The notes beneath the pieces were generated by a model that saw only the letters and a list, made by a program, of their open reading frames with translations, was not told where the DNA came from and ran no database searches. A program made the translations under genes and the position numbers. Below are positions 1 to 64,000 of a stretch of 64,000 nucleotides of DNA, piece by piece. The DNA is from an uncultured Bacteroidales bacterium. Its GTDB lineage: Bacteria; Bacteroidota; Bacteroidia; Bacteroidales; Bacteroidaceae. The DNA lies in contig CACYGK010000011.1 in NCBI GenBank assembly GCA_902774005.1, positions 45,642 through 109,641 of the forward strand, in the 5' to 3' direction. Within the stretch, counting starts at the first letter, position 1. The number at the start of each line of letters is the position of its first letter.

Positions 1-186
1 TTTGGGAGCCTTGGGAGCCAGAATCCAAAGCAGGATATACGTCAGGAGTCCTACACCCCAGAAAAAAAGGAGGAGAAATCCGATGCGTACGAGCAGGGGA
101 TCAAGACTAAAATATTCTGCAAGTCCTCCACACACACCAGCTATCTTCTTGTCGGTGCGGGAAAGGTAAAATTTCTTTTCTTCCAT
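1..186 (-). CDS. PspC-domain membrane protein (3' end cut by window)
   Basis: The visible 62 residues start at 186 (MEEKKFYLSRTDKKIAGVCG) and run off the left edge. Residues 1-32 carry the PspC signature: a basic start, then GVCGGLAEYF and DPLLVRIGF. A hydrophobic helix follows (about residues 33-57). PspC-domain proteins are small inner-membrane proteins linked to envelope stress in other bacteria, but the role of the Bacteroidetes versions is mostly unknown. It starts 15 bases after the argG stop on the same strand, so it may be read through from the arginine operon, although it has no evident link to arginine synthesis. The family call is firm; the function is not. Confidence 0.85.
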   Translation of the reverse strand, partial: MEEKKFYLSRTDKKIAGVCGGLAEYFSLDPLLVRIGFLLLFFWGVGLLTYILLWILAPKAPK

Positions 187-200
187 GTTATTCAATCTTA

Positions 201-1403
201 TTATCTTTCTTCGTTCGGATGAGCAAGGTAGTATGCACGAAGCGGAGTGGAAGTCACCTTGATGAATCCCTTAGCATCTTCCGACGACCATGCCTTGGCA
301 GTCTCACCATATTCACCCAGTTTGTTCTTCACGAGGTCGTTAGGCGAATCAACACCTACAGTCTGGAACGTGTAAGGACGCAGTTCGAGAGTCACCTCAC
401 CAGTCACGTTACGCTGCGACGATGTGAGCATTGCCTCGATATCCGGCATTACCGGTTCGAGATACTGACTCTCGTGCAGGAACATGCCGTACCAGTTGCT
501 CACCTGGTCTTTCCAGTACTGCTGCCACTTCGACAGGGTATATTTCTCAAGGAATCGGTGTGCACCAATGATGAGCATCGGAGCTGCTGCCTCGAAACCT
601 ACACGACCCTTGATACCGATGATGGTATCACCTACGTGACAGTCGCGACCTACGGCGTATGCGGCACCAATCTCTTCGACAGCCTGAATAGCCTTGATTT
701 TATCGTCGTACTTCTTTCCGTTCACACTACAGAGTTCGCCCTTCTCGAAACCAAGTTTCAGAAGTGTTGGTTCGTTCTTTGTAGGGTGTTTCAGATATGC
801 CGACTCAGGCAGTCCCTTGGTAGAGTCCAGAATCTCACCACCACAAATCGACGTACCCCATATACCTACGTTGTACGAATACTTCAGTTTGGTGAAGTCA
901 GCAGCGAAGCCGTTCTTGTTCAGATAGTCAATCTCTTCCTGACGGCTCAGGTTTCCGTCGCGAGTCAGAGTGATAATCTCCACACCTGGAGCCATCACGA
1001 GGAAGGTCATGTCGAAACGTATCTGGTCGTTGCCGGCACCTGTAGAACCATGAGCAATCGCACTTGCACCAATCTCCTTTGCGTAGCGGGCAATGGCAAG
1101 AGCCTGGAATATACGTTCGCTGCTCACACTGATTGGGTAGCAGTTGTTGCGGAGTACGTTTCCGAATACCATATACTTGAGCGACTTCTCATAATACTCC
1201 TGAGTAACGTCGAGAGTCACATACTTTGTTGCACCCAACTTATAAGCGTTCTCCTCGTTTGTCTTCAGCTGTTCAGCCGAAAAACCACCTGTATTCGCAC
1301 AGGCTGCATACACTTCATATCCTTTCTCTTTTGCCAGATACATCACAGTATAGGATGTGTCCAGACCGCCACTGAAGGCTACTACAACTTTTTTCTTTTC
1401 CAT
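201..1403 (-). CDS. argG: Argininosuccinate synthase
   Basis: This enzyme condenses citrulline and aspartate with ATP to argininosuccinate, the penultimate step of arginine synthesis in the cytoplasm. The P-loop-like ATP pyrophosphatase motif SGGLDTSY is at about residues 11-18. AHGSTGAGNDQIRFD, near residue 115, is the conserved citrulline/aspartate-binding segment. Length (400 aa) is normal. I place the start at 1403 (MEKKKVVVAF); an in-frame ATG five codons upstream (1418) is possible, but family members begin close to KVVVAFSGG. It is the third gene of an argR-GNAT-argG operon. A short-unit tandem array (1416-1458) fills the gap from the previous gene. ArgR is the likely regulator. Confidence 0.97.
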   Translation of the reverse strand: MEKKKVVVAFSGGLDTSYTVMYLAKEKGYEVYAACANTGGFSAEQLKTNEENAYKLGATKYVTLDVTQEYYEKSLKYMVFGNVLRNNCYPISVSSERIFQALAIARYAKEIGASAIAHGSTGAGNDQIRFDMTFLVMAPGVEIITLTRDGNLSRQEEIDYLNKNGFAADFTKLKYSYNVGIWGTSICGGEILDSTKGLPESAYLKHPTKNEPTLLKLGFEKGELCSVNGKKYDDKIKAIQAVEEIGAAYAVGRDCHVGDTIIGIKGRVGFEAAAPMLIIGAHRFLEKYTLSKWQQYWKDQVSNWYGMFLHESQYLEPVMPDIEAMLTSSQRNVTGEVTLELRPYTFQTVGVDSPNDLVKNKLGEYGETAKAWSSEDAKGFIKVTSTPLRAYYLAHPNEER

Positions 1404-1415
1404 CTTATTATTTTT

Positions 1416-1458
1416 CAATTTTCAACTTTCAATTCTCAATTCTCAATTCTCAATTCTC
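1416..1458. repeat. Short-unit tandem array (CAATTCT-type)
   Basis: The degenerate unit CAATTCT/CAATTTT/CAACTTT is repeated about six times head to tail. The array lies between the GNAT gene and argG, and its last unit overlaps the stop codon of the GNAT gene (1450-1452). It is one of about ten arrays of this style in the window, each with its own unit. Confidence 0.85.
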
Positions 1459-2091
1459 CATAACTCCCCTACTCTTCATCTCACCTATAATCTCCTCGAA
1501 CACCTTGAGCGGAGTAGGTTCCGACGGATGCTTCTCTGGGTCGTAGAGCATACCTGTGCAGATGCAGAACTTACGCTGCTTCATCTCCAGTATGGGGTAG
1601 TTCACGCAACCCTGACAACCACGCCAGAATGCATTGTCGTCTGTAAGCTGACTAAAACTTACAGGTACGTATCCCAATGCCGTATTCATCTTCATCACGG
1701 CATCACCACTCGTAAGTGAGAATATCTTGGCATGCGGCCATCGGACTCGAGCCAGAGTGAACGTGTGGTCCTTGATACGCTTCGCAATGTTGCGTCCCTG
1801 ATAGTCAGGGTGAACAATCAGTCCCGAAGTCGTCACATACGACTTGTTACCCCACGTCTCAATATAACTGAAACCCACAAACTTCTCGCCCAGCTCAGTC
1901 TGCTGACTGGGGTCGAGGGCAAGCACAGCCTTTCCTTCTCTCATCTTCGTTGCCACATACTCGTGAGTACGTTCGGCAATACCCGTTCCGCGCTTCTTCG
2001 CAGCTTCGCGTATTGTGTCCAGAATCAAGTCCACATACTTCTCGTGACTTGCATCTGCCACAATGATTTTTATTCCGTCGTTGTATATCAT
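1450..2091 (-). CDS. GNAT acyltransferase of the arginine operon (candidate N-acylglutamate synthase)
   Basis: A 213-residue GNAT-fold protein. The acyl-CoA-binding region is LIVHPDYQGRNIAKRIKD at about residues 91-108 (the Q-x-x-G/A loop), preceded by the central strands GFSYIETWG and SYVTTSGL. The C-terminal third is cysteine-rich (CQGCVNYP, KFCICTG). It sits between argR and argG, 3 bases after the argR stop, so the three genes form one operon. No argA- or argJ-type gene is visible, and Bacteroidetes use N-acylated (in Bacteroides, N-succinylated) intermediates. I therefore infer that it acylates glutamate in the first step of arginine synthesis; I recall genetic support for the Bacteroides homologue but cannot cite it here. 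The fold is confident, the substrate is inferred. Confidence 0.8.
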   Translation of the reverse strand: MIYNDGIKIIVADASHEKYVDLILDTIREAAKKRGTGIAERTHEYVATKMREGKAVLALDPSQQTELGEKFVGFSYIETWGNKSYVTTSGLIVHPDYQGRNIAKRIKDHTFTLARVRWPHAKIFSLTSGDAVMKMNTALGYVPVSFSQLTDDNAFWRGCQGCVNYPILEMKQRKFCICTGMLYDPEKHPSEPTPLKVFEEIIGEMKSRGVMEN

Positions 2092-2094
2092 GTT

Positions 2095-2562
2095 CTAAAA
2101 TATAGCCAAAGCCCTAAGTTTCGATTCCACCATCTCTGCGTCGTATCCCTCTGCAAGTGCCACGAACACCGTGTCGTATCCTGCCACCGTACCCAGTACC
2201 TCGTTAAATCCTGAGCGGTCTATCTCACCTGCTATGCCGGCTGCATATCCTGCCCTGCACTTCACCACAGCCAACTGACCTGATATCGTGATGTCAATCA
2301 CCTCCTTCTGTATCGTCTGTCCCACACGACTGGCCTCACTCACGCGACGGTAGTACGGATTCTCAGGCAACATATAGACCGACTTCCCTTCCATCGTCGT
2401 TCCCTTAACCACCTTCAGCAGTTTCAGGTCACGCGAAATCGACGACTGAGTCAGCGTGAAACCTTCCTTAGCCAAGGCATCCGACAACTCGTCTTGGTTG
2501 CATATCTCCTGACTGCCTATTATGGCTCTTATCCGCATCAGTCTTTGTTGTCTAATGTTCAT
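2095..2562 (-). CDS. argR: Arginine repressor
   Basis: A 155-residue ArgR/AhrC-family regulator. Residues 1-70 form the winged-helix DNA-binding domain (QQRLMRIRAIIGSQEI, then LTQSSISRDLKLLKVV as the recognition helix). The C-terminal half is the hexamerisation and arginine-binding domain, with GTVAGYDTVFVAL near residue 124 matching the family GTIAGDDT motif. With arginine bound it represses arginine synthesis genes. Here it heads the operon argR-GNAT-argG, so it probably autoregulates. A TAnnTTTG promoter lies about 30 bases upstream (2592-2599). No clean ARG-box palindrome was recognised. Confidence 0.95.
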   Translation of the reverse strand: MNIRQQRLMRIRAIIGSQEICNQDELSDALAKEGFTLTQSSISRDLKLLKVVKGTTMEGKSVYMLPENPYYRRVSEASRVGQTIQKEVIDITISGQLAVVKCRAGYAAGIAGEIDRSGFNEVLGTVAGYDTVFVALAEGYDAEMVESKLRALAIF

Positions 2563-2591
2563 ACGCGCATATATGTGTGTGAAAAATCGTG

Positions 2592-2599
2592 CAAAGGTA
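2592..2599 (-). promoter_or_regulatory. Promoter -7 box of the arginine operon
   Basis: TACCTTTG on the minus strand matches the Bacteroidetes -7 element TAnnTTTG, 30 bases upstream of the argR start. The divergent gene at 2684 has its own box at 2642-2649, so the two promoters lie about 45 bases apart. Confidence 0.6.
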
Positions 2600-2641
2600 T
2601 CAATTTTATATTAAATTCAACCATCGCAGACAGAAAAATGC

Positions 2642-2649
2642 TATATTTG
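2642..2649 (+). promoter_or_regulatory. Promoter -7 box of the phosphopantetheinyl transferase gene
   Basis: TATATTTG matches TAnnTTTG, 34 bases before the ATG at 2684. No clear -33 TTG was found at the expected distance. Confidence 0.5.
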
Positions 2650-2683
2650 CAGCGAAAATGCATCATATATACACACCAAACGC

Positions 2684-3262
2684 ATGAATTACTACGTCCG
2701 CGACGACATACAGGACATCAGCGACATGGAATTGAAGATGATTCTTTTATGGATTCCAGCATGGCGAAGGGAGGAAGCCCTGCGCTTCAAACACCGTCAG
2801 GGTCAACTTGAATGTGCACTCAGCTACATGATGCTCTGCCAATGCATCAGCGTAAACTACGGTTTCGACTGTCAACCACACTTCGTCATTGGCGAACATG
2901 GCAAACCCACCCTCAAGGAATATCCTGACATCCACTTCAATATCAGCCATTGCAAGAAGGCAATAGCAGTAGCCGTCAACGACAGTCCAATCGGCATCGA
3001 CGTGGAATGTATCGGACGCGAAAACGATAGTCTGGCTCGCTACGTACTTAACGACGACGAACTCCGTCAGATGGAAGCCTCTGAAGACCCCTCCGCACTC
3101 TTTGCTAAATACTGGACTCAGAAGGAAGCAGTCTTCAAGTTTTACGGCTCTGGCATACGTGATGATATAAAGAACTTACTAGTTAATTCAGACGATGTAA
3201 AGATAACTACCACAGTTAACAAAGAAAAAGGCTATGCACTCAGCATAGCCATTGGGAAGTAG
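2684..3262 (+). CDS. 4'-phosphopantetheinyl transferase superfamily protein
   Basis: It transfers the phosphopantetheine arm of coenzyme A to a serine of carrier proteins. Motifs of the Sfp-type fold are present in order: HGKPTLKEYPDIHFNISHC (about residues 67-86), IGIDVE with the Mg-binding Asp and Glu (about 103-108), and WTQKEAVFKFYGSGI (about 144-158). The length of 192 aa is slightly shorter than classic Sfp (about 225) but usual for Bacteroidetes members. It stands alone, divergent from argR and convergent with cydB, so the genome context does not reveal the carrier protein. Start at 2684 is supported by the promoter box 35 bases before it. Confidence 0.9.
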   Translation: MNYYVRDDIQDISDMELKMILLWIPAWRREEALRFKHRQGQLECALSYMMLCQCISVNYGFDCQPHFVIGEHGKPTLKEYPDIHFNISHCKKAIAVAVNDSPIGIDVECIGRENDSLARYVLNDDELRQMEASEDPSALFAKYWTQKEAVFKFYGSGIRDDIKNLLVNSDDVKITTTVNKEKGYALSIAIGK

Positions 3263-3271
3263 AGAGGCGCC

Positions 3272-3306
3272 CTAACTCTTAACTTTAATTTTTAACTTTT
3301 AACTCT
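3272..3306. repeat. Short-unit tandem array (TTAACTTT-type)
   Basis: AACTCTTAACTTT-like units are repeated about four times between two convergent genes, ending exactly at the cydB stop codon (3307-3309). It resembles the other stop-codon-associated arrays in the window. Confidence 0.8.
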
Positions 3307-4449
3307 TTAGTAGGCTTCGTCCACTAAAAGTTCCTCCTTATCCAGTTTCTTGCTGTCAATCTTTCTCCATGCATAGAATATGTATGCAAGGACGAAAGGA
3401 ATGAGCAGACTGACGATAGCCATCGTGCGCAGGGTAAACTCACTCGAACATGAGTTTGCGATAGTCAGCGACGATTGCAGGTCGGCTGTCGAAGGGTAAT
3501 AAACTGTATTGTTCCATCCCACACTTACAAGCAGAGCCAACACCGTCAGAACAACACCTATACCTACTGGCCATATACCACAGCGATAGGTAGCAGAGAA
3601 TATCGTGCGAGCGATGCCGAAGAGCACCATTACCACACCTATCAGAAGCAGTACGAGCAGGTAGGGCATCTCGATGAAGTTCCACAGGTATTTCATCGGA
3701 GCCATATACACTTCACCCGTTTCCGGATTATAAGCATAACCGTCCTTCAACAGAGTGCGAACGAGAAAGGCAAGGAAGAGAATCAGGAACGTCACGGTAT
3801 TACCTATGAGGAGGCGGCGCGAACGAGCAGTCACCTCTTCGTCGTTCACATTGTTTATAATATACAGCGTACCTAGTATGCGAGCCAGGAAAAGTACGGC
3901 AAATCCGAACACAAGTGTCCAAGGATCAAGCAATGCATCAAGTCCGTGACTGCTATTTGCCCAGTGACTGATTACGGGTTGAATTCCATCTGTTAAGTTT
4001 TCTTTGCAAACGATGAAATTAGAACCATTAAAGAATGTTGCCACAGCACCGCCAAGCAGCAGTGGACCGACGATTCCGTTCAGTACGAGGAACCACTGGA
4101 ACGTACGTGCACCAAGGATATTTCCTAGCTTATTTTGAAACTCATAACTGACAGCCTGAAGTACGAACGAGAACAGTATAATCATCCACAGCCAGTAGGC
4201 TCCGCCGAAACTGGTGGAATAGAACAATGGGAACGAGGCGAAGAAAGCACCTCCGAACGTCACCAGCGTAGTGAACGTGAACTCCCATTTCCTACCTGTC
4301 GAGTTGATGACCAATCGTCGCTCTTCCTCTGTCCTTCCAAGAGAGAATACCATCGAGTTTGCGCCCTGCACAAACATCAGGAATACCAACAGCGCTCCGA
4401 GCAACGAAACGAGCAGCCACCAGTAATGTTGTAAGAATATATAATCCAT
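3307..4449 (-). CDS. cydB: Cytochrome bd ubiquinol oxidase subunit II
   Basis: A 380-residue integral membrane protein with eight or nine predicted hydrophobic helices. It opens with DYIFLQHYWWLLVSLLGALLVFLMFVQG, typical of CydB, followed by GRTEEERRLVINSTGRKWE. It pairs with CydA to form the bd-type quinol oxidase, which reduces oxygen at very low concentration and protects anaerobes from oxygen. It lies 4 bases downstream of cydA in the operon DUF4492-cydA-cydB. Length is normal and no gaps were seen. Confidence 0.95.
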   Translation of the reverse strand: MDYIFLQHYWWLLVSLLGALLVFLMFVQGANSMVFSLGRTEEERRLVINSTGRKWEFTFTTLVTFGGAFFASFPLFYSTSFGGAYWLWMIILFSFVLQAVSYEFQNKLGNILGARTFQWFLVLNGIVGPLLLGGAVATFFNGSNFIVCKENLTDGIQPVISHWANSSHGLDALLDPWTLVFGFAVLFLARILGTLYIINNVNDEEVTARSRRLLIGNTVTFLILFLAFLVRTLLKDGYAYNPETGEVYMAPMKYLWNFIEMPYLLVLLLIGVVMVLFGIARTIFSATYRCGIWPVGIGVVLTVLALLVSVGWNNTVYYPSTADLQSSLTIANSCSSEFTLRTMAIVSLLIPFVLAYIFYAWRKIDSKKLDKEELLVDEAY

Positions 4450-4453
4450 AGTT

Positions 4454-6004
4454 TTACTCCCCTTTCTTTATCTGTTTCAACATAATATTGATTTCCACAG
4501 CCAGCATCGTAGTGAAGAGAGCCAGGAAAATGAAGAACGTAATCACGACACTACCTGAGTTCACATTGCTGACTGAAGCTACCGTAGGCAACATATCCTG
4601 AATGGTCCAGGGCTGGCGTCCAAACTCAGCCACGAGCCATCCGCATTCCGATGCTATGTATGCCAGAGGTACCATCGCGATGGCTGTCCATTGCAACCAT
4701 GCCGGTTTGGTTATGTCGCGCTTGTAGCAGAAGAACAGAACCACCATAAAGAACAGTATCAGCAGGGTACCCACTCCCACCATCACACGGAAGGCGTAGA
4801 AGTTGACAGGAATCGGAGGCACTAGTTCGCTCTTGTCGCGAATATATCCATATCCGAAGTAAGGCATATTCTCCTTCAGCGTCGTCAGCATACCAGCCAA
4901 CTGAGTCTCGTCGGCACCCTCCTTCTTTGCTTTACGATAGTCGGCAAGAGCCTGTATGGCAAGTTTTCCGCGTTCTATCTTCTCATCAGCCGACAGTTCC
5001 CTTGTGCCGTCAGGACGGGTATATCCGTTGAGCAGGTCGTTCACACCAGGCACATAGCCGTCGAGAGTGTTTGTAGCAAGTATAGAGAGTGCGAACGGAA
5101 CGGCAATCTTCAGCGGAGCCTCCTCCCCTTTCTCGTAGTCAGGTTGCGAGAACGGATTCAGCAGGGAGATGACAGTCAGACTCTGACTCTCTCCGCCGTT
5201 GTACAGAGCCTCCATAGCAGCCAGTTTCATGGGTTGCACCTCAGCAACGCGCTGAGCCGAATGGTGTCCTGTAGCAGCAGCACCTATGCTGGCAATCAGT
5301 CCGACGATGGCACCAATCTTTATGCTTGCCAGTGCCATCTTCTCTTCTCTCTTCTTCAGGAGGTACCAGCAACTTACAGCCACTGTGAACACACCACCTA
5401 TGATCCAAGCCGAGATGACCGTATGGCAGAACTTATCAATAGCAAAGGGCGAGAGAGCCACGTCGGCAAACGATACCATCTCGTTGCGCATAGTATCCGG
5501 ATTGAACTCGCATCCCACAGGGTACTGCATCCAGGCGTTTGCCACTAGAATCCACCATGCCGACAGCGTCGCACCTAGTCCGGTGAGCCATGTCGCAGCC
5601 AGATGGAAACCAGCCGACACCTTCTTCCATCCGAAGAACATCACAGCCACGAATGTCGATTCCATGAAGAAAGCCACGATGCCCTCGATGGCAAGCGGAG
5701 CTCCGAATATATCACCCACGAACCATGAGTAGTTCGACCAGTTGGTACCAAACTCAAACTCGAGGATGATACCCGTAGCCACACCCATGGCGAAATTCAC
5801 TCCGAACAGACGTTGCCAGAACATCGCAGTCCGTTTCCAGAACTCATCCTTTGTCCGATAATACTTCGTTTCCATGATACCCATCACCACTGCCAGTCCC
5901 AACGTCAGCGGAACGAACAACCAGTGGTATATCGCAGTCAGCGCGAACTGAGCCCGCGACCACTCAATGGTACCCAAATCGATTGCAGAAAGAAAATTCA
6001 TCAT
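4454..6004 (-). CDS. cydA: Cytochrome bd ubiquinol oxidase subunit I
   Basis: The haem-bearing subunit of cytochrome bd oxidase, 516 aa and multi-spanning. Diagnostic stretches are WSRAQFALTAIYHWLFVPLT near the N-terminus (haem b595 histidine in YHWLF), GRQPW near residue 462, and a moderately short Q-loop of the Bacteroidetes type. A second ATG is three bases downstream (6001), so the start is uncertain by one codon. It is the middle gene of the DUF4492-cydA-cydB operon, whose promoter lies at 6301-6308. Confidence 0.96.
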   Translation of the reverse strand: MMNFLSAIDLGTIEWSRAQFALTAIYHWLFVPLTLGLAVVMGIMETKYYRTKDEFWKRTAMFWQRLFGVNFAMGVATGIILEFEFGTNWSNYSWFVGDIFGAPLAIEGIVAFFMESTFVAVMFFGWKKVSAGFHLAATWLTGLGATLSAWWILVANAWMQYPVGCEFNPDTMRNEMVSFADVALSPFAIDKFCHTVISAWIIGGVFTVAVSCWYLLKKREEKMALASIKIGAIVGLIASIGAAATGHHSAQRVAEVQPMKLAAMEALYNGGESQSLTVISLLNPFSQPDYEKGEEAPLKIAVPFALSILATNTLDGYVPGVNDLLNGYTRPDGTRELSADEKIERGKLAIQALADYRKAKKEGADETQLAGMLTTLKENMPYFGYGYIRDKSELVPPIPVNFYAFRVMVGVGTLLILFFMVVLFFCYKRDITKPAWLQWTAIAMVPLAYIASECGWLVAEFGRQPWTIQDMLPTVASVSNVNSGSVVITFFIFLALFTTMLAVEINIMLKQIKKGE

Positions 6005-6013
6005 AGTATATAA

Positions 6014-6058
6014 GGATTAAAGGTTATAGGTTATTGGTTATTGGTTATTGGTTATAGA
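6014..6058. repeat. Short-unit tandem array (GGTTATT-type)
   Basis: GGTTATT/GGTTATA units are repeated five to six times between the DUF4492 gene and cydA, ending 3 bases from the DUF4492 stop codon (6062). Confidence 0.85.
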
Positions 6059-6061
6059 CTC

Positions 6062-6283
6062 TTACATCTTACTTCTCTCAATCATCTCCCCTGCCACATA
6101 CTCACCCTCCTCGCCTGCCGCTGCATTCTCCTTGATATGATTTGGAAAGAAGAAAATCTTCAGTACAACGAAAATCACGAACAACTTCACCAGGATGATT
6201 ATCCACAACGTCCGCCCCAGCGTCATGCTCCTGAACCCGTCGTAATACAGACGGAACACCCTCGTCAGAAATCCTTTTCCCAT
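6062..6283 (-). CDS. DUF4492 small membrane protein of the cytochrome bd operon
   Basis: A protein of about 73 residues with an amphipathic N-terminus (MGKGFLTRVFRLYYDGFRSM), one transmembrane helix (about residues 26-45) and an acidic tail. It matches DUF4492, found beside cydAB in Bacteroidetes, and may be an accessory subunit of the oxidase in the way CydX is in proteobacteria (inference). A longer open frame reaches 6373, but a TATCTTTG promoter box at 6301-6308 lies inside that extension, so I place the start at 6283. Confidence 0.85.
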   Translation of the reverse strand: MGKGFLTRVFRLYYDGFRSMTLGRTLWIIILVKLFVIFVVLKIFFFPNHIKENAAAGEEGEYVAGEMIERSKM

Positions 6284-6300
6284 ACCTCTATTATTTTTAG

Positions 6301-6308
6301 CAAAGATA
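6301..6308 (-). promoter_or_regulatory. Promoter -7 box of the cytochrome bd operon
   Basis: TATCTTTG on the minus strand lies 18 bases before the DUF4492 start, with a TTG about 17 bases further upstream (TTGGTTACG). It fixes the start of the first gene at 6283. Confidence 0.65.
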
Positions 6309-6452
6309 ACAACTTTATTCGTAACCAACCCTACGAAGAAGAAATTTAACATTTCAATACAGTTTTGTGCCAATGCACAAACTCGGAAAACAATGGCTGA
6401 ATGTAGGTAAAAAACATTGTGATTGTTAACTAGTGTTAAATGGTTCTTTCAG

Positions 6453-6483
6453 TTGTACAGGTGGAAAATATGTCGTAAATTTG
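6453..6483 (+). promoter_or_regulatory. Promoter of the GH43 gene pair
   Basis: TTG (6453-6455), a 20-base spacer, then TAAATTTG (6476-6483) is a near-ideal Bacteroidetes housekeeping promoter. The leader to the ATG at 6548 is about 65 bases long. Confidence 0.75.
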
Positions 6484-6547
6484 TAGAGAAAAAAGAATTC
6501 CATTCCCAATACAACAAATAACAAATTAAATTAGAAGAACAGTCGTT

Positions 6548-8134
6548 ATGAAATCCCTGCACACAGCCCTTTTGTCATTTGTCATTTACAGTTTAGCATG
6601 CTGCCCCGCATGGTCACAAAACCCTATCATCCGCAATCAGTTCACAGCCGACCCTACGGCGCGTGTGTTTGGCGGACGGATGTATCTCTACCCCTCACAC
6701 GACATAGTGGCTCCAGCAGGTGCGCGTCAGGACTGGTTCTGCATGGCAGACTACCACGTCTTTTCTTCAGATAACCTCATCGACTGGACTGACCATGGTG
6801 TCATCCTCTCGCAGGAAAATGTGTCATGGGGCAAGCCTGATGGATACTCGATGTGGGCACCCGACTGCGTAGAGAAAGACGGAAAGTACTATTTCTACTT
6901 CCCCGATGCTGTACGGGAAGGCAGAGGATTCGCTATCGGTGTGGCTGTGAGCGACAGTCCGACAGGTCCCTTCACCCCCGAACCACAGTCTATTAAGGGT
7001 ATCACAGGTATCGACCCCTGTGTACTCATCGATGACGACGGACAGTCGTACATCTACTGGAGCAGTATGGGCATCCGCGGTGCAAAGCTTAAGAGCAATA
7101 TGAAGGAAGTGGACGGAGCGCTGAGCCCTCTAGTATCCCCTCGCGGAGACACCCTGTTCGTTGCCGGAACGGTGATGGAAGGTTTGCCTGACGGTTTCAA
7201 GGAAGGTCCCTTTGCATTCAAGCGCAACGGATGGTACTACCTCACCTTCCCTTGGGTACGCGGTAAGGGCGAAGGGAGCACTGAGTGCCTCGCCTATGCT
7301 ATGTCGCGTCAGCCACTCGGTCCGTGGGAGTTTAAGGGAGTATTCATGGAAGAGCACAAGAACGGATGCTGGACCAACCACCACAGCTTTGTGGAGTATC
7401 GCGGACAGTGGTATCTGTTCTATCATCGCAACGACCTCTCACCTGATATGGACAAACGGCGTTCGGCACGCATCGAGCGCTTCACGTTCAATGCCGACGG
7501 CACCATACCTCTGATATACCCTACCGCCCACGGTGTAGTTACGGCAGACAGCGTGGATCAGACCATCAAACAGCGTCCGCACTACTTCTCACGTGTAACG
7601 ACAGCGACAGCTACACCTGACAGTAATGGCTACCTGCGTCGCTGGCGACTGTGCGAACCAGTGGCAAAGGAAATCAGGTCGAACACGGTCTTCACCGACA
7701 GTTACCTGCGAAATCTCTTCAGCGACGAACTGGCAAAGGTGAAGTGGAAAGGCAAGAAGTGGCATAATCTCGACAGCGAGACCTACAACGTGCGTCTGTT
7801 CCGTTTCGGTGAGGAATATGCCAATCATACCTACGGCTCACTTTTCTGGACAGAGACCATCATCGAATGTGCTGAGGATATCTCTGACGTACGTCTCTCC
7901 GCAGGCAGCAACGGCGCTTCGATGTGGTGGATTGACGGACGCGAGGTACTGCTGCTCAGCGGTGACCGTCGTATGGTGGAGGATGACGGACGTTCGCTGC
8001 AACTGTCACTCGCCAAGGGTAAGCACACGCTACGCTGTGCCCTCGTCAACGGTCCCGGTCTCAGCGACTTCTGTGTACGATTCGTAGACGAAAAGGGTAC
8101 ACCTGTTACAAATTATCTAATCAAACTTCCATAA
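6548..8134 (+). CDS. Secreted glycoside hydrolase family 43 with C-terminal sugar-binding-like domain
   Basis: An exported enzyme with signal peptide at residues 1-23 (cut after AWSQ). The five-bladed GH43 propeller spans about residues 25-310, with the usual acidic triad placed as in the family: Asp in FTADPTAR (base), Asp in GIDPCVLIDDDG (pKa modulator) and Glu in FKEGPFAFKR (acid). Residues 380-528 look like a beta-sandwich accessory domain (LFWTETIIECAEDISDVRLS). GH43 enzymes cleave beta-xylosides or alpha-arabinosides in plant hemicellulose; the exact substrate cannot be read here. It forms an operon with the GH43 gene 3 bases downstream. No SusC/SusD pair is present. Confidence 0.9.
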   Translation: MKSLHTALLSFVIYSLACCPAWSQNPIIRNQFTADPTARVFGGRMYLYPSHDIVAPAGARQDWFCMADYHVFSSDNLIDWTDHGVILSQENVSWGKPDGYSMWAPDCVEKDGKYYFYFPDAVREGRGFAIGVAVSDSPTGPFTPEPQSIKGITGIDPCVLIDDDGQSYIYWSSMGIRGAKLKSNMKEVDGALSPLVSPRGDTLFVAGTVMEGLPDGFKEGPFAFKRNGWYYLTFPWVRGKGEGSTECLAYAMSRQPLGPWEFKGVFMEEHKNGCWTNHHSFVEYRGQWYLFYHRNDLSPDMDKRRSARIERFTFNADGTIPLIYPTAHGVVTADSVDQTIKQRPHYFSRVTTATATPDSNGYLRRWRLCEPVAKEIRSNTVFTDSYLRNLFSDELAKVKWKGKKWHNLDSETYNVRLFRFGEEYANHTYGSLFWTETIIECAEDISDVRLSAGSNGASMWWIDGREVLLLSGDRRMVEDDGRSLQLSLAKGKHTLRCALVNGPGLSDFCVRFVDEKGTPVTNYLIKLP

Positions 8135-8137
8135 ATC

Positions 8138-9625
8138 ATGAACAAAACATTTTTCACACTCTTATGCTCGCTGACTGCCATCACCGCAGGAGCACAGGTT
8201 GGTAATCCCTATATCCACGACCCATCGACCATAGCCGAATGTGACGGTCGCTACTATACCTTCGGTACAGGTGGAGGAGGTCTGGTGAGTGATGACGGAT
8301 GGGTGTGGCGCAGCGGTGAAGAAATGAAGCCGGGCAGTCGCACATCGGTACTGAGACCTGGTGGTGGTGCTGCCCCCGACATACTGAAACTGGGAGATCG
8401 CTATCTCTGCATCTACGGTGCTACGGGTGGCGGTCTGGGCGGTGGTCATAACGGACGCATTCTCACAATGTGGAATGAGACGCTCGACCTTCAGTCGCCC
8501 CGATTCAAATGGAGCACACCCGTTGTAGTGGCATCGAGCGACGGTTTGGAAGACCAGGATGCCATCGACCCCGGACTGCTTCTCGACCCCACTACGGGGC
8601 GTCTGTGGTGCTCATACGGTACTTACTTCGGCAGCATCCGTCTCATTGAACTCGATCCAAATACCGGTTGCCGCGTAAATGCCGACTTCGAGAAAGATAT
8701 TGCCATAGACTGCGAAGCTACAGACCTTATCTGGCGCGATGGGTGGTACTACCTCCTAGGAACCCACGGCACGTGCTGCGACGGCGTGAACTCTACGTAC
8801 AACATCGTCGTAGGTCGCTCGCGCTCCGTAGAAGGACCATATCTGGATAATGTAGGACGTGACATGCTGCATGGCGGTGGAAGGATGGTCATTGCTGCCT
8901 CTGGACGCATGGTAGGAGCGGGGCACTTCGGACGTACCATCGTTGACGAGGGTGTAGAGGTGATGTCATGCCATTTCGAGGCAGACCTGGACCGTAGCGG
9001 GCGCTCTGTGCTCGCCATACGTCCGTTGCTGTGGAAGAACGGATGGCCTGTGGCAGGTGAACCATTGAAAGCAGGCGACTACGCGATTATCTCCGAAAGG
9101 CGTGGCTACTCACTGGAACTGGCTGTCGACTTCGTGCGGATGGCACAGGAACGTGAACGCTTCTGGCAACTTGACCTCACAAAACCGCTCAAAAGCATCC
9201 CGTACCAGCAACTGAGCGACGTCATCGGTTCATGGGCAAAAGACAGCATTGGTGTGCGCTGTAGCGACTACATGATGCGTCCTCACCAGCACTGGACCAT
9301 CACACCTCTTGCTGACCAGCCGGGATTCCTTGGCAGTCCCTATTGCAAGTTGACCATCAGCGGAAGCGACAAAGTACTTGCCGCAACAATAGATATGGAA
9401 CTCACCGCCACAACATTCAGCGGAAGCGACGAACAACTGTGGCGCATTGAGCAGCTCACAGACGGCACATATCGTATAATGCCTAAGAAAATCCCTGGCA
9501 CGGAAGGTCAGAACACACGTTACTGCCTCTATTCTGCAGGCGACAGTACACCTATACTTGCACCCTACGACTACTCGTCGGACAACTCAAAGTGGAATCT
9601 CAAAAAGGTAAAAGAAGAAAAATAA
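8138..9625 (+). CDS. Secreted glycoside hydrolase family 43 (arabinanase-like) with ricin-B-like tail
   Basis: Signal peptide at residues 1-19 (cut after TAGA). The GH43 propeller follows, with Asp in IHDPSTIAECDG, Asp in AIDPGLLLDP and Glu in IDCEATDLIW as the likely catalytic triad. The opening GNPYIHDPS and the SYGTYFGSIRLIEL segment resemble arabinan endo-1,5-alpha-arabinosidases. Residues about 385-490 contain W-rich repeats (EQLWRIEQLTDGTYRI, HWTITPL) of ricin-B/beta-trefoil style, a likely carbohydrate-binding domain. It is co-transcribed with the upstream GH43, and a strong terminator follows at 9758-9782. Arabinan as substrate is an inference. Confidence 0.88.
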   Translation: MNKTFFTLLCSLTAITAGAQVGNPYIHDPSTIAECDGRYYTFGTGGGGLVSDDGWVWRSGEEMKPGSRTSVLRPGGGAAPDILKLGDRYLCIYGATGGGLGGGHNGRILTMWNETLDLQSPRFKWSTPVVVASSDGLEDQDAIDPGLLLDPTTGRLWCSYGTYFGSIRLIELDPNTGCRVNADFEKDIAIDCEATDLIWRDGWYYLLGTHGTCCDGVNSTYNIVVGRSRSVEGPYLDNVGRDMLHGGGRMVIAASGRMVGAGHFGRTIVDEGVEVMSCHFEADLDRSGRSVLAIRPLLWKNGWPVAGEPLKAGDYAIISERRGYSLELAVDFVRMAQERERFWQLDLTKPLKSIPYQQLSDVIGSWAKDSIGVRCSDYMMRPHQHWTITPLADQPGFLGSPYCKLTISGSDKVLAATIDMELTATTFSGSDEQLWRIEQLTDGTYRIMPKKIPGTEGQNTRYCLYSAGDSTPILAPYDYSSDNSKWNLKKVKEEK

Positions 9626-9633
9626 TTCGAAAT

Positions 9634-9658
9634 TGTGCCAATGTGCCAATGTGCCGAT
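9634..9658. repeat. Short-unit tandem array (TGTGCCAA-type)
   Basis: TGTGCCAA is repeated three times, beginning 9 bases after the stop of the GH43 gene. A further TGTGCC occurs at about 9725. A perfect AACAAGCTTGTT palindrome lies between them (about 9677). Confidence 0.75.
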
Positions 9659-9757
9659 TAAGTTTTGAGCAGAAAACAAGCTTGTTTGTTTTATGCCAAG
9701 ACGAAGGCACTTCGACGGAGTCAATGTGCCACACATTTTTTACATAAGAAATAAAAG

Positions 9758-9782
9758 AAAAGGCGGGAACTCCCGCCTTTTT
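9758..9782. terminator. Bidirectional Rho-independent terminator
   Basis: Stem AGGCGGGA/TCCCGCCT with a 2-base loop, flanked by A- and T-runs, separates the GH43 pair (plus) from the broken peptidase gene ending at 9782 (minus). Confidence 0.9.
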
Positions 9783-10553
9783 TATTTGCCGTAAATATTC
9801 ACAACCTTGTGTTTGCTTATGTGCAGATTGGTTTCAGGGAAATATTCTGAAATCAGTTGGTAGAGGTCGGGGTCAAACTCCTTCAGTTCTGCACGTGTGT
9901 TACACCAGTTATGCTTACCGTCTGGGTGTTCCACCTCGGCATTCACATTGAACCAGTCCTGCACACCCTCGGCGAAGTACTCCTCCTTGTCCGTGATGCG
10001 ATATGTGCCGTCCAGTTTGCCTGAAGCCTTAGCCTATGGCGTGTGCAAACTCATGAATCAGGATGTCTTCAGCGTGGTACTTGTCAATCTGATATGCCAG
10101 CACATTCTCTTCGGCACAGCTTGACAGAGGTTCTTCGACGGTTCCACCCAGTCCGCGCGCACGAAGGTCCCAGTTCATGGACGTATCATTCACCAGATAG
10201 TGATGCTCAGGCAGGTCGGTCGTACCCTCATAACGTGCCATGATGGCTACTCTGGCATTAGAGTGTATCATGGTGTCCAGTATCTCCTTGTCAAGCATAC
10301 TAGTCATAGCATATAGAGTGCGGTGAGCAGCCACGAAGGCAGAGTCGGGTACACGCCACGACGATATCAGCGGCAGTCCGTTCACATTTACGTACTTCAC
10401 ATAGAACGAGTCATACCCAAGTGAATCGGGTACTGACGTTACTATACACTCAGGTATTACGAGGTCGTCCGTTTCAGCCACTTCGGCTTTCTGACCTCCG
10501 CCACAAGCTGCAACGAATATTGCAGCCACGGCAAAATATATAATCCCTTTCAT
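9782..10553 (-). pseudogene. Frameshifted lipoprotein zinc metallopeptidase
   Basis: The 5' part (10029-10553, 174 aa) starts with a lipoprotein signal (AAIFVAACGGG, Cys 17) and reaches the zinc motif HEFAH before a stop at HEFAHAIG. The 3' part continues in another frame (to 9782), as KASGKLDGTYRITDKEEYF then AEGVQDWFNVNAEVEHP. In related peptidases HEFAHxI and the GTY...EYxAEGVQxWF segment are separated by some 25-30 more residues, so about 75 bases appear to be missing around 10028-10036, with a frame change. The result should lack activity. A terminator closes the gene. Sequence error cannot be excluded, because parC and proB show similar gaps. Confidence 0.75.
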
Positions 10554-10627
10554 ATCGATATTAGTTTATTCTTTAAAACATAAGGAAAGCAAATCCGAGC
10601 GAATCGTTTTACCTTCCTTTTTCTCTG

Positions 10628-10709
10628 TGCGCCTGACAGGACTCGAACCTGCACACCGTGAAGTACCAGATCCTAAGTCTGGCGCGTCTACCAATTTCGC
10701 CACAAGCGC
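10628..10709 (-). tRNA. tRNA-Leu (anticodon UAG)
   Basis: An 82-base cloverleaf with acceptor stem GCGCTTG/CAGGCGC, D-loop AAATTGGTAGACGC, anticodon stem CCAGA/TCTGG with loop CTTAGGA (anticodon TAG), a variable arm and T-arm GGTTCGAGTCC. CCA is not encoded. Confidence 0.93.
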
Positions 10710-10797
10710 TTTGCGGCTGCGAAGGTACGGATAACCGAGCGAAATACCAAATTTATTTGACTATTTCCTATTTGCAGCCTGATTTTAAGTTCTTGAC

Positions 10798-12747
10798 TTA
10801 CTTCTTAATCACCTTCATCAGGAATCCTCCACCGGATGCCATATGGATAGGCAACTGTGTCGAACGGTTCACGTCGAACACCTTGACTGCATAGTCCTCA
10901 GCATTGTGATTAGCATTGATTCCATCGCAGAAAAGGGTGCATTGATAGGTAGCATCTGGAGCGAGGAAGTCGAAGTTGAGGGTGATATCGCGTTCGTCCC
11001 AGTTGGTCATACCACCGACATACCAGTTACCACCCTTTGTACGGGCTGTAACGATATACTTACCCATCTCGCCCTGTGGGATGATAGTGCGCTCGAAGAC
11101 ATCAGGAACAGAGGTGATGATATCGACACAGGGCTGTTCGCGTTCATAGTTTGTAGGTGTGTCGCTGAGCATGGTGAACGGAGTGTCGTGAACGACATAG
11201 CAAGCCAACTGATGACAACGGGTACCGAAGGAAACGGGGTTCTCGTAGCATTCAACCCAGTTCTTCTTTGTTCCGTTGCGCAGGGCACCCGGGGTGTAGT
11301 CAACCTGTCCTGCCATCATACGGATATACGGGAAGGTGACGTCGTAGAGCGGCATGTCGGTAGTCTTCTTTGCCCAACGCACTTCCTCCATACCGAAGAC
11401 ACCTTCATAGTTGATGATATTAGGATAGGTGCGACTCATGCCCGTAGGAGCAAAGTAACCGTGATAGTCGAGCATAAGATGATGACGGGCACAAGCAGCT
11501 GCTATGCGTTCTGCCATTTCAACGGCGGTTTGGTCGTTACGATCGAGGAAATCAACCTTAAAACCCTTGATGCCCATAGAGGAGTATTTCTCACAAGCCT
11601 CCTGAAGATGTTCGTCGAGCACATTGAAAACAGTCCAAAGGACGATGTCCACACCTTTCGTCTGTCCATAGCGGATAAGTTCGGGAAGGTCAACCTCAGG
11701 TATATGGTTCATGAGGTCGGCACGATTGGAGTCGTACCATCCTTCGTCGAGCACGATGTAAGGTATGTGATTTTTCGAAGCGAAATCGATATAATATTTA
11801 TATGTAGCAGTATTGATTCCTGCCTTGAAATCAACACCTTTCAAGTTCCAATCGCTCCACCAGTCCCACGCTACTTTTCCAGGACGAATCCACGAAATGT
11901 CGCCAATCTGATTGGGAGTAGCAAGAGAATATACAAGGTCGTTGACAGGCATCTGAGTATCGTCGGTAGTTACGGCAAACACACGCCACGGATAGGTGCG
12001 CTGACCAGTGGTCTTGGCTATGAACGACTCACGTTCTGCAACGTACGACATTCCACGCCAGCTGTGATAATCCATACGTTTGGGATACTGTGCAAAGACA
12101 GCAGAGAGACGATCATTCGATGCCTTCATGAACATACCCGGATAACTGCGCAGGTCGCTCTCGAGCAGGGTTACCTTCACATTACCTATAGAAAGGGTAA
12201 GAGGAAGGAATATCAGTCTGTCCTTAGCCTTCGATACAGTGGTTTCGTCGTAGTAGTTCTGGAATGCCATAGCAAGGGGATTCTTTTCATTCTCGGAATA
12301 TGCGAACCATCCCTTTGTATCCTGTCCGAAAACGTAGTCGGCTTTCTCGGTTTCAACGATGGTTTCCTTCTTATTTGTGGTGTAGAAACGATAAGCTATG
12401 CCCTGATTGTAGGCACGAACCTGGAGTCCGAATCCATCGGAAAGACGGAGGTCCATCTGACGTCCTTCGCTACTGATGGACTGCTGACGATAGAACGGAG
12501 CAACCGTCTCGTCCTTTACTGTCGTAAACTTAGGTTTGGAAGCGATGCTGCTTACACCATTGATGCCGATAGCAGAGGGTTGCATGAGCAAGACACCGGT
12601 ACGGGAAAGAGAAAGGCGCAGAGTGCCGTCTGTATCGGATACTGTGGCTGAGAGTGCACCATCGGGTGACTGAACGGAAAACTCACGGGCATAGGTGCCT
12701 AGAGTAGAGAAAAAAGTCAATACAAAAAGGACATTTAGTAGTTTCAT
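10798..12747 (-). CDS. Secreted glycoside hydrolase family 97 (alpha-glucosidase/alpha-galactosidase type)
   Basis: A 649-residue enzyme with a signal peptide (cut near GTYA, residue 20), an N-terminal beta-sandwich (about 21-280), a catalytic TIM barrel (about 280-560) and a C-terminal beta domain. KVAWDWWSDWN, YIVLDEGWYD and GFKVDFLDRNDQ are GH97 barrel motifs; NYEGVFGMEEVRW carries the likely acid/base Glu. An Asp in KVDF suggests the retaining branch (alpha-galactosidase-like) rather than the inverting SusB branch, but this subdivision is from memory and should be treated as tentative. It is a single gene with its own promoter, without a SusCD partner. Length is normal. Confidence 0.9.
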   Translation of the reverse strand: MKLLNVLFVLTFFSTLGTYAREFSVQSPDGALSATVSDTDGTLRLSLSRTGVLLMQPSAIGINGVSSIASKPKFTTVKDETVAPFYRQQSISSEGRQMDLRLSDGFGLQVRAYNQGIAYRFYTTNKKETIVETEKADYVFGQDTKGWFAYSENEKNPLAMAFQNYYDETTVSKAKDRLIFLPLTLSIGNVKVTLLESDLRSYPGMFMKASNDRLSAVFAQYPKRMDYHSWRGMSYVAERESFIAKTTGQRTYPWRVFAVTTDDTQMPVNDLVYSLATPNQIGDISWIRPGKVAWDWWSDWNLKGVDFKAGINTATYKYYIDFASKNHIPYIVLDEGWYDSNRADLMNHIPEVDLPELIRYGQTKGVDIVLWTVFNVLDEHLQEACEKYSSMGIKGFKVDFLDRNDQTAVEMAERIAAACARHHLMLDYHGYFAPTGMSRTYPNIINYEGVFGMEEVRWAKKTTDMPLYDVTFPYIRMMAGQVDYTPGALRNGTKKNWVECYENPVSFGTRCHQLACYVVHDTPFTMLSDTPTNYEREQPCVDIITSVPDVFERTIIPQGEMGKYIVTARTKGGNWYVGGMTNWDERDITLNFDFLAPDATYQCTLFCDGINANHNAEDYAVKVFDVNRSTQLPIHMASGGGFLMKVIKK

Positions 12748-12773
12748 AGTACTTTTGAATTTGGATTATAGCG

Positions 12774-12781
12774 CAAAGGTA
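12774..12781 (-). promoter_or_regulatory. Promoter -7 box of the GH97 gene
   Basis: TACCTTTG on the minus strand, 27 bases before the ATG at 12747. It lies back to back with the plus-strand promoter at 12790-12822. Confidence 0.6.
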
Positions 12782-12789
12782 AAGTTTTT

Positions 12790-12822
12790 TTGCTTATTAT
12801 TCATATTAAATATGTAACTTTG
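12790..12822 (+). promoter_or_regulatory. Promoter of the secreted HExxH protein gene
   Basis: TTG at 12790-12792, a 22-base spacer and TAACTTTG at 12815-12822, with a 28-base leader to the ATG at 12851. Confidence 0.6.
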
Positions 12823-12850
12823 CGCACAAATCAACTAAAACCACACAACT

Positions 12851-15025
12851 ATGAAGAAAACTTTACTCTTGCTGGCTGTGCTCTGTGCACAACTGACTGC
12901 GATGGCAGAAAAAACTGTTTACATCCCTTACGAGTGGTTGCATCCTTGGCCAGCCGACTCCCTGCTCTATGCCGAAAGCGACCCAGAAAACAAATACACA
13001 TGGTCGAAGTCGAGAAGTATGGAGACTGACAACTTCATCATCTTCTGGGACAAGGGATGGGGTAGCGTGGCTCCGGATAAACTACCGAAGAGTGATTTCT
13101 ACTATTTCGACCTCACATACATGAAGGAGCGTCTGGAGACCTTTTTCCGTCAGGAGGTAGAAGAGCTGGGATTCGGCTCGTCACCTACATCCAACGTACA
13201 CAAATACAAGATTATAGTATGTCTGAACCACACAACAGAATGGACTTGCTACGGAAGCGGATACGACTATCAGGTGCCAGCCTTGTGGATTAATCCGTCA
13301 ACCAGCAAACCAGTAGGTTCGGCTGTAGCCCACGAGGTTGGACACTCGATGCATTACATGTGCTATTCTGACGCGTCGAAACAAGGCACATTGCCAGACG
13401 TTCATGTAGGATTCCACGATGCCATAGGCAGTGGAGCCACAATTTGGGAAACAACGGCCAACTGGCAGGCTCTGCGCACATATCCGAATGAAGTGTTCAC
13501 AGAAAGTGGCACCGGCTACCACTTTGCAAACACTCACATATATGCATTCTCGCACGAATTCCATCGTTATCAGGCATATATGTTCCTGCATTATCTGTGT
13601 GAAAAATACAACGACCTGAAAACAGTCTATAACGTATGGTGCCAACCTATGAGCAAGGCAAGCGACTTCAACGAGGCTCTGATGGCTCTGAAAGAACTCT
13701 CGGTAAGCGACCTTTATAAGTTGCACTTCGACTTTGCTATGCATGCCGTTACATACGACATAGAGGCTTGTAAGCCATATCTTACAGATAACTACATAGG
13801 CAACTTCCGCTATGCGGCATCAGAGATTGGCGATTCAACCTATCAAGTGGCATATTCAAGTTGTCCGCAGGGAACAGGATTCAACGTGATTCCGCTTCAG
13901 CTGAAACCTGCCGGCACACAGATAAGCACCCATTTCACAGCCATGCGTCCGATATCCAAACTCGCTGATGCAGACCCACGAGAGTATCACAACGGAGATG
14001 GTTTCGTAAAACTACCAGACACAAAGACAACATACAACGGTCAGAACTCTTCATACAGAGGATTCCGTTTGGGATATGTGGTACTGAAGGAGGACGGCAC
14101 TCGCGAATACTTCTCCGAAGACCAGGTTTATTGCACTGGTTCAGGTGAAAAGTCTGTTGACTACGGTTTTACCGTTCCGGAAGGAGCCAAGAAGATATGG
14201 CTCGTCGTTTCTCCTGCACTCAGTAGGTATATTCAGCACAAGTGGGACGAAAACGTAACAAACGACGACCAATGGCCATACTATTTCAAACTGTCGGGTA
14301 CGGATATCGGTTCGTCGGCTATCGTCTACACCCCTATCATCATCGACGGACGTCCGATTGGCAATATCGACATTGAATACAATGTATCGTTCCCAGCCCG
14401 CAACACTTACGAGGGTGCCGCTTTCTATGTATCAGGCAAGGCTCTGGCTTCGCTCGGCACAGCATTCCAGATGGCAAATCCCGCAAGCGACGTGTATGAA
14501 TGTATCAGAGCATGGTCGAGCAGTGAACCTGAGGAAGGTACTTGTAAGTTCTATGCCTGCAATCCGACAAGCGGAATCGTCAGCAATGCCAGCTGCACGA
14601 CCAACGGCTACGGACACTGGTTCAACACCAACGGCATACGATGCACATGGGGTGACAGCGATTCAAAACTCTATTCTGACTTCCTGCCAAGCGTGATGGC
14701 ATTCGACATAGGTCAGTATCCAGGCAAGCTGAAAGCAGGTGACTCTTTCCGCATAGCACAGGCTCTGCGCTACAAGAAAGACGGCATAATCAGAAAGGCT
14801 ACGTTCTACTTCAACGTAAACATCACTAATGGTACTGAATCGAACGAACTGGTAAGCATCAAGTATGATGACCCAACAGTAACAGGCATGAACAACATCG
14901 AAGTAGAGGACACAACTGAGGAGGACGAAAACTGGTACTCACTCGACGGACGTATCTATACTGAAAAACCAGAACAGAAGGGTGTGTTCCTCCACAAGAA
15001 GAAGAAATTCCTGATTGGATTCTAA
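12851..15025 (+). CDS. Large secreted protein with HExxH metallopeptidase-like domain (DUF6055/DUF4859-like)
   Basis: A 724-residue exported protein with signal peptide at residues 1-19 (cut after LTAMA). Residues about 45-330 resemble the DUF6055 family and hold HEVGHSMHY (about residue 161), an HExxH zinc-site pattern followed by GSGATIWETTANWQAL, which may supply a third ligand Glu. A middle beta-rich part follows. Residues about 480-620 resemble DUF4859 (IDIEYNVSFPARNTYEGAAF). The C-terminus (WYSLDGRIYTEKPEQKGVFL) is a degenerate version of the short tail common on exported Prevotella proteins. It may be a surface or secreted peptidase; substrate unknown. Its stop overlaps the convergent mgtC-like gene by 4 bases. 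Confidence 0.75.
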   Translation: MKKTLLLLAVLCAQLTAMAEKTVYIPYEWLHPWPADSLLYAESDPENKYTWSKSRSMETDNFIIFWDKGWGSVAPDKLPKSDFYYFDLTYMKERLETFFRQEVEELGFGSSPTSNVHKYKIIVCLNHTTEWTCYGSGYDYQVPALWINPSTSKPVGSAVAHEVGHSMHYMCYSDASKQGTLPDVHVGFHDAIGSGATIWETTANWQALRTYPNEVFTESGTGYHFANTHIYAFSHEFHRYQAYMFLHYLCEKYNDLKTVYNVWCQPMSKASDFNEALMALKELSVSDLYKLHFDFAMHAVTYDIEACKPYLTDNYIGNFRYAASEIGDSTYQVAYSSCPQGTGFNVIPLQLKPAGTQISTHFTAMRPISKLADADPREYHNGDGFVKLPDTKTTYNGQNSSYRGFRLGYVVLKEDGTREYFSEDQVYCTGSGEKSVDYGFTVPEGAKKIWLVVSPALSRYIQHKWDENVTNDDQWPYYFKLSGTDIGSSAIVYTPIIIDGRPIGNIDIEYNVSFPARNTYEGAAFYVSGKALASLGTAFQMANPASDVYECIRAWSSSEPEEGTCKFYACNPTSGIVSNASCTTNGYGHWFNTNGIRCTWGDSDSKLYSDFLPSVMAFDIGQYPGKLKAGDSFRIAQALRYKKDGIIRKATFYFNVNITNGTESNELVSIKYDDPTVTGMNNIEVEDTTEEDENWYSLDGRIYTEKPEQKGVFLHKKKKFLIGF

Positions 15026-15747
15026 TTATTGACCTCGTTCGTCAGGGTCAGCGACAATACCTGACCTTGCGAATGAAGTTCATCGAAAAGTCCGATGAAA
15101 TCGGTATTACTGCGGCTACGCACCATGAAGTTTATGGTCGTAGTCGCAAGTGTATAGTCATATCTCAGAAATTCGTCGGAGATATGTACACCATACTTTT
15201 TGAACATCTCACGATATGAAGAAGCATCGGTAACGATGTAATTGACTTTCAGACGTACAATCTTCTGTTCGCTACTGCGCAACAGTTTCTTTTCGAGTAC
15301 TTCAAGCGACAGCAGTACGAAGAGGATGAGGAAACAAGCCACAATCGACACTATGTACATGCCGGCTCCGACGGTGAGTCCGATACAAGCCGATACCCAC
15401 ATGCCGGCAGCGGTGGTGAGTCCGCGTACCGAACCCTTCATCTGTATGATGGCACCTGCACCAAGGAAACCGATACCTGAGATGACCTGTGCCGCGATTC
15501 GTTCGGGGTCACCGTTTTTCAGTCCGAGATACTGTTGCGGAATATAGATGGAAATAATCATTGCAAGGGCTGCACCCATGGTGATGAGGGCAAAAGTACG
15601 CATTCCGGCAGTCTGTCCCTTGTGACGGCGTTCGAGTCCCACAACGGCTCCAAGTACGAAACTGAGGGTCAGTTTGAAAACTGAACCGATAGTGTTAATC
15701 TCTGGACTGTTAATCTGGTCGAAGATGTAAGTTAAAATGTCAATCAT
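15022..15747 (-). CDS. MgtC/SapB-family membrane protein
   Basis: A 241-residue protein with four or five N-terminal transmembrane helices. The MgtC signature is present (LSFVLGAVVGLERRHKGQTA, then GMRTFALITMGAAL and GISGIGFLGAGAI-like VISGIGFLGAGAIIQ). A cytoplasmic C-terminal ACT-like domain of about 80 residues follows. MgtC proteins are associated with survival at low Mg2+ and with control of F-type ATPase; the job in Bacteroidetes is not established. Its 3' end overlaps the convergent upstream gene by 4 bases. The following gene on this strand begins 1 kb away. Confidence 0.88.
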   Translation of the reverse strand: MIDILTYIFDQINSPEINTIGSVFKLTLSFVLGAVVGLERRHKGQTAGMRTFALITMGAALAMIISIYIPQQYLGLKNGDPERIAAQVISGIGFLGAGAIIQMKGSVRGLTTAAGMWVSACIGLTVGAGMYIVSIVACFLILFVLLSLEVLEKKLLRSSEQKIVRLKVNYIVTDASSYREMFKKYGVHISDEFLRYDYTLATTTINFMVRSRSNTDFIGLFDELHSQGQVLSLTLTNEVNN

Positions 15748-15769
15748 TAAGGGTTATGGGTTATAGAGT
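15748..15769. repeat. Short-unit array (GGGTTAT-type)
   Basis: GGGTTATGGGTTATAG lies between the S41 protease stop codon (15770) and the start of the mgtC-like gene (15747). It has only two full units and sits flush against the stop codon. Confidence 0.6.
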
Positions 15770-16801
15770 TTATTGTTTGAGATATTCACGTGCTTTTTCG
15801 ATATATGTATCTTTGTTCTGACTGGTTTCCTTGCCTGACATGACGAGTGGTATGTCGGGTTTGATACCGAATTCTGTCTGCTGGAGATTGTGGTCGTAGT
15901 TGATTACGGCACTATAGCGCACAGCCCATCCGTTGGGGAGTTCGCTGGTGAAAGGCATACCCGAACCACCACCGGTCTGGTCGCCCATAGTAGTGACAAG
16001 AGGTGAGGTCTTCATACACATGACAAAGTCGTTCGTAGCACTATAGCACTGGCGGTTGGTCAGTACCACGACTTTCTTCTGCCAGCGAATACCGTCGGAA
16101 GCAGGGTCGAGATACTCCGCCTTGGGTTCGGAAAGGTCGTAATGACCTTTGCCCGTCTTATGCGAAGTATAACCTATCAGGGTCCTCTCATTGATGAAAT
16201 GGGACGCCAGGGTGTGGGCATTATCCAGATTTCCGCCACCGTTGGAACGAACATCTATTATCAGTCCGGCACACAATGCCATCTCGTTGAGTGCCACGGA
16301 CACGTTTCCATGACCGATTCCATCGGAGAAAGAAGCCACACGCATATAGCCGATATTGTCGTCGAGAATCTTATAACTCAATCCTGCAGCAATCTTATAG
16401 TCTGCTCCCAGGTATGTAGCCTGAATGATAGAGTCGTTGAAGTTGAGTGGGAAATCCTCGAAATAACTCCAATTGCGGGCATAGTCGAAGGCAGCGATGA
16501 GGTTGACATGTCCGTCTTTCAGTTCCGCCAACATATTACCCATCACTTCGAAAAGCTGCTGACTGCTCATCTTCTCACTTACCTGCGAGAGGTACTTGGA
16601 ATGAACGGCATTCCAGTCGAGACCAATCTCCTTTTCCTTATACTCAAAGAAACAATAATGTTCATCGATGAGTCGCCACAGGGATTCAACGTTGTTATAC
16701 CTCGTATTGACGGAGTCCTCACCTTTCACACACGACCCAAGGCTGACAACTGAGAATGCTGTCAGCATGGATAATTGTAATATGTGTCTGAGTGTCATCA
16801 T
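15770..16801 (-). CDS. S41-family (C-terminal processing) serine peptidase, lipoprotein
   Basis: A 343-residue protein with a lipoprotein signal (SVVSLGSC, Cys about 24), so probably anchored in the outer or inner membrane facing the periplasm. The tail-specific protease core is visible: DVRSNGGGNLDNA, then VVLTNRQCYSATNDF, whose Ser is the nucleophile, and GDQTGGGSG. No PDZ domain is evident; residues 30-130 are the helical N-terminal cap seen in Bacteroidetes members. Its ATG overlaps the stop of the DUF3316 gene (TAATG at 16799-16803), suggesting translational coupling. Confidence 0.88.
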   Translation of the reverse strand: MMTLRHILQLSMLTAFSVVSLGSCVKGEDSVNTRYNNVESLWRLIDEHYCFFEYKEKEIGLDWNAVHSKYLSQVSEKMSSQQLFEVMGNMLAELKDGHVNLIAAFDYARNWSYFEDFPLNFNDSIIQATYLGADYKIAAGLSYKILDDNIGYMRVASFSDGIGHGNVSVALNEMALCAGLIIDVRSNGGGNLDNAHTLASHFINERTLIGYTSHKTGKGHYDLSEPKAEYLDPASDGIRWQKKVVVLTNRQCYSATNDFVMCMKTSPLVTTMGDQTGGGSGMPFTSELPNGWAVRYSAVINYDHNLQQTEFGIKPDIPLVMSGKETSQNKDTYIEKAREYLKQ

Positions 16802-17619
16802 TATTTACGAACGAAATATTTGGTGAATCCTATCATGAAATCGTGAGTGTAGTAGTGGTGACGCAGTCCGTTGAACTTCGACTGAATGAACTCTGCCGAG
16901 TAACCCACACGCAGGCAGTTATGTCCGATAGGAATGTCGAGTGTGAGCAGATGGCGCATTGAAGGCATATTAACGAAGTTGGCAAATACGCAGTTATGGT
17001 CGTAGTCCTTAAGTTCGAAAATCTCATAGTACGACTGTCCGTACTGCGGCGAGAAAGCCAATCCTACAAAAGGAATGGACAGATAATAACGGATGGTCCA
17101 CTTGCGGTTATTGACAGCTGGGAATGAATACTGGACGCCTCCTGAGAGGTCAACCGTCACGGACAACTTTGCCTGTGCCGGATTATTGCTGTTGCGATTA
17201 TTATATATACATCCAAGATAACCCGATGCCTGCAGACCAGCATTGAAATTCAGACCGTGCCCTACGGGAAAGTTATATAGCCAGGCATTTCCGTAAAGGA
17301 CGCCACCCGAGTAGGACTTGACATTACGAGCCGGATTCTTCGTGTATGACGCATTGAAATCGACGAGGGTCTGGTACGATATATGCCCATTCCATCGGCG
17401 CAAACGGCGTTCCGTCTGACGGATAATCCGAACGTCCGAACCCGTATAGGAATAAGGTGAGAGGTAAGTGTCGAGTACGTTGGCAAATCCGACACCATAC
17501 AAAGTGGAATGCATGCGCAGACTGTCGGTCTGTGCAGCAGCCATAATGCAGAATGCGGAATGCAGAACGCAGAATAGCAGGATACGTTTAGAACAACTTA
17601 AGCTGACCTGTAAGTTCAT
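16801..17619 (-). CDS. DUF3316 outer-membrane-like protein
   Basis: A 272-residue exported protein of the DUF3316 family, rich in beta strands that alternate aromatic and polar residues, and ending in FMIGFTKYFVRK, as expected for a small outer-membrane barrel. Function unknown. The chosen start (17619) overlaps the parC 3' end by 32 bases. The hydrophobic core of its signal peptide (LLFCVLHSAFCIM) is encoded by a tandem array of GCAGAATGCG-like units at 17543-17580, an odd origin for a signal sequence. It is coupled to the S41 peptidase gene downstream. Confidence 0.75.
   Translation of the reverse strand: MNLQVSLSCSKRILLFCVLHSAFCIMAAAQTDSLRMHSTLYGVGFANVLDTYLSPYSYTGSDVRIIRQTERRLRRWNGHISYQTLVDFNASYTKNPARNVKSYSGGVLYGNAWLYNFPVGHGLNFNAGLQASGYLGCIYNNRNSNNPAQAKLSVTVDLSGGVQYSFPAVNNRKWTIRYYLSIPFVGLAFSPQYGQSYYEIFELKDYDHNCVFANFVNMPSMRHLLTLDIPIGHNCLRVGYSAEFIQSKFNGLRHHYYTHDFMIGFTKYFVRK
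17543..17580. repeat. Short-unit tandem array (GCAGAAT/GCGGAAT-type) inside a signal peptide
   Basis: AATGCAGAATGCGGAATGC-type units are repeated about four times, 8 bases from the parC stop codon and inside the first codons of the DUF3316 gene. Confidence 0.8.
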
Positions 17620-20209
17620 CTCTTATATCGCTGTCGGACTTTCCTTCGTCGGGGTCTATGATTTGCTCAGGTTCCTCTTCCTCATCCGAAGGTTCCAGCA
17701 TCTCCGGTTCAGGCTGGCGCAGAGGTTCGAGTTCGGTAACACTTCCGAGCGGGAATACCGTAAGGCGCTTTCCCTTCGCCTTGAAACCCTTAATACCGAT
17801 GAATTCGTCGGCATCAATCTCTTCCGACGGACGAGCCACGTTCGGATCGTTATATTCCACAAGAAGTCGCGGATAATAAGTGTCGGTAAGCAGGATGAGA
17901 CGGCTTTCTTCATTCTCACCGAGAAAGTTCTGCTTCTTGGCTGTAGCGTCCATGAAGAAACGCTTGATATAAGGCAGGTTCTGGTTGTCAGCATCCCAAA
18001 GGACGGCTGTCCATACCTTCTTCGGATTATATTTCTCGATGCGCAGGATATTCTGCTCATAGTGGTTGTTGACATCGAAGTTGGAGATATAGAAATCGCC
18101 GTTCTGAAGTACCACGAGTATAGAGTCTTCGTTGTGGAATTCACCCAGCAGAACACCGTGTTCGTCGTAGTTGATGCGCTGTATGTCGGCATCCCACCAT
18201 ACTTTTCGTCCACCCAGCGTACTACCGCCACGGGCTTTCAACTGGATACGGAAGATGTCAAACTTTGTCACCAGATTACCTCGGCTCGAACGTCCCTTGA
18301 TGGCAATCTCGCTGAAATCCTTCTCGAACACGAGTTTACGGAGTTTCTCCTGTGGTTTGAGGGTGACACGTATCACTTCGGCTTCTCCGTTGGAATTGGA
18401 AGAGAACCACGTAATTCTCGACTTCGGACTACCCGTCGTGAGGTCGTATTCCTTGTCACGTGTAAGACTTGGGATATTGAAACGCTTGATGAATGTGGCA
18501 CCGCTGGCTCCGTCCTTGTAACATACGTTGTAGATGGTACGTACGTCGTTCTTCTTGAATACGGCGATATGGATAATCTCCACCTTGCGCTTTTCCTTCT
18601 TCGACTTCTCCGTCTCACCCACGAAAATCTTGTCTGCCACCTTTGTAATCTTGTATGTTCCGTCCTTGTAGAAGATGATGACATCGTCGATGTCGGAACA
18701 GTTGCATACGAACTCATCCTTCTTCAGACTCGTACCGATGAATCCGTCGGCACGGTTGATGTAGAGTTTCTGATTTGCCTCAGCCACAGTAGCAGCCTGG
18801 ATGGTGGAGGTTGGCAAGGTCGCGGTCTATCTCTTCGATGTCAGCCTTCATCTTGGCAATGAGGTCGTCGGCTTTATCCTTGTTGAACTTCAAAATGCGA
18901 GCCATCTTGATTTCCATCAGACGAAGGATATCATCACGGGTCACCTCACGTACGAAGTCCTCCTTGAACGGCTCCAAGCGCTTGTCAACGTATGCGACAG
19001 CGTGGTCCATATCCGGAGCATTCTCGAATTCCTTACCTTTGTATATACGTTCTTCGATGAATATCTTCTCAAGACTTGCGAAATGGAGTTGTTCGAGTAT
19101 CTCGCCACGACGAATCTCCAACTCAACTTGGTATAGTCGACCGACTTGCGCAGCACATCGCTGACAGTCAGGAACTTAGGCATACGTTCGTCGATGACGC
19201 AGCAGTTCGGAGAGATGGACACCTCGCAATCGGTGAAGGCATAGAGTGCGTCAATCTGTTTGTCGCTGCTCACTCCAGGCACCAGATGAACCAGTATCTC
19301 CACCTGCGAAGCCGTGTTGTCCTCAATCTTACGTGCTTTAATCTTACCCTTATCCACCGCCTTCGTGATGGTCTCGATAAGCGATTCGGCAGTCTTACCG
19401 TAAGGAATCTCACGAATGACGAGAGTCTTATTGTCGAGTTTCTCTATCTTGGCACGAATCTTCACGATGCCTCCACGCTGTCCGTCGTTATACTTCGCAA
19501 CATCGATGGAACCGCCCGTTAGGAAGTCGGGATAGAGTTGGAAAGGTTCCTCATAAAGGTAGCTTACAGCAGCATCGCATATCTCGTTGAAGTTGTGTGG
19601 CAGAATCTTGCTTGAAAGTCCGACGGCAATACCCTCCACACCCTGTGCTATGAGCAACGGGAACTTCACAGGCAGGGCTATAGGTTCCTTGTTTCGTCCG
19701 TCGTACGAGAGTTTCCACTCCGTAGTCTTCGGATTGAACACCACGTCGAGGGCAAATTTCGACAGACGAGCCTCTATATATCGGGCTGCAGCAGCATCGT
19801 CACCAGTGAGGATATTTCCCCAGTTTCCCTGACAGTCAATCAGCAATTCCTTCTGACCCATCTGCACCAGCGCATCCTTGATGCTGGCATCGCCGTGGGG
19901 GTGAAACTGCATGGTATGTCCCACGATGTTCGCCACCTTGTTGTAGCGTCCGTCGTCCATGCGCTTCATCGAGTGCAGAATGCGTCGTTGCACGGGTTTC
20001 AGACCATCAACGATATGTGGAACGGCACGTTCCAGAATCACATAACTGGCATAATCCAAGAACCAGTTCTGGTACATGCCCGAGAGGTGATGGGTAATAC
20101 TGTCGCCCATAGCCGTAGGATCGTAATCAGACGCAGGAGGGAGCTTGCCGTCCTGCACTTCCTCGGCAAAATCATCCAATTCCGTAAGTTCGTTATTTTC
20201 TTCGCTCAT
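17588..20209 (-). pseudogene. parC: DNA topoisomerase IV subunit A, interrupted by two internal gaps
   Basis: The ParC breakage-reunion domain is intact from 20209 to about 19125: VDGLKPVQRRILHSM, HTMQFHPHGDASIKDAL and the active Tyr in AAARYIEARLS. The frame then breaks after SVDYTK (about 19120-19127), continues in a second frame as VELEIRRGEILEQLHFASL (to about 18803), and breaks again after DLANL. The C-terminal beta-pinwheel follows in a third frame (STIQAATVAEANQKLY to 17588). Compared with the usual Bacteroidetes ParC, about 4-5 residues are missing at the first break and about 29 at the second (the stretch that normally holds WFxMLKEKYG). ParC is normally essential, so either the sequence is faulty here or another copy exists. 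Confidence 0.85.
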
Positions 20210-20256
20210 AGTAAAAAGATTCTCGGTGCGAAGTTACGAATTTTTTTTGTTTCTCC

Positions 20257-20364
20257 TTATTTTAAACCAGAATATTTCTTGTATTTGTCACGCAATTGCG
20301 GTTGCTGGTTTTTCTCATACAGAATGTAAAGCACTGATTCGTTAAGTTTATGACAAAATCCCAT
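20257..20364 (-). CDS. Possible small protein upstream of parC (35 aa)
   Basis: The frame opens with MGFCHKLNESVLYILYEK and ends KYKKYSGLK, is basic and looks like a real peptide. AAGGAG lies 7 bases before the ATG, an unusually good Shine-Dalgarno sequence for this group. It sits between a terminator (20425-20467) and parC, 48 bases from the parC start, so it could be the first gene of the parC transcript. No family recognised; it could also be a relic of a longer gene. Confidence 0.4.
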   Translation of the reverse strand: MGFCHKLNESVLYILYEKNQQPQLRDKYKKYSGLK

Positions 20365-20424
20365 AGTTTCGCTCCTTTTCTGCCGCTTCTCCTAAGCAAA
20401 CGCAATTTCACGTCGCAGCGTCTA

Positions 20425-20467
20425 AAAAAATCCCGACGCGGTTTTATTTATCCCGTCGGGATTTTTT
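20425..20467. terminator. Bidirectional Rho-independent terminator
   Basis: Stem AAATCCCGACG/CGTCGGGATTT with a loop of about 15 bases and A/T runs on both sides. It ends the minus-strand ATPase transcript (gene end 20551). Confidence 0.9.
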
Positions 20468-20550
20468 CTCAAGCCTTAGATGCAGAAGTATGATTACTGA
20501 GGATTCGGAAACCGCTAAGGCGCAACAGTTTGCAGCACAAAACAAAATGG

Positions 20551-21744
20551 TCAATAAAGAAGTCCGAAAAGCCAAAGAGGAATCTTCTTAGCATGACCAA
20601 TTTCTATGTCGTCGCTGACGACAAAACTATCTTCAACACCTTTTATCTGTTTGAATCCTTTGCTCTTCCCACCAACTTCAAGAAGCCACTTACCATCCAC
20701 AACAAAATCTCCTTGGTTAGGCATCGAAAGTTTGTGAGCGACACTCACTTGAGAGGTAACGAAAGTTTCGCGCATTGTACCATCTTCTACATTTGGAGTT
20801 AAGCAATACATCAGATTAGTGTTGCAGAATAATATTTTTTCAGGTTTAGTCAGTATATTCATACCATTATCAACAGCGTAGAGCCGTCTCACCACGGCAG
20901 CCCTGTCCAACAGGTCAATGAGCTTTAACACGTTATTACGCGATGCCTGTAGGGTATTACAAAGTCCCGAGATATTCAAGGTGTAAGGAGAGGTTTCAGC
21001 CAGAACTGCAAGCAATTGTTTTGCTTTATAAACAGAGTCGTACTCAATATTGCTTATCGATGGAATCTCACTTGTAACGATGGTCTCTATTACTTGCTGG
21101 AGGCGATCGGCAAAACCATCGCCCTCCTCACGATAGAAAGGATAATAGCCCATTTCAATATATTTCTCAAAATGCTGTAATACCTTCACCTTCGAAGTGA
21201 TTTGCGATGCTTGAATGAAATGATCGTGCAACACAGTTTCCAGCGAGAGCACAGGCAGTTGAGCCACTTGTTCTAATTGCAGGTATTCTCTGAACGACAA
21301 ACCTTCCAACGTGTACTGACGATAGCGTCGCGAAAGGTCACCAACCAGAGACTCATCTAGTTTCAGCATTGAGGAACCCGTCACCACTACATGTAGCTGA
21401 GGATAAGCATCGTAGATATTTTTTATCTCCTGTTGCCATCCTTTGTATTTATGCACCTCGTCTAAAAAAAGATGGGTGCCACCATGTGTATAGTGATATT
21501 CTGCCAAATCGAGAACGGAGTGGTTAGCAAACCAAATATGATCAAGCGAGGCATATAAGGCTTTCTGCTTATCCTTAAAAGTGCGAAGGATATGTTGAAG
21601 CAACATCGTTGTCTTACCGACACCCTTAGCACCTTTAATAACAATCAATCTATTGTCCCAGTTAATCTTTTCATAGAGATATCGCGTGAAACTTAAATCT
21701 GTATCTGCCAATAGACGGCCATAAGTACTAAATAGTCTATCCAT
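20551..21744 (-). CDS. AAA ATP-binding protein with DUF4143-type C-terminal domain (copy 1)
   Basis: A 397-residue ATPase of the AAA_14/DUF4143 group. Walker A is GAKGVGKTT (about residues 38-46), Walker B HLFLDEVHKY (about 91-100), and sensor VVVTGSS (about 119-125). The C-terminal part ends in a conserved block, DFVVDGKWLLEVGGKSKGF to IPLWLFGLLY. It resembles the restriction-fold-like tail of DUF4143 proteins (acidic D...E.K arrangement). Function is unknown; the group is common in anaerobes, multicopy and often mobile. A paralogue lies at 29961-31172 and a relic at 31227-31322. It has its own promoter (21770-21800) and terminator. Confidence 0.85.
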   Translation of the reverse strand: MDRLFSTYGRLLADTDLSFTRYLYEKINWDNRLIVIKGAKGVGKTTMLLQHILRTFKDKQKALYASLDHIWFANHSVLDLAEYHYTHGGTHLFLDEVHKYKGWQQEIKNIYDAYPQLHVVVTGSSMLKLDESLVGDLSRRYRQYTLEGLSFREYLQLEQVAQLPVLSLETVLHDHFIQASQITSKVKVLQHFEKYIEMGYYPFYREEGDGFADRLQQVIETIVTSEIPSISNIEYDSVYKAKQLLAVLAETSPYTLNISGLCNTLQASRNNVLKLIDLLDRAAVVRRLYAVDNGMNILTKPEKILFCNTNLMYCLTPNVEDGTMRETFVTSQVSVAHKLSMPNQGDFVVDGKWLLEVGGKSKGFKQIKGVEDSFVVSDDIEIGHAKKIPLWLFGLLY

Positions 21745-21769
21745 TTTTCGATTTTATTTATTTACGGCA

Positions 21770-21800
21770 CAAAGCTACGATTTTTACTTTACAAGAACAA
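21770..21800 (-). promoter_or_regulatory. Promoter of ATPase copy 1
   Basis: On the minus strand TTG (21798-21800), a 20-base spacer and TAGCTTTG (21770-21777), 26 bases before the ATG. Confidence 0.65.
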
Positions 21801-21901
21801 ATATGCAATAATTTTTTTACTTTACAAAGTGAAAAACGGACTTATTACGCCGAGAATACTGACTCCAAATGTTGCGTAATATGAATTAAACATCTTTTAT
21901 T

Positions 21902-21932
21902 TTGGCATTGTGCTCGTTTTGCCGTACCTTTG
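21902..21932 (+). promoter_or_regulatory. Promoter of the etfBA-acyl-CoA dehydrogenase operon
   Basis: TTG (21902-21904), a 20-base spacer and TACCTTTG (21925-21932), with a leader of about 85 bases. Nothing else is seen between the ATPase promoter and this one. Confidence 0.75.
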
Positions 21933-22020
21933 CAGCCGATTTAATTACAAATAGTAATTATCTCATCTGTAAGGCAAAAACAGTTTTTAGAAAAGACAAA
22001 TATTACTAAGTAAAGAAAAC

Positions 22021-22824
22021 ATGGGTTTTAAGATTATCGTACTCGCAAAGCAGGTACCCGACACACGCAACGTCGGACCTGACGCGATGACTCCCGAGGG
22101 TACTGTGAACCGTGCAGCTCTGCCTGCTGTGTTCAACCCGGAGGACTTGAACGCATTGGAACAGGCTATCCGTCTGAAGGACCAGAATCCTGGTTCCACT
22201 ATCACAATGCTCACAATGGGACTGCCAAAGGCAGCAGAAGTATTGAAAGAAGGTATCTATCGCGGTGCCGATGAGGGCATCCTCATCTCAGACCGTCCAC
22301 TCGGAGGTGCCGACACTCTGGCTACAAGTTACACATTGGCTCAGGCTATTAAGAAGATTGGTCAGTTCGACATTATCCTCTGTGGTCGTCAGGCTATCGA
22401 TGGTGACACAGCACAGGTAGGTCCACAGGTGGCAGAAAAGCTGGGTCTCACTCAGATTACATACGCTGAGGAGATTCTCGAATGCACCAAGGAAAAGATT
22501 GTTGTAAAGCGCCACATCGACGGAGGTGTCGAGACCGTTCAGGGACCGATGCCAATCCTCGTAACAGTTAACGGCTCAGCTGCTCCTTGCCGCACTCGTA
22601 ACGTAAAGCGCGTATGGGCTAACAAGAACCGAGAGTTCACAACCTGGGGCGCAGCCGACATCGATGCCGATCCTAATCAGATTGGTAAGGCTGGTTCGCC
22701 AACCAACGTAAAGGCTGTGAAGAGCATCGTGTTCAAGGCTAAAGAAAACAAGACTCTCTCTTCGAGCGATGCAGACATCGAAGGTCTTATTGTCGAACTT
22801 ATGGAATCAAACACTATCGGATAA
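22021..22824 (+). CDS. etfB: Electron transfer flavoprotein subunit beta
   Basis: EtfB carries AMP/FAD in the heterodimer that accepts electrons from acyl-CoA dehydrogenases. Motifs include KIIVLAKQVPDT at the start, GRQAIDGDTAQVGPQVAE (about residues 121-138) and PILVTVNGSAAPCRTRN (about 178). It is first in an operon with etfA (overlap TAATG) and an acyl-CoA dehydrogenase. At 267 aa it is about 20-25 residues shorter than the Bacteroidetes homologues I remember. The missing block would fall after RNVKRVW (about residue 198), before the conserved GSPTNVKAVKSIVF. This could be natural or another small in-frame gap like those in proB and parC. Confidence 0.95.
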   Translation: MGFKIIVLAKQVPDTRNVGPDAMTPEGTVNRAALPAVFNPEDLNALEQAIRLKDQNPGSTITMLTMGLPKAAEVLKEGIYRGADEGILISDRPLGGADTLATSYTLAQAIKKIGQFDIILCGRQAIDGDTAQVGPQVAEKLGLTQITYAEEILECTKEKIVVKRHIDGGVETVQGPMPILVTVNGSAAPCRTRNVKRVWANKNREFTTWGAADIDADPNQIGKAGSPTNVKAVKSIVFKAKENKTLSSSDADIEGLIVELMESNTIG

Positions 22825-23864
22825 TGAACAACGTATTTGTATATTGTGAACTTGAAGGCAACAAGGTTGCCGACGTAAGTCTGGAGCTCTGCACCAAGGG
22901 TCGCAAACTGGCTAACCAGCTTGGTGTGCAGCTGGAGGCTGTCCTCGTAGGCAGCGGTCTCGATGGTGTTGAAAAACAAGTAATCCCTTACGGCGTAGAT
23001 AAGGTACACGTATTCGACGCTGAGGGACTCTTCCCCTACACTTCCCTGCCCCACACAAGTGCAGTAGTAAACCTCTTCAAGGAGGAGAAACCACAGATAT
23101 GCCTCCTGGGTGCCACCGTCATCGGTCGCGACCTCGGACCACGCGTATCTTCAGCTCTCCACTCTGGTCTGACAGCCGACTGTACTCAGCTCGAAATCGG
23201 TTCGTTCGACATGAAGGTGAAGGACGCTGAGGGCAACATGGTCGATAAGCACTACGAAGACCAGCTCTATCAGATTCGTCCTGCATTCGGTGGAAGCATC
23301 ATCGCTACCATCGTAAACCCTGAGCACCGTCCACAGATGGCTACCGTTCGCGACGGAGTGATGAAGAAGGAAATCCTCGACGAGAACTACAAGGGCGAAG
23401 TAATCAAGCACGACGTAGCTAAGTATATCCCAACTACCGACTACGTAGTAAAGGTACTCGACCGCCACGTAGAGAAGGCAAAGCACAACCTCAAGGGTGC
23501 TCCTATCATCGTAGCCGGAGGTTACGGAGTTGGTGGTCCTGAAGGTTTCAACCTCCTGTTCGACCTCGCCAAAGAACTCCACGCAGAGGTAGGTGCAAGC
23601 CGTGCTGCTGTCGATGCAGGCTGGATCGACCACGACCGTCAGATTGGTCAGACAGGTGTCACAGTCCGTCCGAAGGTATATATCGCTTGCGGTATCTCCG
23701 GAGCCATCCAGCACATCGCCGGTATGAAGGAATCGGGCATCATCATCTCAATCAACAACGACGAGAACGCTCCAATCAATCAGATTGCTGACTATATCAT
23801 CAACGGAACAGTTGAGGAAGTTGTTCCAAAACTCATTAAGTATTACAAGAAAAACTCGAAGTAA
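22824..23864 (+). CDS. etfA: Electron transfer flavoprotein subunit alpha
   Basis: A 346-residue FAD-binding subunit partnering EtfB. The C-terminal FAD domain shows GASRAAVDAGWIDHDRQIGQ then VRPKVYIACGISGAIQH (about residues 255-300) and ISINNDENAPI. The start codon overlaps the etfB stop (TAATG), so the subunits are probably translationally coupled. The acyl-CoA dehydrogenase follows after 3 bases, consistent with a dedicated electron path for acyl-CoA oxidation or, in the reducing direction, crotonyl-CoA-type chemistry. Length normal. Confidence 0.96.
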   Translation: MNNVFVYCELEGNKVADVSLELCTKGRKLANQLGVQLEAVLVGSGLDGVEKQVIPYGVDKVHVFDAEGLFPYTSLPHTSAVVNLFKEEKPQICLLGATVIGRDLGPRVSSALHSGLTADCTQLEIGSFDMKVKDAEGNMVDKHYEDQLYQIRPAFGGSIIATIVNPEHRPQMATVRDGVMKKEILDENYKGEVIKHDVAKYIPTTDYVVKVLDRHVEKAKHNLKGAPIIVAGGYGVGGPEGFNLLFDLAKELHAEVGASRAAVDAGWIDHDRQIGQTGVTVRPKVYIACGISGAIQHIAGMKESGIIISINNDENAPINQIADYIINGTVEEVVPKLIKYYKKNSK

Positions 23865-23867
23865 ACT

Positions 23868-25577
23868 ATGGCAAATTCTTATACAGACGTTCCTGAGATA
23901 AAATTTCACATGCAGCATCCGTTGATGAAGCGCATCGTGGAACTGAAAGAACGCAACTTTGCTGACTACGGTCAGTACGACTACGCACCAAAGGATTACG
24001 AGGACGCACTTGACAACTACGACCGTCTGCTCGAAATCACAGGCGACATCAATGCAAACATCATAGGTCCCAACTCTGAGGACGTAGATGCTGAAGGTCC
24101 TCATTGCGAGAACGGACGCGTACGCTACGCATCCAAGACTTACGAGAACCTCGACGCTACTAACAAAGCCGGACTCTGCGGTATGACTATGCCACGCCGC
24201 TACGGTGGTCTCAACCTGCCCAACACCGTCTATACAGCTGCTAACGAAATCATAGCAGAAGGCGATGCAGGATTCGAGAACATCTGGTCGCTCCAGGACT
24301 GTATCGAGACTCTCTACGAGTTCGGTGACGAAGACCAGCGCAAGCGCTACATCCCACGCGTATGTGCCGGAGAAACAATGTCTATGGACCTCACAGAGCC
24401 TGATGCAGGTTCCGACCTCCAGAGTGTAATGCTCAAGGCTACCTTCGACGAGAAGGAGAACTGCTGGCGCCTGAACGGTGTGAAGCGATTCATCACCAAC
24501 GGCGACTCCGACATCCACCTCGTACTGGCTCGTTCAGTTGAAGGTACTCGCGACGGACGCGGACTCTCCATGTTCATCTACGACAAGCGCAACGGTGGCG
24601 TGAACGTACGTCGTATCGAGAACAAACTCGGTATCCACGGAAGTCCTACCTGCGAACTCGTTTACAAGAACGCAAAAGCAGAACTCTGCGGTTCTGAAAA
24701 ACTGGGTCTTATCAAGTATGTCATGGGACTGATGAACGGTGCACGTCTGGGTATCGCATCTCAGTCGGTAGGTGCCGAGCAGGCAGCATACGAGGAGGCA
24801 CTCAACTATGCACGCGACCGTAAGCAGTTCGGAAAGGAAATCATCAACTTCCCAGCCGTTTACGACATGATAGCACGCATCAAGGCAAAACTCGATGCTG
24901 GTCGCTCACTCCTCTACATGACAGCTCGCTACGTAGATATCTACAAGGCTCTCGACGACATCTCTAAGGAGCGCAAACTCACTCCCGAAGAGCGCGACGA
25001 ATACAAGAAGTACTCAAAGCTGGCTGACGCCTTCACTCCGCTTGCAAAAGGTATGAACTCTGAGTTCGCCAACGAAAGCGCCTACGACTCAATCCAGGTA
25101 CACGGAGGTTCAGGTTTCATGCTCGAGTACAAGTGTCAGCGAGTATATCGCGATGCTCGTATCATGTCAATCTACGAGGGTACAACTCAGCTCCAGACCG
25201 TAGCAGCCATCCGTTACATCACAAGCGGATTCTACGACGGAGTAATCAAGGAATACGAGGCTCAGCCCGTAGCTCCCGAATACGAAAGCTATGCAACACG
25301 CATCAAGGACATGGCAGACAAACTGCAGTTCTGCATCGCCAAGGTAAAGGAAACCGAGAACCAGGAATTCCTCGACCTCTGCGCTCGCAAACTCTACGAA
25401 ATGACTGCTTACGTCATCATGTGTCACCTCCTGCTGCAGGACACACAGGCTGCTCCCGACCTCTTCTCGAAGTCGCTCACAGTCTTCACGAACTACGCAG
25501 AAAGCGAAGTAGCAAAGCATTTCAACTACGTTCACAAGCTCGACCCATCACAGCTCGCAGCTTACCAGCAGGCATAA
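23868..25577 (+). CDS. Acyl-CoA dehydrogenase
   Basis: A 569-residue FAD enzyme with an alpha N-domain, a beta middle domain (SMDLTEPDAGSDLQSV and RFITNGDSD near residues 165-210) and an alpha C-domain ending in RVYRDARIMSIYEGTTQLQ (about 425-443). The Glu of YEGTTQ is the usual catalytic base. A C-terminal extension of about 120 residues is typical of the large Bacteroidetes form. It oxidises acyl-CoA to enoyl-CoA and passes electrons to the EtfBA encoded just upstream. Last gene of the operon; terminator at 25604-25643. The chain length of the substrate cannot be read. Confidence 0.95.
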   Translation: MANSYTDVPEIKFHMQHPLMKRIVELKERNFADYGQYDYAPKDYEDALDNYDRLLEITGDINANIIGPNSEDVDAEGPHCENGRVRYASKTYENLDATNKAGLCGMTMPRRYGGLNLPNTVYTAANEIIAEGDAGFENIWSLQDCIETLYEFGDEDQRKRYIPRVCAGETMSMDLTEPDAGSDLQSVMLKATFDEKENCWRLNGVKRFITNGDSDIHLVLARSVEGTRDGRGLSMFIYDKRNGGVNVRRIENKLGIHGSPTCELVYKNAKAELCGSEKLGLIKYVMGLMNGARLGIASQSVGAEQAAYEEALNYARDRKQFGKEIINFPAVYDMIARIKAKLDAGRSLLYMTARYVDIYKALDDISKERKLTPEERDEYKKYSKLADAFTPLAKGMNSEFANESAYDSIQVHGGSGFMLEYKCQRVYRDARIMSIYEGTTQLQTVAAIRYITSGFYDGVIKEYEAQPVAPEYESYATRIKDMADKLQFCIAKVKETENQEFLDLCARKLYEMTAYVIMCHLLLQDTQAAPDLFSKSLTVFTNYAESEVAKHFNYVHKLDPSQLAAYQQA

Positions 25578-25603
25578 GCCACTACACATTATTAATATAT
25601 AGG

Positions 25604-25643
25604 AGAATGAGTTCCACACACCACGTGGGACTCATTCTTTTTT
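25604..25643 (+). terminator. Rho-independent terminator of the etf operon
   Basis: Stem GAATGAGTTCCAC/GTGGGACTCATTC with an 8-base loop, followed by TTTTTTTC. Confidence 0.9.
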
Positions 25644-25693
25644 CATGCCTCCCACGACGGCTCCCATACCACGTCCCTGCACACCTCGGACGC

Positions 25694-25759
25694 GGCAGGC
25701 GCGTACTCACAAAGAGGCAGGCGCATGCTCATGAAGAGGCAGGCTCACGCTCCGAGCGC
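25694..25759. repeat. 22-bp tandem repeat, three units
   Basis: Three consecutive units begin GGCAGGCGC / GGCAGGCGC / GGCAGGCTC at 25694, 25716 and 25738, each exactly 22 bases long and partly diverged. Base composition is GC-richer than the flanks. Confidence 0.8.
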
Positions 25760-25843
25760 GAAGGGCGTATGAATTATGGAACCACGAATTCACCGAACTT
25801 TAGGGCTACGGACTGGAGTATTGTCCTGAGAAAGTTGACAGAT

Positions 25844-26033
25844 GCGTTACAGCGTTACAGCGTTACAGTTCGCGCGGGGGTACTGCATTTTCACTTTATT
25901 CCCTGTCTTTACGTCCCACCATTCTCCTAACTACTTGATACTTATATACTTATATATTTATATATATATAGATATAGAGTAAATAGTGAAGTTTTGGCGA
26001 TTTCACTAACCTTGTTTGGAACTGTAACGCTGT
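25844..26033. repeat. GCGTTACA tandem repeat with distal inverted copy
   Basis: Three units of GCGTTACA at 25844-25867. ACAGCGTTACAGTTC (25857-25871) recurs as its exact reverse complement at 26019-26033, giving a 15-bp inverted repeat around 147 bases of AT-rich DNA with no gene. Confidence 0.8.
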
Positions 26034-26173
26034 ATAAAACACATCCTAAAATTAGTACTTGCGAATCCGTCAAAATCGCTGAAAACGGGCAAAATCTTGC
26101 CTTCTGCCGTCATTTTTCCGCGTTCGTAGTACCGAAAATAATCATACACAAAATTTAATAATCAATGATTTTT

Positions 26174-26204
26174 TTGGCATTTTTCACACTATACACTATA
26201 TTTG
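26174..26204 (+). promoter_or_regulatory. Promoter of the YafQ toxin-antitoxin operon
   Basis: TTG (26174-26176), a 20-base spacer and TATATTTG (26197-26204), 30 bases before the antitoxin ATG. Confidence 0.75.
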
Positions 26205-26233
26205 CAGCAGAAAATTGAAAATCACATAGGATT

Positions 26234-26500
26234 ATGGCAACATTGGTATTACAGATTCCAGACGAGAGCCTCGTTCAGAAAGTGAAGCAGGCATGCAAGA
26301 TGATTGTGGGTGTAACTTCGGTAAAGATACAGAAGCCCACCAAGGGAAAGGAGTACGACATCACGAAGACAGCCGGCTATCGCGAGGCAATGGACGACGT
26401 GAAGAACGGCAGAGTGTATCATGCCGACAGCGTGGATGACATGTTCAAGCAGATACTTGGTGAGGAGGCATTCAGCAAAATCCGTAGTAGCCATGTATAG
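26234..26500 (+). CDS. Putative antitoxin paired with YafQ-type toxin
   Basis: An 88-residue protein, first of a two-gene operon whose second gene encodes a YafQ-family toxin overlapping it by 8 bases. The N-terminus (ATLVLQIPDESLVQKVKQAC) suggests a beta strand and helix of a small DNA-binding or dimerisation unit. The C-terminus (YREAMDDVKNGRVYHADSVDDMFKQIL) resembles toxin-wrapping tails of Bacteroidetes type II antitoxins. It is not recognisably DinJ or RelB. As in other type II systems it should neutralise the toxin and repress its own promoter (inference from position). Confidence 0.75.
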   Translation: MATLVLQIPDESLVQKVKQACKMIVGVTSVKIQKPTKGKEYDITKTAGYREAMDDVKNGRVYHADSVDDMFKQILGEEAFSKIRSSHV

Positions 26501-26765
26501 AATCGACTACACCAAGCGTTTCAAGAAAGACTTGAAGCGCTGCCAGAAGCGAGGTCTTGACTTGCAACTGATTCTTGATGCTATTGCGCTGCTTAGAACT
26601 ACAGGCTCTCTGCCCATGAAGTACCGTCCGCACAAGCTGTCGGGCGACAAGGACGGTCAGTGGGAGTGCCACATCGAACCAGACTGGCTGATGACGTGGG
26701 AGCAAAATGACATGGAACTTACGTTGCTCTTCTTACAGACTGGCACACATTCCGATTTATTCTGA
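26493..26765 (+). CDS. YafQ-family mRNA interferase toxin
   Basis: A 90-residue RelE/ParE-superfamily toxin. Family motifs are YTKRFKKDLKRCQKRG (residues 5-20), HKLSGDKDGQWECHIEPDW (about 56-74) and the C-terminal LLFLQTGTHSDLF, in which the His near the end matches the catalytic His of YafQ. YafQ enzymes cut mRNA on the ribosome. The start at 26493 (MYRIDYTKRF) is preferred over an earlier in-frame ATG because it leaves the standard family N-terminus and the usual short overlap with the antitoxin. A repeated 26-base element begins 5 bases after the stop. Confidence 0.92.
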   Translation: MYRIDYTKRFKKDLKRCQKRGLDLQLILDAIALLRTTGSLPMKYRPHKLSGDKDGQWECHIEPDWLMTWEQNDMELTLLFLQTGTHSDLF

Positions 26766-26769
26766 AAAA

Positions 26770-26795
26770 GACTGGACGTCCACCTTTGATTCATG
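26770..26795 (+). repeat. Direct repeat copy A (GACTGGACGTCCAC element)
   Basis: GACTGGACGTCCACCTTTGA and the following TTCATG. It contains the palindrome TGGACGTCCA and differs at two positions from copy B at 27320-27345, exactly 550 bases away. Confidence 0.85.
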
Positions 26796-26894
26796 AAAAA
26801 CACATCTCGAGCAATTACACCACGTCAATGCTTAGGTCGAAAAAGGCAGGGAAAAAATAATCCTTTGGAATTTTGCCATAATATAAAATATGTG

Positions 26895-26902
26895 TATGTT
26901 TG
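26895..26902 (+). promoter_or_regulatory. Promoter -7 box before the 64-aa protein
   Basis: TATGTTTG (TAnnTTTG). An upstream in-frame ATG at 26900 overlaps this box, so translation should begin at 26918. Confidence 0.55.
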
Positions 26903-26917
26903 CATCGAATAAACAAA

Positions 26918-27112
26918 ATGGATATGAATACAGTTGTAGAACGTACTCCGAGAAGTGTAACAGTACGTCTCAGTACACGTAGGTGGAATAGAATGTTAGA
27001 ATTGGAAAAGGCGTATAAGCTGGCTCGTATCATCAAGCGCAGCATGAATCAGGTAGAGTCTGAGCCATGTATGACGGCAGAAGAAGCTATTCAGACACTT
27101 AGAGCTTTATGA
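26918..27112 (+). CDS. Small antitoxin-like protein (64 aa)
   Basis: Begins MDMNTVVERTPRSVTVRLST and is basic and mostly helical after residue 20 (RRWNRMLELEKAYKLARIIK). The C-terminus MTAEEAIQTLRAL resembles tails of small Bacteroidetes antitoxins. Out of frame and directly downstream lies a coding-like relic that resembles the end of a small toxin. The gene sits between two 26-base direct repeats. The family was not recognised, so antitoxin is an inference from size and context. Confidence 0.5.
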   Translation: MDMNTVVERTPRSVTVRLSTRRWNRMLELEKAYKLARIIKRSMNQVESEPCMTAEEAIQTLRAL

Positions 27113-27239
27113 ATATCAGAACGTATTCAGAGTCCGAATCCTAAATGATGAGTTACAATTATTGTATATCTATGATAAATCAGACTACGAAAACGTTTCC
27201 GATTCTTATTTAAGAGATATCATGAAACGTATGGAATAA
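27075..27239 (+). pseudogene. Relic of a small toxin-like gene
   Basis: An open frame without a start codon overlaps the 3' end of the preceding gene. It reads LELYEYQNVFRVRILNDELQ then LLYIYDKSDYENVSDSYL and ends KRME. The alternating hydrophobic strands and the KSDYENV/S-type ending resemble C-terminal parts of RelE-like toxins. No ATG is available after the in-frame stop at 27072, so it looks like a truncated partner of the 64-aa antitoxin-like gene. Homology not proven. Confidence 0.4.
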
Positions 27240-27243
27240 ATAC

Positions 27244-27287
27244 TATACTCTATAACCCATAACCTTTAACCTATAACCCTTATAAGA
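27244..27287. repeat. Short-unit tandem array (CTATAACC-type)
   Basis: CTATAACCCATAACCTTTAA followed by CCTATAACCC gives five or six 7-8-bp units, starting 4 bases after the stop of the relic toxin frame. Confidence 0.8.
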
Positions 27288-27319
27288 ATGAAAACATAAC
27301 ACCATAAACTAAGGACATA

Positions 27320-27345
27320 GACTGGACGTCCACTTTTGATTCTTG
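27320..27345 (+). repeat. Direct repeat copy B (GACTGGACGTCCAC element)
   Basis: GACTGGACGTCCACTTTTGA and the following TTCTTG, near-identical to copy A at 26770-26795. Confidence 0.85.
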
Positions 27346-27548
27346 TTCTAGAAATTCGGCAAAATTGACAGATACAATCAAGAACTGAAGTAGATTGTTC
27401 ACGCTGAATGGCGTGGGCATTTGCTCGTTTAAGATTGTAAGGTGTTTGCCGATACCTCTAGAACATAGACGAAGTAACTTGTCCACGTTTTCTTTTTCTA
27501 TATATGGACATGAACTAATTGATTATTAACATAAAAACCTTAACAACT
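27346..27548. other. Intergenic stretch without a supported gene
   Basis: A minus-strand frame of about 70 codons crosses this segment and copy B of the direct repeat. It has no start context or recognised motif, so I do not call a gene. AT-rich sequence leads to the LRR gene; no confident promoter was found. Confidence 0.4.
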
Positions 27549-28658
27549 ATGAGAAAACTATTACTTCCCTTATTTTCATTACTACTTTCCTGTAGTGCAT
27601 GGGCATGGGATACAATAAAAGATGGCATTTATTACAATGTGAATAAAGATTTAAAAGAGGCAACAGTCACTTTTCATAACTCTAATTATAATTCATATTC
27701 TGGTGATATCGTTATCCCTTCTTCGATTATTTTCGATAAAAAAACATATAATGTAACAAGCATTGGCATTTGTGCTTTCACGGATTGCCCAGATTTGACA
27801 TCAATAGAGATTCCCAATAGTATTAAATACATTGGAAGGTCTGCTTTCATGGGATGTTCTAGTTTGACTTCTATAGAAATCCCTAATAGTGTAATAAGTA
27901 TTCAGGAATGGGCTTTCGCATTATGCTCAGGTTTGACATCGATTGAGATTCCCAAAAGTGTTGGGTACATTGGTGACGATGCGTTCACTGGATGCATAAA
28001 TTTGAGTTCAGTTACAATAAATAGTAATAGCATGGTTTCAAAAACATACACATCTTCTTCAAATATTGGAGATATATTCGGTAATGTAAAATACATCTTG
28101 GGGGATGAAGTTACTAGCATTGGTGATTATGCTTTTTATGATTCAGGTATGTCTTCGATTGTAATTCCGAATAGTGTTACAAGTATTGGTAATTATGCCT
28201 TTTCTGGCTGTAAAGGACTGTCTTCGTTAGACATAAGTAATGGTGTTAAAAGTGTTGGTAATCGTGCTTTCTATAATTGTACAGGTTTGACTTCAATAAA
28301 GATATCAAGTAGTGTTACCAGCATTGGTGATTATGCTTTCTTTGGTTGTGGGGGATTAACTTTAATAACATGTGAAGCTAACACTCCCCCTAAAATTTAT
28401 TGGAATACGTTTGATAACAAATCTGTATATACTTATGTTCCTGCCGAGAGTGTTGACGATTATAAAAATTCATCTATTTGGGAATATTTCAGTAATATTC
28501 TTCCAATAGTTCCAGCAAATATCAACGCAATTGAGAACGGACAAATGACAAATGACAAATACTTCGACTTTGGTGGACGAGAAATACCAACACTCCAGAA
28601 GGGCATGAACATCGTGAAGAAGGCTAATGGGCAAACTGTAAAAGTCTTGGTCAAATAA
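27549..28658 (+). CDS. BspA-like leucine-rich-repeat surface protein
   Basis: Exported protein of about 369 residues: signal peptide at residues 1-19 (LLLPLFSLLLSCSAWA), then about eight LRR_5 repeats of about 23 residues with the pattern TSIGDYAFxxCxGLTSIxIPNSV (about 60-290). A C-terminal tail (GREIPTLQKGMNIVKKANGQ) ends in VKVLVK and is typical of exported Prevotella proteins. BspA-type LRRs mediate adhesion in oral relatives; ligand unknown. The start is placed at MRKLLLPLF because the 10 upstream in-frame codons would hide the signal peptide. Codon use is AT-richer than the core genes, fitting an accessory region. It is followed by a hairpin repeat found after two other genes. Confidence 0.88.
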   Translation: MRKLLLPLFSLLLSCSAWAWDTIKDGIYYNVNKDLKEATVTFHNSNYNSYSGDIVIPSSIIFDKKTYNVTSIGICAFTDCPDLTSIEIPNSIKYIGRSAFMGCSSLTSIEIPNSVISIQEWAFALCSGLTSIEIPKSVGYIGDDAFTGCINLSSVTINSNSMVSKTYTSSSNIGDIFGNVKYILGDEVTSIGDYAFYDSGMSSIVIPNSVTSIGNYAFSGCKGLSSLDISNGVKSVGNRAFYNCTGLTSIKISSSVTSIGDYAFFGCGGLTLITCEANTPPKIYWNTFDNKSVYTYVPAESVDDYKNSSIWEYFSNILPIVPANINAIENGQMTNDKYFDFGGREIPTLQKGMNIVKKANGQTVKVLVK

Positions 28659-28686
28659 GGAATAGCACTTTTATATCATACAATTC

Positions 28687-28724
28687 ACTCGTATCGGGAA
28701 CCTCCTGGTGCGAGTGCTGTATAT
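28687..28724 (+). repeat. Hairpin repeat element, copy 1
   Basis: ACTCGTATCGGGAACCTCCT then GGTGCGAGTGCTGTATAT. The ends ACTCG/CGAGT can pair. It lies 29 bases after the LRR gene stop. Copy 2 (29755-29792) differs at a single base and copy 3 (31185-31206) has only the right half. Confidence 0.85.
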
Positions 28725-28906
28725 GTAAAATATATCCATTTATTTTGTATAATGTTCACCTTGCACTATAGTTGAATACGTCGTCATCGCTTGCGCTTTC
28801 GAAACAAAGTGGAGAAAGAATTACTCCCGGGGCTGGCTTCGCCTTCCTCTGTCACGACTCGGCAAAGTTCAAGTAAACTTGACTCTGCGCTCACTGCTCC
28901 ATCGGT
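28725..28906. other. Intergenic segment with promoter-repeat fragments
   Basis: No gene. ACTATAGTTGAATACGTCG (28766-28784) resembles the segment after duplicated promoter copy 1. CGGCAAAGTTCAAGTAAACT followed by TGACTCTGCGCTC (about 28861-28892) is an imperfect hairpin of a kind I recall as common between Prevotella genes. Confidence 0.45.
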
Positions 28907-28972
28907 TCGGAAGAGCAAAAATGAAAAAATTCTTTTTTCTTTTTGTTCTTCTCTCACTTAACCGTATAGTTG
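28907..28972 (+). repeat. Duplicated promoter region, copy 1 (inactive-looking)
   Basis: A 66-base sequence from TCGGAAGAGCAAAAATG to CTTAACCGTATAGTTG, repeated 88 bases downstream. Here the -7 element reads TATAGTTG, departing from TAnnTTTG. Confidence 0.85.
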
Positions 28973-28994
28973 ACTACGTCGAATATACTATCGC

Positions 28995-29059
28995 TCGGAA
29001 GAGCAAAAATAAAAAATTCTTTTTTCTTTTTGTTCTTCTCTCACTTAACCGTATATTTG
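28995..29059 (+). promoter_or_regulatory. Duplicated promoter region, copy 2 (active-looking)
   Basis: Near-identical to 28907-28972 but ending CCGTATATTTG. TTG (29030-29032), a 19-base spacer and TATATTTG (29052-29059) form a good promoter, 16 bases before the ATG at 29076. Confidence 0.75.
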
Positions 29060-29075
29060 CAAAAAATATAAGAGT

Positions 29076-29300
29076 ATGGAGCAAATGACAAGATTAAATC
29101 CTGCACAATATGAAGTGCTGAATATGCTCTCCTGTATTGATAAGGAGGAAGATGTTACAGCATTGAGAACGCTGATTGTACAGTTCCTGAACAATAGATT
29201 GCAGAAGGAGATTGATAGTCTGTGGGATAACGGAACTCTCACAGAAGAAACTGTTTCTGCATGGAGTCACGAACACATGCGTACACCATACAAAAGATAA
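29076..29300 (+). CDS. Putative antitoxin partner of the PIN toxin
   Basis: A 74-residue, mostly helical, acidic protein (MEQMTRLNPAQYEVLNMLSC at the start). Three bases separate it from a PIN-domain gene of toxin size, the standard layout of VapBC-like or PIN-family type II modules. No AbrB, RHH or Phd motif was recognised, so the antitoxin role rests on position and size. DNA-binding ability cannot be judged. Transcribed from the duplicated promoter at 28995-29059. Confidence 0.65.
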   Translation: MEQMTRLNPAQYEVLNMLSCIDKEEDVTALRTLIVQFLNNRLQKEIDSLWDNGTLTEETVSAWSHEHMRTPYKR

Positions 29301-29303
29301 TGT

Positions 29304-29726
29304 ATGACACGATACGTTGTTCTTGATACAAATTGTTTGCTGCAATCACTCTCTCGTAGAAGTCAGTACTACAAGGTGTGGAATGACTTTGTGGAAGGGA
29401 GGTATGTCTTGTGTGTATCAAATGAGATACTTGAAGAGTACGAGGAGATTATTGCTTCACACATGTCGCCTCTTGCTGCGAGACTGGCGGTGGAGACAAT
29501 TCTCCGTGCAAACAATGTAATCAGGGTTGATGCGCAATTCCATTTCAATCTCATTACATCAGATATTGATGATAACAAATTTGTGGATTGTGCTATCGTC
29601 GCTAATGCAGACTACATTGTATCGGAGGATAGTCATTTCAATATCTTGAAATCCATACCTTTTCCGCATGTTGAAGTAAAAAGGTTGCATGATTTCTTTG
29701 AGGAGCTATCCCTTTTTGATAATTAA
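29304..29726 (+). CDS. PIN-domain toxin (putative toxin-antitoxin PIN family)
   Basis: A 140-residue PIN nuclease: YVVLDTNCLL (catalytic Asp about 8), SNEILEEYEEI (Glu about 44), DDNKFVDCAIVANADYIVSED (Asp residues about 90-110) and HF. These match the four acidic residues that bind Mg/Mn in PIN RNases of the putative toxin component PIN family. It follows the 74-aa gene after 3 bases. The likely role is RNA cleavage when the partner is lost. A hairpin repeat (29755-29792) follows 29 bases after the stop. Confidence 0.88.
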   Translation: MTRYVVLDTNCLLQSLSRRSQYYKVWNDFVEGRYVLCVSNEILEEYEEIIASHMSPLAARLAVETILRANNVIRVDAQFHFNLITSDIDDNKFVDCAIVANADYIVSEDSHFNILKSIPFPHVEVKRLHDFFEELSLFDN

Positions 29727-29754
29727 AATCCATCTCATCTTTAAAGAATAATTT

Positions 29755-29792
29755 ACTCGCATCGGGAACCTCCTGGTGCGAGTGCTGTATAT
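29755..29792 (+). repeat. Hairpin repeat element, copy 2
   Basis: ACTCGCATCGGGAACCTCCT then GGTGCGAGTGCTGTATAT. ACTCGCA/TGCGAGT can pair. Same position relative to the upstream stop codon as copy 1. Confidence 0.85.
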
Positions 29793-29821
29793 ATAAATAA
29801 TGTGTGAGGTAAAGGGAATGA

Positions 29822-29872
29822 TGTAAGATGTAAGATGTATGATGGAAGAAGTAAGAAGTATGATAAAACGAA
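29822..29872. repeat. Short-unit array (GTAAGAT/GTATGAT-type)
   Basis: TGTAAGATGTAAGATGTATG then ATGGAAGAAGTAAGAAG: five or six degenerate 7-8-bp units in the spacer before ATPase copy 2. Confidence 0.65.
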
Positions 29873-29909
29873 AAGTGGTGTACTTAGACTACTTTTTTTA
29901 AAGAAAATG

Positions 29910-29940
29910 TTGTTTGTACGCAACACTTTGTTTATCTTTG
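29910..29940 (+). promoter_or_regulatory. Promoter of ATPase copy 2
   Basis: TTG (29910-29912), a 20-base spacer and TATCTTTG (29933-29940), 20 bases before the ATG at 29961. Confidence 0.75.
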
Positions 29941-29960
29941 CGGCGTAAAATCTTCTGCTT

Positions 29961-31172
29961 ATGGATTCATTATTTAGAAAGAGTGAGCGACTATTGACGA
30001 ATGTCAGTACGAAAATAGTTCGCGAAAAGATGAATGAAATTCACTGGAATGCGCAACTCATTAGCATTATGGGAGCTAAGGGGGTGGGCAAATCTACGTT
30101 AATCAAGCAGTATCTGAAACAGAATTACAAGATGGGAGATCGACGTGCGTTGTATTGTTCTGCCGATACTGTTGATTTCTCAACACGTACTTTAGTGGAT
30201 TTGGCTGAGGAGTTTGTTATTCGAGGTGGCGAGTTGCTTGTCATCGACGAGATTCACAAGTATAAATCGGGTACTTCGGATTGGAGTCGCGAGATTAAGG
30301 AGATATATGAACTATACCCCGCGTTGAAGCTGATTGTGAGCGGTTCGTCTCTGCTTCAGTTGAGAGAGGGTGATGCGGATCTCTCACGTCGTGCGGTTAA
30401 GTACACAATGGCAGGTCTTTCTTTTCGAGAGGCTCTGCGTTTTTATCATGGTCTGGAGTTCGAGAAGTGGACTTTGGAGGATATATTAGCGCATCCTTAC
30501 GATTTGTGGCATATGGTTACTTCGAAGTGTAAACCTGTCGTGTTGTTCAAGGAATATATTGAAAAGGGCTATTATCCCTTTTTGTTGGAGGGAGAAGGAG
30601 AGTATTACACGAAGATAGAACAGGTGGTCAATTATATAATCGAGAATGAGTTGCCTAGGATTTGCAAGGTTGATGTGTCGAATGTAAGAAAGTTGCAGGC
30701 ACTTATTGTTCTGATATGTAGCGAGGTGCCTTTTGAGCTTAATGCCAATAGGATTGCTGCTGCATTGGAGATAGGTCGCGATACTGTAGTGGAATACCTC
30801 AAATATCTAGGTGATGCAAAGGTACTGAATCTGCTTTATTCAGATAAAAAGAAAATTGGCAAGTTGACAAAACCTGATAAGGTTTACATGGAGAATCCAA
30901 ATATTCTCTACGCGTTGGCTCCAGCTAAGGTCGAAATAGGTACGCTACGCGAAACTTTTGCCATAAATAGTCTGTCTGAGTCGCACAATGTTGAATATGG
31001 TAAGGCCCAGGGTGACTTTAAGGTAGATGGGAAATATACTTTTGAGATAGGTGGTCGCAGCAAGGATTATTCGCAGATTGCCGGGGTGAAGGATTCTTAT
31101 ATTTTCGCCGATGACTGGGATATGCCTGATGGTGCTAAGTTGCCTTTGTGGATGCTAGGATTCTTATATTAA
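29961..31172 (+). CDS. AAA ATP-binding protein with DUF4143-type C-terminal domain (copy 2)
   Basis: A 403-residue paralogue of the protein at 20551-21744. Walker A is GAKGVGKSTL (about residues 39-48), Walker B LLVIDEIHKYK (about 93-103) and sensor LIVSGSSLL. The middle holds a winged-helix-like segment (NRIAAALEIGRDTVVEYLKY). The tail is GDFKVDGKYTFEIGGRSKDY to LPLWMLGFLY. The two proteins align throughout but are well diverged. Role unknown, as for copy 1. The nearby relic of a third copy on the opposite strand suggests repeated gain and loss of this family here. Confidence 0.85.
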   Translation: MDSLFRKSERLLTNVSTKIVREKMNEIHWNAQLISIMGAKGVGKSTLIKQYLKQNYKMGDRRALYCSADTVDFSTRTLVDLAEEFVIRGGELLVIDEIHKYKSGTSDWSREIKEIYELYPALKLIVSGSSLLQLREGDADLSRRAVKYTMAGLSFREALRFYHGLEFEKWTLEDILAHPYDLWHMVTSKCKPVVLFKEYIEKGYYPFLLEGEGEYYTKIEQVVNYIIENELPRICKVDVSNVRKLQALIVLICSEVPFELNANRIAAALEIGRDTVVEYLKYLGDAKVLNLLYSDKKKIGKLTKPDKVYMENPNILYALAPAKVEIGTLRETFAINSLSESHNVEYGKAQGDFKVDGKYTFEIGGRSKDYSQIAGVKDSYIFADDWDMPDGAKLPLWMLGFLY

Positions 31173-31184
31173 TCAAAGGCAATA

Positions 31185-31206
31185 TCCTGGTGCGAGTGCT
31201 GTATAT
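31185..31206 (+). repeat. Hairpin repeat element, copy 3 (partial)
   Basis: TCCTGGTGCGAGTGCTGTAT plus AT matches the right half of copies 1 and 2 and again lies just after a stop codon (31172). Confidence 0.75.
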
Positions 31207-31226
31207 TGGGGAAAGTATATCTTTTT

Positions 31227-31322
31227 TTAATAGATAAAACCAAACATCCAAAGTGGTATCTGATTTTCGTATGCATATTCTATATCGTCTTTGACGATAA
31301 AACTAATAAGTAAATTGCACAA
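31227..31322 (-). pseudogene. C-terminal relic of a third AAA/DUF4143 ATPase
   Basis: Read on the minus strand this gives SFIVKDDIEYAYENQIPLWM then FGFIY and a stop. It aligns with the last 25 residues of both intact copies (FVVSDDIEIGHAKKIPLWLF and IFADDWDMPDGAKLPLWMLG). An in-frame stop lies at 31323-31325, and the rest of the gene is absent. It is tail to tail with copy 2, only 54 bases from its stop. Confidence 0.8.
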
Positions 31323-31414
31323 CTAATTTAGCAGATTTCTTTAAAAATTGCACAAAAGGGTATGCAATTTAGGTTGTAACTCGCATAATTTTGAAGTTTT
31401 ATAATTTAAGAAGC

Positions 31415-31443
31415 TTGATTAATCCTAAAATAGAGTACTTTTG
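31415..31443 (+). promoter_or_regulatory. Promoter of the DUF4932 gene
   Basis: TTG (31415-31417), an 18-base spacer and TACTTTTG (31436-31443), 32 bases before the ATG. The segment before it (31311-31380) holds two copies of AAATTGCACAA. Confidence 0.6.
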
Positions 31444-31475
31444 TATCGTTTTTTGACCTAATTGATTTTTTTAAG

Positions 31476-32564
31476 ATGAAAAGAAGAAACTTTATTCTGA
31501 TTTTCTTTATTCTGATTTTACTGACTTTCGTTTCGATGGTGGGTCAGGCGCAACTCAAGGTTGAAGTATCTGAGGCTGTCGAATTGATGAGTATTCTCTC
31601 GCGTACTGCCGGTTTTGAGGAATACAGCAAGGACCTTGCAGGACAGTATACGAAAGATACGGAGGAATGGTTTGTGGCATACAGGGAGCACCCTGTTATT
31701 CCGTATTACAGGGAGATACGTGCGAAGTACGGCATAGGATATGAAAAGGTGATGAATATGGCTGTTCATCTTGAGATTGCGAAGGGAAAGGTGAAGCTGA
31801 TAGGAAACAAGGCTGACCTAAACGACGAATGGCAGAATGTAAACCTCGACGAGTTCATCGCTTTGCTTAATAAGTTCTATAACGATACACGCTTTCATAA
31901 GTTCTTCGAACAGCATAGTTCTTTCTACGATGAAGGCATAAAGGAGTATGAAAGGAACATTATGTCGATGATCCATCAGGACTGGTACAACCGCTTTTAC
32001 GGAACGGAGGCGAAGGAACTGTTTCATATAATCATCGCTTTTACTTACGGAGACAATCATAATGGTGTTCATCGTCAACTGGAAGGAAAACCCAGAGAAG
32101 CATTTGCTATCATGGGCTATTGGATTAATCGTACCACCTGGGATGCAACTCTGCTGATACATGAGTTCAACCACAGTTTCGTCAATCCTCTGCTCGATAA
32201 TGCCGCGAACCGTGCGATGATGGAAAAGATTGGTACGAAGATGTTGCAGTTCGCCCAGCCTGCAATGGAGCGACAGGATTACAACAAATGGGAAATCGTA
32301 ATAAATGAGAGCATAGTCCGAGCTGCCGTATATATCTATCTGAAGGACTATAATCTTGTCAGCAGGGGAACGGTATATTACATGATGGAAGAAGTGTGGC
32401 ACAAAGGTTTCCAATGGATACCCGAACTCGTAGGATGTCTGCGCGACTATACCACTCAGCGTGAGAAGTACAAGACTCTCAACGATTACTATCCGGAAAT
32501 TGCGAAATGCCTTACCAAGTACCTTAACAACGAAGGCAACCGCATACAGAACGCGCTCAGATAA
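31476..32564 (+). CDS. DUF4932 putative secreted zinc metallopeptidase
   Basis: A 362-residue exported protein with a signal peptide of about 25 residues (ILIFFILILLTFVSMVGQAQ). HEFNHSFVNPL, near residue 229, gives the HExxH zinc site, and NESIVRAAVYIYL downstream could supply the third ligand Glu, as in DUF4932 proteins. Catalysis has not been shown for the family as far as I know. A single gene with its own promoter, terminated by a hairpin shared with the convergent FNT gene. No gaps relative to the motifs I know. Confidence 0.8.
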   Translation: MKRRNFILIFFILILLTFVSMVGQAQLKVEVSEAVELMSILSRTAGFEEYSKDLAGQYTKDTEEWFVAYREHPVIPYYREIRAKYGIGYEKVMNMAVHLEIAKGKVKLIGNKADLNDEWQNVNLDEFIALLNKFYNDTRFHKFFEQHSSFYDEGIKEYERNIMSMIHQDWYNRFYGTEAKELFHIIIAFTYGDNHNGVHRQLEGKPREAFAIMGYWINRTTWDATLLIHEFNHSFVNPLLDNAANRAMMEKIGTKMLQFAQPAMERQDYNKWEIVINESIVRAAVYIYLKDYNLVSRGTVYYMMEEVWHKGFQWIPELVGCLRDYTTQREKYKTLNDYYPEIAKCLTKYLNNEGNRIQNALR

Positions 32565-32584
32565 GAGAATAACTATGAAAGAAC

Positions 32585-32614
32585 AAAGGTGCACATCGCT
32601 GTGCACCTTTTCTT
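32585..32614. terminator. Bidirectional Rho-independent terminator
   Basis: Stem AAAGGTGCAC/GTGCACCTTT with a 6-base loop and TTTTC tail, between convergent DUF4932 (+) and FNT (-) genes. TATATATAAATAATGTGT directly after it also follows hairpin repeat copy 2 (about 29788-29805). Confidence 0.88.
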
Positions 32615-32633
32615 ATATATAAATAATGTGTAG

Positions 32634-33212
32634 TTAGTCGATTTTGTATTTGAACAGACGGGGCATGTTGCAGCCTACGAAGTTGCCAAGTACGATAATC
32701 ACGTAGCGCGGCAGATATTCGTTGCGCAGTTCGGAGGATGTAACCATCATGTAGAAGGCATCGGCTATGGAGTGGTAGAAGCCGAGAAGGATGAAGAGCG
32801 GGATGCCGAACAGGATGAGAAGGAGGTTCTTGTCGCGTCCACCCTGTACGATGATGGTCATTATCAGTCCGCAACCTATGGCATTGAGGAAACAATGGAG
32901 GAAGTCGGTAGAGAGACGGTTCTGGATTATCTGTGTGCCGTCGATTACCTGATGGTCGAACATAAGGCTCAGGAGGATACATCCGACGATGTTGCCCAGG
33001 AGTATCACTATCATCTTCAGGTATTCAGGAGCTTTAAGAAGTTCGATGAAACCTGCCGTACCAGTGTAGAGCGGCAGTTTGAAGTGGACAACGGCAAGGA
33101 GTCCGAAGGCGAACATACATGCTCCGACTACTCCGCCGAGTTTGATGAAGATTGCACCACCAAGGGCGATACAGACACCTGCAAGGATGCTACGGATAAA
33201 TATATCTTTCAT
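32634..33212 (-). CDS. Formate/nitrite transporter (FNT) family channel
   Basis: A 192-residue membrane protein with about six hydrophobic helices. Motifs expected for FNT channels are present: ILAGVCIALGGAIFIKLGG at the start, LPLYTGTAGF and, in the fifth helix, GFYHSIADAFYM, where the His is the central pore residue. It is shorter than proteobacterial FocA/NirC (about 270-285 aa) through a trimmed N-terminus and loops. It likely moves formate, nitrite or a related small anion. It has no metabolic partners nearby. The following terminator-like hairpin (33238-33268) separates it from ino1, upstream on the same strand. Confidence 0.8.
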   Translation of the reverse strand: MKDIFIRSILAGVCIALGGAIFIKLGGVVGACMFAFGLLAVVHFKLPLYTGTAGFIELLKAPEYLKMIVILLGNIVGCILLSLMFDHQVIDGTQIIQNRLSTDFLHCFLNAIGCGLIMTIIVQGGRDKNLLLILFGIPLFILLGFYHSIADAFYMMVTSSELRNEYLPRYVIIVLGNFVGCNMPRLFKYKID

Positions 33213-33237
33213 AAATTCTGTATTCAGATAATCGAAT

Positions 33238-33268
33238 AAACCACCGTCGCATTTTACGACGGTGGTTT
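33238..33268 (-). terminator. Terminator of the inositol-phosphate synthase gene
   Basis: Stem AAACCACCGTCG/CGACGGTGGTTT with a 7-base loop, 23 bases after the ino1 stop; T-rich tail weak (TTTATTC). Confidence 0.75.
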
Positions 33269-33290
33269 ACTTTATAATGTGAAGATTCTA

Positions 33291-34598
33291 TTAGTCGATT
33301 TCTTCGTCTGGCTCGTAACCACCCATTTCGCGGATTGCGTTCTTCAGCATTGTGTACTGCTGGAAGAGGTGGTTAACTGGCTCTTCTCCCTTAGTGTAGT
33401 CGTGCATTGGAGCCTTGAGGAAGAATGAGAGGAAGCGCTGTGTACCGCTCTTGCCTGCACGAGCTGCGAGGTCGGAAAGCAGACAGAGGTCGAGAAGTAC
33501 CGGAGCTGCGAGGATTGAGTCGCGGCAGAGGAAGTTGATCTTGATCTGCATTGGGTAGCCCATCCATCCGAAAATGTCGATGTTGTCCCAGCTTTCCTTG
33601 CTGTCGTTGCGAGGAGGATAGTAGTTGATACGTACCTTGTGGTAGTAGTCGCTGTAGAGGTCTGGCTGGTTGTCTGCTGTCAGGATGCTTTCGAGAGTAG
33701 AGAGCTTGCTGACCTCCTTAGTACGGAAGTTTGCAGGTTCATCGAGTACGAGTCCGTCGCGGTTTCCGAGGATGTTTGTAGAGAACCATCCTGTGAGACC
33801 GAGGCAACGTGTACCGATGATTGGAGCGAAACCAGACTTAACAAGTGTCTGACCTGTCTTGAAGTCCTTACCTGCGATTGGCACCTGGAGCTTTTCGGAC
33901 ATCTCCCACATTGCAGGAATATCGACTGTTGTGTTAGGAGCACCCATCACGAATGGAGCACCTTCAGCAAGAGCTGCGTATGCATAACACATAGAAGGAG
34001 CGATGTTAACGGTATCGTTTGCCTTCATTGCAGCCTCGAGGTGAGCCTGTGTGTCGTGTACCTTCATGTTAGGAGCTACGTAGATTTCAGTAGAAGCAGC
34101 CCAAGCTACGACTACGCGTGAGCAGCCGTTGTCTGCCTTGAACTTACGGATGTCGGCACGAAGCTGTTCAACCATATCCCAACGGTCCTTGCATTTCTTC
34201 ACGTTGTCGCCATCAAGACGCTTAGCGAAGTTCTTGTCGAATGCAGCTGGCATTGGAACAATCTTCTCGAGTTCGTCCTTTACTGGAAGGATGTCTTTCT
34301 CCTGGAGCACCTGTGCATACATTGCGCTCTGGAATGCATTTGCAGGGTATACGTCCCAAGCACCGAACACAACATCGCTGAGCTGTGCCATCGGAACGAT
34401 TTCTGAATATGAGAGGTATTTCTTATTTGCTCCCTTACCGACACGGATCTTATCCATCTGTGTCATTGAGCCGACAGGTTTTGTAAGACCCTTACGAGCC
34501 ATGAGAACACCTGTCATAAATGTAGAAGTAACGGCACCAAGTCCAACGACCATGATACCAAGTTTGCCATCAGCTGGCTTTACATTAGGGTTGTTCAT
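33291..34598 (-). CDS. ino1: Myo-inositol-1-phosphate synthase family protein
   Basis: It converts glucose-6-phosphate to inositol-1-phosphate using NAD. The Rossmann start GIMVVGLGAVTSTFMTGVLM is at about residues 14-33, and the central segment includes CLGLTGWFSTNILGNRDG and the lysine-bearing catalytic stretch. The length of 435 aa is normal for the bacterial/archaeal-type enzyme. The start at 34598 (MNNPNVKPADGK) is preferred: an upstream in-frame ATG at 34637 lies inside the TATCTTTG promoter box (34635-34642). In Bacteroidetes the product feeds inositol lipids. The other inositol-lipid genes are not in this window, though pssA and psd are at 58-59 kb. Confidence 0.92.
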   Translation of the reverse strand: MNNPNVKPADGKLGIMVVGLGAVTSTFMTGVLMARKGLTKPVGSMTQMDKIRVGKGANKKYLSYSEIVPMAQLSDVVFGAWDVYPANAFQSAMYAQVLQEKDILPVKDELEKIVPMPAAFDKNFAKRLDGDNVKKCKDRWDMVEQLRADIRKFKADNGCSRVVVAWAASTEIYVAPNMKVHDTQAHLEAAMKANDTVNIAPSMCYAYAALAEGAPFVMGAPNTTVDIPAMWEMSEKLQVPIAGKDFKTGQTLVKSGFAPIIGTRCLGLTGWFSTNILGNRDGLVLDEPANFRTKEVSKLSTLESILTADNQPDLYSDYYHKVRINYYPPRNDSKESWDNIDIFGWMGYPMQIKINFLCRDSILAAPVLLDLCLLSDLAARAGKSGTQRFLSFFLKAPMHDYTKGEEPVNHLFQQYTMLKNAIREMGGYEPDEEID

Positions 34599-34634
34599 TA
34601 CTTTCTCTTTTTTTACGTAAAATATAATTTTATG

Positions 34635-34642
34635 CAAAGATA
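34635..34642 (-). promoter_or_regulatory. Promoter -7 box of ino1
   Basis: TATCTTTG on the minus strand, 36 bases before the chosen start. Confidence 0.6.
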
Positions 34643-34769
34643 TACAAAATGTTACAACGGAGTGTCATCCGACCATTGATTTTTTAATGATTTATGACAT
34701 CTTTAATAAATATTGTAACTAAATGGACATTTTAGACGTAGTTTTTAACAATTGATAATGTAAAACGTC

Positions 34770-35915
34770 TCACTTCTTTTTTTTCCAGAATTTCTCCAAC
34801 TCCTTAGCTTCCTTTACTGTAAGCGGAGCAACTGCAGCATGCTTCTGCTCGGAGAAGTTTGCACGCTTCATCGGACTGCCTTCTGAATCGAAGTAGCCTA
34901 TCATATTGAATGTCTTGAAGTCGGTAGTCTCAACAAATCCGAAGTTGTGGGGACGGCGGCTGTAGTTGTCGAACATAACGACCCACTTATCCTGTCCGAG
35001 GCGCTTCCAACAGTTAGGAGCCTCATGTCCCTGACGCTCTCCGTCATTGTAAAGGTCGTCGAGAACATACGGACCAGTAATAGTCTTGCTTGTGGCATGC
35101 TTGACCGTTGCTGTATTCTCATGACTCACGTAGAAGAGGTGGTATGTGTCGCCAACTTTGATAATGTCGGAGTCGATGACATTGTAACGAGGTACTCCGT
35201 TTCCGTTATGCGGAGCTTCGAAGAGAAGTTTGGGTTCACTTATCATAGCCGTAAAATCATCATTCATATATACATAATAAATCATGTTGACACCATTCTT
35301 CATGCGAACTGTAAAATGTACGAGGAGGTGTCCGGCTTCGTAGTCATAGACTGTCTCGGGTGCCCAAACACAGCCTACTTCGCTCCATGGAACAGGGTTT
35401 CCGTGGATGTCGGTAACGTCTGTAGGACATGTAAGTGATGAGAAATCAAGGTTCGTGCGTGTCCAGTTCTTCAGGTCGAAGGACTTCATAACCACAAGTC
35501 CGCGGTTGTTCCCCCAACCATACAGTCTTCCGTCGCGTTCCCACTCTGTAGTACGGTAGGCAGGTGCCTCTGTCCATCCGGCTCTGTCTGCTGCCTCACG
35601 CTGAGCGAAGATATTAAGGTCGGTCATAGCGAGATAGAAGCCTCCGTCAGGACCACGGAAGATATGAGGGTCACGAATTCCGTGCTGAACGGATATGGTA
35701 TCACCGGCAATTACAGGTTTGTCATCATTGAGCGATGTCCAATTGTAGCTGTCGTAACTGACTGCCATGTGGAGTCCGTGGTCACAATCCTTGTGATACA
35801 CCATTACGTAAGCACCCATATCGCTCTCTGTAGGCACTTTTGTTTCTGACTTTTTCTTGGCAGACATACTTACTGACGTTGCCAAGGCAATAAGGATAAA
35901 AACGATCTTTCTCAT
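34770..35915 (-). CDS. Secreted GH43-like five-bladed propeller protein
   Basis: A 381-residue exported protein with signal peptide at residues 1-19 (ALATSVSMSA). GH43-like motifs are HGIRDPHIFRGPDGGFYLAM (Asp about 81), VGCVWAPETVYDYE (about 185) and VIDSDIIKVGDTYHLFYVS (about 250). The DxxD/E pattern and the blade spacing fit clan GH-F hydrolases such as beta-xylosidase or arabinofuranosidase. The opening AYVMVYHKDCDHGLHMAVS is typical of the Bacteroidetes subset. Substrate not readable. A single gene divergent from proBA; promoter box TATATTTG at 35973-35980. Confidence 0.82.
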   Translation of the reverse strand: MRKIVFILIALATSVSMSAKKKSETKVPTESDMGAYVMVYHKDCDHGLHMAVSYDSYNWTSLNDDKPVIAGDTISVQHGIRDPHIFRGPDGGFYLAMTDLNIFAQREAADRAGWTEAPAYRTTEWERDGRLYGWGNNRGLVVMKSFDLKNWTRTNLDFSSLTCPTDVTDIHGNPVPWSEVGCVWAPETVYDYEAGHLLVHFTVRMKNGVNMIYYVYMNDDFTAMISEPKLLFEAPHNGNGVPRYNVIDSDIIKVGDTYHLFYVSHENTATVKHATSKTITGPYVLDDLYNDGERQGHEAPNCWKRLGQDKWVVMFDNYSRRPHNFGFVETTDFKTFNMIGYFDSEGSPMKRANFSEQKHAAVAPLTVKEAKELEKFWKKKK

Positions 35916-35972
35916 ATTAAAAACATTTTATAACTTGTATTCTATGTGTCTTTCTTTTTTACAAAACTTTCG

Positions 35973-36000
35973 CAAATATACGGAATTATCTTTACCTTTG
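35973..36000. promoter_or_regulatory. Divergent -7 boxes for the GH43-like gene and proBA
   Basis: TATATTTG on the minus strand (35973-35980) for the GH43-like gene and TACCTTTG on the plus strand (35993-36000) for proB, 32 bases before its ATG. No convincing -33 elements were seen. Confidence 0.5.
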
Positions 36001-36031
36001 CACGATTTTTGGTCTTAATTTATAATAACTC

Positions 36032-36670
36032 ATGCGATTAACCATAAAAATAGGCAGTAACGTACTGACCCGGAAGGACGGTTCGCTTGACATCACACGT
36101 ATGTCGGCACTCGTTGATCAGATAGCAGAACTGCGGGCAAAACTGATAAACCACTATTTCGACCTTTTCCGCGATTACGGAATCAACGTGGGACAGGTGT
36201 TGACCACAAAGGAGAATTTCAGCGACAGCGAACACAGGAAGAATCAGGAAAACTGTATCCGAGTGATGCTGGAAAATGAGGTGATTCCGATTGTCAACGA
36301 AAACGATACGGTATCCATCACGGAACTTATGTTTACGGATAACGACGAGCTGTCGGGACTGATAGCACAAATGACCCAGTCGCAGACACTCATCATACTG
36401 AGTAATATAGATGGAATCTATAATGGAGACCCCGCCGACAAGAATAATCACGTAATCAGAACCATCGAACCCGGAAGAGACATAAGCGATTATATCCAAA
36501 CCACGAAGTCATCGGCAGGTAGAGGTGGAATGCAGTCGAAGTCATCGGTTGCTCAGAAGACAGCGAAAGCAGGAATAAACGTGATAATTGCAAACGGAAA
36601 ACGTGAAAATATCCTCACCGATTTAATGAATAATCGCGAAAACACACTTTGTACTGAATTTCTATGCTGA
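36032..36670 (+). CDS. proB: Glutamate 5-kinase with an internal in-frame deletion
   Basis: ProB phosphorylates glutamate in the first step of proline synthesis. The start ([18 protein letters not shown]-binding loop) and the C-terminal half ([20 protein letters not shown], then [17 protein letters not shown]) match ProB. However AELR is joined directly to [15 protein letters not shown] near residue 36. The usual block of about 41 residues containing the glutamate-binding SSGAVAxG loop is absent, about 123 bases in frame (near 36136). The protein is 212 aa, against about 255 for a PUA-less ProB. It should be inactive unless this is an assembly artefact. It overlaps proA by 7 bases, as in an intact operon. 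Confidence 0.85.
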
Positions 36671-37917
36671 CACTTCAAGATACATTCCAAGCCGTCAAGG
36701 ATGCATCGCTTGACCTGGCTCAACTCGATAACGACACTATTAACCGAGTACTCATCAGTATTGCCGATGCTGCAGTCAGCAATGCCGGACTGATTCTGGA
36801 GGCTAACCAGAAGGATTTGGAGAGGATGGACCCTTCGAATCCTATGTACGACCGACTGAAACTGACAAAGGAACGCATCGAAGGCATTGCGGCTGATACA
36901 CGTAAGGTAAGTACTTTGCCCTCTCCACTGGGACGCATACTGAAACACCACACTCTGCCCAACGGACTGGAACTGACCCGCATATCCGTTCCATTCGGAG
37001 TGATAGGAATCGTGTATGAGGCTCGTCCCAACGTTACCTTCGACGTGTTTGCCCTCTGCCTGAAATCAGGAAACGCATGTATTCTGAAAGGTGGAAAGGA
37101 TGCAGACGATTCCAACAGGGCTATAGTGAGTCTTATAAAAGACATATTAAATAAATATGGAATAAACGAACACATCATAGAGCTGCTGCCTGCAACCCAC
37201 GACGCGACAGGAGCATTGCTCCATGCCAACGGATTTGTAGATCTGGTAATACCCCGAGGCAGCAAACGTCTTATCGATTTCGTCAGACAAGAAGCAACTG
37301 TACCAGTTATAGAGACAGGTGCAGGAGTATGTCACGCTTATTTCGACAAATCGGGAGATCTGGAGAAAGGTGCACGCATCATCAATAATGCCAAGACACG
37401 TCGCGTCAGCGTATGCAACGCGCTGGACTGCACAATCATTCACGAGGACAGACTGGCAGACCTGCCACAACTGTGCGCCCCACTTGCCGACTCCAACGTG
37501 CTCATCTATGCCGACGAACCGGCATTGGCATCACTCCAGGGCAGTTATCCGACGGAGCTGCTGAAACCGGCATCAGAAACGACATACGGAACAGAATTCC
37601 AGTCATACACTATGGCGGTGAAGACGGTAGCCTCAATAAATGAAGCACTCAAACATATCAGAAAGTTCGGTTCCGGGCATTCGGAATGTATCATTGCAGA
37701 AGATACCGACGCAGCTGAACTCTTCCTGAAGAGTGTGGATGCCGCCTGTGTTTACCATAATGCTCCGACAAGTTTTACCGACGGGGCACAGTTCGGACTG
37801 GGAGCAGAAATAGGTATTTCGACCCAGAAGCTACACGCTCGCGGTCCGATGGCTCTTGAAGAAATCACAACATACAAGTGGATTATAAAGGGGGACGGAC
37901 AGGTCAGACCTAAATAA
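36664..37917 (+). CDS. proA: Glutamate-5-semialdehyde dehydrogenase
   Basis: It reduces glutamyl-5-phosphate with NADPH to the semialdehyde, step two of proline synthesis. Length 417 aa is normal. Motifs: [20 protein letters not shown] (about residues 113-132), NDSNRA-like [12 protein letters not shown], the catalytic Cys in [11 protein letters not shown] (about 250), and the C-terminal [21 protein letters not shown]. Translation is likely coupled to proB through the 7-base overlap (ATGCTGA). recO follows convergently after 14 bases, with no obvious terminator between them. Confidence 0.96.
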
Positions 37918-37931
37918 AAAGGACTTATACG

Positions 37932-38654
37932 TTATGCAAACACCTCATGAAGAACTTCCAACGATTTGAGTTCGGGGAAGTTGGGGATGTGCAGACGATA
38001 ATAGGTATTCAACACTTCTATTATCCTGTGTCGCTGCGAAGCTGATAATTTGAAGAGGTGAGCCGTGAAATAATTCATACGGAACAGGAGAGGCAACACC
38101 GCTGCCTCTTCTTTTTGTATGAAATTAGGATGAAGAGGATGATTGTACTGATATGTGCCGGAAGACAAATCGAAATAGTCGGCAGGAGATTCAAAGTTAG
38201 GATATATACCGATGAAGCGGGACATATGCATCAAGAACACCAGATGGAAGTTGGCTATTGCCGAAGGGAAGCGGGCTTCGTCGAACCATTGCAAGGAATG
38301 CTCTATGTATTTATACAGACTGAAATTCTGTTTCTCTTCACGCAACACGGCTGACAGAAATTCAGCAATGAAAAGCACTATTGCTGTCTTCACCGGCGAA
38401 TAAGGCACATTAGTATATTTATAGTAGAAACGGATGTCGAGTGGGCGAGGCAAAGTCGCCACAGGACGGATATCCGCCTGAAACTCTAACATAGAGAGAG
38501 GTTGCCAGAAAGCAGAGGCATTGTTATTGCGACGTGTCAGAGTCTGTTTTGTAACAAACGAACGGTACCCATACATATCCGTAAACACATCGACAATCAT
38601 CGACGTATCGTTGTAACGTATGGTTCTGAGAACAATGCCGTGTAGAGTTTCCAT
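37932..38654 (-). CDS. recO: DNA repair protein RecO
   Basis: A 240-residue RecO: an N-terminal OB fold (GIVLRTIRYNDTSMIVDVFT then GYRSFVTKQTL) followed by a helical domain. It loads RecA onto SSB-coated single strands with RecR in gap repair. The zinc-finger cysteines found in some RecO proteins are absent, as is common in Bacteroidetes. Single gene on the minus strand, convergent with proA and divergent from the tRNA-Glu-rpsT unit. Confidence 0.9.
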   Translation of the reverse strand: METLHGIVLRTIRYNDTSMIVDVFTDMYGYRSFVTKQTLTRRNNNASAFWQPLSMLEFQADIRPVATLPRPLDIRFYYKYTNVPYSPVKTAIVLFIAEFLSAVLREEKQNFSLYKYIEHSLQWFDEARFPSAIANFHLVFLMHMSRFIGIYPNFESPADYFDLSSGTYQYNHPLHPNFIQKEEAAVLPLLFRMNYFTAHLFKLSASQRHRIIEVLNTYYRLHIPNFPELKSLEVLHEVFA

Positions 38655-38705
38655 AAAGCAAAGGTATTCATTTGCGGAGAATAATAAAAAAAATCTGATT
38701 TTATT

Positions 38706-38735
38706 TTGTACTTTTGCGACTTATTCATACCTTTG
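38706..38735 (+). promoter_or_regulatory. Promoter of tRNA-Glu and rpsT
   Basis: TTG (38706-38708), a 19-base spacer and TACCTTTG (38728-38735). A second TAnnTTTG-like box (TACTTTTG) starts at 38709. Confidence 0.65.
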
Positions 38736-38789
38736 CACCCGCAATTTAGCAGCAGATGCTATTTTGCTTTGACAGAAATGTCGTAGGCT

Positions 38790-38864
38790 GGTCCCTTCGT
38801 CTATCGGTTAGGACGAGAGATTTTCATTCTCTAAAGAGGAGTTCGACTCTCCTAGGGACTACCA
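38790..38864 (+). tRNA. tRNA-Glu (anticodon UUC)
   Basis: Cloverleaf with acceptor GGTCCCT/AGGGACT, D-arm CGTCTATCGGTTAGGACG, anticodon loop TTTTCAT (TTC) and T-arm AGGAGTTCGACTCTCCT. The CCA end is encoded (38862-38864), unlike the other tRNAs here. Confidence 0.95.
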
Positions 38865-38866
38865 AA

Positions 38867-38902
38867 TAAGGGCATAAGACGCGAGTCACGCCCTTAATTT
38901 TT
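38867..38902 (+). terminator. Terminator-like hairpin after tRNA-Glu
   Basis: Stem TAAGGGC/GCCCTTA with a 16-base loop, then ATTTTT. It may only attenuate, because no separate promoter for rpsT was found in the 85 bases that follow. Confidence 0.6.
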
Positions 38903-38986
38903 GGAGAAGGGTGCGAGGTCAATAGCCATACCACATCGAACTCCACAACAAACAACAGTTCTATTAACAATTAAAACTTTTAAGAA

Positions 38987-39241
38987 ATGGCAAACCACAA
39001 ATCATGTCTGAAGAGAATTCGTCAGAATGAAAAGCGCAAGGCACACAACCGCTACTATGCTAAGTCTATGCGTACAGCTCTCAAGAACTTCCGTAACACT
39101 AAGTCTAAGGCTGAAGCAGAAGAGCAGTATCCAAAACTCCAGAAGATGCTCGACAAGCTTGCAAAGCAGAACATCATCCACTGGAAGAAGGCTGCAAACC
39201 TCAAGTCTGGTGCTGCAAAACTTATCGCAAAGATGGCATAA
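38987..39241 (+). CDS. rpsT: 30S ribosomal protein S20
   Basis: An 84-residue, highly basic protein: ANHKSCLKRIRQNEKRKAHN at the start and KLAKQNIIHWKKAANLKSG near the end, both diagnostic of bS20, which binds 16S rRNA. Directly downstream of tRNA-Glu and closed by a strong terminator. Confidence 0.97.
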   Translation: MANHKSCLKRIRQNEKRKAHNRYYAKSMRTALKNFRNTKSKAEAEEQYPKLQKMLDKLAKQNIIHWKKAANLKSGAAKLIAKMA

Positions 39242-39272
39242 CACCACTCTTTTCATTCTACATTCAAATCAT

Positions 39273-39306
39273 AAAAGTGAGTCAAAATCGATTGACTCAC
39301 TTTTTT
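39273..39306 (+). terminator. Rho-independent terminator of rpsT
   Basis: Perfect stem AAAAGTGAGTCA/TGACTCACTTTT with an 8-base loop and T-run. Confidence 0.95.
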
Positions 39307-39351
39307 ATTGTTTTTTATGAAAAACATTGTATAAAAACTACGTTTTTATGT

Positions 39352-39381
39352 TTGCACTCTGCTCATTTTTCACTATCTTTG
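39352..39381 (+). promoter_or_regulatory. Promoter of gyrB
   Basis: TTG (39352-39354), a 19-base spacer and TATCTTTG (39374-39381), 25 bases before the ATG. Confidence 0.75.
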
Positions 39382-39406
39382 CAGCATAATAAACAAACCT
39401 GAAAAC

Positions 39407-41380
39407 ATGGATGAGAATTTAGAGAAAAACGAAAATTATTCAGCCAGTAACATTACAGTACTGGAAGGATTGGAAGCTGTGCGTAAGCGTCCTGCAATGT
39501 ATATTGGCGATATCAGTGAAAAAGGACTTCACCACCTCGTGTACGAGACAGTCGACAACTCTATCGATGAAGCATTGGCTGGATACTGTACACACATAGA
39601 GGTAACAATAAACGAAGATAATTCAATTACCGTTCAGGACAATGGTCGAGGCATCCCTGTAGATATGCACGAAAAGGAGCACCGTTCTGCTCTTGAAGTC
39701 GTAATGACTGTGTTACATGCCGGAGGTAAGTTCGACAAAGGTTCGTACAAGGTATCAGGAGGTCTGCATGGTGTAGGTGTGAGTTGTGTGAATGCACTTT
39801 CCACAAGAATGCTTTCTCAGGTTTTCCGCGACGGAAAGATTTATCAGCAGGAATATGAGATTGGCAAACCTCTATATGACGTAAAGATTGTCGGTGAGAC
39901 CGAGCTGAGAGGTACACGTCAGCAATTCTGGCCTGACAAGTCAATATTCATTACGACGACATACAAATACGACATTCTGGCAAACAGAATGAGGGAACTT
40001 GCATACCTGAATGCCGGCATCACTATCACACTTACGGACAAGCGTCTGGACGTGAATGCAGCAGCAGGATTCGAAGGAGAGCGCAAAGAGGTATTTTACA
40101 GCGAAGGCGGACTGCGTGACTTTGTAAGATATATCGATTCAACACGTACACACCTTTTCGACGATGTGATATACCTGAATAAGGAGAAGAACGAGACGCC
40201 AGTTGAAGTGGCTATCATGTACAACACTTCCTATTCAGAAAACATCCACTCATACGTCAACAACATCAATACCATCGAAGGTGGTACACATTTGCAGGGC
40301 TTCCGTACAGCTTTGACACGTGTACTGAAGAAATATGCAGACGATAACAAGATAACTGAGAAACTCGAAAAGAACCATATTGAGATTTCGGGTGAAGACT
40401 TCCGCGAAGGACTCACCGCAGTTATTTCTGTAAAGGTAGCTGAACCTCAGTTTGAAGGACAGACCAAAACTAAACTCGGCAATAGCGAAGTAGCCGGTGT
40501 GGTTCAGTCGGCTGTAGGCGAGGCTCTGAGTTCATATCTTGAAGAGCATCCGAAGGAGGCAAAACTGATAGTTGACAAGGTGGTGCTCGCAGCTACTGCA
40601 CGTGTAGCAGCAAGAAAGGCGCGTGAAAGCGTTCAGCGCAAGAATCCGATGACGGGTGGAGGACTTCCAGGCAAACTGGCTGACTGTTCAGACAAGGATG
40701 CAGCAAACTGCGAGATGTTTATAGTCGAGGGAGACTCAGCAGGTGGTTCTGCAAAACAGGGACGCGACCGCCACTTTCAGGCCATTCTACCTATCCGTGG
40801 TAAGATATTCAACGTAGAACGTGTAATGTGGCACAAGGCATTCGAACACGAAGAGGTTAACAATATTATCCAGGCTCTGGGAGTACGCTTCGGACTGAAC
40901 GAAGATTCGAAAGAAGCTAACTATGACAAACTTCGTTACTACAAGACAATCATCATGACCGATGCCGATGTCGATGGTTCACACATCGACACACTTCTGA
41001 TGACTCTCTTCTTCCGTTACATGCCGCAACTCATCAGGGACGGACGTCTCTACATCGCTACCCCACCACTCTACAAGTGTACAAAGGGCAAAATCAGTGA
41101 ATACTGCTATGATGAGAATGCCCGTCTGCGATTCATCGACAAATACGGCGACGGAACTGAAAACAGTATCAAGACTCAGCGTTACAAAGGTCTTGGTGAA
41201 ATGAACCCAGAGCAGTTATGGGAAACGACCATGAACCCGGAAACTCGTCTTCTGAAGCAGGTTACAATTGAAGATGCTGCCGAAGCTGACTATATTTTCT
41301 CAATGCTTATGGGTGAAGACGTAGGTCCACGCCGCGACTTTATCGAACGCAATGCTACATACGCAAATATCGACGCATAA
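39407..41380 (+). CDS. gyrB: DNA gyrase subunit B
   Basis: The ATPase subunit of gyrase, 657 aa. GHKL motifs are DNSIDEALAGYC (about residues 46-57), DNGRGIPVDMHEKE and the lid GLHGVGVSCVNALS (about 120). The Toprim domain has EGDSAGGSAKQGRDRHFQAI (Glu about 440) and DADVDGSHI (about 522). The C-terminus has RYKGLGEMNPEQLWETTM. IRGKIFNVERVMWHKAFEH favours GyrB over ParE. Intact, unlike the parC found at 17.6-20.2 kb. Monocistronic: own promoter and terminator. Confidence 0.97.
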   Translation: MDENLEKNENYSASNITVLEGLEAVRKRPAMYIGDISEKGLHHLVYETVDNSIDEALAGYCTHIEVTINEDNSITVQDNGRGIPVDMHEKEHRSALEVVMTVLHAGGKFDKGSYKVSGGLHGVGVSCVNALSTRMLSQVFRDGKIYQQEYEIGKPLYDVKIVGETELRGTRQQFWPDKSIFITTTYKYDILANRMRELAYLNAGITITLTDKRLDVNAAAGFEGERKEVFYSEGGLRDFVRYIDSTRTHLFDDVIYLNKEKNETPVEVAIMYNTSYSENIHSYVNNINTIEGGTHLQGFRTALTRVLKKYADDNKITEKLEKNHIEISGEDFREGLTAVISVKVAEPQFEGQTKTKLGNSEVAGVVQSAVGEALSSYLEEHPKEAKLIVDKVVLAATARVAARKARESVQRKNPMTGGGLPGKLADCSDKDAANCEMFIVEGDSAGGSAKQGRDRHFQAILPIRGKIFNVERVMWHKAFEHEEVNNIIQALGVRFGLNEDSKEANYDKLRYYKTIIMTDADVDGSHIDTLLMTLFFRYMPQLIRDGRLYIATPPLYKCTKGKISEYCYDENARLRFIDKYGDGTENSIKTQRYKGLGEMNPEQLWETTMNPETRLLKQVTIEDAAEADYIFSMLMGEDVGPRRDFIERNATYANIDA

Positions 41381-41416
41381 CGATTGAGTCTAATCAACTC
41401 AACATAACAAAATAAT

Positions 41417-41458
41417 GTCCGCCAATGAAATCAAATTCAATTGGCGGACTACTTTTTT
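41417..41458 (+). terminator. Rho-independent terminator of gyrB
   Basis: Stem GTCCGCCAAT/ATTGGCGGAC with a 13-base loop, followed by TACTTTTTT. It may also help end the convergent ftsZ transcript (stop at 41486). Confidence 0.92.
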
Positions 41459-41485
41459 ATAACACTACTAATCTTTTTCTGAGGA

Positions 41486-42805
41486 TTAAGCAAAATTGAT
41501 CACCGCTCCAGCATCGGGAGATACGTTGTTCTTGTTAACAACATCCCTAATCTGCTTCAGGTTCTCTTTCGTACGTTTATACGTGGGTGACGTTTCCACC
41601 ATGCTAATTACGTCTTCATCGTCGAGTTCATCGTCATTGAAGACAAAACTGTATATCGGACGGCGGATAGTTCCACGATTACTATCCTTATAATACATTC
41701 CACGTCTTGCATCACGTTCAGCCTTAGCCTCAGCCTCTTCAGCAGCACGAGCCTGTGCTTCCTGGTCGCGCATATGGATACGCTGTTCGAGAGCATCTGA
41801 GTCGATGTCTTCGATGCCGAATCCTGTGGCAAGAATAGTGATTTTCACCTGATCCTTTAGTGCTGGGTCAGCTACGAGTCCCCACTTAGTTTCAACATCA
41901 CTCTTCTGCATCTTCTCCATAAACTCATGAACTTCATTCATTTCATCCATCATGAATGTGTTGCCCTCAGCCTCTTCGCTCGGGAAGGAGATGCGGAGCA
42001 GAATCTTCTTTGAACGGAAAATATCATTGTTGTTCAGGAGTGGAGAATTAAGTGCATCTTCGATAGCCTTAGTCACACGACCTTCACCTGAACCGAAACC
42101 AGAAGACATGATTGCTACACCACCATCCTTCAAGACGGTCTTTACGTCGTTGAAGTCAAGATTTATGATACCATGCATGGTTATGATTTCAGCAATCGAA
42201 CGTGCAGCATTGCAGAGAGTATCGTCTGCTCTTGCGAAAGCTTCGACCAAAGTAAAGTCCTGATAGATTTCGCGCAGACGTTCGTTGTTGATAACAAGCA
42301 AAGCATCGACGTTCTTGCTTATCTCTTCAACACCATCCAAAGCCTGGTCGATTTTCTTGTTTCCTTCCCACTTGAAAGGAATGGTAACAATACCCACAGT
42401 CAGAATGTCCATTTCCTTGGCAGTCTTGGCAATAATCGGGGCAGCTCCTGTACCCGTACCACCTCCCATGCCAGCTGTAATGAACACCATCTTGGTTCCA
42501 TCGCTAAGCATTCGCTTTATATCATCTATAGAATCTTCAGTCGCTTTACGAGCCACTTCCGGCTTGTTTCCCGCTCCCAATCCTTCACCTAACTGAATCT
42601 TGTCAGGAACTGGTGAATCCAAGAGCGCCTTGCTGTCTGTGTTGCAGACTACAAAGGTCACGTCGTGGATACCTTCGTTGTACATGTGATTCACAGCATT
42701 TCCTCCACCGCCACCAACACCAATCACCTTGATGATGCTTGAATTACCCTTCTGGAAGTTGAAGACGTTCATGTCTTCTTCGAAATTGAAATTAAAATCA
42801 CTCAT
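41486..42805 (-). CDS. ftsZ: Cell division protein FtsZ
   Basis: Tubulin-like GTPase that builds the Z ring. The tubulin signature GGGTGTGAAP is at about residue 115, the N-terminal GVGGGGGNAVNHM near 30, and the T7 loop NLDFNDVKTVL near 215. A variable acidic/basic linker (EEAEAKAERDARRG) follows the core, and the protein ends VSPDAGAVINFA. I use the start MSDFNFNFEED (42805); an ATG four codons upstream (42817) is also in frame. Last gene of the dcw cluster, 32 bases after ftsA. Confidence 0.97.
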   Translation of the reverse strand: MSDFNFNFEEDMNVFNFQKGNSSIIKVIGVGGGGGNAVNHMYNEGIHDVTFVVCNTDSKALLDSPVPDKIQLGEGLGAGNKPEVARKATEDSIDDIKRMLSDGTKMVFITAGMGGGTGTGAAPIIAKTAKEMDILTVGIVTIPFKWEGNKKIDQALDGVEEISKNVDALLVINNERLREIYQDFTLVEAFARADDTLCNAARSIAEIITMHGIINLDFNDVKTVLKDGGVAIMSSGFGSGEGRVTKAIEDALNSPLLNNNDIFRSKKILLRISFPSEEAEGNTFMMDEMNEVHEFMEKMQKSDVETKWGLVADPALKDQVKITILATGFGIEDIDSDALEQRIHMRDQEAQARAAEEAEAKAERDARRGMYYKDSNRGTIRRPIYSFVFNDDELDDEDVISMVETSPTYKRTKENLKQIRDVVNKNNVSPDAGAVINFA

Positions 42806-42837
42806 ATGCCTGATCAATTTATTCGATAATACAATAA

Positions 42838-44451
42838 TTACTCATTGACAACGCTATCGATGAAATTCTTGAATCTTCCCATCATGCTATTGTCTTTTTT
42901 AGCCTGAGCAACTTTTTCCTTAAGCGAGTCGACCGCGCTACGAAGCATATCAGCCAGGTCGGAACCCTCTCTCAAACTCTGCTTGAACTTGTCCTTTCCT
43001 TCAAGTGCCTCACATGCCTGAGTGTATTTCTCATTCAAAACCTCAAGTGCAGATACAGCCAAGGACTCAGCCTTCACTCTTACCTGCTTATCCTTTCCAT
43101 ACTTCTCCACTTCGCTTATTGCCGACTGAACCTTCTGTATCTGATTACGGATGGCAGCCTTTATCTCATCGAATGCCACAGCAGCCTCCTTTTCTGCTTC
43201 AGCCTGTTCCTGCTGTTTCTGCTGGGCAGCCTGGATATTATCTTTTCTAATCTGACTGTCGAAGAGATCCATTGCATCATAATCTCCGCCGTCGCAAGGT
43301 TGGGTTCCTGCCATAAGAAGTGACACAAGCGAGTTGCTACGTCCGCTGTCCGAAATAAAACCTGTTGCATTTGAAGTCTTTACAACTGGTTGGTTGATTG
43401 TCCGGGCAATTCTGCATTTGTCAACATTGATATTGGTCATAAAAGCCTTGTCTATGCCTCTCATGTTTGAACCGCCACCGGTAAGAATCACACCGGCAAG
43501 CAGTTTCTCACTATAATTCGACCTGATTATCTGGTTGCTTACATTTGTGATAATCTCTGTGACACGTGCATTTATAATACTTCTTATCTGACTTACTTCC
43601 AACTTTCTGCCGTCAGATGTAGTATATGTCATATTATCGTCCGACTTGCTTTCAACCCCTGTCATACTCATGTCTCCATATTTCAGCTTCAGTTCCTCAG
43701 CCTCACCGTCTTCGATCTGCATGGTAGCAAGGTCCTTATTCACGTTATTCATTCCCAGCGGAATGGTAACGAGATATCGCATTATGTTATTCTTGTAGAT
43801 AATAACCGTAGTCGTATCAGCACCCAAGTCAACAAGTGCACATCCGCTTCGTTTCTCTGAATCCTCCAACACGTTATTAGCCAACTCGAGCGGAGCAATC
43901 AGTTCGTCGGCAATCTTTACATTTGTATTTCCGAAAACAGTCTTCAGACTGCTGCGCAATTTCGTCTTGGCAATGACATTAAGATACTCTCCCTCAACAT
44001 TTGTTCCCATCACACCCACTGGATCTGCAACCACATTCTGGTCTATAACATACTCCTGAGGGAAGTTCTCCAACACCTCATACTCAGGAAATGGAATCTC
44101 ATAACTCTCCTGACGTATGCTATCAACTGCCTCATTTGTAATATAGCTTTGAGTCAGCATATTACGTTTCACCACACAACGGTATGAGCGGAGCGACTGT
44201 CCTGCCAGACCTACATACGCCTTCACAACCTTTGCCTTCAGCACATTCTCCAACTTTGCAATCACATTGTTGACCGACTGGTAAGTCTTCTCTATATTCC
44301 AAACAACACCACGCTTCACACATGCCGTAGTCCTCTCCTCTGCATATGCCAACACATGCATAGTGCCGTCCTTCTTCTTACCGGCAATAGCCGATATCTT
44401 TGACGAGCCCAACTCAATTGCTACAATGAAATCTTTTTCTGTTGATGCCAT
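42838..44451 (-). CDS. ftsA: Cell division protein FtsA with long helical C-terminal extension
   Basis: Actin-like membrane tether for FtsZ. The core shows VAIELGSSKISAIAGKKKDG (phosphate 1 loop) and ALVDLGADTTTVII (phosphate 2), with LTGGGSNMRGIDK as the adenosine motif (residues about 310-322). After the core (about residue 390) there is an unusual, highly charged helical region of about 130 residues with heptad character (KAAIRNQIQKVQSAISEVEK). It ends in an amphipathic helix (MMGRFKNFIDSVVNE) that should bind the membrane. At 537 aa it is about 120 residues longer than E. coli FtsA (420). Confidence 0.95.
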   Translation of the reverse strand: MASTEKDFIVAIELGSSKISAIAGKKKDGTMHVLAYAEERTTACVKRGVVWNIEKTYQSVNNVIAKLENVLKAKVVKAYVGLAGQSLRSYRCVVKRNMLTQSYITNEAVDSIRQESYEIPFPEYEVLENFPQEYVIDQNVVADPVGVMGTNVEGEYLNVIAKTKLRSSLKTVFGNTNVKIADELIAPLELANNVLEDSEKRSGCALVDLGADTTTVIIYKNNIMRYLVTIPLGMNNVNKDLATMQIEDGEAEELKLKYGDMSMTGVESKSDDNMTYTTSDGRKLEVSQIRSIINARVTEIITNVSNQIIRSNYSEKLLAGVILTGGGSNMRGIDKAFMTNINVDKCRIARTINQPVVKTSNATGFISDSGRSNSLVSLLMAGTQPCDGGDYDAMDLFDSQIRKDNIQAAQQKQQEQAEAEKEAAVAFDEIKAAIRNQIQKVQSAISEVEKYGKDKQVRVKAESLAVSALEVLNEKYTQACEALEGKDKFKQSLREGSDLADMLRSAVDSLKEKVAQAKKDNSMMGRFKNFIDSVVNE

Positions 44452-44457
44452 AATATC

Positions 44458-45231
44458 TTATTTTTTATTTTTTCGTTTTGTACACACAATCTGATTGTTG
44501 AATTCCAGATTGATTCTTTCATATTTATTCCATCCCACAATTCCCATCGCCTTTTCGTAGAATATCTGCAGACGACGGAGTTTCTTTCTGTAGCCATCCA
44601 GACTACCCATATAAACCACATGATCACCCACTCTCGGTATAAGTTCCACAACTGGTTTCTTCTCCCTGTCTAAATAGACATATATCTGCTCTATCTGATT
44701 GTTCCAAAATTCATTTTTCTGCAGGAAATCTCCAAAACCCGACAACACCTCTGACGCATACTTCTGTGTGATGTCGCCAGAAGCTACGACCAGATTGGAC
44801 GTGAACACATCACCTGGTATAATCTTCCCTGCGACATCCACATAATACCCGTCTTGTCCGTTAGGCATCACATACATCACCGGAGTACGCTGCTTTATGT
44901 TGATACAGAGTTTGCCTGAAGCTGTCTTGTAACATTCAACACTATCCACAAATTCATTTCCTCGGAGCAGATCCTCGATGGCACGCGTATCAACATCCTT
45001 CATCAGTCTGCCTTTTGGATAAAGATGCTTTTTTCTCAACATCTTCTCCACCTGTGTGGCATCTATGAATTTTACCTTGGTACTTTCATCAACCACCAAT
45101 TCAACATCCAGACATTTCTCTTCCGGGTCGGGCGAAGTCATGACAAACATGGCAAATACAACATAAGCTATCAGTCCTAATAGAATTAGGATTATAGCCA
45201 ATGCCTTTATGTATTTCATTCCCTTGTTCAT
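44458..45231 (-). CDS. ftsQ: Cell division protein FtsQ/DivIB-like
   Basis: A single-pass membrane protein of about 257 aa: a short cytoplasmic N-terminus, one transmembrane helix (ALAIILILLGLIAYVVFAMF) and a periplasmic POTRA-like domain (VKFIDATQVEKMLRKKHLYP). The region near residue 155 (QDGYYVDVAGKIIP) is typical of FtsQ. It joins the divisome with FtsL and FtsI. The frame permits GTG at 45234, but ATG at 45231 overlaps the murC stop as TGATG, so I prefer it. Confidence 0.9.
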   Translation of the reverse strand: MNKGMKYIKALAIILILLGLIAYVVFAMFVMTSPDPEEKCLDVELVVDESTKVKFIDATQVEKMLRKKHLYPKGRLMKDVDTRAIEDLLRGNEFVDSVECYKTASGKLCINIKQRTPVMYVMPNGQDGYYVDVAGKIIPGDVFTSNLVVASGDITQKYASEVLSGFGDFLQKNEFWNNQIEQIYVYLDREKKPVVELIPRVGDHVVYMGSLDGYRKKLRRLQIFYEKAMGIVGWNKYERINLEFNNQIVCTKRKNKK

Positions 45232-46604
45232 CACTTAGCTCTTGCTGTCAAAATTTCTGTTATTTGTGGTACATAATTCTCTATATCGCCTGCTCCCAAC
45301 GAAATAAGAACATCGAAATCACCGTTCTTCGCCACGTCGAGAATATCCTCCTTATGGATAAGATGTCTCTCCATTCCCTTTCTGAGGTTATCGTATATAA
45401 TCTCCGAAGTGATACCCGGAATCGGTTTCTCTCTTGCCGGATAAATATCGCAAAGATATACTGCATCGAGCAGCGACAAAGCATCAGCAAACTCCTTATA
45501 AAAGTCACGGGTTCTGGTGTAGAGATGAGGTTGGAAGATAGCTGCTATCTTCTTATCCTTATACAACTCTCTGACCGACTTGATACTTTGGTCTATCTCG
45601 TTGGGATGGTGAGCATAATCGCTGAGGAACACCATCTTGTCAGTCTTCACCTTGAAGTCAAATCTGCGATCTACACCACCAAAACTCTCCATTCCGCGCT
45701 TTATCTCGTCGTCATTCACTCCGTTCAACTGTGCCATCGCCATTGCTGCCACACCATTATCAATATTGATACTGATTGGCACACCGAGTTTTATATCCTT
45801 TATGTTGCTTATCGGCGAAACAAAATCGAACACAACCTCGCCACCTCCTATTCTGATATTCTCAGCATGGAAGTCACCTTCCGTTCTCGAGTATTCATAC
45901 ACTCTCACATCCGGACCCACGTTAGCCTTCATCTCCAGTCCCTTATGTATAATCAAGGCACCACCCGGCTGAATCAGTTCGGTATAATGACGGAATGATT
46001 CCAGATACGCTTCCTTTGTACCGTAAATATCCAAATGGTCGGGGTCAGTAGCTGTAATTACAGTCATGTAAGGACGTAACCAATGGAACGAACGGTCGAA
46101 TTCGTCGGCTTCAATCACTACATAATCACTCTTCTCCGACAAAATATAGTTTGTTCCGTAATTCTTTGAGATACCACCCAGGAAAGCATTACAGTCCACA
46201 TGACTCTGATGCAGCAGATGCGCCGTCATAGTCGATGTAGTAGTCTTGCCATGAGTACCAGCCACACAAAGTCCCTTGTGTTCCTGAGTGAGCAGACCCA
46301 ACACCTGAGCCCTCTTCTTTATGTCAAATCCGTTCTGCTGGAAATAAACCAATTCAGTATGTTCAGCAGGAATAGCAGGAGTATAGACCACGAGAGTATC
46401 TTTCTTTACCTTGAAACAGGCAGGAACCTTCTCCACATTATCCTCATAATGTATCTGCGCACCTTCTTTAATCAGCTGCTCGGTAAGCTCACTCGGAGTC
46501 TTATCATAACCACCCACATTCAACCCTTTGGCAAGATAATATCTTACCAAGGCACTCATGCCGATACCTCCAGCACCTATAAAATAAACACTTTTCATAA
46601 TCAT
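45231..46604 (-). CDS. murC: UDP-N-acetylmuramate--L-alanine ligase
   Basis: It adds L-Ala to UDP-MurNAc in peptidoglycan synthesis. The Rossmann start YFIGAGGIGMSALVRYYLAK is at residues 6-25, the P-loop GTHGKTTTSTM near 117, and SDYAHHPNEI near 330. The length of 457 aa is normal. ATGA overlap with murG upstream and TGATG overlap with ftsQ downstream indicate tight coupling within the murG-to-ftsZ segment. Confidence 0.97.
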   Translation of the reverse strand: MIMKSVYFIGAGGIGMSALVRYYLAKGLNVGGYDKTPSELTEQLIKEGAQIHYEDNVEKVPACFKVKKDTLVVYTPAIPAEHTELVYFQQNGFDIKKRAQVLGLLTQEHKGLCVAGTHGKTTTSTMTAHLLHQSHVDCNAFLGGISKNYGTNYILSEKSDYVVIEADEFDRSFHWLRPYMTVITATDPDHLDIYGTKEAYLESFRHYTELIQPGGALIIHKGLEMKANVGPDVRVYEYSRTEGDFHAENIRIGGGEVVFDFVSPISNIKDIKLGVPISINIDNGVAAMAMAQLNGVNDDEIKRGMESFGGVDRRFDFKVKTDKMVFLSDYAHHPNEIDQSIKSVRELYKDKKIAAIFQPHLYTRTRDFYKEFADALSLLDAVYLCDIYPAREKPIPGITSEIIYDNLRKGMERHLIHKEDILDVAKNGDFDVLISLGAGDIENYVPQITEILTARAK

Positions 46605-47716
46605 TTCTTCAATTTATATACCTCTTCTGCTATTCTGTCAGCCGAATTGTGCAAAGCAAGCTTCAGCACATTTTCCGATAAAGACTTCAATTTCTTCTCA
46701 TCCGATGCCGTACGTATAGCTATATCAACCAACGTCTCACGTGCATCCTTATCTGCAACAAATATGGCAGCATCTCTCTTCGACAGTGCCTGAGCATTCT
46801 TGGTCTGATGATCCTCGGCAACATTGGGCGATGGCACCAGAATACAGGGCTTACCCAGCAGACACAATTCCGATATACTGCTTGCACCAGCTCTTGACAC
46901 AACCACGTCGGCAGCAGCATATGCTGCATCCATATTTCCGATAAAATCAGTTACAAACAGATTCGCGGGTTTCTGAGACTTGGTGAGTGTATCATCTATT
47001 TCTTTCTTGTAGAACTTACCAGTCTGCCAGATAAACTGCACACCACTCGTGCGTATCTCGTCAAGATGTCCGAGCACACTTTCGTTCACAGTCCTTGCAC
47101 CAAGACTACCACCGACAATCAGCACAGTCTTCTTTCCGGTCTCAAGTCCGAACTCCTTAACCGCTTCATCTTTCGTTATCTTATTGTCGAGCAGATTCTG
47201 TCGAACAGGATTACCAGTCAATACTATCCTGTCAGCAGGAAAAAAACGCTCCATTCCCTCATATGCCACACACACCTTCTTTGCTTTCTTAGCCAACGAC
47301 TTATTCGTCACTCCTGCATAACTGTTCTGCTCCTGAATCAGACAAGGGATTCCCATCGCATACGCTGCATTCAGCGTCGGAGCCGAGGCATAACCACCTA
47401 CGCCCACAGCCACATCGGGTTTAAACTCACGGATAATCTTCTTCACCTGAGTACGGCTCTTTATGAAATCAATCATCACTCCGATATTCTTCGGGCTCCA
47501 CAGCGGACGGATCAGACCACGTACCGGCAGACCAACGATGTTGTATCCTGCCTGAGGCACACGTTCCATCTCCATTCTGCCCAATGCACCGACAAAGAGA
47601 ATCTCCGCATCAGGATGCTGAGCTTTGATGGCATTTGCTATCGATACAGCCGGGAAAATATGTCCTCCCGTACCGCCACCACTGACTATTACTCTGAATG
47701 ATTTTCCGTCCGCCAT
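46601..47716 (-). CDS. murG: UDP-GlcNAc transferase MurG (lipid II synthase)
   Basis: It transfers GlcNAc onto lipid I at the inner face of the membrane. The N-terminal G-loop is VSGGGTGGHIFPAVSIANAI (residues 11-30), with GVGGYASAPTLNAAYAMGIP near 105 and the C-terminal UDP-GlcNAc site SRAGASSISELCLLGKPCIL near 273. Length 371 aa, normal. A 144-base gap separates it from ftsW and contains a good promoter (47772-47802), so murG-murC-ftsQ-ftsA-ftsZ may be transcribed on its own. Confidence 0.97.
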   Translation of the reverse strand: MADGKSFRVIVSGGGTGGHIFPAVSIANAIKAQHPDAEILFVGALGRMEMERVPQAGYNIVGLPVRGLIRPLWSPKNIGVMIDFIKSRTQVKKIIREFKPDVAVGVGGYASAPTLNAAYAMGIPCLIQEQNSYAGVTNKSLAKKAKKVCVAYEGMERFFPADRIVLTGNPVRQNLLDNKITKDEAVKEFGLETGKKTVLIVGGSLGARTVNESVLGHLDEIRTSGVQFIWQTGKFYKKEIDDTLTKSQKPANLFVTDFIGNMDAAYAAADVVVSRAGASSISELCLLGKPCILVPSPNVAEDHQTKNAQALSKRDAAIFVADKDARETLVDIAIRTASDEKKLKSLSENVLKLALHNSADRIAEEVYKLKK

Positions 47717-47771
47717 ATTGTTTTTTATTTGTTATAAAGTCATACTTGAAATTCACCCCTTGATAATGCTG

Positions 47772-47802
47772 CAAATTTACGATAAAATCGAATAAAATGC
47801 AA
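47772..47802 (-). promoter_or_regulatory. Internal dcw promoter before murG
   Basis: On the minus strand TTG (47800-47802), a 20-base spacer and TAAATTTG (47772-47779), about 56 bases before murG. The cluster elsewhere is tightly packed. Confidence 0.7.
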
Positions 47803-47860
47803 GCCTCAACATATAATTATTTTATATAAATCATTCACCACTATTCTACGCTCCACGAAA

Positions 47861-49192
47861 TCAGTCCATCGTACCTTCCGTACGGTATTCATCAGTCTCA
47901 ATAATTCTGCCTGCCGGCTCCACTTCGGTATTGTTCAACTGCACCTCTTCTGCATATCGGCTCACACTCAAAATCACCCCGATATAGAAACTGGTGATAA
48001 TAATTGAAGTACCACCCTTGGATATGAGTGGTAAGGTCTGTCCAGTCACAGGCAACAGTCCCACAGCCACACCCATATTAGTCAAAGCTTGTAACACCAT
48101 CATGATACCAAATCCCAAGACGAGGTAAGCCGGGAAGAACCGTCGGCACTTCTGCGCTATACGTCCGCAACGAATCAGCAATGAGAAATACAGGAACAGC
48201 ACAAACACCCCTCCTATTACTCCCAACTCCTCGAAAATGATGGCATAGATAAAGTCGGACTCTGCATGCTGCAGGAAGTCACGCTGCACAGAGTTGCCCG
48301 GACCACGACCTATGACATTTGAATTTGCAACAGCAATCTTTGCATATGTCGTCTGGGAATTCTTATCGTTCAACAGATTGCGCAAGTCGTTCTTGCTCAT
48401 ATTCGACGAACTATCTTCCGTACCTCCATATCGGAACAGTCGTGCTGCAACAGTCGAGATACGTTTTCCACCAGGGAAGTTACGTTGCACTTTCTCAGGC
48501 AACGTCATCAATATTCCAATATAAAGTATGCCAGCAGCAAGCAGTCCTATACCACCCTTGAACATAAGATCCAGAGGTACGTGGGCAATAAACATCATCA
48601 GAACGATGACAAAGAAAAGCATCGCAGCCGTTGACACGTTATCGATAAAGATAAGTCCACACACCACACAAGTCATAGCACTCACAACAGTGAAAGCCAT
48701 TGAACGTTTTCCCTTCATAGCTCCCACCACCACATGGGTCTTACCTCTCCGTTCCACCACCTTCTCCGTTTGAGTCTTTGCCAGAACAACAGCAGCCGAC
48801 ATGATAAGTGCCGCCTTTGCTATTTCCGAAGGTTGGAAACTGATACCCATAATCCGAATCCATCGGTTCGTATCGTTCAGTTCACCTCCACCAAGTCCCA
48901 TAGCAGCTATCAACAACAATATGATAGCCATAGGCAACAGTGCGAAAGGCAACAACATAAACCACTTGCATGGTATATGGTGAACAAGAAGGATGACCAC
49001 CAGTCCGACCAACAGGAAACCAGCCTGACTCACCATCGGAGTCCAGTGGTGAGCTCCCTCGAATGTCAGACGTGAAGAAGCACTATAGACCTCGACCAGC
49101 GAAATCATGCAAAGGAAGAAGTATATCATCCATACCCCTTTATCTCCCTTGAACACACTGCCGTGTATTATGTCGGAAAAGAGTTTTGCCAT
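47861..49192 (-). CDS. ftsW: Peptidoglycan glycosyltransferase FtsW (SEDS family)
   Basis: A 443-residue polytopic protein with about ten helices. SEDS motifs: GGELNDTNRWIRIMGISFQP (about residues 101-120), GRGPGNSVQRDFLQHAESDF (about 295) with the Asp/Glu pair FIYAIIFEELG, and the C-terminal GQTLPLISKGGTSIIIT (about 385). It polymerises glycan strands at the septum with FtsI. A variable segment near residues 150-165 (KTQTEKVVERRGKTH) is a cytoplasmic loop. It overlaps nothing and sits 4 bases after murD. Confidence 0.95.
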   Translation of the reverse strand: MAKLFSDIIHGSVFKGDKGVWMIYFFLCMISLVEVYSASSRLTFEGAHHWTPMVSQAGFLLVGLVVILLVHHIPCKWFMLLPFALLPMAIILLLIAAMGLGGGELNDTNRWIRIMGISFQPSEIAKAALIMSAAVVLAKTQTEKVVERRGKTHVVVGAMKGKRSMAFTVVSAMTCVVCGLIFIDNVSTAAMLFFVIVLMMFIAHVPLDLMFKGGIGLLAAGILYIGILMTLPEKVQRNFPGGKRISTVAARLFRYGGTEDSSSNMSKNDLRNLLNDKNSQTTYAKIAVANSNVIGRGPGNSVQRDFLQHAESDFIYAIIFEELGVIGGVFVLFLYFSLLIRCGRIAQKCRRFFPAYLVLGFGIMMVLQALTNMGVAVGLLPVTGQTLPLISKGGTSIIITSFYIGVILSVSRYAEEVQLNNTEVEPAGRIIETDEYRTEGTMD

Positions 49193-49196
49193 CAGT

Positions 49197-50528
49197 TTAT
49201 AGGTTTTTTACACATTCTTTGAATTGTTCACCTCTGTCCTCCATATTCTTGAAGAGGTCGAAACTTGCACAACACGGACTAAGCAGTACACAACTTCCAG
49301 GTTTTGCCATCTTGTAACACTCATCCACACAATCTTTCATTGAGCGCACATCCACTATGGGCAATCCGAACGAATCGAACGCAGCATGCAGTTTCGTATT
49401 ATCCACACCCAGGAATACCAGTCCTATACACTTCTCGCGTACCAGGTCGAAAATCTCCGAGTAATCATTTCCTTTGTCCTTACCTCCCAAGATAAGTACG
49501 GTCGGCTGAGTCATACTTTCCAGTGCATACCAACAGGCATTCACATTTGTAGCCTTCGAGTCGTTGATGAAATCGACACCTCTCACACGTCCTGCTTTCT
49601 CCAATCTGTGTTCCACACCTGCAAAATCACTCAGACCCTTACGTATCTGTTCGTTCGACACTCCGGCTATATCTGCCGTGATAGCAGCAGCCAGACTGTT
49701 ATACAGGTTATGTTTTCCACGCAGAGCCAACTCCTCCTGTTCCATATTGAACGGCATAGGCTCTTCGACAACGAACTCCTTATCCTCGATATATCCGATG
49801 GAACCGAGTTCCTTATACTCACTGAACGGATAGAGACGTGCCTTCAGGTTGTACTTTTTCAGTTCGGCAGCTACTATCGGGTCATCATTCCAGAACACAA
49901 ACGCATCCTGTTCAGTCTGGTTCTGAGTGATACGCATCTTACTGTCCACATAATTCTGCATCTTGAAATCGTAGCGATCCAGATGATCAGGGGTTATATT
50001 CATCAGAATGGCGATATCTGCCTTGAATTCGTACATATTATCCAATTGGAAACTACTCAACTCTATCACATAGTAGTCGTAATTGTCCTCAGCGACCTGC
50101 AGAGCCAGACTGCTTCCGATATTTCCTGCCAATCCAACGTTATATCCAGCCTCTTTCAGAATATGGTAAATCAGAGAGGTCGTAGTGGTTTTACCGTTCG
50201 AACCGGTGATACATATCATCTTGGCATTGGTATATCTGCCTGCAAACTCTATCTCAGATATAATAGGAGTACCCTGCTGTTTCAGTTTCATCACCATCGG
50301 AGCATTCTCTGGTATACCCGGACTCTTAATCACTTCCGTAGCATTGAGTATGAAAGGTTCGGTATGCTGACCCTCTTCCCACTGAATATCATAGCTATTG
50401 AGCAGGGCTTTGTACTTATCTTTTATCTTGCCCATATCGCTCACAAACACATCGAAGCCTTTCTTCTTTGCCAACACAGCCGCACCGGCTCCGCTCTCAG
50501 CTGCTCCTAACACTACAATTCGTTCCAT
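49197..50528 (-). CDS. murD: UDP-N-acetylmuramoylalanine--D-glutamate ligase
   Basis: It adds D-Glu to UDP-MurNAc-L-Ala. N-terminal nucleotide-like domain RIVVLGAAESGAGAAVLAKK, P-loop GSNGKTTTTSLIYHILKEAG near residue 108, substrate loop NDSKATNVNACWYAL near 315, and C-terminal SPCCASFDLFKNMEDRGEQF. Length 443 aa, normal. One base separates it from mraY. Confidence 0.97.
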   Translation of the reverse strand: MERIVVLGAAESGAGAAVLAKKKGFDVFVSDMGKIKDKYKALLNSYDIQWEEGQHTEPFILNATEVIKSPGIPENAPMVMKLKQQGTPIISEIEFAGRYTNAKMICITGSNGKTTTTSLIYHILKEAGYNVGLAGNIGSSLALQVAEDNYDYYVIELSSFQLDNMYEFKADIAILMNITPDHLDRYDFKMQNYVDSKMRITQNQTEQDAFVFWNDDPIVAAELKKYNLKARLYPFSEYKELGSIGYIEDKEFVVEEPMPFNMEQEELALRGKHNLYNSLAAAITADIAGVSNEQIRKGLSDFAGVEHRLEKAGRVRGVDFINDSKATNVNACWYALESMTQPTVLILGGKDKGNDYSEIFDLVREKCIGLVFLGVDNTKLHAAFDSFGLPIVDVRSMKDCVDECYKMAKPGSCVLLSPCCASFDLFKNMEDRGEQFKECVKNL

Positions 50529-50529
50529 C

Positions 50530-51789
50530 TTATCTTATCTTTAGAGTTATTATCGTTATTGCTGCAAGAAGGATTGTAACAATCCAGAAACGTGTCGTAA
50601 TCATCGACTCAAACAGAAGTCCCTTCGGACCCTTTATCAGGTACTTCACTCCGGGTTCCATCTTATGACGGTAGTGGTCGTGGAACGGTGCCCTCTTGAA
50701 CACCCTCCATTTCTCACCTCGTTTATTTCCTTTCTTTGCATAATATACCTGCACCATGACCGACACACTCTCCATCAGGAATATTCCACACAATATCGGC
50801 AACAGGAGTTCCTTATGAATGACTACTGCCGTCACAGCTATGATTCCACCGATGGCAAGACTACCTGTATCACCCATAAACACCTTGGCGGGATACACGT
50901 TATACCACAGGAAACCAACCAAAGCACCCACGAACGCACATAGGAACACCACCACTTCTTCACTTCCAGGTATATACATCACGTTCAGGTAACTTGCATA
51001 CTGTACGTGACCAGACACATATGCCAATATACCTAGTGCCGTACCTATGATAGCAGAGTTGCCGGCACACATTCCGTCCATTCCATCGTTCAGATTGGCA
51101 CCATTCGACACTGCTGTAATCACAATCGTCGTGAACAGCACGAAGAACAACCATCCACATGCACGCTTAGCTTTTCCACTGGGCAGGAAACCGAACAACT
51201 CGTAATAGTCAATATTGTTATTCTTGCAGAAAGGCACTGTAGTTACAGTACTCTTACGAGCCTCACTCTTGTGGTAAACCATCTTCTCCACACCTATTTC
51301 CTCTACTACATTCTCACGCACCACAGCCTGCGGACTCAGCCACAGAGTCACACCTACTATACAGCCGAACAACAACTGTCCCAGCATCTTGAACTTTGGT
51401 GACAGACCGTCCTTATTTCCTTTCAGCTTTATCTTATCATCGATAAAACCGAGCATTCCGAAGAAGAGAGCCGTAGCAATCAGCAGCAGCACATACACAT
51501 TCGACAGACTGCCGAACAACAGTGCCGGTACCAAGATTGCAGCCAGAATGACGATTCCACCCATACTTGGCACATCCTTCTTCTGTACTCCATACGGGTC
51601 TATGTCTGCCGAACGCGCACCCTCGATAAGCGTCTTCTTGTGCATGTACTTAATGAAATACTCACCTGCCCACATTGAGATGATGAGCGACACAATCAGT
51701 GCCATCAGCGAACGGAACGACACATAGGCGAACATACCCATTCCAGGTATGTCAAATTCCTTCAGATACTGGTTCAAATAGTAAAACAT
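50530..51789 (-). CDS. mraY: Phospho-MurNAc-pentapeptide transferase
   Basis: Polytopic enzyme that makes lipid I. Signatures are [15 protein letters not shown] (about residue 130), the Mg-binding [19 protein letters not shown] (about 224) and [16 protein letters not shown] (about 306), with HDHYRHKME near 371 as the conserved HHHxE-like site. A cytoplasmic insert near 165-195 ([18 protein letters not shown]) is present in Bacteroidetes homologues. It overlaps the murE stop by 16 bases. Length 419 aa, normal. Confidence 0.97.
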
Positions 51790-53228
51790 TTTCTTATCTC
51801 TTCTTTATCGTCAAAATGGTGTTTCACACCCTTAATAATCTGATAATCCTCATGTCCCTTTCCAGCCACGAGCACCACATCTCCTTTCTGAGCCATCATG
51901 CATGCAGTCTTGATAGCCTGTCGGCGATCAACAATGGTCAGTACTTTTCCCGATTGTTCCTCGGTGATACCTGCAAGCATATCGTTCAGAATATCTTCCG
52001 GTTCTTCGAAACGCGGGTTATCACTTGTCAGAATCACCTTATCACTCTGTCTGGCAGCCTCCTTTGCCATCAGCGGACGCTTACCCTTATCACGGTTACC
52101 ACCGGCTCCACATACCGTTATCACCTGACCCTTACCCTGCAGCACTCCGTGAATAGCATTCAGCACATTCTCAAGAGCATCGGGTGTATGGGCATAATCG
52201 ACAATAGCTGTGAATCCCTTCGGACTTCTCAAAGCCTCGAACCTTCCGTTCACCGGTTTCATCGCACTCAAATGAACCAGAACCTCCTCTTCATCCTTAC
52301 CCAGCATCAGTGCAGCACCATACACAGCCAGCAGATTGCTGACATTGAATTTTCCTATGAACTGCACATTCACCTCCTTGCCATTTATATTAAGAAGCAT
52401 ACCGTCGAAATGACATTCAATGATTTTTGCCTTGAAATCAGCAGGACTCTGTACGCTGTAAGTCTTCACTGTGGCAGCTGTATTCTGAGTCATCACCAGT
52501 CCGTTCTTGTCGTCAATATTCGTTATTGCAAACGCATCCTTCGGCAGACGGTCGAAGAAGAGTTTCTTTGCCTTGATATAATTCTCAAATGTCTTGTGAT
52601 AATCCAGATGATCACGTGTTATATTCGTAAACAGACCACCGGCAAACTTCAGTCCACCTATTCTGTTCTGCACAACCGAATGACTGCTCACCTCCATGAA
52701 CACATACTCACATCCTGCCTCAACCATCTTTGCCAGCAGGGCATTCAGAGTGACAGGGTCAGGAGTAGTATGATCTGTCGGAACAGCCTCACCGTTTATC
52801 TGGTTCACCACCGTAGAGAGCAATCCCGCCTTATGTCCCATTGCCATGAACATATTATACAGCACGGTTGCAATAGTAGTCTTGCCGTTCGTTCCCGTCA
52901 CACCCACCAACTTCAACTTCTCAGTAGGATTGCCGTAGAAATTAGTTGCAATCTGCCCCACCACCTGTTCAGTATTCTCCACTCTCACATATCCTACGCC
53001 CTTCACCTCTTCAGGCATTTCTTCACATACTATGATGCTTGCACCTTGCTCAATAGCCTTACCGATGAACGAATGTCCGTCCACGGCAGTTCCCCTCACA
53101 GCTATAAACATCTCGTCCTTACCCACATTTCGTGAGTCTATATTCACTCCCTTCACGTCAATGTCCATGTTTCCTCTGTGTTCCAGGACCTTTACGCCGT
53201 TAAGCATTTCTTGCAGTTTCATAAGCAT
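51774..53228 (-). CDS. murE: UDP-MurNAc-tripeptide synthetase, meso-diaminopimelate-adding
   Basis: It adds the third residue to the stem peptide. P-loop [19 protein letters not shown] near residue 107, carbamylated-Lys region [20 protein letters not shown] near 216, and the specificity motif [12 protein letters not shown] near 408. DNPR indicates meso-diaminopimelate, as expected for a Gram-negative. The length of 484 aa is normal. It overlaps mraY downstream by 16 bases and lies 20 bases after the ftsI stop. Confidence 0.97.
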
Positions 53229-53248
53229 CAGTATTATAGATTGTCAAA

Positions 53249-55414
53249 TCAGTTCAATTCTATCAGTATCGTCTGTCCGGGTTCAAGTTTTTTTCCGGCA
53301 TCTATACTTTGTTTCCTTACCACACCACGTCCTTTGCTTCTCACCTTCAGACCTCTTGATGCCAATTCATACACGGCATCTCTGGCACCCATTCCTATCA
53401 CGTCAGGAACCGACATTTCATCGTACTTTTCCACATTGCCCTCCACATTTCCTTTCTGTATTCCGAGCGTAGCAAGCACCTTATCCGACGACTTGTCTAC
53501 ACCCACCTTCACATCCGGTACGAACACAGCCGTTGAGTCCTGAGCCAACTTCAGATTAGTAGTCACATCCTTGCTATATACCCTCTGTGCAATCTTCGAG
53601 AATACCACACCTGCCTGTCCACCACCACTGGCTACATAATATGAGTGACGTATAGCTACGATACATGTATATTTCGGGTCTTCCGACGGGTAATAACCAC
53701 AGAAGCTGACCAGGTGCTCGTTCTTTCCACCCTTATATCCGCTACCGTTCGACACCTGAGCCGTACCTGTCTTACCCGACACGTGGAAATACGGATTACC
53801 GGCTTTCTTTCCCAGACCTTCCTTGTCGCACACCACCCTCTGCAGAATAGTCTGCATATCTTTCAGGGTTGACTGTTTGCAAATCTTGTCCTTAATCACC
53901 TCTACAGGGAACTCCTCAACCAGTTCACCGTCCTTCTCTATTCCCGTCACGAATCTCGGTCTCACCATCTTTCCGTTATTAGCTATCGCATTATAGAAAG
54001 TCACCGTTGAAATGGGCGGAATCTGTGTTTCATAACCTATCGACATCCACGGCAGAGCAGTAGCCGACCAGTTCGTACTCTGTCTGTAACCGCCGAACCT
54101 GTCTTTCTGCGGCATACGTATACGTGGGTCGGCAGCACCGTTGAACGGCAGACCGAGCGGAGTACCTATTCCTACACGTCGCAGACCCTCCACGAACTTC
54201 TCCGGTTGGTTATGGTAATACTTGTCAATCAGTTTGCTCACACCTATATTCGATGAGAACATCAGTACGTGCGGTACGTCAATCGTTCCGTAACCACCTC
54301 TGGTAGCCCAGTTATGGTCCTTCATCAGTGCCCCGTACATATTACATACACCACCTCCGGTCTCGACCCAGTCCGTCACCTTGATATATCCGTCGTCAAT
54401 ACCTACCATTATCGAAGCTGTCTTGAACGTAGAACCCGGTTCCATCAGTGATGCAAGAGCATAGTTACGAGCCTCGTAGAAATTTCCGTCGTCATATCTC
54501 TGCAGATTCACGATAGCCTTCACATTGCCGGTCTTCACCTCCATCAGTACCACCACACCCATCGACGCACTCAGTTCCTGCATCTTCTGTCGCAGCGCAC
54601 TCTCACATATATCCTGCATACCCACATCGATGGTGCTCACCAGGTCATATCCGTCCACCGGTTCCTGATCAATGATATCGAGATACTTCGACAACACCTT
54701 CTTGTGGTGCTTCTTTCCGGGTACACCTCTCAGCAGCGAGTCGTAAGCCAGTTCCAATCCCGAACGGGCACTGTCCTTAGCACCGAACATCTCTCCGAGC
54801 GTACGTTTTGCAAGCGAACCGAACGGTTTGTTTCTATTGTTTCTTTCCTCTATCGAGAGTCCGCTCTGGTATCTGTTCTTCAGGTTGAATACAGGCAGTT
54901 TCAGAATCTCATTATATTGTATATAATTCAGAATCACACTCTTGCATACAGGCCAATAGCGTCTTTTCTCCGTCAGTCCCTTCATCATGTGAGCCCTATA
55001 TTCATCCTCGGTAAATCTCGGACAGATACGTGCCAGTCCGCTACAGATAGTATCCATGTTAGCCCTCCACATCGAGTCCTTCTCAGCCATCCCCTTCTCG
55101 TCATATTTCCTGCTCACACGTTTCCCCTGACTATTGAGCGAATCCTTATAAGTTATACCCGACAAGAAATCGATATACAGTTTATAATCCGGCAGACTGC
55201 TTGCCATCAGCTGTCCGTCAGCCGACAGGATATTACCTCTGACCGGAGCCATCACCAGAGTGTCCGACACACTTACTGCAGCCACTCTTTCCCATGTCTC
55301 CCTTTCAACCGTTGCCGTATAGAGAGCCCTCCAAACGATAAGCACACAAATCAGCAGCGCACCAATCACGATGGCTGAAAACCTTCCTGTAATATATTTC
55401 TTGTCAAACTTCAT
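53249..55414 (-). CDS. ftsI: Penicillin-binding protein FtsI-like transpeptidase with PASTA domain
   Basis: Septal class B PBP, 721 aa. It has an N-terminal membrane anchor (IVIGALLICVLIVWRALY) and a pedestal domain. The transpeptidase carries S-x-x-K at EPGSTFK (Ser about 328), SSN at MFSSNIGVSKL (about 387) and KTG at VSGKTGTAQVS (about 548). A C-terminal PASTA-like repeat (MSVPDVIGMGARDAVYELAS) ends in GQTILIELN. Such tails occur in Bacteroidetes FtsI. It crosslinks septal peptidoglycan with FtsW. Confidence 0.94.
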   Translation of the reverse strand: MKFDKKYITGRFSAIVIGALLICVLIVWRALYTATVERETWERVAAVSVSDTLVMAPVRGNILSADGQLMASSLPDYKLYIDFLSGITYKDSLNSQGKRVSRKYDEKGMAEKDSMWRANMDTICSGLARICPRFTEDEYRAHMMKGLTEKRRYWPVCKSVILNYIQYNEILKLPVFNLKNRYQSGLSIEERNNRNKPFGSLAKRTLGEMFGAKDSARSGLELAYDSLLRGVPGKKHHKKVLSKYLDIIDQEPVDGYDLVSTIDVGMQDICESALRQKMQELSASMGVVVLMEVKTGNVKAIVNLQRYDDGNFYEARNYALASLMEPGSTFKTASIMVGIDDGYIKVTDWVETGGGVCNMYGALMKDHNWATRGGYGTIDVPHVLMFSSNIGVSKLIDKYYHNQPEKFVEGLRRVGIGTPLGLPFNGAADPRIRMPQKDRFGGYRQSTNWSATALPWMSIGYETQIPPISTVTFYNAIANNGKMVRPRFVTGIEKDGELVEEFPVEVIKDKICKQSTLKDMQTILQRVVCDKEGLGKKAGNPYFHVSGKTGTAQVSNGSGYKGGKNEHLVSFCGYYPSEDPKYTCIVAIRHSYYVASGGGQAGVVFSKIAQRVYSKDVTTNLKLAQDSTAVFVPDVKVGVDKSSDKVLATLGIQKGNVEGNVEKYDEMSVPDVIGMGARDAVYELASRGLKVRSKGRGVVRKQSIDAGKKLEPGQTILIELN

Positions 55415-55455
55415 TGTCCTTACACATTATTTATATATATAAGCAGAATTCCCTC

Positions 55456-55477
55456 AACTATAAACTATAAACTATAC
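55456..55477. repeat. Short-unit tandem array (ACTATAA-type)
   Basis: AACTATAAACTATAAACTAT: three 7-bp units that overlap the stop codon of the ftsL-like gene (55472-55474). Confidence 0.8.
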
Positions 55478-55969
55478 CGTCGGTTCCCCTTCCTCCTCCG
55501 GTTCTTCCTCCTGTATCACCGGTTCCGGATTATCTCCGTTCGTCTTTATCAGATAAGGTGGAGTCGTCGGATTATGCAGCGTACTGTCGTTTGTCTGTCT
55601 TATCAGGTTCTCTATATTCGACTGTCTGGTGAAATTCATCAGTTCGCTCGACTGAGTCATCACGTTATACTTCACATCCTGCAGTTTCGTTCTCAGTTCG
55701 TCAATCAGAATAGCATCCTGCTGACTCGAATATCTGTTTGCCGTATAGAGCAGCATGAGCACAACACAGAAGATAACGAACAGAATCTGTTTCAGGAAAA
55801 ACTTACTACCCAGAATATCACCACCCAGAATCGACTTGAACGACAGTTCACCCATGTCGTCCTCATCCACATACTGGTTGATGGCATCCAGTGCTTCCTT
55901 GTGTTCGCCCTCTTCCTCCTTCAGTTCCTCAAGCTCCTCATCCAGAATTTCTTCCTTGTCCTTGCTCAT
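55472..55969 (-). CDS. FtsL-like divisome protein
   Basis: A 165-residue bitopic protein: acidic cytoplasmic N-terminus (DEELEELKEEEGEHKEALD), one transmembrane helix (about residues 60-80, ILFVIFCVVLMLLYTANRY) and a short periplasmic coiled-coil-prone segment (DAILIDELRTKLQDVKYNVM). It ends in a low-complexity acidic tail (EEEPEEEGEP). Position between rsmH and ftsI and the topology match FtsL, although sequence similarity within this family is weak. Its stop codon falls inside a tandem array. Confidence 0.8.
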   Translation of the reverse strand: MSKDKEEILDEELEELKEEEGEHKEALDAINQYVDEDDMGELSFKSILGGDILGSKFFLKQILFVIFCVVLMLLYTANRYSSQQDAILIDELRTKLQDVKYNVMTQSSELMNFTRQSNIENLIRQTNDSTLHNPTTPPYLIKTNGDNPEPVIQEEEPEEEGEPTV

Positions 55970-56002
55970 GTTGTTTTATATTTTCGTTTCACATCATACA
56001 TC

Positions 56003-56905
56003 TTACATCTTCTCCGCAATTCTCAGTTTCGCACTTCTGCTTCTCGGATTCCGTTCTATCTCCTCCTGACTCGGCAGCGTCACCTTGTTCAGCATTCTCA
56101 GCGGCGTACTTACCTTTCCGAAGAAATCCTTCTCCACATCGCCCTCCACATTTCCTGCCTTCATCATATTCTTCACGATTCTGTCCTCCAACGAGTGATA
56201 AGTTATAACTACCAGTCTGCCACCCGGTTTCAGCAGTTCCACAGCTGCGTTCAGCATATCCTTCAGAGCCTCCAGTTCACCGTTCACCTCTATTCTCAGA
56301 GCCTGAAAAACCTTAGCCATATCCTTCTTCTCCCTGTCTCTCCCCACCAGCGGAGTAGCCACCTCAATCAAGTCACCTATAGTCTTCAGTTCTTTCGTCT
56401 TTCTTGCGTTCACCACTGCGGCAGCCAGTCGTCGGCTCTGTTTCAGTTCGCCATACAGGTAAAACACATCAGCCAGTTCCTTCTCTCCATAGCTGTTCAA
56501 CACATCGGCTGCTGTCTTGCCAGCCCTCTGGTTCATCCTCATGTCCAGTTCGCCATCGAAGCGGAACGAAAAACCTCGGTTACTGTCATCGAAATGATGC
56601 GAACTGACACCCAGGTCAGCCAGCAGACCGTCAATCTGCTCCACACCGTAGTAACGCATGAAATTTTTCAGAAATCTGAAATTCGACCTCACAAACGTGA
56701 ACGCCTCCGACCCCACTATATTCTGTTCTGCCTCAGCGTCCTGATCGAACGAGTACAGATGACCTCCGTCAAGTCTCGACAAAATCTCCCGTGAATGTCC
56801 GCCGCCGCCAAAAGTGACATCAACAAAGACGCCTCCCTTGCCTATATTCAGTCCATCCACACTTTCCTTCAGCAACACCGGAACGTGATAACATCCGTCA
56901 ACCAT
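56003..56905 (-). CDS. rsmH: 16S rRNA (cytosine-1402-N4)-methyltransferase
   Basis: A 300-residue RsmH/MraW. It opens CYHVPVLLKESVDGL, followed by the SAM-binding GVFVDVTFGGGGHSREIL (about residues 23-40), LADLGVSSHHFDDSNRGFSF near 96-115, and GGRLVVITYHSLEDRIVKNM near 228. It methylates C1402 in the ribosomal P site. Second gene of the dcw cluster, 41 bases after mraZ. Confidence 0.96.
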   Translation of the reverse strand: MVDGCYHVPVLLKESVDGLNIGKGGVFVDVTFGGGGHSREILSRLDGGHLYSFDQDAEAEQNIVGSEAFTFVRSNFRFLKNFMRYYGVEQIDGLLADLGVSSHHFDDSNRGFSFRFDGELDMRMNQRAGKTAADVLNSYGEKELADVFYLYGELKQSRRLAAAVVNARKTKELKTIGDLIEVATPLVGRDREKKDMAKVFQALRIEVNGELEALKDMLNAAVELLKPGGRLVVITYHSLEDRIVKNMMKAGNVEGDVEKDFFGKVSTPLRMLNKVTLPSQEEIERNPRSRSAKLRIAEKM

Positions 56906-56946
56906 TATGTATCTCAGAAACTGTATTTACCCCTTTCGCCTCAGCT

Positions 56947-57405
56947 CTATCCGAGCATCGGGTCGCCACCGAGCAAGTCTTCCATCTCCTGACCCAGACC
57001 GTCACCCTCTTCCATCACTTTGTCAAGTGCATCCTTATCCCACACCTCTATTCTCTCGTCCACAGCCAGGAAACGTACGTCAGACTTAATGCCGGCAAAC
57101 TCCAGCTTGCGCTTACCTATCAGAAATCGTCCGTTACTGTCCAGTTCCACCAGTTCTGCATCAGCTACGAAACGCCTCAACATCATCTGGTGTTTACTGT
57201 TATATCGGTTCAGTCTGCTCTTCAGATCGTCCAGTTCGCTATTCCATTCCGATTCGGGGTACAACACCAGGCAGTGCTGAAACAAATCATTTCGCAAAAC
57301 CAGACGTTCTTCACCCGCACTTTCCAAAGTGCGACGCAACGGAGCAGGAAGAAACACCCTTCCCTTCGCATCTGTTTTTGCCGTGTAATCCCCTATAAAT
57401 CGCAT
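56947..57405 (-). CDS. mraZ: Transcriptional regulator MraZ
   Basis: A 152-residue protein with two AbrB-like MraZ half-repeats: FIGDYTAKTDAKGRVFLPAP at the start and VELDSNGRFLIGKRKLEFAG near residue 90. It binds DNA repeats ahead of dcw clusters and represses them in other bacteria. First gene of the cluster here, with a -7 box at 57447-57454. No clear set of MraZ direct repeats was recognised in the short leader. Confidence 0.95.
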   Translation of the reverse strand: MRFIGDYTAKTDAKGRVFLPAPLRRTLESAGEERLVLRNDLFQHCLVLYPESEWNSELDDLKSRLNRYNSKHQMMLRRFVADAELVELDSNGRFLIGKRKLEFAGIKSDVRFLAVDERIEVWDKDALDKVMEEGDGLGQEMEDLLGGDPMLG

Positions 57406-57446
57406 ATTTGCCGAGTTTTAACTTGACTTCAAACTGAACGTCGGCA

Positions 57447-57454
57447 CAAAGGTA
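57447..57454 (-). promoter_or_regulatory. Promoter -7 box of the dcw cluster
   Basis: TACCTTTG on the minus strand, 42 bases before mraZ. A TTG lies 23 bases further upstream (57478-57480), a slightly long spacing. Confidence 0.6.
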
Positions 57455-57496
57455 ATAAAATTCCCCACTTTTCCCCACAAAATATTCAATTTTTTT

Positions 57497-57533
57497 TCAA
57501 AAAAAATTTCAGCACCCCATCAGAGTGCTGAAA
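57497..57533 (-). terminator. Terminator of the psd-pssA-DUF4834 operon
   Basis: Stem TTTCAGCAC/GTGCTGAAA with a 9-base loop and a long T-run on the minus strand. It isolates the phospholipid genes from the dcw promoter. Confidence 0.92.
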
Positions 57534-57551
57534 AAACTATAAAATTGCCTA

Positions 57552-57577
57552 CTTAACTCCTAACTCCTAACTACTCC
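57552..57577. repeat. Short-unit tandem array (TAACTCC-type)
   Basis: TTAACTCCTAACTCCTAACT: three to four 7-bp units that run into the stop codon of the DUF4834 gene (57571-57573). Confidence 0.8.
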
Positions 57578-57831
57578 TTCACCTCTTCAAATTCCACATA
57601 CGTTCCTTCGTCATCTGCAAAAATCTTCTGTTCCTCCTTCTTCTTGTCTTTCGAAGAACGGTACCGTTGTTGCCGTTCGCGTGTAGAATGGAACCTGCTG
57701 CTACCCGGATACCTGCCCGTGAGCATATACCACAGATTCAGCACACCACCCACAACCATCGACACCATCCATAACGCAATGATGCCTATCAGAAACAAAA
57801 CCAGTATAAACGGAAACAGAATACTCATCAC
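57571..57831 (-). CDS. DUF4834 small membrane protein
   Basis: An 86-residue protein: one N-terminal hydrophobic stretch of about 30 residues (FILVLFLIGIIALWMVSMVV), then a basic, Gly/Arg/Ser-rich linker and an acidic end (YVEFEEVKE). It matches the DUF4834 family, which in Bacteroidales typically follows pssA. Function unknown. Third gene of the psd-pssA operon, 67 bases after pssA, with a terminator behind it. Confidence 0.82.
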   Translation of the reverse strand: MMSILFPFILVLFLIGIIALWMVSMVVGGVLNLWYMLTGRYPGSSRFHSTRERQQRYRSSKDKKKEEQKIFADDEGTYVEFEEVKE

Positions 57832-57898
57832 TTATCTTTTTCTATCTTTAATCAAAAAATCTCCATTCCATCGAAGCAAAACATACTGTCCATGCGCC

Positions 57899-58642
57899 TT
57901 ATTCCTTCTTTGGCAACACCGAACGCACGATACCCAGAGCCACATAGAAGCCAATCGAAACGGCAGCACCCTTGCACAACTCATGCCACACAAATCCGCT
58001 TACTACACCCTTCACTGCGTACGCAGCTAGAATCAGTAATACCACTATGACGAACACCTTCTTCGTCTTGTTGTTCTTACCGTTCTTCTTGAACTTCAAC
58101 GAAATCATCGGCACCTCACAAATCAAGAGCAACGAAGCCAGAATCATGAAAGCAAACAGGAACGCAGCATTGAAATGCGGACCCGTCAGCCAAGGTTCAC
58201 AACTCGAAATCAACGAACCCCAGAAAATCGCATTTGCAGGGGTCGGCAGTCCGATGAAATCGGTATGCTGTCTCTCGTCAATATTAAACTTAGCAAGTCT
58301 GAGAGCACTGAAAGCAGCCATGATAAAAGCCGTGAACGGCATCACGTTGAACCAGAACTCCGAAGCCATCCACTGAGGATAACTCACATGATTAAACAAC
58401 GTGAACAACATAGCCGAAGGAGCCACACCGAACGTAACCACATCAGCCAGCGAATCCAGTTCAATACCCAGTCTGCCCGACTTACCTAGTGCACGAGCTA
58501 CCATTCCATCGAAGAAATCGAAGAAAGCACCACCCAAGATAAACATAAACGCAAGCGTATGTCCGTGATGGAAAGCACAATACGTAGCAATGCACCCGCA
58601 AATCAGGTTGCAACAAGTAAATATATTCGGAATTGAAAACAT
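57899..58642 (-). CDS. pssA: CDP-diacylglycerol--serine O-phosphatidyltransferase
   Basis: A 247-residue polytopic CDP-alcohol phosphatidyltransferase. The signature is complete: DGMVARALGKSGRLGIELDS then LAD (about residues 42-65). It makes phosphatidylserine from CDP-diacylglycerol and serine at the inner membrane. Psd, the next enzyme of the pathway, is encoded 3 bases upstream, giving a two-step phosphatidylethanolamine unit. Confidence 0.94.
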   Translation of the reverse strand: MFSIPNIFTCCNLICGCIATYCAFHHGHTLAFMFILGGAFFDFFDGMVARALGKSGRLGIELDSLADVVTFGVAPSAMLFTLFNHVSYPQWMASEFWFNVMPFTAFIMAAFSALRLAKFNIDERQHTDFIGLPTPANAIFWGSLISSCEPWLTGPHFNAAFLFAFMILASLLLICEVPMISLKFKKNGKNNKTKKVFVIVVLLILAAYAVKGVVSGFVWHELCKGAAVSIGFYVALGIVRSVLPKKE

Positions 58643-58645
58643 ATC

Positions 58646-59353
58646 TTATTTCAGTTTTGCAATCAGAGTCTCGTCACCCACCGTAGCCTGTCCCATCTTC
58701 ACCAGCACCTCGCTGTCCAGTGGCAGATATACATCCACACGACTGCCGAACTTGATGAAACCGAGGTGATCATCGATAAAACACTCGTCACCCGGTTTCG
58801 AATACGTCACGATGCGTCGTGCCATCGCACCCGCAATCTGTCTCACCATCACCTCCACACCGTGCGGAGTCTTGATAATCACCGTCGAGCGTTCATTCTC
58901 CGTACTTGCCTTCGGCAGGTAAGCCTTCATGAAATTACCCTTATGATGCGCCACCTTCAGCACCTTACCCTCACACGGAATCCAGTTGGCATGCACATTA
59001 GTGAGCGACATAAAAATCGAAATCATCAGTCGGCGATCATGGAAATATTCCATCTCGTCAACCTCCTGGATCACCACCACATGTCCGTCAGCAGGAGCCA
59101 CAATCGACTTCGTCGTAGGACCTTGGAACATACGAATCGGACAACGGAAGAAATTCAGCAGAATACCATATACTACTGTAGCGGCAGCCACGATAACCCA
59201 TCCCCACCAAGGCAGATGACCATGCAGTCTCCACACAACACCCAGCAATGCAACATACAACACACCGCACAACACCAACGAACTCACACCCTCATGATGT
59301 AAGCGGATTTTATTTCTCCTCTTGTTGTGAATTATCGGTTTTTTCTTGCCCAT
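58646..59353 (-). CDS. psd: Phosphatidylserine decarboxylase (archaetidylserine-type, short form)
   Basis: About 235 aa: two N-terminal transmembrane helices, then the Psd core ([20 protein letters not shown] then [20 protein letters not shown]). It self-cleaves at the GS of FGSRVD, near residue 209, to form the pyruvoyl cofactor. The short form with FGSR/FGST is usual in Bacteroidetes. It converts phosphatidylserine to phosphatidylethanolamine. The start is set at MGKKKPIIH (59353): an upstream in-frame ATG at 59398 lies before the -7 box (59371-59378). Confidence 0.93.
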
Positions 59354-59370
59354 AGTATTCAATATCAGCG

Positions 59371-59400
59371 CAAAGTTAGTAAATAAATGACATTCCACGC
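59371..59400 (-). promoter_or_regulatory. Promoter of the psd-pssA operon
   Basis: On the minus strand TTG at about 59400, a 21-base spacer and TAACTTTG (59371-59378), 18 bases before psd. Confidence 0.65.
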
Positions 59401-59482
59401 AAAACTTTAGGTCAAAAAAAACTTTTTAAACTCAAAAAGAAAAAAAATCGCACATTGTACATGGTAAAATGTAAATAATCAC

Positions 59483-59490
59483 TAACTTTG
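59483..59490 (+). promoter_or_regulatory. Promoter -7 box of the tRNA-Gln/tRNA-Met unit
   Basis: TAACTTTG followed by CACCCGC, about 62 bases before tRNA-Gln. The nearest TTG is 25 bases upstream. Confidence 0.5.
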
Positions 59491-59552
59491 CACCCGCATT
59501 TCACAGAATGCCGCCATTGAGAGGCACACTCTGATGCGGATGCTACGAGGAT

Positions 59553-59623
59553 TGTGCTATGGTGTAATGGTAACACTACAGGTTTTGGTTCTGTCATTCC
59601 AGGTTCGAATCCTGGTAGCACAA
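59553..59623 (+). tRNA. tRNA-Gln (anticodon UUG)
   Basis: A 71-base cloverleaf: acceptor TGTGCTA/TAGCACA, anticodon loop TTTTGGT (TTG), T-arm CCAGGTTCGAATCCTGG, discriminator A. CCA not encoded. Confidence 0.95.
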
Positions 59624-59654
59624 CTCAAAAAAGAAACAAAAAACATACAGTGTC

Positions 59655-59728
59655 GGACTTGTAGCTCAGTCGGTTAGAGCAACAGACTCATAATCTGGAG
59701 GTCCCTGGTTCAAGCCCAGGCTGGTCCA
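59655..59728 (+). tRNA. tRNA-Met (anticodon CAU, elongator-like)
   Basis: A 74-base cloverleaf: acceptor GGACTTG/CTGGTCC (with one mismatch), D-arm AGCTCAGTCGGTTAGAGC, anticodon stem-loop CAGACTCATAATCTG (CAT), T-arm CCTGGTTCAAGCCCAGG. A CAT anticodon could also be a lysidine-modified Ile tRNA, but the arms match elongator Met of this group. Confidence 0.92.
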
Positions 59729-59733
59729 CATTG

Positions 59734-59776
59734 AAAATCAGCAACTTAGAAGAAATTCAAGTTGCTGATTTTTTTG
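59734..59776 (+). terminator. Rho-independent terminator after the tRNAs
   Basis: Perfect stem AAAATCAGCAACTT/AAGTTGCTGATTTT with an 11-base loop and T-run. Confidence 0.95.
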
Positions 59777-59779
59777 TTT

Positions 59780-59863
59780 TGCGAAAACAATGCGAAAACA
59801 ATCGGTTTGAGTTCGCCCCCATTTTAAGCAAGTTTTCGCAATCTTATTAGACTGCGAAAACAA
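59780..59863. repeat. Iterated TGCGAAAACAA sites next to tRNA-Met
   Basis: Three identical 11-mers TGCGAAAACAA at 59780-59790, 59791-59801 and 59853-59863, and an inverted match (TTTTCGCAA) at 59833-59841. The arrangement resembles recombinase arm sites or regulator-binding sites at a tRNA-linked insertion point. No integrase gene is visible in the window. Confidence 0.75.
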
Positions 59864-59889
59864 ATGTGAATGTGCAGATAGCATCCATC

Positions 59890-60237
59890 CTACAGACCTT
59901 CATTCTCTGAAAAGTATTCCCTTGCTAGGTCAATGGCATCTATTCGGAGAGCTTCGTCCTCTTCTTTCAAGACGGCATACACTCCATCAGCCAGCCAGAG
60001 CGTCATCAGTTCCTTCTCGTCAACCTTATACAGCTCTGCCAACTTGGGAACCTGGTCACGTCTTACACGTCGAGCTCCCAACTCCATTTTGCTGTACATA
60101 GGCATGTCCGTCTCCAGCAATTCTGCTAACTGCCGTTGCTTCAACCCTTGCTCCAGCCTCATTGCCTTAATTTTTGGACCGAACATGCCATAAATTTTTT
60201 TATCCTTCATATTCTTTGTATCGTTGTTAGTCATCAA
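59890..60237 (-). CDS. XRE-family helix-turn-helix regulator
   Basis: A 115-residue protein. Residues about 20-80 form an HTH_3/XRE domain (KIKAMRLEQGLKQRQLAELL, then MYSKMELGARRVRRDQVPKL). The C-terminal part (AVLKEEDEALRIDAIDLARE) is helical and probably dimerises. Such regulators are often found beside DNA-modifying or restriction genes in Bacteroidetes. It lies in the accessory segment after tRNA-Met, on the same strand as the GIY-YIG nuclease and the large PIN protein upstream. Targets unknown; the iterated TGCGAAAACAA sites 30-110 bases past its 3' end are one candidate. Confidence 0.85.
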   Translation of the reverse strand: MMTNNDTKNMKDKKIYGMFGPKIKAMRLEQGLKQRQLAELLETDMPMYSKMELGARRVRRDQVPKLAELYKVDEKELMTLWLADGVYAVLKEEDEALRIDAIDLAREYFSENEGL

Positions 60238-60395
60238 TTAAACTTAAACTTCAGGACTTGTCCCGAGCTTGTCCTGTACTTGTCCTGTACTTGCAGGCTC
60301 ATCCAATCGAGATTGCCACCTCCATTCCTCCGTAGCCCGTACGTATGTACGAGTACCTGTATCCAATCCACCAATAGTAAACTTGTGGTTGTTTG

Positions 60396-60485
60396 TCAGA
60401 TATAGGCTTTCTCTATCTTATCTGCTTCTCTATGATGGATATACTTGTCTAAATATTCTATGGTAAACTTACGTTCGTTGCTCAT
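60396..60485 (-). pseudogene. Short coding-like relic upstream of the HTH gene
   Basis: The frame begins MSNERKFTIEYLDKYIHHRE and stops after 29 codons. In the adjacent frame coding-like sequence continues toward 60244 (LTNNHKFTIGGLDTGTRTYV, ending LGTSPEV) without a start codon of its own. The pair reads like one small gene broken by a frameshift, or two fragments. No family recognised. Confidence 0.35.
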
Positions 60486-60514
60486 TTTGACGCTTTTTTA
60501 TATTGGGATGATTC

Positions 60515-61342
60515 CTATTCCAATTGTTTTCTATATACAGAATCTAAAGTTTGTCCATCTTTATCTTTCCATACAAGCCAACCATTATTACTACTGCCAA
60601 TGCAGAAGTCGGCAGCAGTACTGGGGCTGGAGAATGTTTTGTCGGATTCCAATAATAATATGTCACCATTGGCAGACGTATATTCTGAAAGAAGCTTCTC
60701 GCGTTTGTCTTTCCATGTAAATGATGGAACAGATGATTTAGCAATGGTACTGCCTTTTAATACAGTAAAGCCATTGGCATCATAGAAACCTTTGGCATCA
60801 CAACCACGCCCTTTTGTATAGAACAGATGTTCTTCCTTTGGCTTTGCCACATCAAATATGTTGCAGCCAATAAAAGAGGTGAGGAACTTCACATCTTCAA
60901 AGAACCCTTCCATATCATCCTTCCTGTATTCAGGAAGATTGGGAGCCTTAGGTGTTTGCTTGTTCTCATTCAGAACGAAAGTGTTGGAGACCTTTGCCTC
61001 TGCGATTGCCCGATGCTCCAAATATTGCACGTCAGCCTTTGTCATAGCAGCATCTTTCGAAATAAACAGCAAAGCCTTTTGCCAAAACGCTTTCTTGCTA
61101 TCGTGATCTTTCACCCGTTCACGGAAATTCTCCGTCTCACCAATGTAAGCCTTAGGCTTAGTTGCTTCATCCTCACCCAGCAAGATATAGAATGCAGGTG
61201 TCTGCAACTCCTGTCGTTCGTTCAGAATAGAAAGATTAGAACGAGGAATTACATACATCTGGCAAATCTTATTGCTGATGAACACATACTGAGTCCCTTT
61301 CGGATCTCCGTCTATCAAATATGTTGTTACTGTTTTGCCCAT
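60515..61342 (-). CDS. GIY-YIG nuclease-family protein with DUF4357 domain
   Basis: A 275-residue protein. The GIY-YIG fold lies at about residues 50-135: AFYILLGEDE, then KAYIGETENFRERVKDHDSK with the catalytic Arg, and YLEHRAIAEAK with the metal-binding Glu. Residues about 205-270 match DUF4357 (STIAKSSVPSFTWKDKREKL; AADFCIGSSNNGWLVWKDKD), a small domain usually found at the C-terminus of such proteins. The fold cuts DNA in restriction, homing and repair enzymes; the role of this family is not established. It lies 9 bases downstream of the large PIN-like protein and probably shares its transcript. Confidence 0.88.
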   Translation of the reverse strand: MGKTVTTYLIDGDPKGTQYVFISNKICQMYVIPRSNLSILNERQELQTPAFYILLGEDEATKPKAYIGETENFRERVKDHDSKKAFWQKALLFISKDAAMTKADVQYLEHRAIAEAKVSNTFVLNENKQTPKAPNLPEYRKDDMEGFFEDVKFLTSFIGCNIFDVAKPKEEHLFYTKGRGCDAKGFYDANGFTVLKGSTIAKSSVPSFTWKDKREKLLSEYTSANGDILLLESDKTFSSPSTAADFCIGSSNNGWLVWKDKDGQTLDSVYRKQLE

Positions 61343-61351
61343 AATATTATT

Positions 61352-64000
61352 TCATTTTACCTGATTGTTAATAATCTGTCCAGCATCAATGATGCACTCT
61401 CTTACAAATTGACAGGAGAAATACGGGACTTGGAAATAATCATTTGCGATATTTATGAGGTTTCTTACGTCATCTCGACTATATGCCTTAAATGCCATTG
61501 TAAACATATTCGTGAACGTAACACGGAGCGTATTTATATCTACTTCAGAACCTGCCAATTTTAGAGCAGCACTGACAACTTTATCAAATAAAAAAGGGTT
61601 TTCTTGTAGATTTTGCATAATGTCTACAATCTTATTATCTTCCCTTCTCTTCATCTTTTGGTATTCATTAATAATATATATATCACTCATATCCACACCA
61701 CGAAAAGAGCAGTTAAAAAGGAACTCGGAATATGCTTCAGATGTTCTGGAATTAGAAAATAACTTAACAAATGTTTCAGTAGAAATTATAGAAATACCAG
61801 GTAACATTTTCATTAGCTTAATATCATCAGTAACAAAGAAGCAATTCGGCTTCATGAGCATTGATAGAGAACTGAAGAGCATATCTTTTAAAGGTGTTCT
61901 ATTTCCATTGTCCATTATAGCTAATACCTGATCTGCTATAACATCTTTACAATGATTATCTATCCATCCTAATAAGTTTTTTATATGTTCCTTTGCATCC
62001 GTATCTGCATATTGGCTAAATTGAATTATGTTACCACTCCGTATGGTTTCATACATATCTGCATTTATGTATCGAACGGCAGATTTATACACGCTTTTAA
62101 TATATTCATGTACTATTGTTGTAATCGCCATGTTTCCTGATATTTCATTTTTGGTTGTTACAGAAAATTCAGCAAAGGTAATAATTGTTGGTAAATCTAG
62201 AATAAAAGTCGCATTGCTCGTATCCAATTTACATAGATTGATTTTTTGAATTTCAATTGTACTATTGCTGCAATGAACTTTGAAAGGAGAGAAGAGCAAT
62301 TTATAGTAACTTGATAACATATTTGAGTTATCAACAAGCTGCATTAGAGCAAGTTCCCCCATTTCATATTGCTCATAAGCCTTCTTTTCTCTTTCGATTG
62401 GCGATTCTTGTCCCTGTGACATTTTTTGTAATGCAGCATTTAAACTTTCTACAGGATTATTCATATCAATCTTGAAAAACCTTAGTTCTGGATTACTTCC
62501 ATTCATGGCTTCTCTAATAATATCACCTGTAAGTTTATAATATTTATTATAGATGCCCACAACTATCAATTTGCTGGCTTCATTTCCAATTTCTATTTCT
62601 ATAACATCATCTTTTTTTGCATTCATCATCTTTTTTCCAATTTCACCCTCATGCATTGATGCCCGATAAAAAATGCGTTCTCCATCTTTGTCACATAAAG
62701 CATACAACCCCTCTTTTGCTATATCATATTCTTTACTTGCAAAAGAAGCGATCAATCCTAATGATGCTTCATAATGATAAAAGTTTCTTAATTCAAAATC
62801 ATCAGAACTTTTTGCATTATAATATAGTATCTCCGTTGCGGTTTCTAAATAACCATTCTCTGCAAATGCCTGATATGCCAATTTCACATCCTCGCAATTA
62901 CTATAATACATGCATTTAGCTTTATCTTCAAATCGTTTCAATTCTTCAGGACAAACTCGACCAAGAGTATAAAGATAATTAGCAAAAATACTTACATTAT
63001 CCGAGTGGCGTCGATGTAATTCAGATATAGTTTCCAGAGCATTTTTGTAATCTGCAACCCTACAATCTAATTTATATTCTATTTGCAGTAATTGGTCATC
63101 ACATTCATTGCCTGCTTTCCGGTTTTTTACTAATATCCGATACAAATCGGGCGTTTTTTCTTGCATTCTACTAAGCACTGAAAGAAAAACGCGTTGTTTG
63201 ACATCTACTACATCTTCATTAACAATGGGGCGAAGCATTTCAAAAGCAAGATATGTATTACCGACTTCTGCTAAGATAAGTGCAGCATATGCTTTCATCT
63301 CTTCACATAGGGAATCCGTAGAATTAATGAACTTGTCGACATCTATTTTGATATGACTGAAATAATTGCAAAGCTGTAATAGGACCTCTTTATCTGTGCT
63401 ATTCTCGAATTTGACGTTTGTCAAAGCCGAAAAAGTATCTTTGGAGTTATCAGAATTAATTGAATATGCAATAAATATTGCTTCTTGACTTGCAACTTTC
63501 ATATTACTATCCGATGCCTTTGCTAACGCCCAACGTAAATGTAGTACGTTATGAGTTTGAATAGACATCATAATAGCGAATCGAAGTACATTATTATCTA
63601 TCACTTCACTAATAGATACTAAAGATGCAAAAGCTTCTTCGTACCTTCCTGCTAATAATAGCATAGAAGTCTCTATGAGCTGGAAATACGATTTTTGTTC
63701 CCCATAATCCTTTCTACTGATAGATAAAAACTTATCAACCCATTTTATATTATGGTCGCATATATAATTCCAATAACAATATAGGCTTTTGATAATTGAG
63801 AAACAATCTCTAAGTTCAGTTTTGGAGATATACTCTACAAAAACACTTATAGCATTCTTAGGCTCTTCAAATTTTTTTACGAGCGTTGAGTCAAATGATA
63901 GCGCTAAGAAGTTTCCTAATTTATACCTATAAAAAGTAATAATATAGAGCCAATCGTTAAGATTCGAGAAAGAAAGATTACATGGTATCGTGATATCCTC
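61352..64000 (-). CDS. Large TPR-like / GreA-B-C-like / PIN-like nuclease protein (5' end beyond window)
   Basis: 882 residues are visible; the frame is open to the window edge, so the N-terminus is missing. Visible residues 1-440 are helical repeats of TPR/HEAT style (GRYEEAFASLVSISEV, GYLETATEILYYNAK). Residues about 448-490 resemble the C-terminal domain of GreA/GreB (MHEGEIGKKMMNAKKDDVIE, then IEIGNEASKLIVVGI). Residues about 595-740 look PIN-like: Asp in TFILDLPTI (about 602), Glu in TTIVHEYIK (about 632) and Asp-Asp in CFFVTDDIKL (about 725). A helical C-terminal tail follows. The composition is AT-rich compared with the core genes. A nuclease or RNA-polymerase-associated stress or defence role is an inference; the motifs are what is seen. 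Confidence 0.75.
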   Translation of the reverse strand, partial: EDITIPCNLSFSNLNDWLYIITFYRYKLGNFLALSFDSTLVKKFEEPKNAISVFVEYISKTELRDCFSIIKSLYCYWNYICDHNIKWVDKFLSISRKDYGEQKSYFQLIETSMLLLAGRYEEAFASLVSISEVIDNNVLRFAIMMSIQTHNVLHLRWALAKASDSNMKVASQEAIFIAYSINSDNSKDTFSALTNVKFENSTDKEVLLQLCNYFSHIKIDVDKFINSTDSLCEEMKAYAALILAEVGNTYLAFEMLRPIVNEDVVDVKQRVFLSVLSRMQEKTPDLYRILVKNRKAGNECDDQLLQIEYKLDCRVADYKNALETISELHRRHSDNVSIFANYLYTLGRVCPEELKRFEDKAKCMYYSNCEDVKLAYQAFAENGYLETATEILYYNAKSSDDFELRNFYHYEASLGLIASFASKEYDIAKEGLYALCDKDGERIFYRASMHEGEIGKKMMNAKKDDVIEIEIGNEASKLIVVGIYNKYYKLTGDIIREAMNGSNPELRFFKIDMNNPVESLNAALQKMSQGQESPIEREKKAYEQYEMGELALMQLVDNSNMLSSYYKLLFSPFKVHCSNSTIEIQKINLCKLDTSNATFILDLPTIITFAEFSVTTKNEISGNMAITTIVHEYIKSVYKSAVRYINADMYETIRSGNIIQFSQYADTDAKEHIKNLLGWIDNHCKDVIADQVLAIMDNGNRTPLKDMLFSSLSMLMKPNCFFVTDDIKLMKMLPGISIISTETFVKLFSNSRTSEAYSEFLFNCSFRGVDMSDIYIINEYQKMKRREDNKIVDIMQNLQENPFLFDKVVSAALKLAGSEVDINTLRVTFTNMFTMAFKAYSRDDVRNLINIANDYFQVPYFSCQFVRECIIDAGQIINNQVK

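Follow-up and report, generated by a model that had tools for sequence, protein, structure and literature searches.

A divergent TPR-GreAB-C-PIN family protein at a contig end of an uncultured Bacteroidales bacterium, a probable conflict factor

The DNA analysed here, a stretch of 64,000 nucleotides referred to below as the window, ends in an open frame of 882 residues for which a sequence-only reading had proposed TPR-like repeats, a Gre-factor-like C-domain and a PIN-like nuclease in one protein. The question raised by this locus is whether these parts are really present and, if so, what such a protein might do. The features of the locus are listed in the table below. The frame is the C-terminal part of a longer protein: the contig stops at the last base of the window (64000; contig position 109641), so the 5' end of the gene is missing. 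A search of the bacterium's own genome with the N-terminal 331 residues of the closest homologue gave no match, a weak test as the assembly is approximately 80% complete.

The gene had been described as AT-rich and located beyond tRNA genes with iterated sites. Indeed, the GC content of 61352-64000 is 32.7%, compared with 46.2% across positions 1-59000 of the window, and is below that of every equal-length stretch sampled there in steps of 100 (minimum 35.9%). Low GC beyond the tRNA-Gln and tRNA-Met genes is as expected of an acquired island, to which the HTH regulator gene possibly belongs as well. The iterated sites were located between the tRNA genes and this regulator gene: within 59734-59863, TGCGAAAACAA occurs in three exact copies (59780, 59791 and 59853), together with several inverted repeats, of which one, at 59734-59772, is perfect over 14 bases. 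Just upstream of the regulator gene, at 60256-60293, a 16-base direct repeat occurs in three imperfect copies at 11-base spacing and is possibly its operator.

Table. Features of the locus, in window coordinates
Feature	Coordinates	Strand	Evidence
TPR-GreC-PIN gene, C-terminal 882 aa	61352..64000	-	Length of four full relatives (G291, G280, G374, G348), 1056-1195 aa (n = 4)
TPR-like helical repeat array, residues 1-421	62738..64000	-	AlphaFold2 helices, Foldseek, TPR families in relatives
Gre-C-like domain, residues 424-500	62501..62731	-	hhalign to GreA, shuffles, PDB profile search
Low-confidence linker, residues 501-595	62216..62500	-	pLDDT mostly <50
PIN-like domain, residues 596-752	61745..62215	-	Collinear hhalign with PF20698 members; PF20698 in relatives
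C-terminal helical tail, residues 753-882	61355..61744	-	AlphaFold2 model
GIY-YIG + DUF4357 protein, 275 aa	60515..61342	-	PF14267, PF01541 (sub-cut-off), PADLOC PDC-S14
Cro/C1-type HTH regulator	59890..60237	-	PF13560, E 6.1e-10

The 882-residue protein gave no match at E 1 in Pfam, PADLOC or NCBIfam. Relatives were found in 5 of 399 genomes of the same taxonomic family, its own included, with identities to the window protein of 49% in Xylanibacter rarus 109 (G291), 35% in G280, 23% in G374 and 20% in G348; divergence is strong, with identities to the window copy of 18-49% in a further comparison. The Pfam family PF20698 is the "PIN domain associated with the TPR-GreAB-C-PIN system". Its curated cut-off is 27.8 bits. 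The window copy gives no match to it, none of the four close relatives matches it as a whole protein, and no match to it was found in the bacterium's own genome.

The link to PF20698 was established through more distant homologues. A five-protein profile of the window family matched 9 of 392 genomes of the phylum. Two of these are strong new matches (G696, E 1.1e-31; G600, E 6.4e-31); the own genome itself (G000) was set aside, as were six genomes whose matches are short and weak (E 9e-6 to 6e-4, G747 among them). Using PF20698 against 296 phylum genomes, seven matched, five of them over the cut-off, including G600. In this 1123-residue bridge homologue, the PF20698 match (45.2-49.1 bits) falls inside the match to the window-family profile; the G696 protein, at 25.3 bits, is slightly below the cut-off. 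We compared the five-protein profile, built without G600 and G696, with three independent PF20698 members (G565, G464 and G518) using hhalign. The untrimmed profile aligned over 373 columns (E 6.5e-4, probability 28%). Trimmed to the Gre and PIN parts, it aligned over 309 collinear columns (E 9.4e-5, probability 59%) with a score of 41.1, which none of 40 column shuffles reached (best 21.4). Trimming of this profile and of the Gre profile described below was decided after the untrimmed results were known. The homology of the window copy to the PF20698 family is thus carried by the G600 bridge and hhalign and not by the Pfam score itself. On these sequence comparisons, the window protein is almost certainly a member of the TPR-GreAB-C-PIN family by descent, and the proposed assignment of TPR, Gre-C and PIN parts is backed via the homologues.

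Searches of wider collections returned few relatives. Single-sequence scans of genome and viral contig collections gave none and are weak negatives, since X. rarus itself escaped the genome-contig scan although an alignment scan of that collection recovered it. The alignment scan found three loci, those of G291, G374 and G348, in the genome contigs and no relative in the viral contigs; tblastn against plasmids and phages also gave none.

An AlphaFold2 model of the 882-residue protein, based on a four-row alignment, had a mean pLDDT of 72.8 and a pTM of 0.43. Residues 11-421 are helical, 433-484 are beta-rich, and strands and helices alternate at 598-748, followed by helices to 881. The longest stretches with pLDDT <50 are residues 503-592 and 690-708. 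In a Foldseek search of the PDB with the whole model, the best 50 of 1249 matches (E <=10) are, judged by their titles, mainly helical-repeat proteins, including Ctr9, Ski3 and PPR proteins. Several relatives match TPR families, in agreement with the TPR-like repeats proposed for the window copy. The C-terminal helical tail is absent from the 1056-residue relative G374. Model topology, the GreA profile match and the alignment to PF20698 members together place the TPR array, the Gre-C-like domain and the PIN-like domain in this order in one protein.

In GreA and GreB, a coiled coil precedes the C-terminal domain (PF01272), whereas in the window protein a helical array occupies this place. Neither an N-terminal coiled coil nor a PF01272 match over the curated score was found in the window copy. 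The Gre-like part was recognised by profile comparison. Specifically, when the five-protein profile was compared with six GreA sequences in hhalign, residues 452-484 fell on the GreA C-terminal motif over 33 columns (E 2.1e-4, probability 46%). This unprompted comparison arrived at the same register as the sequence-only reading. The GreA sequences were those of six of nine loci that passed a motif and length filter; the GreA of the own genome was among the three left out. The trimmed Gre profile scored 37.7 against GreA (E 3.5e-5), and none of 100 column shuffles reached this value (best 23.4). In a search of 177,635 distinct PDB sequences with the Gre-segment profile, the top four places were taken by Gfh1 and a GreA/Gfh1 chimera (E 0.013-0.087). 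The whole-family profile had just two matches at E <=1, and both were Gfh1 (E 0.39 and 0.76). Trigger factor, which contains an FKBP-like domain, appeared in the search with the Gre segment at E 1.2, far weaker than Gfh1. PF01272 matched the Gre fragment of one of seven members (E 0.0022), the window copy not matching; with whole proteins, the best relative was G280 (E 0.093, 13.2 bits vs a cut-off of 26.9). The motif is clearest in G280, where it is near consensus; that of the window copy is degenerate and lacks the Pro. The same hhalign comparison of the three PF20698 members with GreA gave no Gre signal (E 0.27).

The degenerate motif of the window copy and the trigger factor match, weak as it is, bear on a different reading of this domain. 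The protein would belong to the same family, and the Gre-C-like unit would be an interaction or sensor fold of the FKBP-like type; sensing of a phage product by the TPR array would then lead the PIN domain to cut tRNA or mRNA freely, with no part played by the polymerase. A relationship of Gre-C to FKBP-like folds is described by Kaur et al. (PMC8195603). The specific Gfh1/GreA register and the near-consensus motif of the G280 homologue speak against this reading, which we regard as possible but the less probable account of the domain.

The PIN-like domain was assessed by its acidic residues, its predicted fold and its similarity to PF20698. The sequence-only reading had proposed an acidic D...E...DD layout. 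The window copy has every such acid (D602, E611, E632, D706, D725 and D726), of which D602, E632, D706, D725 and D726 are candidate acids of the domain. In 11 aligned proteins, position 602 is D in 9 and position 726 is D in 10, while 725 is acidic in 9 and 611 is E in 7. In contrast, 632 is E in only 4 of the 11 and 706 is D in only 2. With two candidate positions varying in this way, some members may have weak catalysis or none.

The strand and helix order of residues 598-748 in the AlphaFold2 model (strands at 598-601, 624-627, 684-687 and 720-723) is compatible with a PIN fold. An LD strand end opens the unit and V-T-D-D follows later, features that resemble PIN/VapC-type RNases by eye. 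It differs from these RNases in the variation of two acids and in matching neither general PIN families nor PIN chains of the PDB. By sequence, no PIN chain of the PDB was matched, and by title none occurs among the best 50 of the 1249 Foldseek matches, a whole-model search that returned helical-repeat proteins and is uninformative on the PIN and Gre parts. In Pfam, the PIN fragment of the window copy gave only sub-cut-off matches to unrelated families. PF20698 matched the PIN fragments of four of seven aligned members at E <=5 (best 9e-13), the window copy not included. The PIN region alone aligned weakly to the PF20698 members (26 columns, E 0.033), with a score of 19.6; none of 60 shuffles reached it, the closest being 17.9.

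The gene neighbourhood was evaluated in the window and at homologue loci. The GIY-YIG nuclease gene proposed as a neighbour is indeed present, on the same strand and 9 bases downstream of the TPR-GreC-PIN gene. Its product matches PF14267 (E 8.9e-18) and PADLOC PDC-S14 (E 6.8e-83), and PF01541 slightly below the cut-off (E 6.6e-4, 20.4 bits vs 22.6). Genes were listed at 11 homologue loci (in part for G374), and proteins picked by eye at G280, G348, G291, G565, G600, G518 and G464 were scanned with PADLOC at E limits of 0.001 in one scan and 1e-5 in the other. Matches were obtained for 16 of 19 proteins, a raw count for this selected set. Defence genes were found beside several relatives (G280, G348, G291, G565 and G600), as had been suggested for checking. 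The neighbours of G280 include a ThsB-type TIR (E 6.9e-49), a caspase (1.7e-20) and a second TIR-like gene (6.1e-7), as well as an AbiJ-like match (9.7e-5), a type I restriction subunit and PDC-S26. The TIR, caspase and second TIR-like genes stand in a row (L009:4864-6817) approximately 1 kb from the family gene, a row that we take to resemble a Thoeris-type set in which a caspase is the effector. G348 has a PDC-M62A/B ATPase and HNH pair, of which the HNH gene overlaps the first part of the TPR-Gre-PIN frame. Directly upstream of the PIN-TPR-GreABC gene of G565, on the same strand (L034:8466-14482), lies a CBASS-type set, made up of a gene for a fused cyclase-E2 protein and one for a phospholipase that the contig end truncates. 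The neighbours of G600 include an Old-like ATPase as well as type I genes for modification and specificity; a helicase (DpdF-like, a broad match), a DUF1848 protein and two proteins without a match neighbour G291. The single neighbours scanned for G518 and G464 gave a weak match (1.8e-6) and no match, respectively.

A possible guide to the part missing from the window copy is given by its two closest full-length homologues, X. rarus and G280. Both have a helical N-terminal module, and their first ~160 residues are 44% identical; a model of the whole X. rarus protein is of low quality (mean pLDDT 61.0, residues 1-166 nearly all <50). A profile of the module from these two proteins matched 4 of the 399 family genomes: X. 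rarus, G280, G229 (E 2.1e-22) and G293 (E 6.0e-20). In G229 and G293, the module lies at or near the start of proteins of 1540 and 1567 residues (L051:2151-6773 and L052:2419-7122) with C-terminal TIR_2 domains over the cut-off (E 2.4e-10 and 5.9e-12) and nSTAND_NTPase5 matches below it (E 1.3e-4 and 4.2e-5). The helical module therefore occurs on two types of protein, TPR-Gre-PIN and NTPase-TIR. A SIR2-like gene (PF13289, E 1.6e-5) adjoins the NTPase-TIR gene of G229.

Using a four-protein module profile, only 2 of 10 full-length family proteins were found to carry the module. In 13 sequences searched, no other ORF of at least 50 residues beyond the two NTPase-TIR proteins has it, and plasmid and viral contig collections gave no match. 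The identity of the module with Pfam NNH2 (PF22734) is unproven: the G293 NTPase-TIR protein gave sub-cut-off matches (E 0.033 and 0.0056), the modules of X. rarus, G280 and G229 gave none, and 4 of 14 controls also gave matches, none over the cut-off. Other N-termini differ. G565 has a Cap4_nuclease match below the cut-off (E 0.0059) and G469 a hydrolase match (PF12697) over it. The N-terminus of the G600 protein itself has no effector match; a 131-residue ORF with only sub-cut-off Pfam matches (L025:11403-11798) lies directly upstream of the gene and may be its separate N-terminal partner.

Together with the variable E and third-acid positions of the PIN-like domain and the TIR and caspase set adjoining the G280 gene, the occurrence of the module on NTPase-TIR proteins is what might be expected if the PIN domain were catalytically weak and the protein mainly sensed a stalled or phage-altered polymerase, signalling to effectors via its N-terminal module. 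We consider this unlikely, as D is retained at 602 and 726 in most members, few full-length family proteins carry the module, and no neighbour ORF (at least 50 residues) of the loci searched, that of G280 included, has it. Finally, housekeeping proteins can also contain Gre or PIN domains, but a housekeeping RNA-decay or transcription factor is highly improbable given a gene that is so rare in the taxonomic family, low in GC, strongly divergent among relatives, adjoined by defence genes in several of them and accompanied by a separate GreA match in its own genome.

The sequence-only reading had tentatively mentioned predicted Gre-C/PIN fusions. This was correct: they were published by Kaur et al. 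in 2021 (PMC8195603) and are in Pfam as PF20698. That paper describes TPR, GreA/B-C and PIN as the constant core of a conflict system, in a rapidly evolving family with a variable N-terminus (effector or EAD domain) and mostly standalone genes, and predicts a polymerase-tethered RNase as the mechanism, which is what the sequence-only reading had guessed. The window protein has the same domain order as the published system. It differs in that it lies under the Pfam model, its recognition depending entirely on G600, G696 and profile comparison, in that its two closest full-length relatives carry a module common to NTPase-TIR proteins, and in having a partner gene 9 bases away. Since architecture and mechanism are already in print, novelty is limited to the divergent clade, the N-terminal module and the gene neighbours. 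Specifically, we describe a Bacteroidota clade scoring below the PF20698 threshold, the module of the two closest full-length homologues, the tight GIY-YIG/DUF4357 pair, and defence genes beside relatives. Current Pfam models report neither the window copy nor any of its four close relatives as whole proteins, so that surveys built on them would miss all five.

Among the titles and abstract beginnings listed for the open-licence literature, we found no experimental test of a TPR-GreAB-C-PIN protein. The available part of the DefensePredictor paper (PMC13092281) reports two PIN systems, one with PIN split between the protein ends and one with a DUF5830 partner, and cites PIN domains validated elsewhere; its two systems are not evidently of the same family as the window protein.

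Based on patchy occurrence (5 of 399 genomes), low GC, PADLOC matches beside relatives and the published prediction (PMC8195603), a role of the window protein in conflict or defence is very probable. The fuller account that we favour, and hold to be moderately likely, is that of a horizontally acquired single-protein conflict factor, probably anti-phage, of the TPR-GreAB-C-PIN family that acts as a polymerase-docked RNase. The modest hhalign probabilities (46% for GreA; 28% untrimmed and 59% trimmed for the PF20698 members) count against it. Its tethered mechanism, taken alone, is a plausible prediction that we hold tentatively. In this mechanism, sensing or scaffolding would fall to the TPR array together with the missing N-terminal region, and the Gre-C-like domain would dock near the secondary channel of RNA polymerase, at the beta' coiled coil. 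The protein would lack the Gre coiled coil, the part that would make the polymerase cleave its own transcript; instead, the PIN domain would act as an RNase on the transcript, extruded or nascent, of a polymerase in use by a phage. The variable N-terminal domain, in the two closest full-length homologues the helical NTPase-TIR-type module, might add a second, cell-limiting response. A more speculative extension, which we think improbable, is a polymerase-borne sensor whose N-terminal adaptor, common to NTPase-TIR receptors, relays an attack on transcription to TIR, caspase or SIR2-type killers, the RNase being the first tier of a two-tier, NLR-like network response.

The X. rarus and G280 proteins are full-length, moderately divergent homologues suited to testing. 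We know of no characterised defence system that uses the Gre docking site as its target point. If the published prediction is true, a defence protein would borrow the Gre docking site on RNA polymerase and thereby bring an RNase to foreign transcripts.
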